The notes under the pieces: model-generated
What the model was told of the DNA's origin: nothing
What the model saw: only the letters and a program-made list of their open reading frames with translations
The model's database searches: none
In this document: positions 1-46,605 of the stretch, in pieces
How the letters are laid out: each line of letters begins with the position of its first letter
Numbering within the stretch: the first letter of the stretch is position 1
Assembly (NCBI GenBank): GCA_031262065.1
Contig: JAISIK010000005.1
Span: 1 to 46,605 of the forward strand
Length of the DNA stretch: 46,605 nt
Source of the DNA: Oscillospiraceae bacterium
GTDB lineage: Bacteria > Bacillota > Clostridia > Oscillospirales > Oscillospiraceae
Direction: 5' to 3'
Position numbers and translations under genes: made by a program

Positions 1-300
1 CAATTTTCTGCGCGCATCCATGCTTTCGATGGCGCGGCAGCGTTTCTATATAGCACACATTACCATGGCATTGTATCAATCCTGCATCATTCTTGCATCA
101 TATCGAAATTTGTAAATAAATTGCCGCATAATTGATGCGTACCGCGGCTTCCATTTCCCGCACAAACTGCGCCTCCCCTTCCGCCGCTTTTCACAAACGC
201 GCTTTCTGCGCACCCCGGCAAAGGCGAAGCCCTCCATTTCTCCTCCAAACCCTCGTGCAAACGCGCTTTCTGCGCCGCATTTTTGCCGCCACAAGCCGGA

Positions 301-337
301 AACCGCCGCTCAACTGCTGGTTGAGCGGCGGTTTTTT
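301..337 (+). terminator. Intrinsic terminator
   Basis: 14-bp perfect stem aaccgccgctcaac / gttgagcggcggtt, 5-nt loop tgctg, followed by a run of T. Confidence 0.8.
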
Positions 338-436
338 CGGGTATTAACAAATAGATGATAGCTTTTTTTGCGGTTGTGTGGCATAGTAAAGGCAGAGATA
401 ACGAAAGCAGCTGAGAAATTATGAGGAGGAAACAAC

Positions 437-1468
437 ATGGAACCTACATCCCTCGGGAAGCGCATCAGCGCACATCGCAAGCGTTTGGGACTCACACAGG
501 AGCAGTTGGCTGAGCGCATCGGCGTTACGCCGCAGGCGGTCAGCAAATGGGAGAACAATCTCTCCTGCCCGGATATTTCCCTCTTGCCGGAGCTGGCGGA
601 GATTTTTGGCGTGAGTATAGACGATTTGCTCGGGCGAAACGCCCCGCCGCGGGCTTATGAAGCAGAGGTTGTCGAGAATACCGGGCACGCTGACAAAACA
701 GATAAGGTAAAAAAGTCCATTCGAAAGCGCATCAGCCGCGTCACGCACTACAGCGGGCTGTGGTTTGCCGTATACATCTTGCTGATCGGCGCATTGCTTT
801 TGCTGCGAAATTTCGTGGAGACGGAGGTCACCGTCTGGTCGGTGCTTTGGAAAACCGCTGTCCTCACCATCGGTTTGAGCTGCTTGGTGCATAAATTCTC
901 CTTTTTCAGCATCGTTTTGTCGCTCACGGGTGTTTATCTGCTGCTGGAGAACTTCAAGCTCTTGCCGTTTACACTGGGGCGGGGCGTTATCCTGCCGCTG
1001 ATTCTGCTCATTTGGGGCGTCAGTTTGTTCCTTGACGTGCTGAGCAGACACCATCGCCACACATATTATGTAAACGATTCGCCCGAAAATGAAAAGCAGC
1101 GTAAAGAGAAGCGTTCTTACGCCTGCGCGGACGGCTACCTGAACTGCGACCTTGCCTTCGGCAGCAGTCGCACTGCGGTTGTCGCAACGCTGCTGCGCGG
1201 CGGCGAAATCGACAGCAGTTTCGGCGATTTTGTTGTTGATTTCTCCGGCTGTGAAGCGCTTGCCGAGAACTGCACGATTGATATTGACCACAGTTTCGGC
1301 TCTCTGACGCTTCTCGTGCCCGACCGCTTTGCGGTAGGCTTCCTGCACGAGGATCACGCTGCAGGCGGGAAAACCATCAAGGGCAGCCCCATCGAGCACC
1401 CGCAGGGCACACTGCACCTGAAGACAGATGTGAGCTTCGGCACACTAGTAATTCGTTACGTATCCTAA
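437..1468 (+). CDS. XRE-family HTH regulator with transmembrane segments and a LiaF-like C-terminal domain
   Basis: N-terminus LGKRISAHRKRLGLTQEQLAERIGVTPQAVSKWENNLSCPDISLLPELAEIFGVSIDDLLG is a classic XRE HTH. Hydrophobic helices in the middle. C-terminus with repeated FGS/SFGDF beta motifs as in LiaF/DUF4097-like proteins. RBS gaggagg upstream. Confidence 0.85.
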   Translation: MEPTSLGKRISAHRKRLGLTQEQLAERIGVTPQAVSKWENNLSCPDISLLPELAEIFGVSIDDLLGRNAPPRAYEAEVVENTGHADKTDKVKKSIRKRISRVTHYSGLWFAVYILLIGALLLLRNFVETEVTVWSVLWKTAVLTIGLSCLVHKFSFFSIVLSLTGVYLLLENFKLLPFTLGRGVILPLILLIWGVSLFLDVLSRHHRHTYYVNDSPENEKQRKEKRSYACADGYLNCDLAFGSSRTAVVATLLRGGEIDSSFGDFVVDFSGCEALAENCTIDIDHSFGSLTLLVPDRFAVGFLHEDHAAGGKTIKGSPIEHPQGTLHLKTDVSFGTLVIRYVS

Positions 1469-1490
1469 TTTTGCAGCCCGCACCAAAAAT

Positions 1491-1530
1491 GCCCCCTGTT
1501 TTCTTACGAAAACAGGGGGCAAAGTATTTT
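1491..1530 (+). terminator. Intrinsic terminator of the XRE gene
   Basis: Stem gccccctgtttt / aaaacagggggc, loop cttacg, then aaagtattttt. Confidence 0.8.
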
Positions 1531-1538
1531 TCTCATAG

Positions 1539-1668
1539 TAGTTCCAATTAAAAATCGCTACTGCGATTTTTATAGCGCCGCAGCGCGTTTGGAACTCATG
1601 AGACGGCACAGCGCCAACGGCGATGTGTGGCGCGTAGCGCCAGCATTCCAGATTTCCAATTTGGAATG
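1539..1668 (-). repeat. 130-bp nested-palindrome intergenic repeat, copy 1
   Basis: Reverse complement matches 37032-37161 over 130 bp with only a handful of differences. Contains aaaaatcgc-agta-gcgattttt and other inverted repeats. Begins just after the proS stop. Confidence 0.9.
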
Positions 1669-1672
1669 CGTA

Positions 1673-3109
1673 TCAGTAGGCGACGCCCCAGTAGATCATC
1701 TTCTTTGCGGGTTTGCCGCATATGGCGCAGTGCTCGCCGAGATGCTCCTGCGCAAAGGGCATGCAGCGGCTGGACATCCCCGCCTCCTCCTTCATGCGCA
1801 GCTCGCAGGCTTCCTCGCCGCACCACATGGTCTTGATAAAGCCGCCGTTTTCCTCTTGCAAACGCTTTGCCTCCTCCAAACTCTGCGCGGGGAAGGTGTT
1901 GTCGGTGAGGTTCTTCTTCGCCTTGTCAAAAAGCCCCTGCTGCACCGCCTCCAGAAGCTGCGGCACAAGCGTTTCCAACTCGTCCAAGGCAACAAAGCGC
2001 TTTTCGCCGCTGTCGCGGCGCACCAACACGCACTGCGCCTGTTCAATATCCTTCGGTCCCAACTCTAAGCGCAGCGGTACGCCCTTCATCTCATGCTCGG
2101 CAAACTTCCAGCCGGGGCTCTGCTCCGACTCGTCAATTTTCACGCGAATGCCTGCGTCCTTCAGGCGATTTGCTACCGCGCGAGCCGCATCCAACACGCC
2201 CTCTTTATGCATCGCAACGGGGATAACCACCAACTGCGTCGGCGCAACGCGGGGCGGAAGCACCAGCCCGTTATTGTCGCCATGGGTCATGATAATGCCA
2301 CCGATGAGGCGGGTGGACAGCCCCCACGAGGTTTGGAAGGGGAAGGACTGCTGGTTGTTTTTATCGGTATAGTGAATATCAAAGGCGCGGGAGAAGCCGT
2401 CGCCGAAGTAGTGCGACGTGCCTGCCTGCAGCGCCTTGCGGTCGTGCATCATGCACTCGATTGCATAGGTACGCTCCGCGCCGGAGAATTTCTCCTTATC
2501 GGTCTTCTGCCCGCGGACGACCGGCATCGCCAAATAGTTTTCGCAGAAGTCTGCATAGACGTCGAGCTGCTGCTCCGTCTCGCGCATGGCTTCTTCCTGC
2601 GAGGCGTGCATGGTGTGACCCTCCTGCCAGAGGAACTCTCTGTGGCGCAGGAAGGGGCGGCTGGTCTTTTCCCAGCGAAGGACGCTGCACCACTGGTTAT
2701 ACAGCTTCGGCAAGTCGCGCCACGAATGGATGATATAGCGGAAATGCTCGCAGAAGAGCGTTTCCGAAGTCGGGCGAATGCACAGGCGCTCTTCGAGCTT
2801 GTCCTGCCCGCCGACCGTGACCCACGCGCACTCCGGCGCAAAGCCTTCCACGTGATCCTTTTCCTTTTGCAGAAGAGACTCGGGAATCAGCATCGGCATA
2901 TAGAGATTCTCGTGCCCTTTTTCCTTGAACATGGCGTCGAGAATTCTCTGGATATTCTCCCAAATCGCATAGCCGTATGGCCTGTAAATAAACATGCCCT
3001 TCACGCCGGAGTAGTCAATCAGCTCCGCTTTTTTGCACACATCGGTGTACCATTGGGCAAAATCCGTCTCCATATCGGTAATTTGTTCTACCTTTTTATC
3101 CTTTGCCAT
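1673..3109 (-). CDS. proS: Prolyl-tRNA synthetase (shorter ProS type)
   Basis: 478 aa with class II aaRS motifs ([67 protein letters not shown]) and the ProRS C-terminal extension. Confidence 0.95.
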
Positions 3110-3227
3110 CTGACCCTTGTCCTTTCCGTAGTTTGCCCTTCTATTTTATCACGCGTGTCAAGGGTCTGCATACTATGAATTAAGGCAACTCTTTGCCCGG
3201 TACACCACTAGCAAAGGAGGCTGGTGC

Positions 3228-3380
3228 ATGGTGCAATACACCATCACACTCGATGCCACGACTGCCGCATTTTATCGGCAAGTCGCGCAATATGCACACT
3301 TGCCTGTCGAAACTGTTCTGGCGGATGCGCTGTTCAAGTTAGCAGGCGAATTATCTCTCGAAGCACTCGCTAAAAACTAA
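3228..3380 (+). CDS. Small 50-aa protein, possibly ribbon-helix-helix-like
   Basis: ATG preceded by gcaaaggagg. Translation MVQYTITLDATTAAFYRQVAQYAHLPVETVLADALFKLAGELSLEALAKN, a short strand followed by two predicted helices. Below the size cutoff of the supplied ORF track. Confidence 0.65.
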   Translation: MVQYTITLDATTAAFYRQVAQYAHLPVETVLADALFKLAGELSLEALAKN

Positions 3381-3388
3381 TCGGAGGA

Positions 3389-3417
3389 TTGTATTTCTCC
3401 GCGAAAGCTGTTATACT
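3389..3417 (+). promoter_or_regulatory. Predicted sigma-A promoter for the serine dehydratase gene
   Basis: TTGTAT - 17 bp - TATACT. Confidence 0.6.
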
Positions 3418-3465
3418 ATCTACATTATGCGTATATCTCGTCCATAATCTACGGAGGATAACCCA

Positions 3466-4680
3466 ATGAAATCCATTCGCGACGTTTACAGGGTCGGAAA
3501 AGGTCCGTCCAGTTCCCATACCATGGGGCCTGAGCGGGCTGCGCGGCGTTTTCTTGCGCAGCACCCGCATGCGGAGCAATTCCGCGTCGTTCTATATGGC
3601 TCATTATCAAAAACCGGGCGCGGGCACGGCACAGACCGCGTTCTCTATGAAGTCCTCGGCAGCGAACGCACCGAAATCGTATTCTCCGAGGAAACGCCTG
3701 CCGATTTGCAGCATCCGAACACGCTGGACTTCTTCGCGTTTGTCGGCGGCGCAGAAATCGGCAAAATGCGCGTGCAGTCCATCGGCGGCGGCGACATCGT
3801 GGTGAATAACGAGGTTGCAGGCGACCTGGATGATACCTATCCCGAAAACTCCTTCGCAGAAATCAAGCAGTTCTGCACATGGCGGTATATCTCCCTGAGT
3901 GAATATGTGGAGCTGAATGAGGGCGTCGAGATTTGGGACTTTTTGGCAAATATCTGGAACGTTATGAAGCAGTCCATTCAAGACGGGCTTGCCACTGACG
4001 GCATCTTGCCCGGCGGCTTGAACGTAGAGCGCAAAGCAAAGCATCTCTACGAGCAGGAGCGCCGCGACGAAATCCCGCAGATTCGCGAGGCGCGTATGGT
4101 CTGCGCCTACGCCTACGCAGTTGCAGAGCAAAATGCGGACAACGGCATCGTCGTCACCGCGCCGACCTGCGGCTCTGCGGGCGTGCTTCCGGCAGTGCTG
4201 ATGTACATGCAAAAGCGCTACGACTACCCCGACAAAAAAATGCTCGAAGCCCTTGCGGTTGCGGGCATCATCGGCTCTCTTGTTAAGCGTAACGCGTCCA
4301 TTTCCGGCGCGGAATGCGGCTGTCAGGCAGAAATCGGGACGGCAACTTCCATGGCGGCAGCCGCGCTCGGCTCTTTGAAGGACTACAGCATCGACGAGAT
4401 GGAGTACGCAGCCGAAATCGCCATGGAGCATCAACTGGGGCTGACCTGCGACCCCATCTGCGGGCTGGTGCAAATCCCCTGCATCGAGCGAAACGCCGTC
4501 GCTGCCAAGCGCGCACTCGACGCATTCAACCTCGCCTACTTCCTGTGCGGCACGAGAAATATCAGCTTTGATATGGTCGTGCGCACAATGAAAGAAACCG
4601 GCATCAATATCAACGGCAAGTACCGCGAAACCTCCGAGGGCGGCTTGGCAAAGCTCTATAACCGCCGCCGCGTGGAGTAA
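3466..4680 (+). CDS. sdaA: L-serine ammonia-lyase, iron-sulfur-dependent, single-chain
   Basis: N-terminal SIRDVYRVGKGPSSSHTMGPERAA and C-terminal ISGAECGCQAEIGTATSMAAAAL, CDPICGLVQIPCIERNA are hallmark Fe-S serine dehydratase motifs. Confidence 0.95.
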   Translation: MKSIRDVYRVGKGPSSSHTMGPERAARRFLAQHPHAEQFRVVLYGSLSKTGRGHGTDRVLYEVLGSERTEIVFSEETPADLQHPNTLDFFAFVGGAEIGKMRVQSIGGGDIVVNNEVAGDLDDTYPENSFAEIKQFCTWRYISLSEYVELNEGVEIWDFLANIWNVMKQSIQDGLATDGILPGGLNVERKAKHLYEQERRDEIPQIREARMVCAYAYAVAEQNADNGIVVTAPTCGSAGVLPAVLMYMQKRYDYPDKKMLEALAVAGIIGSLVKRNASISGAECGCQAEIGTATSMAAAALGSLKDYSIDEMEYAAEIAMEHQLGLTCDPICGLVQIPCIERNAVAAKRALDAFNLAYFLCGTRNISFDMVVRTMKETGININGKYRETSEGGLAKLYNRRRVE

Positions 4681-4708
4681 TTGCGGCGCAGTTTTCACCC
4701 AAATATAC

Positions 4709-4746
4709 ATCGCCTGCATGCAAAGTTTTGCATGCAGGCGATTTTG
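4709..4746 (+). terminator. Intrinsic terminator of the serine dehydratase gene
   Basis: Stem atcgcctgcatgcaaa / (t)tgcatgcaggcgat followed by tttgt. Confidence 0.8.
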
Positions 4747-4754
4747 TAATCGTA

Positions 4755-5993
4755 TCAGGGCAAAAGTCTTATGCAGCGAACCAGCTCCCGAATTTCCTCC
4801 ACCGTATAGCCGTTATATTCGGCAAAAATGCCGTCGTCGGTCAAGGCGCGAATCGTCCCGTCGGGTAAAACCTCCGCCATATTGTCACGAATCACCGACA
4901 ACTCTTCCCCAACATACGCATAGCCCATATCTTCGGGCACAAGATAGGCTATTACCAGATAGCACGTGCCCGGCTGAAGAGAAAGCGCTTCAGGATCGGC
5001 GAAATCAGGAAAAATGTACTCCAAAGGGAGTTCCCGCCTTTGCGATTCGTCAAGATCGAAGGACACATTTGCATTGTACCGCAGGTACGGGGAGTTTTCA
5101 TCATAATGCGGGATAGCCTCCGTAATTTCCACAAGGGCGATATCCTGCGTTAAAACTCTTTCCCCGAAGGGGGACAGCATCAGCGGGAGATCGGGGCTTT
5201 GCGCAATTTGAATGATGGTATTGGCAAGGTCGGTATAGGGCTTTCCGTCAAAGCGGCTGAACGTTTTGAGCGTTGTATGCGCGTACACCTGACCGTAATC
5301 ATCAATTTCAAACAACACATCCCTGTCGCCCGGCACCCAATACTCTTCATCCGTCAGCCAAGCCTCCTGCTCCTCTTGCGTATACTTTCTCACCGGCAGC
5401 AGATATACGCCGCCCTTTCGGAGCATATAGGATGACCCGCCGCTCACATACACTGTAAACGAGCGAGAATTCATCAATCCCGCATTTCTTTGCAAAATCT
5501 GAAAACTCTCCGGCATCTCTTCCCCCCAAACGGGTACAAGCACACGCAAGGTTGACAGTTGCGTATAGCTATCTCTGCTCCTTTTCACGTTGGTCTGCGT
5601 CACTTCTGCAATCACAAAAGAATCCGCTGCGAATTGCCCATCCTCATCCTCCGAAAAAAAGCTCTGCAAGCTATTCCACCAGTACCTCCTCTCCATTAGC
5701 TCTGTACCACCTGTGTGCTGTAGCACATACTTTTGAATGGGCAAGCCGCGTATCGACTCGTCAAATTGCAGAAAGTTTTCATTTCCGCCGCGCGGAGCGG
5801 GCAGCAAAACCACCGCAATTGTAATCACAGCGGCAACTGCCGTCCCGATTGCGGCGAGGATCAGCCGTTTTCTGCGCGGCGCGCGCTTTTTCGCGCCCGT
5901 TTCCTTTGCCTTTTGTATGCAGTCTTCTTTGAATTGCGCAATATCCGGCATTTCCGACCGAATGAGCGCGTTTAGAATATCCTTTCCCTTCAT
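4755..5993 (-). CDS. Membrane-anchored protein of unknown function, probable anti-sigma/regulatory partner of the adjacent sigma factor
   Basis: Short cytoplasmic N-terminus, one TM segment (RLILAAIGTAVAAVITIAVVLLP), ~330-aa extracytoplasmic domain. Directly downstream of the sigma factor gene. Confidence 0.6.
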   Translation of the reverse strand: MKGKDILNALIRSEMPDIAQFKEDCIQKAKETGAKKRAPRRKRLILAAIGTAVAAVITIAVVLLPAPRGGNENFLQFDESIRGLPIQKYVLQHTGGTELMERRYWWNSLQSFFSEDEDGQFAADSFVIAEVTQTNVKRSRDSYTQLSTLRVLVPVWGEEMPESFQILQRNAGLMNSRSFTVYVSGGSSYMLRKGGVYLLPVRKYTQEEQEAWLTDEEYWVPGDRDVLFEIDDYGQVYAHTTLKTFSRFDGKPYTDLANTIIQIAQSPDLPLMLSPFGERVLTQDIALVEITEAIPHYDENSPYLRYNANVSFDLDESQRRELPLEYIFPDFADPEALSLQPGTCYLVIAYLVPEDMGYAYVGEELSVIRDNMAEVLPDGTIRALTDDGIFAEYNGYTVEEIRELVRCIRLLP

Positions 5994-6009
5994 TGGAAGG
6001 ACTCCCCTT

Positions 6010-6549
6010 TCACTTAAATTGTGCCCGCAGTTGCTGCAAGGTTCGATACAGCTTGTGCTTCACGTTTGATTCGCTCAGCGAAAGCGCACGGGCAATCTCC
6101 GGGATGGTCTGCCCCAGCCCGTAAAACAGATAGAACACCTTTTTCACGTCTTGCGGCTTGGATTGGAACAATTCTCTGACCTCGTCGAGCAGGAGCTTGT
6201 CTGCAACGAAGTCTTCCATTAAGAATTCCTCCGCTTCCAACTCCGTTATGGCAACCTCGTCCCCCGCATCATTGCTTTGCGTCATAGAAACCGCCATTCG
6301 CAGGCGCTCCATCCGCGAATAATGACGGGACAGCTTTTGCCGTGCAATCCGCAGCGCAAGCGCTTTTTCATTTTTTATGTAGTCCACTCCGCGTTTTTCA
6401 AGCAGTTGATACAATTCTACATAGACTTCCTGCGCAATGTCCTGTATATCCGCGGTGTTGCAGCATTTCGCCGTAATATAGGACAGTACAGAACGATGCG
6501 TAGCATTGTATAGTTCGTCAAAGCGCAAAGGGATGTTCGGGCCCGTCAT
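6010..6549 (-). CDS. RNA polymerase sigma factor, ECF / sigma-70 family
   Basis: Region 2-like HRSVLSYITAKCCNTADIQDIAQEVYVELYQ and region 4-like VFYLFYGLGQTIPEIARALSLSESNVKHKLYRTLQQLR. Confidence 0.85.
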   Translation of the reverse strand: MTGPNIPLRFDELYNATHRSVLSYITAKCCNTADIQDIAQEVYVELYQLLEKRGVDYIKNEKALALRIARQKLSRHYSRMERLRMAVSMTQSNDAGDEVAITELEAEEFLMEDFVADKLLLDEVRELFQSKPQDVKKVFYLFYGLGQTIPEIARALSLSESNVKHKLYRTLQQLRAQFK

Positions 6550-6662
6550 CCATCATCACCTCTTACTATAGTAGCGGCAGCTTCGCCGCAAATAGTTCCA
6601 TATAATTTTAACAAAACATGGACGAAATGGCAATCGCCCTTTTCCGCCCGCCAAAAAAGCAG

Positions 6663-6691
6663 TTGAGGCGCAGGCGCAGTTGTGCTATACT
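6663..6691 (+). promoter_or_regulatory. Predicted sigma-A promoter for ychF
   Basis: TTGAGG - 17 bp - TATACT. Confidence 0.55.
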
Positions 6692-6722
6692 GATAGCGAT
6701 AAAAACCAAGGAGCGACAAAAG

Positions 6723-7820
6723 ATGAAATTGGGAATCGTCGGTTTGCCGAATGTCGGCAAATCCACCTTATTTAACGCCATTACAAACGCGGGCATCCCT
6801 GCCGACAACTACGCATTTTGCACCATCGACCCGAATGTCGGCGTCGTCAGCGTGCCCGATGCGCGGCTGCAGTGGCTTCGCGCTCTGCATAACCCGAAGA
6901 AGTTCACGCCTGCGGTTATCGAGTTTGTCGATATTGCGGGGCTTGTGAAAGGCGCGTCAAAGGGCGAGGGTCTGGGCAACAAGTTCCTCTCCAATATCCG
7001 CACCACCGACGCCATTGTGCACGTCGTGCGCTGCTTTGACGACGGCAACGTGACCCATGTCGAGGGCGGCACTGACCCTTTACGGGATATTGAAATCATC
7101 AATATGGAGCTGATTTTCTCAGACGTGGAGATGTGCGAGCGCCGTCTGGACAAGGCGCAAAAAGCAGCCAAAGGCGGCGACAAGCGCTTTGTGCGGGAAA
7201 TCGAGGTGTTTCAGGCGCTGCTTGCGCACCTGAACGAGGGAAGGCTGGCGCGCACCTTCGACTGCGCGCCGGATGAGCGCGCCATGATTGCCACCTCGGA
7301 TTTACTGACCTTAAAGCAAACCATTTACGCTGCCAATCTCTCTGAGGACAGCGTGAACGAGCCGGACGCCGTGCCGTATTTCCAAGCCGTGAAGCAGCTT
7401 GCAGACGAGGAAGGTTCTCTGGTTCTTCCCATCTGCGCAAAACTGGAGGCGGATATTGCAGAGCTTGATGACGAGGAAGAAAAGGCAATGTTCATGGAAG
7501 AACTGGGCTTGCACCAATCCGGGCTCGACCGCCTGATTCGTTGCAGCTACGACCTTTTGGGCTTAATCTCCTTCCTGACCGCCGGGAGCGACGAGTGCCG
7601 CGCGTGGACGATTAAAAAGGGCACAAAAGCGCCGCAGGCAGCGGGAAAAATCCACACCGACTTTGAGCGCGGCTTTATCCGCGCGGAAGTCATTGCCTTT
7701 GAAGACTTAAAAACCTGCGGGACAATGTCCGCCGCCAAGGCGAAGGGGCTTGTTCGCAGCGAGGGCAAGGAATACATCATGCGCGACGGCGACATTGTCA
7801 ATTTCCTGTTTAACGTATAA
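6723..7820 (+). CDS. ychF: Redox-regulated ATPase YchF (Obg-family)
   Basis: MKLGIVGLPNVGKSTLFNAITNAG, FVDIAGLVKGASKGEGLGNKFL; C-terminal TGS domain RSEGKEYIMRDGDIVNFLFNV. Start trimmed from the ORF-track start to the ATG after gcgacaaaag. Confidence 0.97.
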   Translation: MKLGIVGLPNVGKSTLFNAITNAGIPADNYAFCTIDPNVGVVSVPDARLQWLRALHNPKKFTPAVIEFVDIAGLVKGASKGEGLGNKFLSNIRTTDAIVHVVRCFDDGNVTHVEGGTDPLRDIEIINMELIFSDVEMCERRLDKAQKAAKGGDKRFVREIEVFQALLAHLNEGRLARTFDCAPDERAMIATSDLLTLKQTIYAANLSEDSVNEPDAVPYFQAVKQLADEEGSLVLPICAKLEADIAELDDEEEKAMFMEELGLHQSGLDRLIRCSYDLLGLISFLTAGSDECRAWTIKKGTKAPQAAGKIHTDFERGFIRAEVIAFEDLKTCGTMSAAKAKGLVRSEGKEYIMRDGDIVNFLFNV

Positions 7821-7824
7821 AAAC

Positions 7825-7860
7825 GGAGCGCCCAAGAAATGGGCGCTCCTAGTATTTTGT
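7825..7860 (+). terminator. Intrinsic terminator of ychF
   Basis: Stem ggagcgccca / tgggcgctcc, loop agaaa, then tagtattttgttt. Confidence 0.75.
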
Positions 7861-8021
7861 TTCGGTGGGCGGTTTCCCCTTTCGTCATTTTCTCCCAATT
7901 ATTCCTGTAAAATTTCCTTCCTCCCCAAGAAAATACAAAAAAGTTATGTAAATTTGGGAAATATTATTTCCCGCATCTTGTATTTCGACAAATTCCGCGC
8001 ACTACATATGGTATCTTGGCT

Positions 8022-9980
8022 TCAGGACGCACGTGCTTGCAGGGAAATTGCCACTGCTGTCATGTCATCGTCCGCCCCGGCGGAAGCAATCAAAACCGCC
8101 GCCAATTCCCGCGGAGAATCTCCCGTAAACGCCTCCACAGTAGTTTCCGTATACTCCCCCTCTACCCCGTCGCTTACCAAAACCAGCAGTTCCCCGCGTC
8201 CAAGGGACAGCCTGTAACTCTCCGGTGCGTGGTCTCCTCCCACGCCCACCCCGGGGGGCGGAAGGGCTGTCCCAATCCTTTTTACATCAGAATCCATTCG
8301 CAGATACGAGGGCGCAGCGCCCCATTTGAGAAGCTCCGCCTCGCCGGTATTGAGGTCTACATGCAGCAAATCCACCGTGGCAAAGCAGCCCGTGCCGCGC
8401 AGAATAAACGCACCGTTTATCACGCGCAGCGCGGCTTCCGAGTCGATACCCGATTTCAGGAGCATGCTCAGCATGCGAATTGTCTCCCCGCTCAGCGTTG
8501 CAGCAGCCTTCCCTGTCCCCATGCCGTCACACAACAGTACATAATAGTTGCTGCCTCGCCCCATAAAGCACGCGCCGTGGTCGCCGACAATGCGATTGCC
8601 GTTCTTCCCCGCTGTGCTCACACCGATTCGGGGCACGTAGGCGGTTTCCAGCCGCTCCATCTGCGCACTTTCCGCCTGCATATCGCGCAGGAAGCCCGCC
8701 ATATAGCCGAATTGCTGGGACACCACCTGCCTGCATTCGCTCATCTGCACGCGGTAGCGGCGGCGATAGAGCATGCCCTCCATCTCCTGATTGATCGCTG
8801 TAAGGAAGCCCTCCATATGGCAGCAGGTATCGCGGAAGCTCTGCGGGAAATCTTCTGCGAGCGCAGCGCCGCGCTCAATAATCATTCGCGCAGCGCCGGT
8901 CAGTGCGCTGTAGGTCGCAGCAGCCTCGTGCTCCCAGCAGCGATGAAAGCGGGGGCAGCAGCGGCAGACCCTGTCGGCAGCGCCGTCATATATGCAGTCC
9001 GCTTCGCTTTGCGAGGCGGGTATTTCTTCTTCCGGGAGCATGCGCTGCAAGCTCTCAAGCACCATGGCGGCATCGCCCAGATGCTGCGCCGCAATCTCCT
9101 GCGGGCTTGCATTGACCCCGGCTGAGAGCAAATTGCGCTGCTGCAGCAAAATCCCTGCCGACGCGCCAACTACGACAGAAAGCACCGCGCCCACGCTCGC
9201 TTGCCCGAAAAACAGCAAAACCGCCAGCGATACAGCCGCGCACAGCGCGGCGCGCTGCACTTTCGAGCGCAGATGCAGCGTGCGGCTGAGCACCGAGGGA
9301 AGCAGAAGCGCAATACTCGCGCAGTTTGCAAAATTCCCCGTCAGATCCAGCGCAAATCCCGCAACCGCAATGAGCGCCAGCTCCGGCGAGGCAACCATAA
9401 TCGCACCCGCACACAAAAGCCCGACATTGATGTACAGCGTAATCCCGGCAGCGCCCGAAATCAGCGCCGCCGCAAGATACAGCTTCGCCCTTCTGCTCCC
9501 GGAGAGCGCAGCGCGGAAGGCGAACACGCTCACCCCGCTCAAAAGAATCTTCATTGCCCAGATACTGAGGTTCGCTGCGGAAGGATTGCCGCCGAGTATG
9601 TAAATCGCGCCGAGCACCGCGCAGACGCCCATCATCATCGCGGGCATAAAATAGCGCTTTGCGGGAAGCTGCGTACCTTGGAACACCGCAATGGCTGCGA
9701 GCATCAAGAAGCTCAGCGCAATAAACTCCACAGAAATCACGCCGCCGCTGAAGGTTAGATAGCCCACAAGCGCTCCCAAGGCGGCTGCCACGGACTGCAT
9801 GCCGAAGGGAAGCGCCGCAACCAAGCAGGCTGCCAGCGGCAAGCTCTGCTGCGCAATCTGCGCGCCCGCAAGGATAAACCCGCCGCCAAAAAGCAACAGG
9901 TATTGTCTAATCCCGTGCAACTTTTCCAGCGCATCTGCCACAGAAAGACCTTTCTTCGGCAGAACTTGGCTTTCTTTCAT
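8022..9980 (-). CDS. spoIIE: Stage II sporulation protein E-like PP2C phosphatase
   Basis: Polytopic N-terminus and C-terminal PP2C/SpoIIE domain (YVLLCDGMGTGKAAATLSGETIRML, GCFATVDLLHVDLNTGEAELLKWGAAPSYL, LVLVSDGVEGEY, GADDDMTAVAI). Confidence 0.9.
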   Translation of the reverse strand: MKESQVLPKKGLSVADALEKLHGIRQYLLLFGGGFILAGAQIAQQSLPLAACLVAALPFGMQSVAAALGALVGYLTFSGGVISVEFIALSFLMLAAIAVFQGTQLPAKRYFMPAMMMGVCAVLGAIYILGGNPSAANLSIWAMKILLSGVSVFAFRAALSGSRRAKLYLAAALISGAAGITLYINVGLLCAGAIMVASPELALIAVAGFALDLTGNFANCASIALLLPSVLSRTLHLRSKVQRAALCAAVSLAVLLFFGQASVGAVLSVVVGASAGILLQQRNLLSAGVNASPQEIAAQHLGDAAMVLESLQRMLPEEEIPASQSEADCIYDGAADRVCRCCPRFHRCWEHEAAATYSALTGAARMIIERGAALAEDFPQSFRDTCCHMEGFLTAINQEMEGMLYRRRYRVQMSECRQVVSQQFGYMAGFLRDMQAESAQMERLETAYVPRIGVSTAGKNGNRIVGDHGACFMGRGSNYYVLLCDGMGTGKAAATLSGETIRMLSMLLKSGIDSEAALRVINGAFILRGTGCFATVDLLHVDLNTGEAELLKWGAAPSYLRMDSDVKRIGTALPPPGVGVGGDHAPESYRLSLGRGELLVLVSDGVEGEYTETTVEAFTGDSPRELAAVLIASAGADDDMTAVAISLQARAS

Positions 9981-10081
9981 GCTGTCAACTCCTCAAATTG
10001 CCTCGATTTGCCACGATTTTAGCACAATGTGCTGTAGCAACCTGTCGGGAAATAATGCGGGCAATAGCAATGCAAAAAAAC

Positions 10082-10110
10082 TTGTATGCGCGGGTGCAAT
10101 ATAGTATACT
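10082..10110 (+). promoter_or_regulatory. Predicted sigma-A promoter for the CYTH gene
   Basis: TTGTAT - 17 bp - TATACT. Confidence 0.6.
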
Positions 10111-10145
10111 AGAAAAAACCGCTTGCGAGCAGATGGAGTGACGCT

Positions 10146-10763
10146 ATGGCTATCGAACTGGAATATAAGCTGGAAGTCCGCGACGAGGCTGCGCTGGCGG
10201 AAATCCTGCGCGATGCGGACATTGCCACGCTGTCCTTCGGCTCGTGGCAGGAAACGCAGATGAAAACCACCTATTATGACAACGCTGCGCATGAATTTCA
10301 TGCAAGAAGATGGACGCTGCGCCACCGTTTGGAAGGCGAAAACAGCGTTGTCTGCCTCAAAACCCCCGTCCCCGAGAAAGCTGTGGGCGCGCACATGCGC
10401 AGGGAATACGAGGTGCGCGCAGATGCCGTCAGTGAAGACGCAATCGCGCAGCTGATTGCAGTCGGCGCGCCGCAGGAGCTGCTCGCGCTCTATCATTCCT
10501 CCCCCATCGCGCCGATTTGCGGGGCACAATTCTTGCGCCGCAGCATCTGCCTTCGCTTCCGCGACGGCAGCACCGCCGAACTTGCGGGAGACGATGGCTA
10601 TCTGCGCGGCAGGACGCAAATTCTCCCCTTTACAGAGCTGGAGCTGGAACTGCTCAGCGGCAAGCCCGAGGAAATGCAAGCCTTTGCGAAGCAATTGTGC
10701 GAACGATACAAGCTCTATCCGCAAGCAAAAAGCAAACAGGCACGCGCCGCAAAATTGCGGTAA
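10146..10763 (+). CDS. CYTH domain-containing protein
   Basis: Starts MAIELEYKLEV, the ExExK signature of CYTH/triphosphate tunnel enzymes; FTELELELLSG near the C-terminus. Confidence 0.85.
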   Translation: MAIELEYKLEVRDEAALAEILRDADIATLSFGSWQETQMKTTYYDNAAHEFHARRWTLRHRLEGENSVVCLKTPVPEKAVGAHMRREYEVRADAVSEDAIAQLIAVGAPQELLALYHSSPIAPICGAQFLRRSICLRFRDGSTAELAGDDGYLRGRTQILPFTELELELLSGKPEEMQAFAKQLCERYKLYPQAKSKQARAAKLR

Positions 10764-10785
10764 AATACAAAACTTGGAGGCAATT

Positions 10786-11835
10786 ATGAAAAAGATTTTC
10801 GCTCTTCTCTTGATTCTGGCGCTTCTCGGCGGCTGCGCAGCCCAACCGACCGCGCCCCCGGAATCGGAAGCGCCAACACCGAGCTCCGAGCCGGAAACCT
10901 TCAGTGATCCCGAAAGCGAGCCCTTCAGCGAGCCGGATGTCTACGAACCAACGCCATACGAATACACATGGCAGCCCTACGTTTACAGCTCTGTTTTCAG
11001 AGAGGTGCACGGCGAAGAGACCGAGCAGGCGTTTTATGCGATGGTCGACGCGGTGCTGTCCGGCGCAGAGACCTTCCCCTGCCCGTCTGCTGACACGCTG
11101 CATACCTTGCTTATGATTTCCCAAACCTGCTTCCCGCCCTTCCCCTATCTGGTCGATTCCTTCGACTGGTCGGACGGGCAGGGATACCTCTACTACGCGG
11201 GCGATGAGCAGGCGAGACAGGACATCCTGGTGTATTTCCAGGTTTCTGTTTGGGATATCATTGTCTCCGCGCAACTTGCCGAAGGCGACGACGAAGTCAC
11301 GAAAGCCATTTCGCTCTACAGTACATATTCCGCTCGCGTGACCTATGATTATGCAGCTGCTGAAGACAATATTACCGTCCCGGATGTGTCGAGCTACCGC
11401 GCGCTGACGGAGGATATCGGCATTTGCCAATCCTTCGCCTCCGCCTATGCGTATCTTTGCCTGCAATGTGGCGTAGACGCCATACCGACGGGCGGCATGA
11501 GCGATACCCAAGCGCACGAATGGACGCTGCTTAAGCTCGACGGCGAGTACTACTACGCCGACCCCACTTTTGAAAACGGTGACGGCGGCGTGGGGCTTTG
11601 CTACTTTGGCATGACTGCGGAAAAACGGGAACAAGCAGGCGGATTTTACGCGGATAACTATAACATCGGCAACACCAATCTCCTCTTCGGCAGGGATATC
11701 GACGTTACCGATACCCGCTTTGCCCCGCTGTGGGAAGCGGTCTATCTGCAGGGAATTTACCGCGAGGAAACGCAGACAAGAATCGTGTATTTGCTGAACA
11801 CCGGCGAAGAACACGAGTTCATCATCCCGAAGTAA
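10786..11835 (+). CDS. Lipoprotein with transglutaminase-like domain
   Basis: Lipobox LALLGGCAAQP. Core DIGICQSFASAYAYLCLQCGVDAIPTGG...AHEWTLLKLDGEYYYADPTFENG shows the Cys/His/Asp of transglutaminase-like proteins. Start trimmed to the ATG after cttggaggcaatt. Confidence 0.85.
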   Translation: MKKIFALLLILALLGGCAAQPTAPPESEAPTPSSEPETFSDPESEPFSEPDVYEPTPYEYTWQPYVYSSVFREVHGEETEQAFYAMVDAVLSGAETFPCPSADTLHTLLMISQTCFPPFPYLVDSFDWSDGQGYLYYAGDEQARQDILVYFQVSVWDIIVSAQLAEGDDEVTKAISLYSTYSARVTYDYAAAEDNITVPDVSSYRALTEDIGICQSFASAYAYLCLQCGVDAIPTGGMSDTQAHEWTLLKLDGEYYYADPTFENGDGGVGLCYFGMTAEKREQAGGFYADNYNIGNTNLLFGRDIDVTDTRFAPLWEAVYLQGIYREETQTRIVYLLNTGEEHEFIIPK

Positions 11836-11848
11836 ACCCTCCCATAAC

Positions 11849-12116
11849 GCGCAAAGAGCCGCAGGATTACAAATCCTGCGGCTGAGACTGTCAAAGAAGT
11901 GCGAAGCACTTCTTTGACAAAAGAGCTTGCGGTCAGACCCGCGCCTCGATGTCCGCCTATAGCGAACATCTCATCACTCTCTGACCGATAAGTATTTTCC
12001 TCGACGTACACGCCGCCGCAGAAAATGATTCAAATCCTATTCGCCGCCTCCGGGCGGCGAACTCTACGAGGTTTTTTGACAAAGGCAGAGCCGCAGGATT
12101 TGAATCCTGCGGCTCT
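11849..12116. other. Structured intergenic region bounded by two near-identical hairpins
   Basis: agccgcaggatt-acaa-atcctgcggct near 11849-11884; tgtcaaagaagtgc-gaa-gcacttctttgaca at 11889-11919; gatgtccgc...gcgaacatc inside cggtcaga...tctgaccg at about 11940-11989; ttcgccgcc-tccg-ggcggcgaa at 12040-12061; agagccgcaggatt-tg-aatcctgcggctct at 12087-12116. Confidence 0.7.
12087..12116 (-). terminator. Probable terminator hairpin of tuf
   Basis: 14-bp perfect stem agagccgcaggatt / aatcctgcggctct, about 20 nt after the tuf stop; the T-tract is weak. Confidence 0.55.
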
Positions 12117-12137
12117 TATAGTTAAATTGGCTTGGAA

Positions 12138-13343
12138 TTAAGCCTCGGTTGCCTCGATGACAACGCCCGAACCGACGGTACGGCCGCCTTCGCGGATAGC
12201 GAAACGCAGACCCTTTTCGATAGCGATCGGGGTGATCAGCTCGACGTCCATGTCGATGTTATCGCCGGGCATGCACATCTCAACACCTTCGGGAAGGCTG
12301 ATGATGCCGGTAACGTCCGTTGTACGGAAGTAGAACTGCGGGCGATAGTTGTTGAAGAACGGGGTGTGACGACCGCCTTCTTCCTTGGACAGGACGTAAA
12401 CCTGACCCTTGAACTTTGTCAGAGGACGGATGGAGTTCGGCTTTGCCAGAACCTGACCGCGCTCGATGCTCTTCTTGTCAACGCCGCGAAGCAGTGCGCC
12501 GATATTGTCGCCTGCCTCTGCGTAATCGAGGAGCTTGTGGAACATTTCGATATCGGTAACGACGGTTTCCTTCTTCTCTTCCATCAGGCCGACGATTTCG
12601 ACCTTGTCGTTCTTGTTGATCTTTCCACGCTCAACACGACCCGTGGCAACTGTGCCGCGGCCGGAGATGGTGAAGACGTCTTCAACAGGCATCAGGAAGG
12701 GCAGATCCGCCTTGCGCTCGGGAGTGGGGATATAGTTGTCAACTGCATCCATCAGTTCCTTAATGCAATCGTAAGCGGGATCGGCGGGGTCGTTGCTCTC
12801 GCAGGTCAGCGCGATAAGCGCAGAACCCTTGACGATGGGAATATCGTCGCCGGGGAAATCGTAGTAAGACAGGGTCTCACGGACTTCCATCTCGACAAGC
12901 TCAAGGAGCTCTTCGTCGTCAACCTGGTCGCACTTGTTCAGGAAAACAAGGATTGCGGGAACGCCAACCTGACGAGCCAGCAGCAAATGCTCCTTGGTCT
13001 GCGCCATAGGACCGTCGGAAGCAGCGATAACGAGAATCGCGCCGTCCATCTGCGCAGCGCCGGTAATCATGTTCTTGATATAGTCGGCATGTCCCGGGCA
13101 GTCAACGTGTGCGTAGTGGCGAGCTTCGGTCTCGTACTCAACGTGCGCGGTGTTGATTGTGATACCACGAGCCTTCTCTTCCGGAGCCTTATCGATGTTT
13201 GCATAATCGGTGAAGGCAGCCTTGCCGGAGAATGCGAGGTACTTCGTGATAGCTGCAGTCAGCGTGGTTTTGCCGTGGTCAACGTGACCGATTGTGCCGA
13301 TGTTAACGTGCGGCTTGCTTCTTTCAAATTTTTGCTTACCCAT
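12138..13343 (-). CDS. tuf: Elongation factor Tu
   Basis: [36 protein letters not shown]...[46 protein letters not shown]. Confidence 0.99.
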
Positions 13344-13408
13344 TAGAAAAAAATCCTCCTGTTTGATTGAAAATATTGTAGTAAATTCACGAGTTTGCGG
13401 TTAGATTC

Positions 13409-13437
13409 ACTATACACCAAAAGTGCACTGTTGACAA
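13409..13437 (-). promoter_or_regulatory. Predicted sigma-A promoter for tuf in the fusA-tuf gap
   Basis: Minus strand TTGTCA - 17 bp - TATAGT. Confidence 0.65.
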
Positions 13438-13446
13438 GCACTTTTT

Positions 13447-15525
13447 TTATCGACCGCCGCGTTTCTCAACGATCGCCGCCTGAATCGACTTCGGCAACTC
13501 GATGTAGTGGCTCGGCTCCATCGCGTACTGTCCGCGGCCCTGCGTGCGGCTTCTGAGGTCCGTTGCATAGCCGAACATTTCCGAAAGCGGCACGTTCGCA
13601 TCCACCTGCGTGGACCCGTTTCTCGGCTCCATGCCGAGAATATTGCCGCGGCGCGCGGAGAGGTCGCCGATCACATCGCCGGTGTACTCCTCCGGCACGG
13701 TGACGCTGACCTTCATAATCGGCTCGAGAATCACCGGCAGCGCTTCGTTACAGGCCTTCTTGAATGCCATCGAACCGGCAATCTTGAACGCCATTTCCGA
13801 AGAGTCTACCTCGTGGTAAGAGCCGTCGTACAGCGTGACCTTCACATCCACAACGGGGAAGCCTGCCAGAACACCGGCCTGCATCGCGCCCTGAATGCCT
13901 TGGTCAACTGCGGGAATATACTCCTTCGGGACAGAGCCGCCGACAACTGCGTTGATGAACTCGTAGCCCTTGCCGGACTCATTCGCGCATAGCTTAATCT
14001 TCACGTGACCGTATTGACCCTTACCGCCGGACTGACGCGCATATTTCGTGTCAACGTCGGCTTGACCCTTCACCGTTTCCTTGTAGGCAACCTGCGGCGC
14101 GCCGACATTGGCTTCCACCTTGAACTCGCGCAGCAAACGGTCAACGATAATCTCCAGATGCAGCTCGCCCATGCCGGCGATAATGGTCTGCCCGGTTTCG
14201 TCATCGGTGTAGGTCTTAAAGGTCGGGTCTTCCTCCGCCAGTTTCATGAGCGCAATGCCCATCTTTTCCTGCCCTGCCTTGGTTTTCGGCTCAATGGCAA
14301 CGCGGATAACCGGCTCGGGGAATTCCATAGATTCGAGAATAATCGGGTGCTTCTCGTCGCACAACGTGTCGCCGGTCGTCGTGTGTTTCACGCCGACCAC
14401 GGCTGCGATGTCGCCGGAGTAGACCGTTTCGATATCCTCGCGATGGTTTGCGTGCATCTGCATGATTCTTCCCAAGCGCTCACGGCTGCTCTTCGTCGAG
14501 TTGAGAACGGTCGTTCCCTTGTCGATTTTGCCGGAGTATACGCGGAAGAAGCAGAGCTTACCGACAAAGGGGTCGGTTGCAATTTTGAATGCGAGTGCGG
14601 AGAACGGCGCGGTATCGTCTGCCGGGCGGAAGTCCTCCTCGTCGGTATCGGGGTTTACGCCGGAAATGCCCTTCTTGTCGAGGGGCGACGGCATGTAGTC
14701 CACGATGGCATCCAAAAGCTCTTGCACGCCTTTGTTTTTGTAGGATGTGCCACAGGTAACCGGGATCATACGAACGCCGATGGTTGCCTTGCGAATCGCA
14801 GCGCGAAGTCTCTCCTCGGGGATGGTTTCTCCTCCGAGATACATCGCCATGATCTCATCGTCTTCATCCGAAACCGCGTCGAGAAGCAGCTCGCGATAGG
14901 TCTGCGCAAGCTCTGCCAGATCCTCGGGAATTTCTTCCTCTCTGACGTCCTTGCCCAGCTCGTCGTAGAAGACGTTCGCCTTCATCTTAACGAGGTCAAC
15001 CACGCCGCGGAAGTCCGCCTCTGCGCCGATCGGAATCTGAATCGGAACGGCGTTACACTTCAGCCGGTCATGCATCATCTTGAGAACATTGAAGAAATCC
15101 GCTCCCATAATGTCCATTTTATTCACATAGACCATGCGAGGCACATTGTATTTGTCGGCCTGCCGCCAGACGGTTTCCGTCTGCGGTTCCACGCCGCCCT
15201 TTGCGCATAATACGGTTACCGCGCCATCAAGCACACGCAGGGAACGCTCCACTTCCACCGTGAAGTCCACGTGACCCGGGGTGTCAATGATGTTAATGCG
15301 GCAATCGCGCCAGAAGCATGTGGTCGCTGCGGAGGTGATGGTAATCCCACGCTCCTGCTCCTGCAACATCCAGTCCATGACTGCGTTTCCTTCGTGCACT
15401 TCGCCCAACTTGTATGTGCGCCCCGTGTAGAAAAGGATACGCTCTGTCGTGGTTGTCTTACCGGCATCGATATGCGCCATAATTCCGGTATTTCTTGTAT
15501 TCTCCAGTGAGTATTGTCTCGGCAT
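13447..15525 (-). CDS. fusA: Elongation factor G
   Basis: [35 protein letters not shown]...[46 protein letters not shown]. Confidence 0.99.
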
Positions 15526-15540
15526 TGGGTAGCTCCTTTA

Positions 15541-16011
15541 TTACCAGCGGAAATGAGAGAACGCCTTGTTCGCTTCAGCCATTTTGTGGACGTCTTCGCG
15601 CTTCTTGACTGATGCGCCGGTGTTGTTGCAGGCATCCATGAGCTCGCCTGCAAGGCGTTCTTTCATGGTTTTTTCGCTGCGCTTACGTGCATATGTGGTC
15701 AGCCAACGCAGACCGAGTGTCTGGCGTCTTTCCGGGCGAACCTCCAGCGGGACCTGATAGGTCGAACCGCCGACACGACGGGATTTGACTTCCAACGACG
15801 GCATGATGTTTTCCATCGCCGTCTGGAATGCGTCCAGGCCGTTCTTGCCTGTTTTCTCTTCAACGATTGCAAAAGCGTCGTATACGACCTTCTGGGCTAC
15901 GCCCTTTTTGCCGTCAAGCATGATGCTGTTAACGAGCTTTGTAACCAGAGTGGATTTATAGATCGGATCCGGCAGGACCTCTCTTTTGGGAACATTACCT
16001 CTTCTGGGCAC
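15541..16011 (-). CDS. rpsG: 30S ribosomal protein S7 (GTG start)
   Basis: [39 protein letters not shown]. Start moved to the GTG that matches the usual S7 N-terminus. Confidence 0.96.
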
Positions 16012-16050
16012 TTCGCTTCCCTCCTTCATAGAATGATTTCATAGGTACTT

Positions 16051-16173
16051 CGATAGGCGTATCCTATCGTTGGTGCCTGCCAAGAGTTTCCCATATGCGA
16101 TGCGTTACGCATCGCCTCGTCGGGGACGAGCAATATAAAAAACGTCGTGGCAAGGCGATTGCCTTGCGGCGTT
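16051..16173 (-). promoter_or_regulatory. Cluster of four hairpins in the rpsL-rpsG spacer
   Basis: cgatagg-cgtat-cctatcg (16051-16069), gcgatgcg-tta-cgcatcgc (16097-16115), ctcgtc-ggg-gacgag (16116-16130), aacg..gcaaggc-gatt-gccttgc..cgtt (16141-16173). On the minus strand the last one is followed by TTTTTTATATT. Confidence 0.65.
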
Positions 16174-16178
16174 AGGAA

Positions 16179-16601
16179 TTACTTTTTCTTAGCCTTCGGG
16201 CGCTTCTGACCGTACTTCGAGCGAGACTGCATACGTCCCTGCACACCTTGGGTGTCGAGCGTACCACGAACAATGTGGTAACGAACGCCCGGGAGGTCCT
16301 TAACACGACCGCCGCGAATCAGAACGACGGAGTGCTCCTGCAGGTTATGTCCGACGCCGGGAATGTAAGCGGACACCTCGTAGCCATTCGTCAAACGAAC
16401 ACGGGCGATTTTACGCAGCGCAGAGTTCGGCTTCTTCGGAGTCGTGGTTCTTACGGCAACGCACACGCCTCTCTTCTGAGGGGACGAAAGGTCTGTTTCA
16501 CGGTTTTTCAGCGTGTTGAGACTCTTCTGCAATGCCGGAGCGGTGGACTCGGAGGTCACCTTTTTTCTGCCCTTTCTGACCAATTGATTAAGGGTAGGCA
16601 T
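16179..16601 (-). CDS. rpsL: 30S ribosomal protein S12
   Basis: [113 protein letters not shown]. Start trimmed to MPTLNQ. Confidence 0.98.
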
Positions 16602-16683
16602 TAAATTTCTCCTTTCTTTCGTTTTTTGCTGTTTCCAGCTTATATTATCCCGAAATATAGCAAAATATTCCGTTGGATACCAA

Positions 16684-16935
16684 TTACACGATAGCGGCAA
16701 CCGCCGCTTTTACGCTGATGCCGCAGGCAGTGCCGAGCAGTTTCATCGTCGCCGCGTATTCCACCCGCACGCCGCTTTGCGCGCACAGGGCTTCAATGGG
16801 CTGCACCAGCGCGGGGTCTGCGTCGCTTGCGATGAAAACCAGCTTCGCGCGGCGGTCTGACAGTGCTTTGCGCAGGCTCTTCACGCCGACAACTTTGTCA
16901 GCGCCGCGTAGTTCCTCGAGCGCCGTATCAAACAC
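16684..16935 (-). CDS. L7Ae/L30e-family ribosomal protein-like (YbxF/RplGB type)
   Basis: 83 aa, [72 protein letters not shown], directly upstream of rpsL as expected. Confidence 0.88.
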
Positions 16936-16973
16936 CTCCGATATTGCGCTTTTGCGTATTCACGCAATTTTGA

Positions 16974-17002
16974 ATTATAGCAGAATGTACGAATTTAGTC
17001 AA
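16974..17002 (-). promoter_or_regulatory. Predicted strong sigma-A promoter of the str operon
   Basis: Minus strand TTGACT - 17 bp - TATAAT. Confidence 0.75.
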
Positions 17003-17125
17003 CAATTTTTGCCGTTTTTACTAAAAATATTTTAGGTAAAATCTTCTCTGGGCGCAAAGCCGCCCGCAAATTGCACAATCCTGCGCCGAGGAAACGAATC
17101 CACGTTGGGGTATGTTGCGCTGAAC

Positions 17126-17239
17126 TTGCGTTGAAGTGCGGTGGTGCAGCAGTGATGATGCAGCGCACTTGCGGCGAAGTGCGGTGACGCTGCGGTGATG
17201 ATGCAGCGCACTTGCGGCAAAGCTGCAGAGACGTTGCGG
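17126..17239. repeat. Tandem repeat, 43-bp period, about 2.6 copies
   Basis: ttgcgttgaagtgcggtggtgcagcagtgatgatgcagcgcac (17126-17168), ttgcggcgaagtgcggtgacgctgcggtgatgatgcagcgcac (17169-17211), partial ttgcggcaaagctgcagagacgttgcgg (17212-17239). Confidence 0.8.
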
Positions 17240-17335
17240 AGAACCAAACAGCATGCTGCCGTGTTTATCATAAATAATTATTGTAACCCCCAGAAGGTTA
17301 CACCGCAAAAAATCGTTTGTCTGTAGCAATAATGG

Positions 17336-17368
17336 GAAGCGGGCTGCCCAACATCGGCAGCCCGCTTC
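17336..17368 (-). terminator. Hairpin downstream of the last SLH gene
   Basis: Stem gaagcgggctgcc / ggcagcccgcttc. Confidence 0.55.
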
Positions 17369-17406
17369 CTGTTGCAATCTATTTTGTTGCTTCCTGCTAT
17401 TTTTCG

Positions 17407-18099
17407 CTATGGCTGCGCGGCGGCAGCATCGTATATCTCGCAGAAACGCGCAATGATGACAGCAACCTCCGCCCTTGTAACTCTTTTCTGCGGGGAAGGC
17501 AGGAGTGTGTCGCCCTCGCTATAAATCTCTAACAAGCCTTCCTCCGCGCACCACTGTATTGCCTCAACCGCCCAAGAGTCCCATACATTCTCTTCTAAAA
17601 AGTCAAATTCTGTGCGTTTGGAAGAAGCCACCCCGCTGTATCGTGCAAATCGGAAGAGTGCCTCTACAAACTGCTCTCTTGTTGCAGTGCTTTGTCCATC
17701 AAAGTACCACATTATGCCCCCGGGCGGGAGATTCGGGTTAAACTCAACCATGATAGGCATGACAATGTAATATCCCAGCGCCCAGTATATCGCGTCTTTC
17801 GCCCAACTGCTCGGTTTGCCGGGATCAAAATCAAAAAATATTTCCTCAGGATCAGGAGGCGCAGGCTGCCCGCAAAGCCTCCATAATACGACCGCCAGCC
17901 TCTCGCGGGTAAGACGCCCTGCCGGGTTGAAGCCTCTCACGCCGTCTCCCTCCATGAGACCGCGTTCTATAACATAGTCTACCGAATCCGCATACCACAC
18001 TTTCTTCGGCGCGTTTGCGCGAACAATCATCAGAACTGCCAAGGAAGCCAGCAACAGCGCAAGCACCGCGATACTCAGAATTACCCATTTCTTCTTCAT
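17407..18099 (-). CDS. SLH-only protein with N-terminal membrane anchor (paralog A)
   Basis: N-terminal hydrophobic anchor; three SLH-like repeats with LTRERLAVVLWRL, ATREQFVEALFRFAR, VTRAEVAVIIARFCE. Confidence 0.85.
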   Translation of the reverse strand: MKKKWVILSIAVLALLLASLAVLMIVRANAPKKVWYADSVDYVIERGLMEGDGVRGFNPAGRLTRERLAVVLWRLCGQPAPPDPEEIFFDFDPGKPSSWAKDAIYWALGYYIVMPIMVEFNPNLPPGGIMWYFDGQSTATREQFVEALFRFARYSGVASSKRTEFDFLEENVWDSWAVEAIQWCAEEGLLEIYSEGDTLLPSPQKRVTRAEVAVIIARFCEIYDAAAAQP

Positions 18100-18131
18100 T
18101 GTGTTCCTCCCTCCTTATACATTACTTGTCT

Positions 18132-18158
18132 GCGGGCTGCCGAACATCGACAGCCCGC
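18132..18158 (-). terminator. Hairpin between SLH paralogs B and A
   Basis: gcgggctg / cagcccgc; the same hairpin family occurs at 19655-19681 and 17336-17368. Confidence 0.5.
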
Positions 18159-18183
18159 TTTCTGCACTGCAATATAATTCTCG

Positions 18184-18855
18184 CTATGGCTGTACTGCGG
18201 CGGTATCGTATAGTTCGCAGAAACGCATAAGCATAGCAGCTGCCTCGGCGCGCGTGATATTTCTTCTATGGTCAAGCAGCAGCGCGCCGTTATCGGCAGA
18301 GCCGCGGAGAATTCCTACGGCAACTGCCCACTGCAGTTCCTCCGCCTCCCAAGAGAAAACCTTATCCGCGTCTTGAAATACCGACAGATCCGCACGCTGC
18401 TCTGTCGCACTCCCGCAATATTGCGCGAGGCGGAACAGCATACCCACAAACGCAACCCGTCTCACATTTTCCTCCCCGTCAAAAGCCCAATACGGCTCGA
18501 AAGACGGTTCCGGAGCCATGCAGAAATCGGAGAAAACACCCGTCGGGTAACCCCAAGTCGCCGCCTGCCAGTACCACTCTTCTCCTGATAGGTCGTCGTA
18601 GGTATTGGAGTCTGCCGCCATACGGGGCGAACCGCAAATTCTCCAAGCTACAGTCGCCGCCATTGCGTGGCTCACCAGCGCATCGGGCGCAAATTCGCCT
18701 CCGCCAACCCCCACCATGAGCTCTTGATTTGTAACATAGTCTACCGGAATCTTATACCATGCGCCTTCCGCCACGTCTGTATAGGCGTACGCTATAACTG
18801 CTAAGGAAGACAGCACGAGCGCAAGCGCCAGAGCGATAGATATCAAGCGTTTCAT
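18184..18855 (-). CDS. SLH-domain protein (divergent paralog B)
   Basis: Signal-like N-terminus MKRLISIALALALVLSSLAVIAYA; TDVAEGAWYKIPVDYV and ITRAEAAAMLMRFCELYDTAAVQP match SLH organisation and the C-terminus of the paralogs. Confidence 0.8.
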   Translation of the reverse strand: MKRLISIALALALVLSSLAVIAYAYTDVAEGAWYKIPVDYVTNQELMVGVGGGEFAPDALVSHAMAATVAWRICGSPRMAADSNTYDDLSGEEWYWQAATWGYPTGVFSDFCMAPEPSFEPYWAFDGEENVRRVAFVGMLFRLAQYCGSATEQRADLSVFQDADKVFSWEAEELQWAVAVGILRGSADNGALLLDHRRNITRAEAAAMLMRFCELYDTAAVQP

Positions 18856-18880
18856 AGTCTTTCCTCCTATCAAATATCAT

Positions 18881-18920
18881 CTTGCCTGCAGATTTGCCGT
18901 GATTGTCGCCTCTCCGCCGG
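18881..18920 (-). pseudogene. Relic of the 3' end of the SLH-peptidase gene
   Basis: cttgcctgcagatttgccgtgattgtcgcctctccgccgg aligns with cttgtctgcagatttaccgtgattgtcgccccgccgg at 20423-20459, the 3' end of the gene at 20419-22245. Confidence 0.6.
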
Positions 18921-18931
18921 TTCAACTTGCG

Positions 18932-19621
18932 CTATGGCTGTGTTACAGTAGCATCGTATATCTCGCAGAAACGCGCAATGATGACAGCAGCCTCCGCTCT
19001 TGTAACTTCTTTCTGTGGGGAAGGCAGGAGTGTGTCGCCCTCGCTATAAATCTCCAATAAGCCTTCCTCCGCGCACCACAGTATTGCCTCCGCTACCCAA
19101 GTGCCCCACAAATTTGCTTCTAAATTGCCAAATTCTGCGCGTTTGGAAGAAGCCACCCCACTGTATCGTGCAAATCGGAAGAGTGCCTCTACAAGCTGCA
19201 CTCTTGTTGCAGCACTCTGTCCTTCGAAGGTTCCAAATATGCCCCCGGGCGGGAGATTCGGGTCATACTCAAACCAGATAGCATCGATTATGTACTTTCC
19301 CATCGCCCACTGTGTCGCTTCTAGCGCCCAACTACTCGGTTCGCCAACAAAAAATGGAGGCATTTCATCAGGAGCAGGAGGCGCAGGCTGCCCGCAAAGC
19401 CTCCATAATACGACCGCCAGCCTCTCGCGGGTGAGAAGCCCTTCCGGGTTGAAGTCTCCCGTGCCGTCTTCCTCCATGAGACCGCGTTCTATAACATAGT
19501 CTACCGAATCCGCATACCACACTTTCTTCGGCGCGTTTGCGCGAACAATCATCAGAACCGCCAAGGAAGCCAGCAACAGCGCAAGCACCGCGATACTCGG
19601 AATCACCCATTTCTTCTTCAT
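18932..19621 (-). CDS. SLH-only protein with N-terminal membrane anchor (paralog C)
   Basis: Near-identical N- and C-termini to paralogs A and D; variable middle. Confidence 0.85.
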   Translation of the reverse strand: MKKKWVIPSIAVLALLLASLAVLMIVRANAPKKVWYADSVDYVIERGLMEEDGTGDFNPEGLLTRERLAVVLWRLCGQPAPPAPDEMPPFFVGEPSSWALEATQWAMGKYIIDAIWFEYDPNLPPGGIFGTFEGQSAATRVQLVEALFRFARYSGVASSKRAEFGNLEANLWGTWVAEAILWCAEEGLLEIYSEGDTLLPSPQKEVTRAEAAVIIARFCEIYDATVTQP

Positions 19622-19654
19622 TGTGTTCCTCCCTCCTTATACATGAACTTGTCT

Positions 19655-19681
19655 GCGGGCTGCCGCTTTTCGGCAGCCCGC
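19655..19681 (-). terminator. Hairpin between SLH paralogs D and C
   Basis: gcgggctgccg-ctttt-cggcagcccgc. Confidence 0.6.
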
Positions 19682-19706
19682 TTTCTGCACTGCAATATAA
19701 TTCTCG

Positions 19707-20396
19707 CTATGGTTGTGCGACAGCAGCATCGTATATCTCGCAGAAACGTGCAATGATGACAGCAGCCTCCGCTCTTGTAACTTCTTTCTGTGGGGAAGGC
19801 AGGAGTGTGTCGCCCTCGCTATAAATCTCCAATAAGCCCTCCTCCGCGCACCACTGTGTTGTCTCAGCCGCCCAAGAGGAGAATAGACGATCTGAAAAGT
19901 CAAATTCTGCGCGTTTGGAAGAAGCCACCCCACTATATCGTGCAAATCGGAAGAGTGCCTCTACAAGCTGCTCTCTTGTTGCCGCGCTCTGTCCTTCAAA
20001 GAACCCCAATATGCCCCCGGGCGGTTCATTCGGGTTATACTCATGCATGATAGGCATGATAATGGAGTATCCCAGCGCCCAGTATGTCGCGTCTTTCGCC
20101 CAACTGCTCGGTTCGCCGTAGTCAAATAAACGAAATATTTCCTCAGGATCAGGAGGCGTAGGTTGCCCGCAAAGCCTCCATAATACGACCGCCAGCCTCT
20201 CGCGGGTGAGAAGCCCTTCCGGGTCGAAGTCTCCCGTGCCGTCTTCCTCCATGAGACCGCGGCTCATAACGTAGTCTACCGAATCCGCATACCACACTTT
20301 CTTCGGCGCGTTTGCGCGAACAATCATCAGAACCGCCAAGGAAGCCAGCAGCAGCGCAAGCACCAGTATACCGGGAATTACCCATTTCTTCTTCAT
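19707..20396 (-). CDS. SLH-only protein with N-terminal membrane anchor (paralog D)
   Basis: Same architecture as A and C. Confidence 0.85.
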   Translation of the reverse strand: MKKKWVIPGILVLALLLASLAVLMIVRANAPKKVWYADSVDYVMSRGLMEEDGTGDFDPEGLLTRERLAVVLWRLCGQPTPPDPEEIFRLFDYGEPSSWAKDATYWALGYSIIMPIMHEYNPNEPPGGILGFFEGQSAATREQLVEALFRFARYSGVASSKRAEFDFSDRLFSSWAAETTQWCAEEGLLEIYSEGDTLLPSPQKEVTRAEAAVIIARFCEIYDAAVAQP

Positions 20397-20418
20397 TGTG
20401 TTCCTCCATCCTTATACA

Positions 20419-22245
20419 TTAACTTGTCTGCAGATTTACCGTGATTGTCGCCCCGCCGGAAATCGCTTGGACTTCCGCCGCGCCGCCGGAGCTCTCGGCA
20501 TTTCTTGCATAGAACGAGGTCAGCCCCGCCGAATTCGCAGTGGCGCAGGTAAAGCCGGCGCTGTCATCCACCAAGAACAGGTACACACACGGACTGCCTT
20601 CGCCGTAGGGGATAAAGGTCCAGCCATACACCGGCATATATGCAGAATTGCTGTTGCTTTGCGCCGTCATCGGCTCTGCCGGGTCTATAATCTGCAGGGT
20701 CTCTAACGACAGCGTCTGCCCCTGTGCGTTCGTTATGGTGAAGTCATCGCTCGCCTGCACTTCTAAAATCGTGTATTCCTGCAGCAAGTTACTTGCAGTA
20801 TTGCTTGCGCTAGCGGCACTATTGGTTGCATTGGTATTTCCGTCATAATCCAATGCACTGTATACCGATAAATCCGTCTGAAATCTGCACTGCGTCAAAG
20901 ATTCATATTTAGTCCCCTCCGGCTCTTCTAAAATTATAAGCCCCGTCCAACCACTTGCGCTTGTTGTAATATACAGCCAAGTCGTTTTATTCACCACAGC
21001 ATTATCGTACAGCGCAACTTTGTATCCAGAGGACGTTGGAATCGGCTTGCCGTAGGCAACAACTGCATGCGATCCTGTCTCATTTTGACCTGTCTCATTT
21101 TGAAAAGTATACATATAGGAAAGAACGCCAATACCACTATGCGAAAGCTTTGAGACCAGATCCCGCAATCCTGCGTTTTCGGTGGTATACGTGATCCAGT
21201 CATTCATGCTTGGAATAAACCAAGAGTTCTGATATAGGTGGATTTTGCTTTCAACTTGCGTGATTTGCACGAACAAATTCTGTATGGCTGTTGTCAGCTT
21301 GTGCTTGCTGTTACTTAGGTTTGTCAAAGACGGTATGGCATAGATGCTTGCCGCATTATTGCAGCAGTTTCCATTGAGGTCGATCTTGCCGTAATAATCT
21401 AAAACAGCGGCGACCGACATACCAAAACACGATCCATACCATTGCATAGATCGGGCAGTATTAATTGTAGTCAGCGGTACGTCTTCCGCAAGCGCAAGCA
21501 GGATGAAACGATTCCAATCGCTTGCCGAAATATAATAGGGCGTGTTTGTCCCACTTATAAATCTACCAAGACGATTTCTAAAAGAAAACGCATCGCGCGT
21601 ATTGACAATCCCCTGCAGGTTTCTGATAAAGCGGGCAACAAATACCGTCGCCAGCTTTCTGTCTACAACAGCTGTTGGGAAAATACTATCTGTCACGAAG
21701 GATCTGGCAACAATTCCGTACTCATAAGCCCACGACATCGGTGTGCGCGCATAGGCGGAAAGCGAACTATAGTCTGCAGCAGAGGTCAGGACTTCGTCTG
21801 TGTCCTGTGGGTAGCCCTTATACCCGGCGTAGCGGTACAAAAGGGTCATGAGCATTTGGCGCTGGATGGAGGTATTGGGCTCAAAGGTTGTGGCAGTGAC
21901 GCCGTTTACAATCCCATGGCTGACCGCCCAGCCAACCGCGTTGTAGTAATATGACGAGCTCGATACATCTGTAAACACGTTCGCCTGATTGTATGTGCCG
22001 GTTTCGCCCGACATCCGATACAAAATCGTGACGAACATAGCGCGCGTCACTGCGCTGTTGGGAGAGAATGTTGTCGCACTTGTGCCGTTCATGATACCGT
22101 TATCGGTTACGTAGTTGATTGCGTCTAAGTACATTGTTCCTATGCTTGCAGGGACGTCGGAAAACTGCGCCGCTGAAACATGGGGAATCATGCTGATAGC
22201 CATTGCGAAAGCCAAACAAATTGCAAGTATTTTACGTTTCCTCAT
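20419..22245 (-). CDS. Secreted protein with three SLH domains and a papain-like/C39-type peptidase-like region
   Basis: Signal peptide MRKRKILAICLAFAMAISMIPHVSAA; FSDVPASIGTMYLDAINYVTDNGIMNGTSATTFSPNSAVTRAMFVTILYRMSG and two more SLH repeats; then MQWYGSCFGMSVAAVLDYYG (Cys region) and GSHAVVAYG (His region). Confidence 0.8.
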   Translation of the reverse strand: MRKRKILAICLAFAMAISMIPHVSAAQFSDVPASIGTMYLDAINYVTDNGIMNGTSATTFSPNSAVTRAMFVTILYRMSGETGTYNQANVFTDVSSSSYYYNAVGWAVSHGIVNGVTATTFEPNTSIQRQMLMTLLYRYAGYKGYPQDTDEVLTSAADYSSLSAYARTPMSWAYEYGIVARSFVTDSIFPTAVVDRKLATVFVARFIRNLQGIVNTRDAFSFRNRLGRFISGTNTPYYISASDWNRFILLALAEDVPLTTINTARSMQWYGSCFGMSVAAVLDYYGKIDLNGNCCNNAASIYAIPSLTNLSNSKHKLTTAIQNLFVQITQVESKIHLYQNSWFIPSMNDWITYTTENAGLRDLVSKLSHSGIGVLSYMYTFQNETGQNETGSHAVVAYGKPIPTSSGYKVALYDNAVVNKTTWLYITTSASGWTGLIILEEPEGTKYESLTQCRFQTDLSVYSALDYDGNTNATNSAASASNTASNLLQEYTILEVQASDDFTITNAQGQTLSLETLQIIDPAEPMTAQSNSNSAYMPVYGWTFIPYGEGSPCVYLFLVDDSAGFTCATANSAGLTSFYARNAESSGGAAEVQAISGGATITVNLQTS

Positions 22246-22475
22246 AAGTGTACCATCCTTTCTGACGAAATTGCATCATTCTTCCAAACTTACAATACCC
22301 GCAATCACCACAATTCTTAATAGTATACCGGACAATTTTCTATGGGGCAGCTATCGAAAAAACGCCCTGTAATATCCCGCGAAACAACGAGCGTTCCCTC
22401 TGCTCCAAGTATATACCCTATTGGGCAAATTTGTCAATATAATAATTACAGAATTTCCAATTCTTGACAGAAATT

Positions 22476-22505
22476 TTGGAATCTATACCACGGTATAGGT
22501 ATAGT
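22476..22505 (+). promoter_or_regulatory. Possible operator-containing promoter
   Basis: TTGGAA - 18 bp - TATAGT with palindrome ctatacc-ac-ggtatag (22483-22498) in the spacer. Confidence 0.4.
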
Positions 22506-22615
22506 AAATATATACACGCGTTTGATCCCGCAGTCAGTATTCTTTAATCCGTAATGAATCGCAGTTTCTATTCTATATGACGCACAGGGAAAGGATTTGT
22601 TCCCTATAAATTATA

Positions 22616-22648
22616 AAACCCGGCTGAAAAACTTCAGCCGGGTTTTGG
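22616..22648. terminator. Bidirectional intrinsic terminator
   Basis: Stem aacccggctgaa / ttcagccgggtt with T-rich flanks on both strands. Confidence 0.8.
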
Positions 22649-22655
22649 GCAAATA

Positions 22656-24410
22656 TTACGGTCGCTTTGTTTCGTGTACGCCGGCGTTTTCCACATTGTA
22701 GACCTTATCGCAATTGCTGATGGTCGTCAGGCGGTGGGCAACGATAATCATCGTCTTGCTGTTGCCGATTGTGTTGACCGCATCCATGACCGCAGCCTCG
22801 GTTTCGTTGTCCAGCGACGAGGTCGCCTCGTCGAAAAAGAGGATTTCCGGGTCGTAGTAGAGCGCGCGGGCAATGCCGATTCGCTGCCGCTGTCCGCCGG
22901 AGATGCGCACGCCGCGCTCGCCGATTACGGTGTCCAAGCCGTCTTTCAGACCGCGCACAAACTGCGCCAGCTGCGCATTTTCCAGCGCCCTCCAGACCGC
23001 GGCTTCGTCAATATCCTCCTCGTCCACGCCCAGCGCGACATTCTTGCGGATGGAGTCGTCAATCAGGTAAATATTCTGCGGGATATAACCGATATGCTTC
23101 TGCCAGCGGGCATAATCCTGATGAATATCCAAATTCCCGTAGCAGATTGTGCCGCTGCCCGGCTCTAAGACGCCGAGAATCAAGTCCACCAGCGTGGTCT
23201 TCCCCGCGCCCGTCACGCCGACGATGCCGACGGAGCTTCCCTCTTCGATGGTCATGTTCACATCGTGCAGCACCTGCTTGTCCATATTCGGGTAGGCATA
23301 GGACAGATTCCGAATGACAATATTCTTTTTCCCTGCGGTTTGCGGCTTTGCCTTGCGCTTTTTCTCCTCGACCATACGCGCGCGCTCAAGCTCGATGCGG
23401 TCGGATTCGGTCAAATCCGTATAGAGGGAATCCAAAGACGGCAAAGTATATGTAATATTGCTGATACAGGCGTTGATGCTGTTTGCCTTCGGAAGCAGGC
23501 GCATAGCAGCTACGGCAAAGGCGGACAGGCTCGGCACAACTTCCAGCAAATCTGCGCCGGACGCGATTTTCCATGCAATCACGCCCAGCACGCTGCCCAT
23601 GCAAAGCGTTTCAATCAATCTGCCGGGGATCGCCGCTATCATCGCATATTTCCGCCGCTGCTCGCCGTATTTTGTGCCCTCGCGGCGGTAAACGTCCGCA
23701 AAATACGCCTCCCTGCCCATGACCTTCACTTCCTTGATGCCGCCCATCGACTGCTGCACCGCCTGAATCATCTTCGCGGCACTTTCGCGATTCTGCTGCC
23801 CTGCCTTGCGAATTTTCTTGCGAACAAGGAGAAAATACAGCGCAGAGCAGAATCCCAGCGCCATAATAATGCTCACCGTGAGCATCACGTCCACCGCAAA
23901 GAGGTAGGCGACCAGCATCGCAATAATCAGGATGTCGGATACCAGCAGGAAAACATTGGATATGGCGCTGAACGCGCCGCCCACATCGGAATTGACATTG
24001 CGAACAATCTCGGCAGTGTTTTTCTGCAAATGGAAGGTGTAGGGCTTGTGCATATAGCAGGTCAGCATCTTCGTCCCCATGGCAATTTGCCGTTTGGTAA
24101 GGAAGTGAACGCGCAGATTGGTCAGGAAGAGAATATACGCATTTTTTATGATATAGATCGCAATCATCAGAAGCGTGATAAACAAAAGCACCTGCTTAAT
24201 ATCCTTTGCTCCCGTAATGCGCACAATCAGCTGATACCACCACGCGCCGCCCATAGAATCTGCATTCACCAAAATATTGACAAAGGGCAAAATCAGCGAA
24301 ACCCCCGCGAAATCGAGCAGGGTTTCTATCAGCATTAAAAAAAATAGCCCCGCAAATTGCCAGCGTTGCTTTGTGGGGAAGATATAGCCCAGTTGTTTGA
24401 ACAGCTTCAT
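22656..24410 (-). CDS. ABC transporter, fused permease/ATPase, PglK-like
   Basis: Walker A GVTGAGKTTL, signature ISGGQRQRIGIARALYYDPEILFFDEATSSLD; six-TM N-terminal domain. Confidence 0.88.
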   Translation of the reverse strand: MKLFKQLGYIFPTKQRWQFAGLFFLMLIETLLDFAGVSLILPFVNILVNADSMGGAWWYQLIVRITGAKDIKQVLLFITLLMIAIYIIKNAYILFLTNLRVHFLTKRQIAMGTKMLTCYMHKPYTFHLQKNTAEIVRNVNSDVGGAFSAISNVFLLVSDILIIAMLVAYLFAVDVMLTVSIIMALGFCSALYFLLVRKKIRKAGQQNRESAAKMIQAVQQSMGGIKEVKVMGREAYFADVYRREGTKYGEQRRKYAMIAAIPGRLIETLCMGSVLGVIAWKIASGADLLEVVPSLSAFAVAAMRLLPKANSINACISNITYTLPSLDSLYTDLTESDRIELERARMVEEKKRKAKPQTAGKKNIVIRNLSYAYPNMDKQVLHDVNMTIEEGSSVGIVGVTGAGKTTLVDLILGVLEPGSGTICYGNLDIHQDYARWQKHIGYIPQNIYLIDDSIRKNVALGVDEEDIDEAAVWRALENAQLAQFVRGLKDGLDTVIGERGVRISGGQRQRIGIARALYYDPEILFFDEATSSLDNETEAAVMDAVNTIGNSKTMIIVAHRLTTISNCDKVYNVENAGVHETKRP

Positions 24411-24500
24411 ACGCCATCTCCTTTGCCTCGTGCCTTCCGTTCAAAGATAGCACACGCGGGGAAAAAAGTAAAGTGGCTATTCTCCGAATCGCAGTATTTT

Positions 24501-24534
24501 GAGCAGCTGCATCCGTTTTCGGGTGCAGCTGCTC
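24501..24534 (-). terminator. Hairpin downstream of the ABC exporter pair
   Basis: gagcagctgcatccg / cgggtgcagctgctc, 15-bp stem with one wobble; weak T-tract on the minus strand. Confidence 0.45.
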
Positions 24535-24544
24535 TTTGCATGGT

Positions 24545-26299
24545 TCAAATTGCGTATTGGCTGGTATAGATTTTGTGATAAAATCCCTTGCGATTGAGCA
24601 GTTCTTGGTGCGTACCCTGCTCGACAATCCGCCCTTGGTCGAGAACCAAAATCAGATCCGAGTCGATAATCGTGGAAAGCCGATGGGCGATGACAAAGCA
24701 GGTGCGGTTTTTCATCAGGCGATCCATTGCCTTTTGCAGAAGGATTTCGGTGCGGGTATCGACGTTTGAGGTCGCCTCGTCTAAGATGAGCAGACGGCGG
24801 TCGCAAAGCATCGCGCGCGCGATGGTCAACAGCTGCTTCTGCCCGCCGGAGAGGGTGGTGGTATCGTCTCCGATGACCGTGTCGTAGCCGCCCGGAAGCG
24901 TGCGGATGAAGTGATCGCAGTAGGCGCGGTCGCAGGCTGCGATGATCTCCTCGCGGGTTGCATCGGGCTTGCCGTAGGCGACATTTTCGGCAATCGTGCC
25001 GCTAAAGAGCCACGCGTCTTGCAGAACCATGCCGAACTGCGCGCGCACCTCGTCGCGCGAAAGCGTGGAGCAGTCAACGCCGTCGATGCAAATTTTGCCG
25101 CTGTCGATATCATAAAAGCGCATGAGGAGGTTTACAATGGTGGTTTTGCCTGCGCCGGTCGGCCCGACAATGGCAATGCTCTGCCCCTGCTTAATCTCGA
25201 CATTCAAGTCTTGAATCAAGGGTTCTTTCTTGTTGTATGAAAAATCCACATGGGAAAACCGCACAGTGCCTTCGACCGCAGAGGGGAACTTCCCGTCAGG
25301 GGCAGGCTCGTCGGGCATATCGAGCAGAGAGAACACGCGCCTTGCAGCCGCCTTTGCATGCTGCATAGTGCCCAGCCCCTCCGCAATTTCCTCCAAGGGC
25401 GTGGCGAACTGCTTTGCGTAGAGAAGAATCGTGATAATCGCGCCGACTGAGGCGCTGCCGTCATTGAGAATCAGCCAACCGCCGATGAGGCAGATGGTGA
25501 TGTACGCCAGCGCATCTGTGAAGGTAATCAGCGGGCGCACGATCGACGACGTGAACACCGCCTTCGCGTGGGAGTCGCGCTGTTGCAGATTGACTGTGCG
25601 CAGTTTCTCCTGCGTATACGTCTCGAGGTTGTATGCCTTTGTCGTTGCGTGGTTGGTGTAGGATTCTTCGATAATCGCATTGAGCTGCCCCTGCTTCTCA
25701 AAGGAATCGTGGAAGTATTTTTCACTTCGCGCAGCCAGCAGAGACGACAGGAAAATGGAAATCGGCGTGAGAACCAGAACGATGATTGCCAGCCGCCAGT
25801 TTTCTGCAACCATCATAACCGCAATGGCGATAATGGTCAGAAAGCCGCTCATGAGAATGTCAATCATGCGGTGGATGTAGTTACCCATAGAAGACACGTC
25901 ATCAGTCATGCGCGAGAGCACATCACCGACGGAGGTTTGGTCAACATAGGACACCGGCAGCCGCTGAATCTTATCGGAGATACGAATGCGCAGGGCGCAG
26001 GTGAAGAAGCGGCTGACGGTATTGTTCAGCAGGTACATTTTCGCCCAGTTGAACACGCTGTGCAGCACGTAAACCGCAAGAAGCGCGCCGAGCCCGGGCA
26101 GAAGTTCGCCCAGCAAATCTCCCGTAAATGTGCCGTCCCAATAGATATAGAGCCGATCGATGAGGTTTCCGAGGAGTTTCGGTCCTGTTACCGCGCAGAG
26201 AATTACGCCGCAGCAGAGCAGGCAGGCAAGCGCCATCCCCTTCCAGATCGGTCGTGCCTCAAAGAAGAGGCGGATCATGATGCGTTCTTTCTTCTTCAT
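24545..26299 (-). CDS. ABC exporter subunit, fused permease/ATPase
   Basis: Walker A GPTGAGKTTI, LSGGQKQLLTIARAMLCDRRLLILDEATSNVD, H-loop VIAHRLSTI. Confidence 0.92.
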   Translation of the reverse strand: MKKKERIMIRLFFEARPIWKGMALACLLCCGVILCAVTGPKLLGNLIDRLYIYWDGTFTGDLLGELLPGLGALLAVYVLHSVFNWAKMYLLNNTVSRFFTCALRIRISDKIQRLPVSYVDQTSVGDVLSRMTDDVSSMGNYIHRMIDILMSGFLTIIAIAVMMVAENWRLAIIVLVLTPISIFLSSLLAARSEKYFHDSFEKQGQLNAIIEESYTNHATTKAYNLETYTQEKLRTVNLQQRDSHAKAVFTSSIVRPLITFTDALAYITICLIGGWLILNDGSASVGAIITILLYAKQFATPLEEIAEGLGTMQHAKAAARRVFSLLDMPDEPAPDGKFPSAVEGTVRFSHVDFSYNKKEPLIQDLNVEIKQGQSIAIVGPTGAGKTTIVNLLMRFYDIDSGKICIDGVDCSTLSRDEVRAQFGMVLQDAWLFSGTIAENVAYGKPDATREEIIAACDRAYCDHFIRTLPGGYDTVIGDDTTTLSGGQKQLLTIARAMLCDRRLLILDEATSNVDTRTEILLQKAMDRLMKNRTCFVIAHRLSTIIDSDLILVLDQGRIVEQGTHQELLNRKGFYHKIYTSQYAI

Positions 26300-28020
26300 T
26301 TCACGCCGCCTCCCGTCTGAGAGGCAAATATCTCTTGGTAAATCTTGCAGCGCGAGAGAAGCTGCTCGTGCTTGCCGAAATCGATAAGCCGCCCGTGATC
26401 CATAACGAAAATGCAGTCTGCGCTTATGGCGGAGGTGATGCGCTGGGTGACGACAATCTGCGTTTTCCCGGCGATTTTTTGGTTCAAGGCAGTACGCAGA
26501 TTCGCCTCGGTCAGGAAGTCCAGCGCAGAGAAGCTGTCGTCGAAAATATAGATGGGCGCCTCTTTGATGACTGCCCGCGCAATGGAAAGGCGCTGCTTCT
26601 GTCCGCCGGAGAGGTTTTTGCCCGCCTGCGTAATTTCGTGGGACAGACCGTCTGCGCTGCCTGCAACAAACTCTGCAAGCTGGCTGATTTGCATCGCTTC
26701 GGATATTTCCGCTTCCGTAGCGTCTTCCTTGCCCATGCGGATGTTCTCACCGATTGTGCCTGTGTAAATGGCGGAGCCTTGCAGGACGCTACTCATACAT
26801 TTGCGCAGGGTGAATTTGCTCAGTTCGCCGATGGACACCCCGTCGAGCAGAATATCACCCTGCGTAGGTGCGCGGAAGCCGAGCAGCAGGGAGATTAAGG
26901 TGCTCTTGCCGCTTCCCGTGCCGCCGATGATGGAGACCTTCTGCCCGGGCTTAATATGTAAGCTGATGTTATCCAGCGCGTTTTCCGCGCCGCCGTAGGA
27001 GAAGCTGACATTCTCAAAGCGGATATCGCCGCTGAGCGTCATGGTTTTGCCCTTCGTGGGGTCTGCCGTGCCCTCCGCCGTAAGCACCTCGCCGATGCGA
27101 TCGCTTGCAACAACGGCATGCGGGTACATCACGAAGGCGAACGACGCCATGATGATGCCGCTCATAACCATGGTGATATACTGGATGATTGCGAAAATAT
27201 CCCCCGCGCTGACAGCATTTGCGCTGTTGACCATGCGCCAGCCGCCCAAATATACCACCACAAGAATCGAGAGATTCAGCAGCAGCATCGCCAGGGGCGT
27301 AATCAGCCCGGCGGTGACGTTACTCTTGATGATGTAACGCGCCATCACGTGCGTGGCGTCTGCAATGCGCGCATGCTCATGCGGTTCTGAGTGGAAGGCG
27401 CGAATCACGCGAATGCCGCGCAGACGCTCGCGCATGATGCTGTTCTGCTTGTCGATATAGAGATCCGATTCTTTCCACAGCGGGCGCACGCGCTTTGAGA
27501 GGTAAAACACCGTTACCAGCAACAGCGGTATCGTCACAAGGAAAAGAACAGAAAGCGGAACGTCCTTACGCATCGAAAGAACCAGCCCGCCGATGAACAG
27601 CATCGGAATTGTGGCAACCGTGCCGCAGAGCATCGAGGCGACCCACGAAACCGTGCCCACATCGTGCGTAGAGCGCGTGACAAGCGCGCCCGTGCCGAGC
27701 TTGCTGAATTCTTCGACGGATAAGGTATTGACTTTGCGAAACACATCTGCGCGTAAGTCCGCGCAGAAGTTTGCCACGACCTTGGTCGAGAGCTTTGTAC
27801 CGAGTAAGATGCAGCCCAAACTCACGGCAGCAACTGCAAGCATTTGGATGCAGCTCTGCAGAATATAGGAAAATTCGCCGCCCTGTTTCAGACCGTTGTT
27901 TAAGATATCCGACATAATCGTCGGAAGGAGTAAATCGCAGAAGGTCGATAGCGACACCAAAAGCGCTGCCGCAATCAGATGACCTATGTACGGTTTCAGA
28001 TAATATAGTATTCTTTTCAT
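26296..28020 (-). CDS. ABC exporter subunit, fused permease/ATPase (heterodimer partner)
   Basis: Walker A GGTGSGKSTL, NLSGGQKQRLSIARAVIKEAPIYIFDDSFSALD (divergent Walker B DDSFSALD), 4-nt overlap with the downstream gene. Start trimmed to MKRILYYLKPY. Confidence 0.92.
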   Translation of the reverse strand: MKRILYYLKPYIGHLIAAALLVSLSTFCDLLLPTIMSDILNNGLKQGGEFSYILQSCIQMLAVAAVSLGCILLGTKLSTKVVANFCADLRADVFRKVNTLSVEEFSKLGTGALVTRSTHDVGTVSWVASMLCGTVATIPMLFIGGLVLSMRKDVPLSVLFLVTIPLLLVTVFYLSKRVRPLWKESDLYIDKQNSIMRERLRGIRVIRAFHSEPHEHARIADATHVMARYIIKSNVTAGLITPLAMLLLNLSILVVVYLGGWRMVNSANAVSAGDIFAIIQYITMVMSGIIMASFAFVMYPHAVVASDRIGEVLTAEGTADPTKGKTMTLSGDIRFENVSFSYGGAENALDNISLHIKPGQKVSIIGGTGSGKSTLISLLLGFRAPTQGDILLDGVSIGELSKFTLRKCMSSVLQGSAIYTGTIGENIRMGKEDATEAEISEAMQISQLAEFVAGSADGLSHEITQAGKNLSGGQKQRLSIARAVIKEAPIYIFDDSFSALDFLTEANLRTALNQKIAGKTQIVVTQRITSAISADCIFVMDHGRLIDFGKHEQLLSRCKIYQEIFASQTGGGVK

Positions 28021-28242
28021 TTTTTCCTCTAAGATCGTTGACCGCATCGCGCAAACGCGCTGCGGTACGTGGGCATCGTGAAAAACCACCACTTTTTCAC
28101 GCGCTAACGTGCGGCGCTACACCCGCCGACGCAAGCAGGACAGAAGCCGTTCCCCCGCGACTTCACAAAGAGTATTCTATCACAGAATCAAGAAATTGGA
28201 AGCGGCTTTGCAAAAATCCTGTACTTTTCTTTGCATCTGCAG

Positions 28243-28248
28243 TATAAT
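28243..28248 (+). promoter_or_regulatory. Predicted -10 box for the CDF transporter gene
   Basis: Perfect TATAAT; the -35 region (tgtact at 17-bp spacing) is weak. Confidence 0.4.
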
Positions 28249-28310
28249 GAGAGGGCAGTTGTGCGCCTATGGCGCACAATTTGGGTATTTGTAGGAGAAG
28301 GGGACAAACT

Positions 28311-29480
28311 ATGACCGAATTCTTACTGCGCCGCTTTGTAAAAAACTATAAGGACGTCGACGACCCGAAGGTGCGCGGGCGCTACGGCAAGCTCGCGGGA
28401 CTTGCGGGGATGCTGTGCAATCTTCTGCTCTTTGCAGGGAAGCTGTTTGCGGGCATTTTGTCGGGTTCTGTTGCAATCACCGCCGACGCGGTGAACAATC
28501 TTTCGGACGCCGCTTCTTCGCTGGTGACGCTCATAGGCTTTCGCTTGGCAAGCCGCCCCGCAGACGATGCGCATCCCTTCGGGCATGCTCGCATTGAGTA
28601 CATAACGGGGCTGGCGGTGGCTGCGCTGATTCTTTTAATCGGCGCAGAGTTGGTAAAGACCTCCTTCCAGAAAATCCTCGCGCCAATCTCCGTGGAGTTG
28701 GGAACGCTCACACTTGTGATTTTGCTCGTTTCGATTTTTGCAAAGCTCGCGATGGCAGTGTTTTTCCGCAATTTGGGCAGGCGCATTGCCTCCTCCGCCC
28801 TTGCTGCAACGGCAACCGACAGCCGCAACGACGTCATATCCACCCTTGCGGTGCTTCTTGCAAGCGCAGCGGGGCAGTTCTTCGGCTGGCGGATCGACGG
28901 CTGGGTGGGTATGCTTGTGGCGCTGTTTATCCTCTATTCGGGAGTCGGTATTGCCAAAGAAACCGTCGGTCCGCTTCTGGGGCAGCCCGCAGACGCGGAG
29001 CTGGTGCGCAGTATCCGTTCGCTCATTCTCTCCCATAAGAAGATTCTCGGCGTGCATGACCTCATGGTGCATGATTACGGTCCGGGGCAGCGTTTTGCGT
29101 CGGTGCATGCCGAGATGGATATGCGGGAAGACCCCATGCGCTGCCATGATATCATCGACGATATCGAACGCGACTGCAAGCGGGACTTGCGGGTGCATTT
29201 GGTGATTCACTACGACCCCATTGTTACCAACGACGAGGAGCTGAACCATATGCGCAAGCTGGTCGAGCAGGAGATTCATGCCATCGACCCGCTCCTGAGC
29301 ACCCATGATTTTCGCATGGTGCGCGGCCCGCAGCATACGAACCTGATTTTCGATGTGGTCATTCCCTTCGGCATGGCGCAGAAGCAGCAAGAGCTACAGC
29401 GGCGCATTGACGAACGGGTGCAGTTTGAAGACAGCAAGTACTATACGGTCATCACCTTCGACGAAGCGCCATCGCCATAA
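28311..29480 (+). CDS. Cation diffusion facilitator family transporter
   Basis: SVAITADAVNNLSDAASSLVTLIGFRLASRPADDAHPFGHARIEYITGL is the CDF signature. Start trimmed to MTEFLLRRF. Confidence 0.95.
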   Translation: MTEFLLRRFVKNYKDVDDPKVRGRYGKLAGLAGMLCNLLLFAGKLFAGILSGSVAITADAVNNLSDAASSLVTLIGFRLASRPADDAHPFGHARIEYITGLAVAALILLIGAELVKTSFQKILAPISVELGTLTLVILLVSIFAKLAMAVFFRNLGRRIASSALAATATDSRNDVISTLAVLLASAAGQFFGWRIDGWVGMLVALFILYSGVGIAKETVGPLLGQPADAELVRSIRSLILSHKKILGVHDLMVHDYGPGQRFASVHAEMDMREDPMRCHDIIDDIERDCKRDLRVHLVIHYDPIVTNDEELNHMRKLVEQEIHAIDPLLSTHDFRMVRGPQHTNLIFDVVIPFGMAQKQQELQRRIDERVQFEDSKYYTVITFDEAPSP

Positions 29481-29719
29481 TATTACCCCTCGCCCGATAC
29501 CGCAAGCAACACGTGGTTGTGTTCTGCGTAGAGCGGTTGATTTGGGCATAGGCATACGGTTGTGAATTTTCTGTTGCCACGGCAATTTTGGCTTTTTTTA
29601 TGCGATTTGCTGTGGTATACTTAGGAGAAACAACGGACGAATCGCTCCAAAATATGGGCGTCCGACACGAAATTTAACGATAACTCGCCGCACACCCGCG
29701 GCGGAAAGGTCTTACAAAT

Positions 29720-32458
29720 ATGGGAATTTTCAACAAGCTCTTCAAATCGCAGTCCGAGCGGGAGGTCAAGAAGATAATGCCGCTTGTGGACAGCATCGAG
29801 GCACTTGCCCCGCAAATCGCAAAGCTGACCGACGAGCAGCTGCGCGAAAAAACGACGGAGTTTCAGCAGCGCTATCTCGGCGGGCAGACGCTCGAAGAGC
29901 TGCTCCCGGAGGCGTTTGCCGTGTGCCGCGAGGCTTCCGAGCGTGTGCTGGGCATGCGCCCGTACCGCGTGCAATTAATCGGCGGCATTGTGCTGCACCA
30001 AGGACGCATTGCGGAAATGAAGACCGGCGAAGGCAAAACCCTCGTTGCCATTTTGCCCGCCTACCTCAACGCGCTCACCGGCAAGGGCGTGCATATTGTC
30101 ACGGTCAATGACTACCTTGCCAAGCGCGACTCTGAGTGGATGGGCAAGGTTTATCGTTTCCTCGGGCTGGAAGTGGGCTTAATTATCCACGATCTTTCGC
30201 CGGAGGAGCGGCGCAGCGCGTATCTTGCGGATATTACCTACTGCACGAATAACGAGCTGGGCTTTGATTATCTGCGCGACAATATGGCGCTATATAAAAG
30301 AGATATGGTGCAGCGCGGGCACAGCTTCGTAATTGTTGACGAGGTAGACTCCATTTTGATTGACGAGGCGCGTACGCCGCTCATTATCTCCGGTAAGGGC
30401 GAGGAATCAACCAAACTTTACGAGATGGCGGACATGCTGGTCTCGAGCTTCCGCAAGCGCGTTTTCGCCACCACCGACGAAAAAGAGATTCAGGACGATC
30501 TGGATTGCGACTACTATATCGACGAAAAATCCCGCACCGCCTCGCTGACTGCGGCGGGCATCGAAAAGGCGGAAAAATTCTTCAATGTGGAAAACCTTGC
30601 GGATGTGGAGAATACCACCCTTTCGCATCATATCAATCAGGCAATGCGCGCGCGCGGCGTGATGAAGCGCGATATTGACTACGTCGTCAAGGACGAGCAG
30701 GTCATTATCGTCGATGAGTTCACGGGTCGTCTGATGTACGGCAGGCGCTATAACGAGGGTCTGCATCAGGCAATTGAGGCAAAAGAGGGCGTGTCCGTTG
30801 CCAGCGAGAGCAAAACCCTCGCAACCATCACCTTCCAGAATCTCTTCCGTCTGTACGACAAACTTTCGGGCATGACGGGCACGGCTTTAACAGAGGCGGA
30901 GGAATTTTCCGCCATCTACAAGCTGGATATTGTCGAAATTCCGACCAACAGACCGGTGGTGCGTATCGACAACAACGACCTTGTCTATAAATCCGAGCAG
31001 GGCAAATACCGCGCGGTCATCCAAAATATTAAGGCATGCCACGAAAAGGGGCAGCCTGTGCTGGTGGGTACCATCTCTATCGAAAAGTCCGAGTTTTTGT
31101 CGAATCAGCTGCGGCGCGAAGGCGTGAAGCATACGGTTCTGAATGCAAAGCACCACGACAAAGAAGCGGAAATTGTTGCGCAGGCAGGTAAATTCGGCGC
31201 GGTGACCATTGCCACGAACATGGCAGGGCGCGGCACGGACATTATGCTCGGCGGCAACGCAGAATATATGGCATTGGCGGAGCTTCGCAAGAAAGAGCTT
31301 CCCGACGAGCTGCTTGCGGAGGCGAATTCCTACGCCGAGACGGACGATCCCGAAATTCTGGCAGTGCGCGAGGCTTACAAGCAAGCCTATGCCAAATACA
31401 AATTGCAGATTGAAGAAGAGGCTGCGCGTGTACGCGCTGCGGGCGGACTTTACATCATCGGCACGGAACGCCACGATGCACGCCGCATCGACAACCAGTT
31501 GCGCGGACGCGCAGGCAGACAGGGCGACCCCGGCGAATCGCTCTTCTACCTCTCCTTGGAAGATGAGGTTATGCGGCTGTTCGGCTCGGAGCGGGTTATC
31601 AGCATGATGAGCGCGCTGGGCATTGATGAAGACACGCCCATCGATGCGAAAATGCTCTCCAACGCCATTGAAAATGCGCAGAAGACGGTGGAAAGCCGCA
31701 ACTTCCAAGCGCGTAAAAACGTGCTCGAGTACGACGATGTGATGAACACCCAGCGCGAGGTCATTTATAATCAGCGTCAACAGGTGCTCAGCGGCGAAGA
31801 CCTGCGCCCGACCATCGACGCTATGATTAAGTATGTCATCGACAGCGAAGTCGAGGACGTCTACGGCGCGGCAGATACGCTGGAAAGCGCCGAGCAGGCT
31901 GCGCCGCTGCGGGAAAAATTCGAAGGCATTTACTTTGCCAAGGGCGCATTCCCCGTGGAGCAAAACACGCGTAAAGAGCAGGCAAAGCAGCTTCTTAGCG
32001 AGCTGTTCCAAGCGCGTTATACGCAGCGGGTGCAGGAATTCGGCGCAGAGCAGATGAGCGAGATTGAGCGCATTATCCTCCTGCGCGTGGTCGATGAATA
32101 CTGGATGGATCATATCGACGCAATGGACGACCTGAAGCAAGGCATCCGTCTGCGCGCCTACGGGCAAAGCGATCCCGTCGTCGCCTATAAGCGCGAGGGC
32201 TATACCATGTTCGAGGGCATGATTAACGCCATCCGCGAGGAAACAGTCAAGCGCTTGTATCTCTTCCGTCTGCGCACGAACGAGGAAGTTCGCCGCCAGA
32301 GCGTTGCCAAAATCACAGGCACAGGCGGCGGCTCGGACAAGACCGTCAAAAAGCAGCCCGTGCGCAAAACAAAGGTCGGGGCAAATTCCCCCTGTCCCTG
32401 CGGAAGCGGCAAGAAGTATAAGAACTGCTGCCGCGAGAAAGACGAAGCTGCGAAATGA
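29720..32458 (+). CDS. secA: Preprotein translocase subunit SecA
   Basis: 912 aa; MKTGEGKTLVAILPAYLNAL, DEVDSILIDEARTPLIISG, TNMAGRGTDIMLGGN, C-terminal SPCPCGSGKKYKNCC. Confidence 0.99.
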   Translation: MGIFNKLFKSQSEREVKKIMPLVDSIEALAPQIAKLTDEQLREKTTEFQQRYLGGQTLEELLPEAFAVCREASERVLGMRPYRVQLIGGIVLHQGRIAEMKTGEGKTLVAILPAYLNALTGKGVHIVTVNDYLAKRDSEWMGKVYRFLGLEVGLIIHDLSPEERRSAYLADITYCTNNELGFDYLRDNMALYKRDMVQRGHSFVIVDEVDSILIDEARTPLIISGKGEESTKLYEMADMLVSSFRKRVFATTDEKEIQDDLDCDYYIDEKSRTASLTAAGIEKAEKFFNVENLADVENTTLSHHINQAMRARGVMKRDIDYVVKDEQVIIVDEFTGRLMYGRRYNEGLHQAIEAKEGVSVASESKTLATITFQNLFRLYDKLSGMTGTALTEAEEFSAIYKLDIVEIPTNRPVVRIDNNDLVYKSEQGKYRAVIQNIKACHEKGQPVLVGTISIEKSEFLSNQLRREGVKHTVLNAKHHDKEAEIVAQAGKFGAVTIATNMAGRGTDIMLGGNAEYMALAELRKKELPDELLAEANSYAETDDPEILAVREAYKQAYAKYKLQIEEEAARVRAAGGLYIIGTERHDARRIDNQLRGRAGRQGDPGESLFYLSLEDEVMRLFGSERVISMMSALGIDEDTPIDAKMLSNAIENAQKTVESRNFQARKNVLEYDDVMNTQREVIYNQRQQVLSGEDLRPTIDAMIKYVIDSEVEDVYGAADTLESAEQAAPLREKFEGIYFAKGAFPVEQNTRKEQAKQLLSELFQARYTQRVQEFGAEQMSEIERIILLRVVDEYWMDHIDAMDDLKQGIRLRAYGQSDPVVAYKREGYTMFEGMINAIREETVKRLYLFRLRTNEEVRRQSVAKITGTGGGSDKTVKKQPVRKTKVGANSPCPCGSGKKYKNCCREKDEAAK

Positions 32459-33282
32459 GTTTTTATGTAAACCGAAAGGGCGACTTGGAATATCTCACAG
32501 CCGATACTTTGGCGGGCACGGCGCACTGCTTTTCCACCCGCTTCGGCGGTGTGAGCGAGGGCATGCTGTCGAGCCTGAACCTCGGCGTTCACCGTGGGGA
32601 TCGCCCCTGCAATGTGCTGGAAAACTATCGCCGCTTAGGCGCTGCCGTGGGATTTTCCCTGCACGACACGGTTTTTACCAAGCAGGTGCATTCGGCGGTG
32701 ATTGCCCACGTCGGGCGCGGCGAACGAGGCAGAGGCTTGATATTGCCGGTTGAAGAGCCTTGCGACGGTCTGATTACCAACGAACCGGGCGTTGCCCTGA
32801 CGGTTTTCTCGGCGGACTGCACGCCGATACTGCTCTACGACCCGATTGCCCGCGCAATCGGCGCTGTCCACGCAGGCTGGCGCGGCACTGCTGCGGGCAT
32901 TGCCGCAGTTGCGGTAAGCAAGATGCGCGAAGCCTTCGGCTGCAAAGAGGAGAATCTGCGCGCAGCAATCGGTCCGTGCATTTCGCAGTGCTGCTTTGAA
33001 ACGAGCGCCGATGTGCCGCGCGCCATGCTTGATGTCTTGGGAAGCGACGCGCAGCCTGCGATTCGCCCTTCCGGCGAAAAGGCGGATAAATTTTATGTAA
33101 ACCTAAAACTACTCAATGAACTTTGGCTGCGCCGCGCGGGCGTAGGGCAAATTGCAATCAGCGAAGACTGCACAGCTTGCCAGCCCACGCGCTTTTGGTC
33201 GCACCGTGTGGTGGGCAACAAGCGCGGCTCACTGGCTGCGGTAATTATGCTGAAGGACGAACGCTCAGGGGGTGCGATGTGA
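32455..33282 (+). CDS. pgeF: YfiH/PgeF family protein (polyphenol oxidase/laccase-like domain)
   Basis: FSTRFGGVSEGMLSSLNLGVHRGD, FTKQVHS, SADCTPILLYDP, AVHAGWRGTAAGI, AIGPCISQCCFE. Overlaps the secA stop (ATGA). Confidence 0.93.
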   Translation: MSFYVNRKGDLEYLTADTLAGTAHCFSTRFGGVSEGMLSSLNLGVHRGDRPCNVLENYRRLGAAVGFSLHDTVFTKQVHSAVIAHVGRGERGRGLILPVEEPCDGLITNEPGVALTVFSADCTPILLYDPIARAIGAVHAGWRGTAAGIAAVAVSKMREAFGCKEENLRAAIGPCISQCCFETSADVPRAMLDVLGSDAQPAIRPSGEKADKFYVNLKLLNELWLRRAGVGQIAISEDCTACQPTRFWSHRVVGNKRGSLAAVIMLKDERSGGAM

Positions 33283-34853
33283 AACGAATAGCGCTGCTTT
33301 GCCTTGTCTTGGCAATGCTTCTTTGCGCCTGCAATGTCGATACCCCGCCTTCTGCAACGCAAGCGCCCACGCAAAGCGAACTGCCGACGCAGGAGGAAAC
33401 GCCCGCAAGAAGCGGTGAGACTTTTGGCATGTCCTATACCCCGGAGTACGGCTTTAATCCCTATACCTGCGCCGCGACGACGAACCGCGCCATGTTTTCC
33501 CTGCTGTATGAAAGCCTTTTCGTGGTGTCGAATCAGTTTCGCGCGGAGCCGCTTCTGTGCGAGAGCTTTACCGTCTCCGAAGACGGAAAAACCTATACCT
33601 ACACCCTCATTCCCGGCGTGAAATTCGCGGACGGAACGCCTCTGACCGCAGACGATGCAGCCGCCTCCATTCGGGCTGCAAAGCAGAGCAAGCTCTACGC
33701 CGCGCGCTTGGCGCACATCAGCAGCATCACGGCGCAGAGCGACTTGCGCCTGACAATCCTGCTCGATACGCCGTATGAGAACTTTTCGCTGATGCTCGAC
33801 GTGCCGATTGTCAAAGCGGACATGGTCGAAGACGATATGCCCATCGGCACGGGGGCGTACGCGCTGCAAGGAACGCTTGCAGCTGCAAGTTTGCAGCGCA
33901 GCAAACACTGGTGGCAGATGAAAGCCCCTGCCGTCAGTTTAGACACGATTCTTCTGAACGCCTCGGACACCCCCGGCGAGATTCGCGATGATTTCGAGTT
34001 CGGAACAACCGATTTGGTCTATGGCGACCCGAATTCGGACGCAGCCGTGGGTTACCGCTGCGACTATGAGCTTTGGGAAGCGCCCACAACCGTTATGGAG
34101 TATATCGGCTTCAACCTCAACTCGAGCATTTTCAGCAATATCGCCGTGCGCCGTGCGGTGACGCGTGTGATTGACCGCGAGTCCTTGGTCAAGTCGGTCT
34201 ACGGCGGCTTTGCGCTGGCGACGAGCCTGCCCTGCTCCCCGGATTCGGATCTTTACGATGAAACCTTGGCGGAATCCTACGCGCCGGAGAGCTTTCAAAC
34301 GGCGGTGCGCTCCGCGCGGCTTTCCAGCTCTGAAAGTAGCGCCGTAATTTTTTTGGTCTGCGCGGACAATCCCACTCGCGTGAGCGCTGCGCAGCAGATG
34401 GCGGAGAGCTTCCGCGCAAACGGGCTTCCCGTGACGGTACGCGCGTTGGTGCGCGAGGAGTATGAACGCGCCCTTCAAAACGGCAATTACGATTTGTACT
34501 ACGGGCAGGTGCGCCTGACCGCGAATTTCGATTTAACGCCGTTTTTCGACGGCACTTTGAGCTACGGCGGGATTCGCAGCGACACGCTGCTGTCCTTGTG
34601 CACGGCGTCGCTGGAGAATTCGGGCAATTATTACGAGCTGTGCGCCAAAATCTTGAACGAAGCGCCCATCTGCCCCGTCGTGTTTAAGAGCTATTCCATC
34701 TGCGTCGCGCGCGGCGCGGTTTCGGCAATTGTGCCCGGCGTAGACTTCCTTTTCCGCAACGCAAGCACCGCCCGCACCCTTGCCGATGCGGACAAAACCT
34801 ATGAAAATGCCACCGAACCCGTGAGCGAACCCGTGAGCGAAACAAGCCCCTAA
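33279..34853 (+). CDS. Oligopeptide-type ABC substrate-binding lipoprotein (SBP_bac_5-like), GTG start
   Basis: Lipoprotein signal VKRIALLCLVLAMLLCACNVDT; LCESFTVSEDGKTYTYTLIPGVKFADGTPLTADDAAASI and VRRAVTRVIDRESLVKSVYGG are family-5 SBP motifs. Confidence 0.88.
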   Translation: MKRIALLCLVLAMLLCACNVDTPPSATQAPTQSELPTQEETPARSGETFGMSYTPEYGFNPYTCAATTNRAMFSLLYESLFVVSNQFRAEPLLCESFTVSEDGKTYTYTLIPGVKFADGTPLTADDAAASIRAAKQSKLYAARLAHISSITAQSDLRLTILLDTPYENFSLMLDVPIVKADMVEDDMPIGTGAYALQGTLAAASLQRSKHWWQMKAPAVSLDTILLNASDTPGEIRDDFEFGTTDLVYGDPNSDAAVGYRCDYELWEAPTTVMEYIGFNLNSSIFSNIAVRRAVTRVIDRESLVKSVYGGFALATSLPCSPDSDLYDETLAESYAPESFQTAVRSARLSSSESSAVIFLVCADNPTRVSAAQQMAESFRANGLPVTVRALVREEYERALQNGNYDLYYGQVRLTANFDLTPFFDGTLSYGGIRSDTLLSLCTASLENSGNYYELCAKILNEAPICPVVFKSYSICVARGAVSAIVPGVDFLFRNASTARTLADADKTYENATEPVSEPVSETSP

Positions 34854-34866
34854 GGAGTATGGAATT

Positions 34867-35940
34867 ATGACAGAAATTATCACAGAAAAAACGCTCGCAG
34901 AGTACGAGTCCTTCGTGCAGGGGCATCCCAAGGGGAATTTTGCGCAGAGCGCTCTTTGGGCAAAGCAGAAGCCCGCATGGAGTTGGCGCGCCATCGCCCG
35001 CCGTGGGGAAAACGGGGCGATTACGGGCACGATTGCCTTCCTGATTCGCAAAATGCCCATTGTGCGCAAGAATATGCTCTATGCCTGCCGCGGCCCTGTG
35101 TGCGATTTGGACGACCGCGAGACCTTTCTGGAGCTGCTTTCCGCATCAAAAGCGCTTGCAAAGGAACTCGGCGCGTATGTTATCAAGATTGACCCCGACG
35201 TTCCCGCTGAGAATACGGCTTTTCGCGCACTTTTAGAGGAGAGCGGCTTCCGCTCGAAGTCGGACGGCAAGAACTTCGAGGCGATTCAGCCGAAGTTTGT
35301 CTTCCGCCTGCCGATTGCGGGCAGAACGCAGGAGGAAATGCTTGCCTTCTTCCAGCAAAAAACGCGCTATAATATCCGCTTGGCTGTGAAAAAAGGCGTG
35401 GAAGTGCGCATTTGCGGGAAAGAGATGATTCCGGATTTTGCGCGGCTCATGCTTGAGACCGGGGTGCGCGACGGCTTCGGCACACGTCCGCCTGCGTATT
35501 TTTCCTCAATGCTGGAGAATCTCGGAGACCATGCGCGCCTGTATATGGCGTTTCATGAGGAAACGCCCATTGCAGGAACGCTCGCCATCCATTACGGCGA
35601 TAAAGTTTGGTATCTCTACGGCGCAAGCTCGAACGAACACCGCAACCTCATGCCAAACTACCTCCTGCAGTGGAATATGATTCAGTGGGCAATCGAAACG
35701 GGTAGCCGCGTGTACGATTTTCGCGGCGTTTCCGGCGATTTGTCGGAAGATAACCCGCTGTACGGGCTGTATAAATTCAAGCGCGGTTTTAACGGCGATT
35801 TTACCGAGTTCGTCGGCGAATATGATTTGGTGCTGAAAAAGTTTGCCTATCAATTGGCGGAAAAGGGCAGCGCGATGTATAAGAAGCTGCACGCAAAGCT
35901 CTATCTTCTGAAAAATCGCTGCAAAGTCAAAAAGGGGTAG
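34867..35940 (+). CDS. FemA/B-family peptidoglycan peptidyltransferase
   Basis: GNFAQSALWAKQKPAWSW, YNIRLAVKKGVEVRI, GTLAIHYGDKVWYLYGASSNEHRNLMPNYLLQWNMIQWAIETGSRVYDFRGVSGD, LYKFKRGFNGDFTEFVGEYDLVL. Confidence 0.92.
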   Translation: MTEIITEKTLAEYESFVQGHPKGNFAQSALWAKQKPAWSWRAIARRGENGAITGTIAFLIRKMPIVRKNMLYACRGPVCDLDDRETFLELLSASKALAKELGAYVIKIDPDVPAENTAFRALLEESGFRSKSDGKNFEAIQPKFVFRLPIAGRTQEEMLAFFQQKTRYNIRLAVKKGVEVRICGKEMIPDFARLMLETGVRDGFGTRPPAYFSSMLENLGDHARLYMAFHEETPIAGTLAIHYGDKVWYLYGASSNEHRNLMPNYLLQWNMIQWAIETGSRVYDFRGVSGDLSEDNPLYGLYKFKRGFNGDFTEFVGEYDLVLKKFAYQLAEKGSAMYKKLHAKLYLLKNRCKVKKG

Positions 35941-35944
35941 GCGG

Positions 35945-37027
35945 ATGAAAGCGTACGTTGTCGAAAACGAAGCCCTCAACTACAATATCGAAACCCTGCT
36001 GGAACGGGCGAACGGCGTTCCCATTTGGGCTGTCCTGAAGGGTAACGGCTATGGTATCGGCGCTGTGCCTTTGGCGCGCCGCCTGCGTGAACACGGCATT
36101 GACCGCTTTTGCGTTACGGAGCTTTGCGAGGCGCAGCTCCTGCGGGAAAACGGCTTCGATTCTGCGGCGATTCTCATGCTGCGCCAGACGAGCTGCGAGG
36201 AGGAACTCAAGCAGCTTTTGGATTTGCGCGTGATTTTAACCGTCGGTTCAAGCCAAAGCGCCGCAGCTGCGAACAAAGTTGCTGCTGCGCGCGCGCAAAA
36301 GGCGCAGGTGCATCTCAAAATCGACACAGGCATGGGGCGCTTCGGCTTCCTGCCGACGCAAGTTGCCGATTTGCTTGCGGTGTACAAACTGGAAAACCTC
36401 GCAATTTGCGGCGTTTACACGCACTTTAACTGTGCCTTCTTCAACGAGAAGCTGACGCAGGAAGAATTTGCGCTGTTTATGCAGACAGTCGAGGCGATTC
36501 GCGCAGCGGGCATGGATGCAGGGACGGTACATTGCTGCAATTCGGCAGCCTTTCTGCGCCACCAAGGCATGCACTGCGACGGCGTGCGCATCGGCTCTGC
36601 GATTTTAGGCAGGATGCCCTTTACCACAACGCTCAAGCCGATTGGCTACGCAGAAGCCTGCATCGACGAGATTCGCGAACTTCCCAAAGGACACAGCACG
36701 GGCTACGCAGCCCTCTGGAAAGCGAAAACGCCGACGCGCGTTGCAATCGTTCCGATTGGCTGGCACAACGGCTTCCGCGTGCAATATCAGTTGGGAACGC
36801 CGCGTTTTCGCGATGCGCTGCGTATGATTTACGGCGGCGTATGCGGCGTCTTCCGCCGCAGCACTGCGCAGATTGACGTCGGCGGGCATCGCTGCCCGCT
36901 CATCGGGCAGGCGGGGATGCTGCATATAGCGGTTAATGTGACAGGTATCGACTGCAAACCCGGCGATATTGCAAGGATTGCCATCAACCCCCTGCATTTG
37001 AAGGGCATGGAGATAGCGTATCGCTAA
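35945..37027 (+). CDS. alr: Alanine racemase-like PLP enzyme (divergent)
   Basis: VPIWAVLKGNGYGIGAVPLARRLREHGIDRFCVTELCEA (PLP lysine region), LKIDTGMGRFGF, GVYTHFNCA, CNSAAFL, DGVRIGSAILG, TGYAALWKAKTPTRVAIVPIGWHNGF. Confidence 0.88.
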   Translation: MKAYVVENEALNYNIETLLERANGVPIWAVLKGNGYGIGAVPLARRLREHGIDRFCVTELCEAQLLRENGFDSAAILMLRQTSCEEELKQLLDLRVILTVGSSQSAAAANKVAAARAQKAQVHLKIDTGMGRFGFLPTQVADLLAVYKLENLAICGVYTHFNCAFFNEKLTQEEFALFMQTVEAIRAAGMDAGTVHCCNSAAFLRHQGMHCDGVRIGSAILGRMPFTTTLKPIGYAEACIDEIRELPKGHSTGYAALWKAKTPTRVAIVPIGWHNGFRVQYQLGTPRFRDALRMIYGGVCGVFRRSTAQIDVGGHRCPLIGQAGMLHIAVNVTGIDCKPGDIARIAINPLHLKGMEIAYR

Positions 37028-37031
37028 TACT

Positions 37032-37161
37032 CACTCCAAATTGAAAATTTGGAATGTTGTCGCTACGCGCCACACATCGCCGTTGGCGCTGTGCCGTCTC
37101 ATAAGTTCCACACGCGCTGCGGCGCTATAAAAATCGCAGTAGCGATTTTTAATTGGAACTA
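37032..37161 (+). repeat. 130-bp nested-palindrome intergenic repeat, copy 2
   Basis: Inverted copy of 1539-1668; begins just after the alr stop. Confidence 0.9.
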
Positions 37162-37218
37162 GTATAAATCGGCAACGTCCTTCGCCGCCGATAAATCGAA
37201 ATTATACTATACAATATC

Positions 37219-37256
37219 AAAAGGTCGCAGAAACACGATTGTTTCTGCGACCTTTT
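37219..37256. terminator. Bidirectional intrinsic terminator between alr and the GH94 gene
   Basis: aaaaggtcgcagaaaca-cgat-tgtttctgcgacctttt. Confidence 0.85.
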
Positions 37257-37270
37257 GTATTGCTTATAAA

Positions 37271-39706
37271 TCAGCCCATGACCGCGCTCACGGCAACTAC
37301 GCTTCCCGGCGCTGCGGGGGGAATAATGCTACCGGGTATCTCTTTGCCGTCGACAAACAGGCGGGCAACGCCCTTTTCTTTCCCTTCAGGATTATCCACG
37401 CGGATGTTATACAGCGCGCCGCGATAGCTGCGCGTAACGCTGTAGCCCTTGCAAGTGCGCGGGATGCAGGGGTCGATTTGCAGACCGCTGAGCGTAGGCT
37501 TGATGCCCAAAATATACTGGCTGATGTTTACGAACGTCCATGCAGCCGTGCCGGTCAGCCAGCTGTTTTTCGCCTCGCCGAAGGTGGGCGCGTCCTTGCC
37601 TGCAATCATCTGGCTGTAAACATAGGGTTCTGTGCGGTGAATTTCGCTGATTTCCTCCAGATAGGCGGGGCAGGTGCGGCGGTAGATTTCAAAGGCGCGG
37701 CTGCCGTTTCCAAGCTCCGTTTCCGCGCAGGAGACCCAAGGATTATTGTGGCAGAAGATACCCGCATTTTCCTTATAGCCCGGGGGATAGCTGGAAATTT
37801 CGCCCAAATGCAGGCGATAGCCGCTGTAGGCAGGTTGCAGGAGCACAATGCCGTACTTTGTGTCTAAATGCTCTTGTACGCTCGATAGCGCCATCTGCGC
37901 CTGCCCGCTTTCCTTGCCGATGCCTGCCATAACGCACATGCCCTGCGGCTCGATGTAGATTTTTCCCTCGTCGCACACGTGACTGCCCACGGGCTTACTC
38001 TCCGCATCGAAGGCGCGGATAAACCACGCGCCGTCCCAACCCGCGCCCAGCACAGCGCCGCGCATTTCACTCACCGCCGCCCGCACTTGCGCGGACTCAT
38101 CGCTCCTGCCTAAATAGTCGCACAAGGCGGCATATTCCTCGCCGTATTTTACGAACATGCCTGCGATGAAGACGCTCTCGGCAATCGGCCCTTCGCTCGG
38201 ACCTGTCGTCTGGAAACTCTCGCCGGGATGCGCGGAAAAGCAGTTGAGGTTCAGGCAGTCGTTCCAGTCCGCTCTGCCGATCAGAGGCAGTCCGTGCGGC
38301 CCTAAGTGCTGCATGGTGTAGCCTACGCTGCGGCGCAGATGCTCTAAGAGCGGACGGGCTTTGCTTTCGTCGTTATCGAAGGGCACAGACTGCTCGAGTA
38401 TCGAGAAGTCGCCGCTTTCGCGCAAGTAGGCGCACACGCAGGCAACGAGCCACAGCGGGTCGTCGTTGAAACCGCTGCCGATGTCGCTGTTTCCCTTTTT
38501 GGTAAGCGGCTGATACTGGTGGTAGGCACTGCCGTCTTCAAACTGGGTGGCTGCAATATCCAAAATGCGCTCGCGGGCACGCTCGGGAATCATATGTACA
38601 AAGCCGAGCAAATCTTGGCAGGAGTCGCGGAAACCCATCCCCCGCCCCGTGCCGCTTTCAAAGAAGCTCGCAGAGCGGCTGAGGTTGAAAGTGACCATGC
38701 ACTGGTACTGGTTCCAAATATTGACCATGCGGTCGAGCTTCTCGTTGCCCGATTGCAGCTGATACTTCCCCAAAAGGGCTTCCCAGTAAAGGCGCAGTTT
38801 TTCCAGCGCGGCGTCTATCTGCGCGCCGCTTGCATAGCGCGCCATCATGGCGTGGGCGCGGGCTTTGTGAATCACATTCGGCGCTTCCCACTTCTCGGAA
38901 GGCGGGTTTTCAATATAGCCCAGCCCGAGGATGAGCGACGTGCTCTCTCCCGCCTCTAAGTGAATCTTGAAGTGCATCGCGGCGATCGGCGACCAACCGT
39001 GCGCAATCGAACCTGAACAGCTGCCCGCTTCCACGGCAAGGGGGTCGTTCGCCCCGCGATAGTCGCCGAGGAAGGCGCTGCGGTCGGTGTCAAAACTGTC
39101 GGGTGTGCGGTTTGCCCAAGAAACTGCGTAGTGGTTACGCCGCTCGCGGTATTCCGTTTTGTGGTAGATGGCGTTCGCTTGCGTTTCCACTTCGCCCGTG
39201 TTGAAGTTCCGCTGATAATTCCCCGCATCATCCACCGCGTCCCAGAGGCAGAACTCCAAATAGGAGAACACATCCAAATCTTTTGCGCAGTCCGCGCGGT
39301 TTGACAGGGTCAGACGGGTCAGTTCGCAGTTGTCGCCCTTGGGCACGAAAATCTCCTGCTTTGCTGCGAGCCCGTTTTTGCTGCCCTCCAAAATGGTGTA
39401 GCCCAAGCCGTGGCGGCAAGCGTAGCTGTCGAGCGCGGTCTGCACGGGTCTCCAGCCGGGATTCCAGACGGTATCGCCGTCCTTAATATAGACATAGCGC
39501 CCGTTTGCGTCGAGCGGCGCGCTGTTGTAGCGGTAGCGCGTGAGGCGGCGAAGTTTCGCATCGCGGTAGAAGCTGTAGCCGCCGCCCGTGTTCGACACCA
39601 AACTGAAAAAATCCTCGCAGCCCAGATAGTTCATCCACGGAAGAGGGGTGCGCGCAGAGGTGATGACATATTCTTTTCGTGCATCATCAAATTTTCCGAA
39701 TTGCAT
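37271..39706 (-). CDS. GH94-family glycoside phosphorylase (cellobiose phosphorylase-like)
   Basis: 811 aa; [80 protein letters not shown] (catalytic Asp region), [28 protein letters not shown]. Confidence 0.92.
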
Positions 39707-39753
39707 GACACTGTCTCCCTTTGTCCGATTCTCTTGAAACTATGGATAAAATG

Positions 39754-39767
39754 CGAAAACGATTAAG
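39754..39767. promoter_or_regulatory. LacI-type operator upstream of the GH94 gene
   Basis: cgaaaacgattaag, identical to 39973-39986. Confidence 0.75.
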
Positions 39768-39936
39768 CCTGTCCGATTGTTAGAATTTCCTATACAATTT
39801 AGGGTATTACTCACCTTAGACTAGCAGATTCTATTGTAAATTGCAAGAGGAATTTGCGTTTTTTATAGCGAAAAGTTAACGAAAGTCATTTTCGTAAATT
39901 TTTTAGTAAAAATCAATAAAATTTTTCAAAAACCCC

Positions 39937-39965
39937 TTGCAAATTTGTTTGAATGATGCTATGCT
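39937..39965 (+). promoter_or_regulatory. Predicted sigma-A promoter for the lacI-family gene
   Basis: TTGCAA - 17 bp - TATGCT. Confidence 0.55.
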
Positions 39966-39972
39966 TGGATTA

Positions 39973-39986
39973 CGAAAACGATTAAG
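39973..39986. promoter_or_regulatory. LacI-type operator upstream of the lacI-family gene
   Basis: cgaaaacgattaag, just downstream of the predicted start site. Confidence 0.75.
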
Positions 39987-40053
39987 TAAGCCAAGCGACC
40001 AGCCGCAAGGCGCGAAAACGCCGGGCGGACACGACGTACAAAGGGGGCGTACT

Positions 40054-41088
40054 ATGGTATCAATCCACGACGTAGCAAAGCACTGCAATGTATCGGCTGC
40101 CACAGTAAGCAAGGCAATCAACGGCAGACCCGATATCAGCGAGGCAACGCGCGAGCGCGTGCTGCAGGCGGCTGCCGACCTCGGCTACCTGCCGAATTCC
40201 GCCGCAAGGTCACTGAAAACCAAGCGCACCTACAACCTCGGCGTCCTGTTTGTCGATAAGAAGAAAAGCGGGCTGACCCATGAGTACTTCTCGTCTGTAC
40301 TCGAGAGCTTCAAGGTGGAGGCGGAGTCCCACGGCTACGACATTACCTTCATCAATCAAAACATCGGCTTGCAAAGCGCCACCTACTTAGAGCATTGCAA
40401 ACACCGCAACGTCGACGGCGTGGTGATTGCCTGTGTGGACTTCACAGACCCGCAGGTTCTCGAACTTACTTACAGCGACATTCCCTTGGTGACCATCGAC
40501 CACATCTTCGACGACCGCATGGCAGTGCTTGCAGACAACGTGACGGGCTTGCGGGAACTGGTGACGTATTTGCACGGGCTCGGTCACAGGCAGATTGCTT
40601 TCATCCACGGCGAAATGACCGCAGTTACCCGAAACCGTCTGGCGAGCTTCCACAAAACCTGCGAGGCGCTTGGCATTGTCGTCCCCGATGCCTACCTGCG
40701 CACGAGCGAGTACCACGACATCGCAGGCTGCGCGGAGGCAACGCGCGCGCTGCTCACGCTGCCCACGCCGCCAACCGCCATCATCTTCCCGGACGACTTT
40801 TCAGCTATCGGCGGACGCGGGGTAATCACCGAACTCGGGCTTTCCATCCCTTCGGACATCTCGGTTGCGGGATACGACGGTATTTACTTAGCTTCCGTGA
40901 TGCATCCGCCCATGACCACCTACCTGCAGGACACCAAAACCCTCGGCAAAATCGCCGCCGAAAAGCTCATTGACTTAATCGAGCAACCGAAAACCACCAT
41001 TGCAGAGCACATTGTCATCCCCGGCGCACTGATCACCGGCGCCTCAGCGGCGTCCCCAAACAGTATTCAAACCAACGGCTTTGAATAA
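40054..41088 (+). CDS. LacI-family transcriptional regulator
   Basis: MVSIHDVAKHCNVSAATVSKAINGRPDISEATRERVLQAAADLGYLPNSAARSLKTKRTYNLGVL. Start trimmed to the HTH start. Confidence 0.95.
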   Translation: MVSIHDVAKHCNVSAATVSKAINGRPDISEATRERVLQAAADLGYLPNSAARSLKTKRTYNLGVLFVDKKKSGLTHEYFSSVLESFKVEAESHGYDITFINQNIGLQSATYLEHCKHRNVDGVVIACVDFTDPQVLELTYSDIPLVTIDHIFDDRMAVLADNVTGLRELVTYLHGLGHRQIAFIHGEMTAVTRNRLASFHKTCEALGIVVPDAYLRTSEYHDIAGCAEATRALLTLPTPPTAIIFPDDFSAIGGRGVITELGLSIPSDISVAGYDGIYLASVMHPPMTTYLQDTKTLGKIAAEKLIDLIEQPKTTIAEHIVIPGALITGASAASPNSIQTNGFE

Positions 41089-41107
41089 ATTTTTAGGAGG
41101 AATTGAT

Positions 41108-42409
41108 ATGAAAAAGACGCTATCCTTAATTCTTGCACTGCTCATGGTTCTGTCCGTTTTGGCAGGCTGCAGCAAATCCCCCGCAGAAACCCCCGCCGGC
41201 GAAGAAGGCAAAGTGTTCAACATCTACGCTTGGAACGAAGAGTTCAAGGGCTTCTTTGAGAAATACTACGAAGTCCCCGAAGGCATCACCGTGAACTGGA
41301 TTATCAACCCCAGTGACCACGGCGTGTATCAGGATAAGCTCGACGCAGCCCTCATGGGTCAGTCCGGCGCTTCCGCCGACGATAAAGTCGACCTCTTCCT
41401 TGCAGAAGCGGACTACATCCTGAAGTACGTAGACAATGGCGCAACGCAAGACATCACGAAGATTGGCGTCACCGATTTCAGCAATACCTATGAATACACC
41501 GTGCAGGCAGCAACCGACTCCAAGGGCGTTGTGAAGGGCGTTTCCTTCCAGTGCTGCCCCTCTGCGATGATTTACCGCCGCTCCATTGCCAAAGACGTGC
41601 TCGGCACGGACGATCCCGCAGCGGTACAGGAAGCTGTTTCCGATTGGGCTAAGTTCGAGGCTGTCGCCGGGCAGGCAAAGGATAAGGGCTACTACATGAC
41701 AGCATCCTTCGCCTCCACCTACCGCGTATTCTCCAACAATGCAACCGCTCCTTGGGTCGATGCAGAAAATAACCTCCAGTTCGACGCACAGGTCAACGCA
41801 TGGATGGATCAGACGGAAGACTTCGTCTCCAACGGCTACACCCTCACCTCCGGCATCTGGGACGATGAGACCACCGCGCAGATGTTCATGGACGGCAAGA
41901 CCATGTGCTTCTTCGGACCTGCTTGGTACTACAACTTCTCCATGGGCAATGCGCAAGACAAAGATAACGGCTGCTTCGGCGACTGGGCAATCTGCCAAGG
42001 TCCGCAGGCGCACTTCTGGGGCGGCACATGGCTGCTCGCAGCATCCGGCTCGGATAACCCCACGATGGTCGCTGATATTATGAACACCTTCATCAACGAC
42101 GAGGAAGTTTGCTCCAATCTCGTTAAGAATGAGATGCAGTTCTCCAACAACCAGGCAGTCAACGCGAAGTTCGCGGAAGACCCCGAATTCAGCAGCGCCT
42201 TCTTGGGCGGTCAGAACGACACCGCCATGTTCGTTGAGCTTGCAAAGAACATCAAGTTCGAGAACGTCACCATCTACGACCAGCTCCTCAATGAAGGATT
42301 GCAGGCGTATATGCAGGAATACTATAAGGGCGCAGTCACCAAGGAAGAGGCAATGCAGAACTTCCTGAATTATGTAAACGAAACCTATCCTGCCATCATC
42401 ACCAACTAA
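41108..42409 (+). CDS. Sugar ABC transporter substrate-binding lipoprotein
   Basis: Lipobox LSVLAGCSKSP; family-1-type SBP; RBS aggagg; followed by two permease genes. Confidence 0.92.
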   Translation: MKKTLSLILALLMVLSVLAGCSKSPAETPAGEEGKVFNIYAWNEEFKGFFEKYYEVPEGITVNWIINPSDHGVYQDKLDAALMGQSGASADDKVDLFLAEADYILKYVDNGATQDITKIGVTDFSNTYEYTVQAATDSKGVVKGVSFQCCPSAMIYRRSIAKDVLGTDDPAAVQEAVSDWAKFEAVAGQAKDKGYYMTASFASTYRVFSNNATAPWVDAENNLQFDAQVNAWMDQTEDFVSNGYTLTSGIWDDETTAQMFMDGKTMCFFGPAWYYNFSMGNAQDKDNGCFGDWAICQGPQAHFWGGTWLLAASGSDNPTMVADIMNTFINDEEVCSNLVKNEMQFSNNQAVNAKFAEDPEFSSAFLGGQNDTAMFVELAKNIKFENVTIYDQLLNEGLQAYMQEYYKGAVTKEEAMQNFLNYVNETYPAIITN

Positions 42410-42420
42410 TCCCGCAGGCG

Positions 42421-42458
42421 GCGCCCTGAGGCAAGGCTCACGCCTTGCTTCGGGGCGC
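42421..42458 (+). other. Stem-loop between the SBP and permease genes
   Basis: gcgccctgaggcaaggc-tcac-gccttgcttcggggcgc. Confidence 0.65.
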
Positions 42459-42491
42459 ATTACACGCAATCTACGACAAGGGGGAAGCGCT

Positions 42492-43436
42492 ATGAAACAT
42501 CCCGTCCGCAGGCTGAAACGCGGCGGCGTCAGTTATGTCAAGTGGGGCTATATCTTTATCATTCCCTTCTTTGCGGCATACCTGTTCTTCACGCTCGTGC
42601 CGCAGCTGATGACCATCTACAACAGCCTGTTTGAAAACTATCGAGATGGTCTGAATCAGGTCGGACCCAACTTTGTGGGCTTAAAGAACTATAAAACGCT
42701 CTTCAGCCCCGACAACAGCGGCTCGATCGGCTTCCTGAAATACTTCGGAAACACCATGATCCTCTGGATTTTGGGCGCTGTGCCGCAGATTCTCGTCGCC
42801 CTGCTTCTGGCGGTGTTTTTCACCAGCTACCGCTTGCGAATCAAGGCGCAGCCGTTCTTCAAAACGGTAATCTATCTGCCCAATCTGATTATGGCGTCGG
42901 CGTTTTCCATGCTGTTTTTTACGCTGTTTTCCAACGTCGGCCCGATCAATCAACTCATCGTGCAAATGGGCTGGGCGGACGTAAAAATCGATTTCTTCGC
43001 AAGCACCATCACCGTGCGCGGGCTTATCGCCCTGATGAACTTCCTGATGTGGTTCGGCAACACCACGATTCTGCTTATGGCGGGCATTATGGGTATCGAC
43101 CAGAGCCTCTTTGAGTCTGCGACAATCGACGGGGCAGGTCCTTTGCAGGTGTTTTTCAAAGTCACGCTCCCCTTGCTGATGCCCATTCTAATTTATGTTG
43201 TGATTACCGCTCTAATCGGCGGTCTGCAAATGTTCGATGTGCCGCAGATTCTCACCAACGGCATCGGCATGCCCGACCGAACGAGCACCACCATGGTTAT
43301 GTACCTGAACAATTATCTTTCCACCAGTAAGAACTTCGGCATGGCAGGCGCGGTCAGCGTGGTGCTGTTCCTTGTCTCGGCAGGGCTCAGCGTCTTCGTA
43401 TACGGTACGCTGACGAAAAGAAGCAGGGAGGATTAA
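42492..43436 (+). CDS. Sugar ABC transporter permease (MalF-like)
   Basis: Polytopic; EAA-like loop QSLFESATIDGAGPLQVFFKVTLPLLMPIL. Confidence 0.92.
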   Translation: MKHPVRRLKRGGVSYVKWGYIFIIPFFAAYLFFTLVPQLMTIYNSLFENYRDGLNQVGPNFVGLKNYKTLFSPDNSGSIGFLKYFGNTMILWILGAVPQILVALLLAVFFTSYRLRIKAQPFFKTVIYLPNLIMASAFSMLFFTLFSNVGPINQLIVQMGWADVKIDFFASTITVRGLIALMNFLMWFGNTTILLMAGIMGIDQSLFESATIDGAGPLQVFFKVTLPLLMPILIYVVITALIGGLQMFDVPQILTNGIGMPDRTSTTMVMYLNNYLSTSKNFGMAGAVSVVLFLVSAGLSVFVYGTLTKRSRED

Positions 43437-43439
43437 GAG

Positions 43440-44303
43440 ATGATTCAAAGAAAGAATGCCGCCGGACGAATCCATCTGCTCGTTGCCCGCGTTGTCGTGT
43501 ATACCATCCTGATTTTCCTCAGTGCGCTGTGCCTGTTCTCCTTTTACCTCTTGATTGTCAATGCCTCGCGCTCAAATGCACAGCTGCAAGCGGGCTTCTC
43601 GCTCCTGCCGCAGGGAAATTTCTTTACGAATCTCAAAAATGCGTGGAACGACGCCTCGATTAACATCCCCCGCGGCGTGCTGAACAGCTTTTTGGTTGCG
43701 GGTTTGACGGCGGTTCTCACCACCTACTTCTCCGCGCTTACCGCCTACGGCATCCATGCCTATACGTTTCGGGGGAAAAAGGCAGTCTTCACCTGTATCA
43801 TGGCGGTTATGATGATTCCGCCGCAGGTTTCGGCAGTCGGCTTTGTGCAGCTGATGACAAAACTGGGAATGACCAACAGCTTCCTTCCGCTGATTCTGCC
43901 CGGCATCGCAGCGCCCGTGGTTTTCTTCTACATGAAGCAATACCTCGAGAGTGTACTGCCGATGGAGATTGTCGAGGCAGCCCGCTGCGACGGTTCGAGC
44001 GAGTTCAGCACATTCAATCGCATTGTCCTGCCCATTATGAAGCCCGCGCTGGCGGTGCAGCTGATTTTCAGCTTTGTCGCCTCGTGGAACAACTACTTCA
44101 TCCCCGCGCTGCTGCTTGACAAGGCGGAAATGAAGACCGTGCCCATCATGATTGCCCAGCTGCGCAGCGCAGACTATTCCAAATTCGACATGGGCAAGGT
44201 ATATATGTTCATCTTACTGGCAATTCTGCCGGTGCTCATTGTGTATATCTTCTTATCGCGATCCATTATCAAGGGCGTTACCGCAGGCTCTGTCAAGGGC
44301 TGA
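43440..44303 (+). CDS. Sugar ABC transporter permease (MalG-like)
   Basis: Polytopic; EAA-like loop MEIVEAARCDGSSEFSTFNRIVLPIMKPAL. Confidence 0.92.
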   Translation: MIQRKNAAGRIHLLVARVVVYTILIFLSALCLFSFYLLIVNASRSNAQLQAGFSLLPQGNFFTNLKNAWNDASINIPRGVLNSFLVAGLTAVLTTYFSALTAYGIHAYTFRGKKAVFTCIMAVMMIPPQVSAVGFVQLMTKLGMTNSFLPLILPGIAAPVVFFYMKQYLESVLPMEIVEAARCDGSSEFSTFNRIVLPIMKPALAVQLIFSFVASWNNYFIPALLLDKAEMKTVPIMIAQLRSADYSKFDMGKVYMFILLAILPVLIVYIFLSRSIIKGVTAGSVKG

Positions 44304-44478
44304 GTCAGGGGCGCGTCGCTACTCCATTTCCATAGCGGCGCAGCCACCGTAAAAAAGGAGGAACCCCCGCCCGGCCGGCGGTGCGGCAGTGTGGAGACCT
44401 GCCGTAATGTCTGCAAGGTTTTGCTCTTTGCAGATGAGGCAGCGCATGGCGAAGGCGGCGCTGTTACGGTCACATCGT

Positions 44479-45597
44479 ATGGCATATGTAACCCTTAAGA
44501 ATGTGAAAAAAATCTACCCGGGCAAGGTTGTGGCGGTGCAAGACTTCAATCTGGAAATTCGGGATAAGGAATTTGTCGTTTTGGTAGGGCCGTCCGGCTG
44601 CGGAAAATCCACCACCCTTCGCATGATTGCGGGGCTGGAGGACATCACCGAGGGCGATTTGTTTATCGGGGAAGAACGCATGAACGACGTCGCGCCGAAG
44701 GATCGCGACATTGCCATGGTTTTCCAGAATTACGCGCTCTACCCGCATATGACGGTGTACGAGAATATGGCGTTTGCGCTGAAACTGCGCAGAGCGCCAA
44801 AGGCGGAAATCGACAAAAAGGTTCGCGAGGCTGCCGAAATTTTGGATATTACCTCCTATCTCGACCGCAAGCCCAAGGCACTGTCCGGCGGTCAGCGCCA
44901 GCGCGTGGCAATCGGTCGCGCGATTGTGCGTGAACCGCAGGTCTTCCTGATGGACGAACCGCTATCGAATTTGGACGCCAAGCTCAGAAACCAAATGCGT
45001 GCGGAGATTATCAAGCTGCGCCACCGCATCGATACCACCTTTGTCTATGTGACCCACGACCAAACGGAGGCAATGACCCTTGGCGACCGCATCGTTATCA
45101 TGAAAGACGGATTTATTCAGCAAATCGGCACGCCCCAAGAGGTCTTTAACCACCCCGCGAACGTCTTTGTCGCAGGCTTCATCGGCTCTCCGCAGATGAA
45201 TCTTTTCGATGCGCAGCTGCGTAAAGACGATGAAAAGTATTTCGTCGAGGTTGCAGGGGCAAGTTTCGCACTGTCCGAGCGCATTGCAGCGAAGCTGCGT
45301 CGGGACAGCGAAGGCGAAGTGATCGTCGGCATTCGCCCGGAGCATATTCGCATCTGCGCGCAAGAGGGCGACGATACGATGAGCGCCGCGGTCGAGGTTT
45401 CGGAGATGATGGGAAGCGAAATTCACCTGCATCTGCGCGCGCAGGACAAAGAAATTGTGCTCCGCGTGAACACCACCGAGCTTCCCGAGGCATATCGCGC
45501 GGGCATTCCCTACGGCACACAGCTGCATTTCACATTCCCCGGCGATTTGCTGCACCTGTTCGATAAAGAATCGCAGAAGAATCTGATTGGCGAATAG
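44479..45597 (+). CDS. Sugar ABC transporter ATP-binding protein (MsmK/UgpC-like)
   Basis: MAYVTLKNVKKIYPGKVVAVQDFNLEI, GPSGCGKSTTLRMIAGLE, LSGGQRQRVAIGRAIVREPQVFLMDEPLSNLDAKLR, C-terminal TOBE-like region. Start is uncertain. Confidence 0.93.
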   Translation: MAYVTLKNVKKIYPGKVVAVQDFNLEIRDKEFVVLVGPSGCGKSTTLRMIAGLEDITEGDLFIGEERMNDVAPKDRDIAMVFQNYALYPHMTVYENMAFALKLRRAPKAEIDKKVREAAEILDITSYLDRKPKALSGGQRQRVAIGRAIVREPQVFLMDEPLSNLDAKLRNQMRAEIIKLRHRIDTTFVYVTHDQTEAMTLGDRIVIMKDGFIQQIGTPQEVFNHPANVFVAGFIGSPQMNLFDAQLRKDDEKYFVEVAGASFALSERIAAKLRRDSEGEVIVGIRPEHIRICAQEGDDTMSAAVEVSEMMGSEIHLHLRAQDKEIVLRVNTTELPEAYRAGIPYGTQLHFTFPGDLLHLFDKESQKNLIGE

Positions 45598-45621
45598 CCA
45601 TCACGTATTTGATTATCGGTG

Positions 45622-45656
45622 TACCCCTGATGTAGGAACAGCCTGCATCAGGGGTA
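45622..45656 (+). terminator. Hairpin, probable terminator of the ABC operon
   Basis: tacccctgatgta / tgcatcaggggta, one mismatch; poor T-tract. Confidence 0.5.
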
Positions 45657-45709
45657 TACTTGCACCAAACAGCACTGCAAAAACACGCTGAATATGTCTA
45701 ATTTTGGCA

Positions 45710-45738
45710 TTGCAAATAGCGTGCGATTGTGTTATACT
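45710..45738 (+). promoter_or_regulatory. Predicted sigma-A promoter for the LTA-synthase-like gene
   Basis: TTGCAA - 17 bp - TATACT. Confidence 0.6.
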
Positions 45739-45794
45739 ACGTTCTATTGATTCGCCGGTGCGAATGGGAACTATAGAGACAGGGGCATCGTTTG

Positions 45795-46605
45795 ATGAAT
45801 TTCTTATCTAAGATAAAAACACTGTTGGCGAAAGCAAGAGAGCGCCGTTTCGGCGTGGGTACGTATGGGCTATCTTTGGCGTACCTGAGCCTTCTGTTTG
45901 TCTACCTTGAACTGCTTTTGCATTTCTTTACCTTCGGAAGCGTCGGCGTTCGTATCGTTTACGCGATTTTCTTCTCGCTTGCATTTGCGGGCGTATTGTC
46001 GCTGATTTCCGCCCTTTTGCCGCAAAAAGGCAGAAAAGTCGTTGTTGTTATCGTCGTTTTGCTGCTGTGCATACTTTATGAGACACAGCTTATCTACCGC
46101 GGCGTGTTCGGCAGCTTTATGCCCATTGCGCAAATCGCGCTGGGGAAAAACGCGGTGGAGAATTTTACAAACCAAATCCTCTATTGCATTCGCCGCAACA
46201 TCCTGCCGTTTTTACTTCTTCTGCTTCCCGTCGTTTTGACGCTCCTCTTTGCAATCAAAAGCAAACTGCTGAACTTTCAGTTAAAGCTGCGCGGCAAGCT
46301 CGTAGCCGCCGCCATTTCGGTCGGCACAATCGCAATCGCGCTTGCCGCCCTGCTTCTGACAAACAGCGGCCCGGGCTCTGCATACCGAATTTTAACAGAC
46401 AGCGGCACAGCGACAGACAACTGCGTGAAAAATGTCGGGCTGCTTGCCACCACCTTGCAGGAGGCGCACTATCAGCTCTTCGGGGATGACGGTCCGATTC
46501 TCAACGGGGTTGTCAGCGGGGAGATTGTGCAGCGCGACGAGGAGGAATTCAACGTCGATCCCTCCATCGATTTCACGCAGTTGCCGAAGGGCGATGCGGA
46601 TTTGG
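45795..46605 (+). CDS. LTA synthase/sulfatase-family membrane protein, N-terminal part (truncated by the window)
   Basis: Own translation MNFLSKIKTLLAKARERRFGVGTYGLSLAYLSLLFVYLELLLHFFTFGSVGVRIVYAIFFSLAF...; about five TM helices, then ATTLQEAHYQLFGDDG typical of the pre-sulfatase linker. Open to the window end. Confidence 0.7.
   Translation, partial: MNFLSKIKTLLAKARERRFGVGTYGLSLAYLSLLFVYLELLLHFFTFGSVGVRIVYAIFFSLAFAGVLSLISALLPQKGRKVVVVIVVLLLCILYETQLIYRGVFGSFMPIAQIALGKNAVENFTNQILYCIRRNILPFLLLLLPVVLTLLFAIKSKLLNFQLKLRGKLVAAAISVGTIAIALAALLLTNSGPGSAYRILTDSGTATDNCVKNVGLLATTLQEAHYQLFGDDGPILNGVVSGEIVQRDEEEFNVDPSIDFTQLPKGDADL

Follow-up and report, generated by a model that had tools for sequence, protein, structure and literature searches.

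A probable family of small, structured, MITE-like elements flanked by TNA duplications and often found in stop codons of Oscillospiraceae

Introduction

Small mobile repeats shape bacterial 3' untranslated regions, and several families of them have been described. ERIC, NEMIS/Correia and RUP are bacterial MITEs, mostly with TA at their termini (PMC2229807). They are palindromic, multi-copy, intergenic repeats of less than 200 bp with highly base-paired transcripts and target duplications (PMC2229807), and the element described here shares all of these properties. It differs from them in its TNA duplications, its TACT ends, its insertion into stop codons and its host phyla, and in the retention of one fold across about 50 subfamilies despite replaced stems. 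YPAL/RU-2 of Yersinia (168 bp) likewise contains internal inverted repeats and does not require a terminal TA, but it is enterobacterial, and its target duplications measure 3–26 bp, lie near dyads and have no fixed TNA sequence (PMC2229807). The bcr1 and other BCR repeats resemble the element in being mobile, multi-copy repeats (100–400 bp) with possibly non-standard mobility, while having a TTTAT motif instead of TNA and being confined to the Bacillus cereus group (PMC6542083). REP/BIME sequences with their RAYT proteins are, like the element, palindromic, multi-copy and intergenic, with an internal stem mismatch; the element has 3-bp target duplications, another size and architecture, and no RAYT match in its host genome.

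No description of the family was found in openly licensed papers, nor of any element of this sort in gut Clostridia, and the family is apparently undescribed so far. It is a new and widespread family, ordinary in kind, as a small non-autonomous element, and unusual in its target rule, its stem turnover and its missing partner. It is abundant, follows a clear-cut target rule that can be put to the test (TNA, often a stop codon) and combines extreme stem turnover with a fixed fold. The element also offers a marker with which to look for the missing enzyme. For housekeeping genes, proS and alr among them, it amounts to a natural experiment in what about 140 structured nucleotides inserted after a stop codon do.

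Results and Discussion

The two copies in the window

The window is the whole stretch of DNA that was analysed, 46,605 nucleotides of contig JAISIK010000005.1 from an Oscillospiraceae bacterium. An earlier note on it had reported a 130-bp repeat with nested palindromes in two places. The match grows to 142 nt with 93% identity (arms 1535–1676 and 37024–37165), and each copy, treated as single-stranded DNA, folds 6 to 9 standard deviations below dinucleotide shuffles. The first copy (TACG...ACTA, 137 bp, positions 1536–1672, minus strand) lies within the stop codon of proS, the prolyl-tRNA synthetase gene (1673–3109, minus strand), whose C-terminal domain is intact to the final residue, with the Pfam domain ProRS-C_1 reaching that residue. 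The second (TACT...AGTA, 137 bp, positions 37028–37164, plus strand) lies within the stop codon of alr, the alanine racemase gene (35945–37027, plus strand), in which Pfam Ala_racemase_N and Ala_racemase_C are both present. The note had placed the copies directly after a stop codon; the gene-end location stands, with the refinement that the stop codon itself is the left copy of a 3-bp target duplication. For proS this is TGA (1673–1675, minus strand), repeated to the right of the element at 1533–1535 (minus strand), and for alr it is TAA (37025–37027, plus strand), repeated at 37165–37167 (plus strand). Each copy sits between a stop codon and a separate, downstream terminator-like hairpin, at 1490–1521 on the minus strand (likely proS's own terminator) and at 37218–37257 on the plus strand.

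The second copy begins with a stem 1 hairpin (CACTCCAAATT/AATTTGGAATG, 37032–37056, plus strand). The conserved core CGTCTCAT (37095–37102, plus strand) is predicted to be unpaired and is followed by a three-way junction (37104–37161, plus strand), in which stem A (AGTTCCA/TTGGAACT) surrounds a CGCGC-loop-GCGC hairpin and a hairpin flanked by A4 and T4.

Seven full copies are present in the host genome (G000; 1.58 Mb, 74 contigs), together with a further copy that is broken up by other palindromic repeats, and some small number of fragments. The two window copies are therefore neither the only ones in the genome nor a chance match. A second palindromic repeat of about 65–70 bp (ACTAAAGCACCCC...GGGGTGTCAGTTGT) occurs in the same genome (loci L008 on contig C22 and L011 on C36), twice inside one element copy and once in another.

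Boundaries and target site

Further elements for comparison were taken from genomes of the same genus and, by means of a degenerate core pattern, from named genomes. Most are 130–170 bp long, non-coding and multi-copy. In the alignment of related elements, TACT...AGTA is bounded on both sides by TNA. Identical TNA triplets flank 153 of the 171 parsed copies, where independent middle bases would give 59, and the flank parser gives no reward for matching flanks. These flank statistics show a 3-bp TNA target-site duplication on insertion. A test of the family as a TA-target MITE of the ERIC, RUP or NEMIS kind failed, since the flanks are TNA triplets whose middle base is the same on both sides. 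The target extends to TYTNARA, with T at -5 (92/152), C or T at -4 and A at +5; read on the CGTCTCAT strand, TRA outnumbers TYA 126 to 27. TACT and AGTA form terminal inverted repeats at the two ends, and a longer likeness between the ends is found only inside a subfamily. The element thus shares with bacterial MITEs its short, non-coding, multi-copy nature, its target-site duplication and its terminal inverted repeats.

Several unusual copies were noticed. At L086, two tandem copies have one TTA in common. A minimal derivative of about 29 bp (L285, contig C50 of G012, position 832) reads TCA-TACTAAAGTTCGATAATTGAATTTAGTA-TCA and retains both ends and the duplication. Longer variants of 219 nt (L193 and L194), of which genome G008 has several copies, carry an extra hairpin block in CGTCT|CATGCAG, and a 202-nt copy parsed with L048 has an extra hairpin block ahead of the A-run.

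Fold and subfamilies

A structure alignment of 37 diverse copies was folded with RNAalifold. The consensus contains the stem 1 hairpin, a second hairpin and, after CGTCTCAT, the three-way junction. Examined by covariance for compensatory changes, as the earlier note had proposed, 23 of the 37 base pairs change on both sides. Paired cells amount to 96.7%, against 79.1% in shuffled and 38–46% in slid alignments, and the covariation score is 0.509 against 0.178. Fifty subfamilies less than 85% alike have this fold in common, with the hairpins, CGTCTCATRC and the three-way junction, although most stem sequences have been swapped through two-sided compensatory changes. Invariant or nearly so are the TACT/AGTA ends, CGTCTCAT, ACGC...GCTAT and the A4/T4 runs. 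A divergent branch retains TACT, CGTCTCATAC and the end, having lost the GCGCTATAAAA block.

Distribution

Searching named genomes with the degenerate core pattern gave at least 119 stretches, mostly in MAGs of Oscillospiraceae and Clostridia. With a covariance model, elements were found in 20 of 99 relatives, including 15 of the 17 same-genus genomes and a handful of further Oscillospiraceae genera; among these 99, none was found in the other sampled families of the order. Twelve named genomes hold between 2 and 94 copies each. The draft genome of Oscillibacter valericigenes An890, an isolate rich in copies, contains 12. Many copies in one of them (G108) have one identical model score, pointing to near-identical copies that moved recently. 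A MAG labelled Pyramidobacter (phylum Synergistota) contains 26–27 copies, and four more genomes of Pyramidobacter's family, as assigned by database taxonomy, contain 1–9 diverged copies each, several with TGA/TGA flanks. The elements of this Synergistota family make up a divergent branch. The family spans genera, and probably phyla too. Nothing relevant was found in plasmid and phage collections; element copies are present on three IMG/VR viral contigs (L154–L156), all from one sample. Orphan CGTCTCATRC sites in genomes G012, G014, G011 and G010 are mostly chance sites inside genes, the remainder being elements or truncated copies.

Association with stop codons

For analysis of insertion positions, the element and one TNA were removed in silico and genes were then called by codon usage. 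These calls come from our own codon-usage caller, not from annotation, and place 19 insertions inside called genes. Of the 126 non-coding insertions, 43 coincide exactly with a TAA or TGA stop codon. If every TNA site in the intergenic interval concerned were equally likely to be chosen, 21.5 would be expected (20.6 with target weighting); a count of 43 was reached in none of 200,000 simulations. An earlier, cruder ORF caller gave 22 such insertions against 13.6 expected (p = 0.002), so the excess is seen with both. At stop-codon insertions the element is in sense orientation to the gene 38 times and antisense 5 times, the CGTCTCAT strand being mostly the gene sense strand. Twelve insertions lie in divergent and 45 in convergent intergenic regions, although TNA sites are about as numerous in the one context as in the other (1134 and 942, respectively, in the surrounding sequences). 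Position and orientation relative to genes are thus not random. Of the earlier suggestion of a mobile palindromic element preferring gene ends, the mobile, gene-end part is borne out by the copy number, the target duplications, the two-fold stop-codon excess and the 38:5 sense bias; in place of the supposed preference for the vicinity of terminators, it is the stop codon, within a TNA target, that is preferred.

TGA and TAA both fit TNA, which makes stop codons target sites. Selection tolerates such insertions since the duplication restores the stop, and the excess could stem from selection, from target choice or from the two together.

Proposed movement and strand asymmetry

These observations are most probably explained by a family of non-autonomous, structured, MITE-like DNA elements that are moved in trans and generate 3-bp TNA duplications. 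Insertion at TNA, in the wider context TYTNARA, would leave the duplicated triplet on either side of the TACT...AGTA ends. With the stop restored, the cost to the gene would be low and insertions may accumulate there, mostly with the CGTCTCAT strand in gene sense; the excess at this position is observed, the cause proposed here is our interpretation. An inserted copy becomes part of the gene's 3' untranslated region and precedes the native terminator. Having no coding capacity, the element must depend on an enzyme acting in trans for its movement.

Because the core is conserved and the stems are independent of sequence, we suggest that a folded single strand is read by the enzyme or by a partner, perhaps the ATGAGACG (minus) strand rather than its complement. 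Indications for single-strand reading are the stems of the roughly 50 subfamilies, replaced yet complementary, and three asymmetries. In a scan for inverted repeats with equal scores for G-T and A-C, about 97% of the pairs were Watson-Crick. Among the others, the ratio of G-T to A-C on the gene-sense strand is 17:30, 12:25 and 7:19 at 99, 95 and 90% redundancy (p = 0.08, 0.05 and 0.03, respectively, for the excess of A-C; p = 0.005 in a smaller first set). In 24 of 76 representatives there is a recurrent C.T or T.C mismatch adjoining CG, which a plain palindrome-repair process should erase and which would break strand symmetry. With DNA parameters, the minus strand is the better folded in 62 of 76 representatives, compared with 57% of shuffles. 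With RNA parameters, minus-strand stability is in excess in 55 of 76, but shuffled sequences match this (70%), so it was set aside as evidence. Together, the G-T and A-C counts, the mismatch and the DNA folding lean towards a folded minus strand, none of them being decisive. It is possible, and we put it forward tentatively, that the element moves as this folded single DNA strand, recognised by its structure and the CGTCTCATRC core, through an enzyme whose class has so far had no known connection with mobile elements. For this enzyme, which would generate TNA duplications of 3 bp, stop codons would be safe sites.

Search for the moving enzyme

No autonomous copy with the same ends was found in 1.08 Mb of genome G106, where only truncated copies were seen; draft MAGs may lose such copies. 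A search by end sequences in G012 gave none either, its orphan ends being small deletion derivatives or truncated copies. Among pairs resembling terminal inverted repeats 0.4–6 kb apart in the fetched loci, the sole candidate was L102, and this was rejected as an autonomous copy: it is an IS5-family insertion that has separate terminal sequences, is flanked by an ATAG duplication and lies in the stem 1 loop of one element copy. That insertion sequence (L102, positions 805–2075) encodes a 325-amino acid transposase and ends in GGCAAYACCGC. The missing transposase is weak evidence, as MAG assemblies often drop multi-copy genes.

The search for REP-type (Y1) or IS transposases that the earlier note had called for returned RAYT, IS5-type and Harbinger-type matches that are absent or patchy, and movers of these three types are disfavoured. 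TNA duplications of 3 bp are known from some IS5 subgroups. Derivation from an insertion sequence of the IS5/PIF-Harbinger type, which we consider unlikely, would agree with the 3-bp TNA duplication and with the likeness of both ends beyond TACT within one subfamily (left TACTCATTCCAAATT, right TACTAGTTCCAATT). However, PF13340 is found in none of 16 element-bearing genomes, PF13359 exceeds the cut-off in only one of 18, PF01609 is absent from G000, G012 and G008, and the IS5-family transposase at L102 belongs to an insertion that has ends of its own.

A possible role for the transcript

The earlier note had also proposed a recruited RNA module of the 3' untranslated region. As a cis-acting RNA (a 3'-UTR stability element, terminator or attenuator), the sequence would have been selected and spread by recombination. 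The strongly conserved fold with compensatory changes, the copies just 3' of stops, and the hairpin between the invariant A4 and T4 runs, which looks like a bidirectional terminator, are in keeping with such a role, but we consider it improbable. G-T is not enriched over A-C on the sense strand; the opposite would be predicted for a sense-strand RNA, and such a role therefore lacks support. Separate terminator-like hairpins lie downstream of both window copies, and many copies fall outside 3' untranslated regions; some lie clear of any stop, between co-directional or divergent genes. No Rfam family matches at gathering score. The target duplications are a mark of insertion, and a cis-acting RNA is refuted as the sole explanation.

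Very improbable is a RAYT-dependent REP/BIME, the REP-like alternative of the earlier note, in which a Y1 (HUH) transposase moves palindromes and leaves no target duplication: the element is palindromic, intergenic and multi-copy and several element-bearing genomes contain RAYT-like genes, but there is no Y1_Tnp match in five others that bear it (G000, the element-rich G008 and G065, G010 and G001), target duplications of 3 bp flank 153 of the 171 copies, the elements measure about 130–170 nt, the GTAG foot was not seen, and palindromes of GTAGGGGCGG type near some copies and within a RAYT gene look like separate REPs, leaving this explanation largely refuted. RAYT-like Y1 proteins are encoded at L257, L259 and L261, and the neighbouring GTAGGGGCGG-type palindromes there resemble separate REP elements.

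Other features of the window

Four tandem genes of about 229 amino acids each (17407–20396) have a period of about 770 bp, with repeat blocks 62–92% alike; an S-layer homology (SLH) domain was found in both of the two that were tested. Short degenerate direct repeats with spacings of 11 and 32 (17112–17197) adjoin these genes. A malK-I RNA motif (RF03069, 134.7 bits) is located at 44304–44484, upstream of a gene for an ABC transporter ATPase with MalK-type domains.
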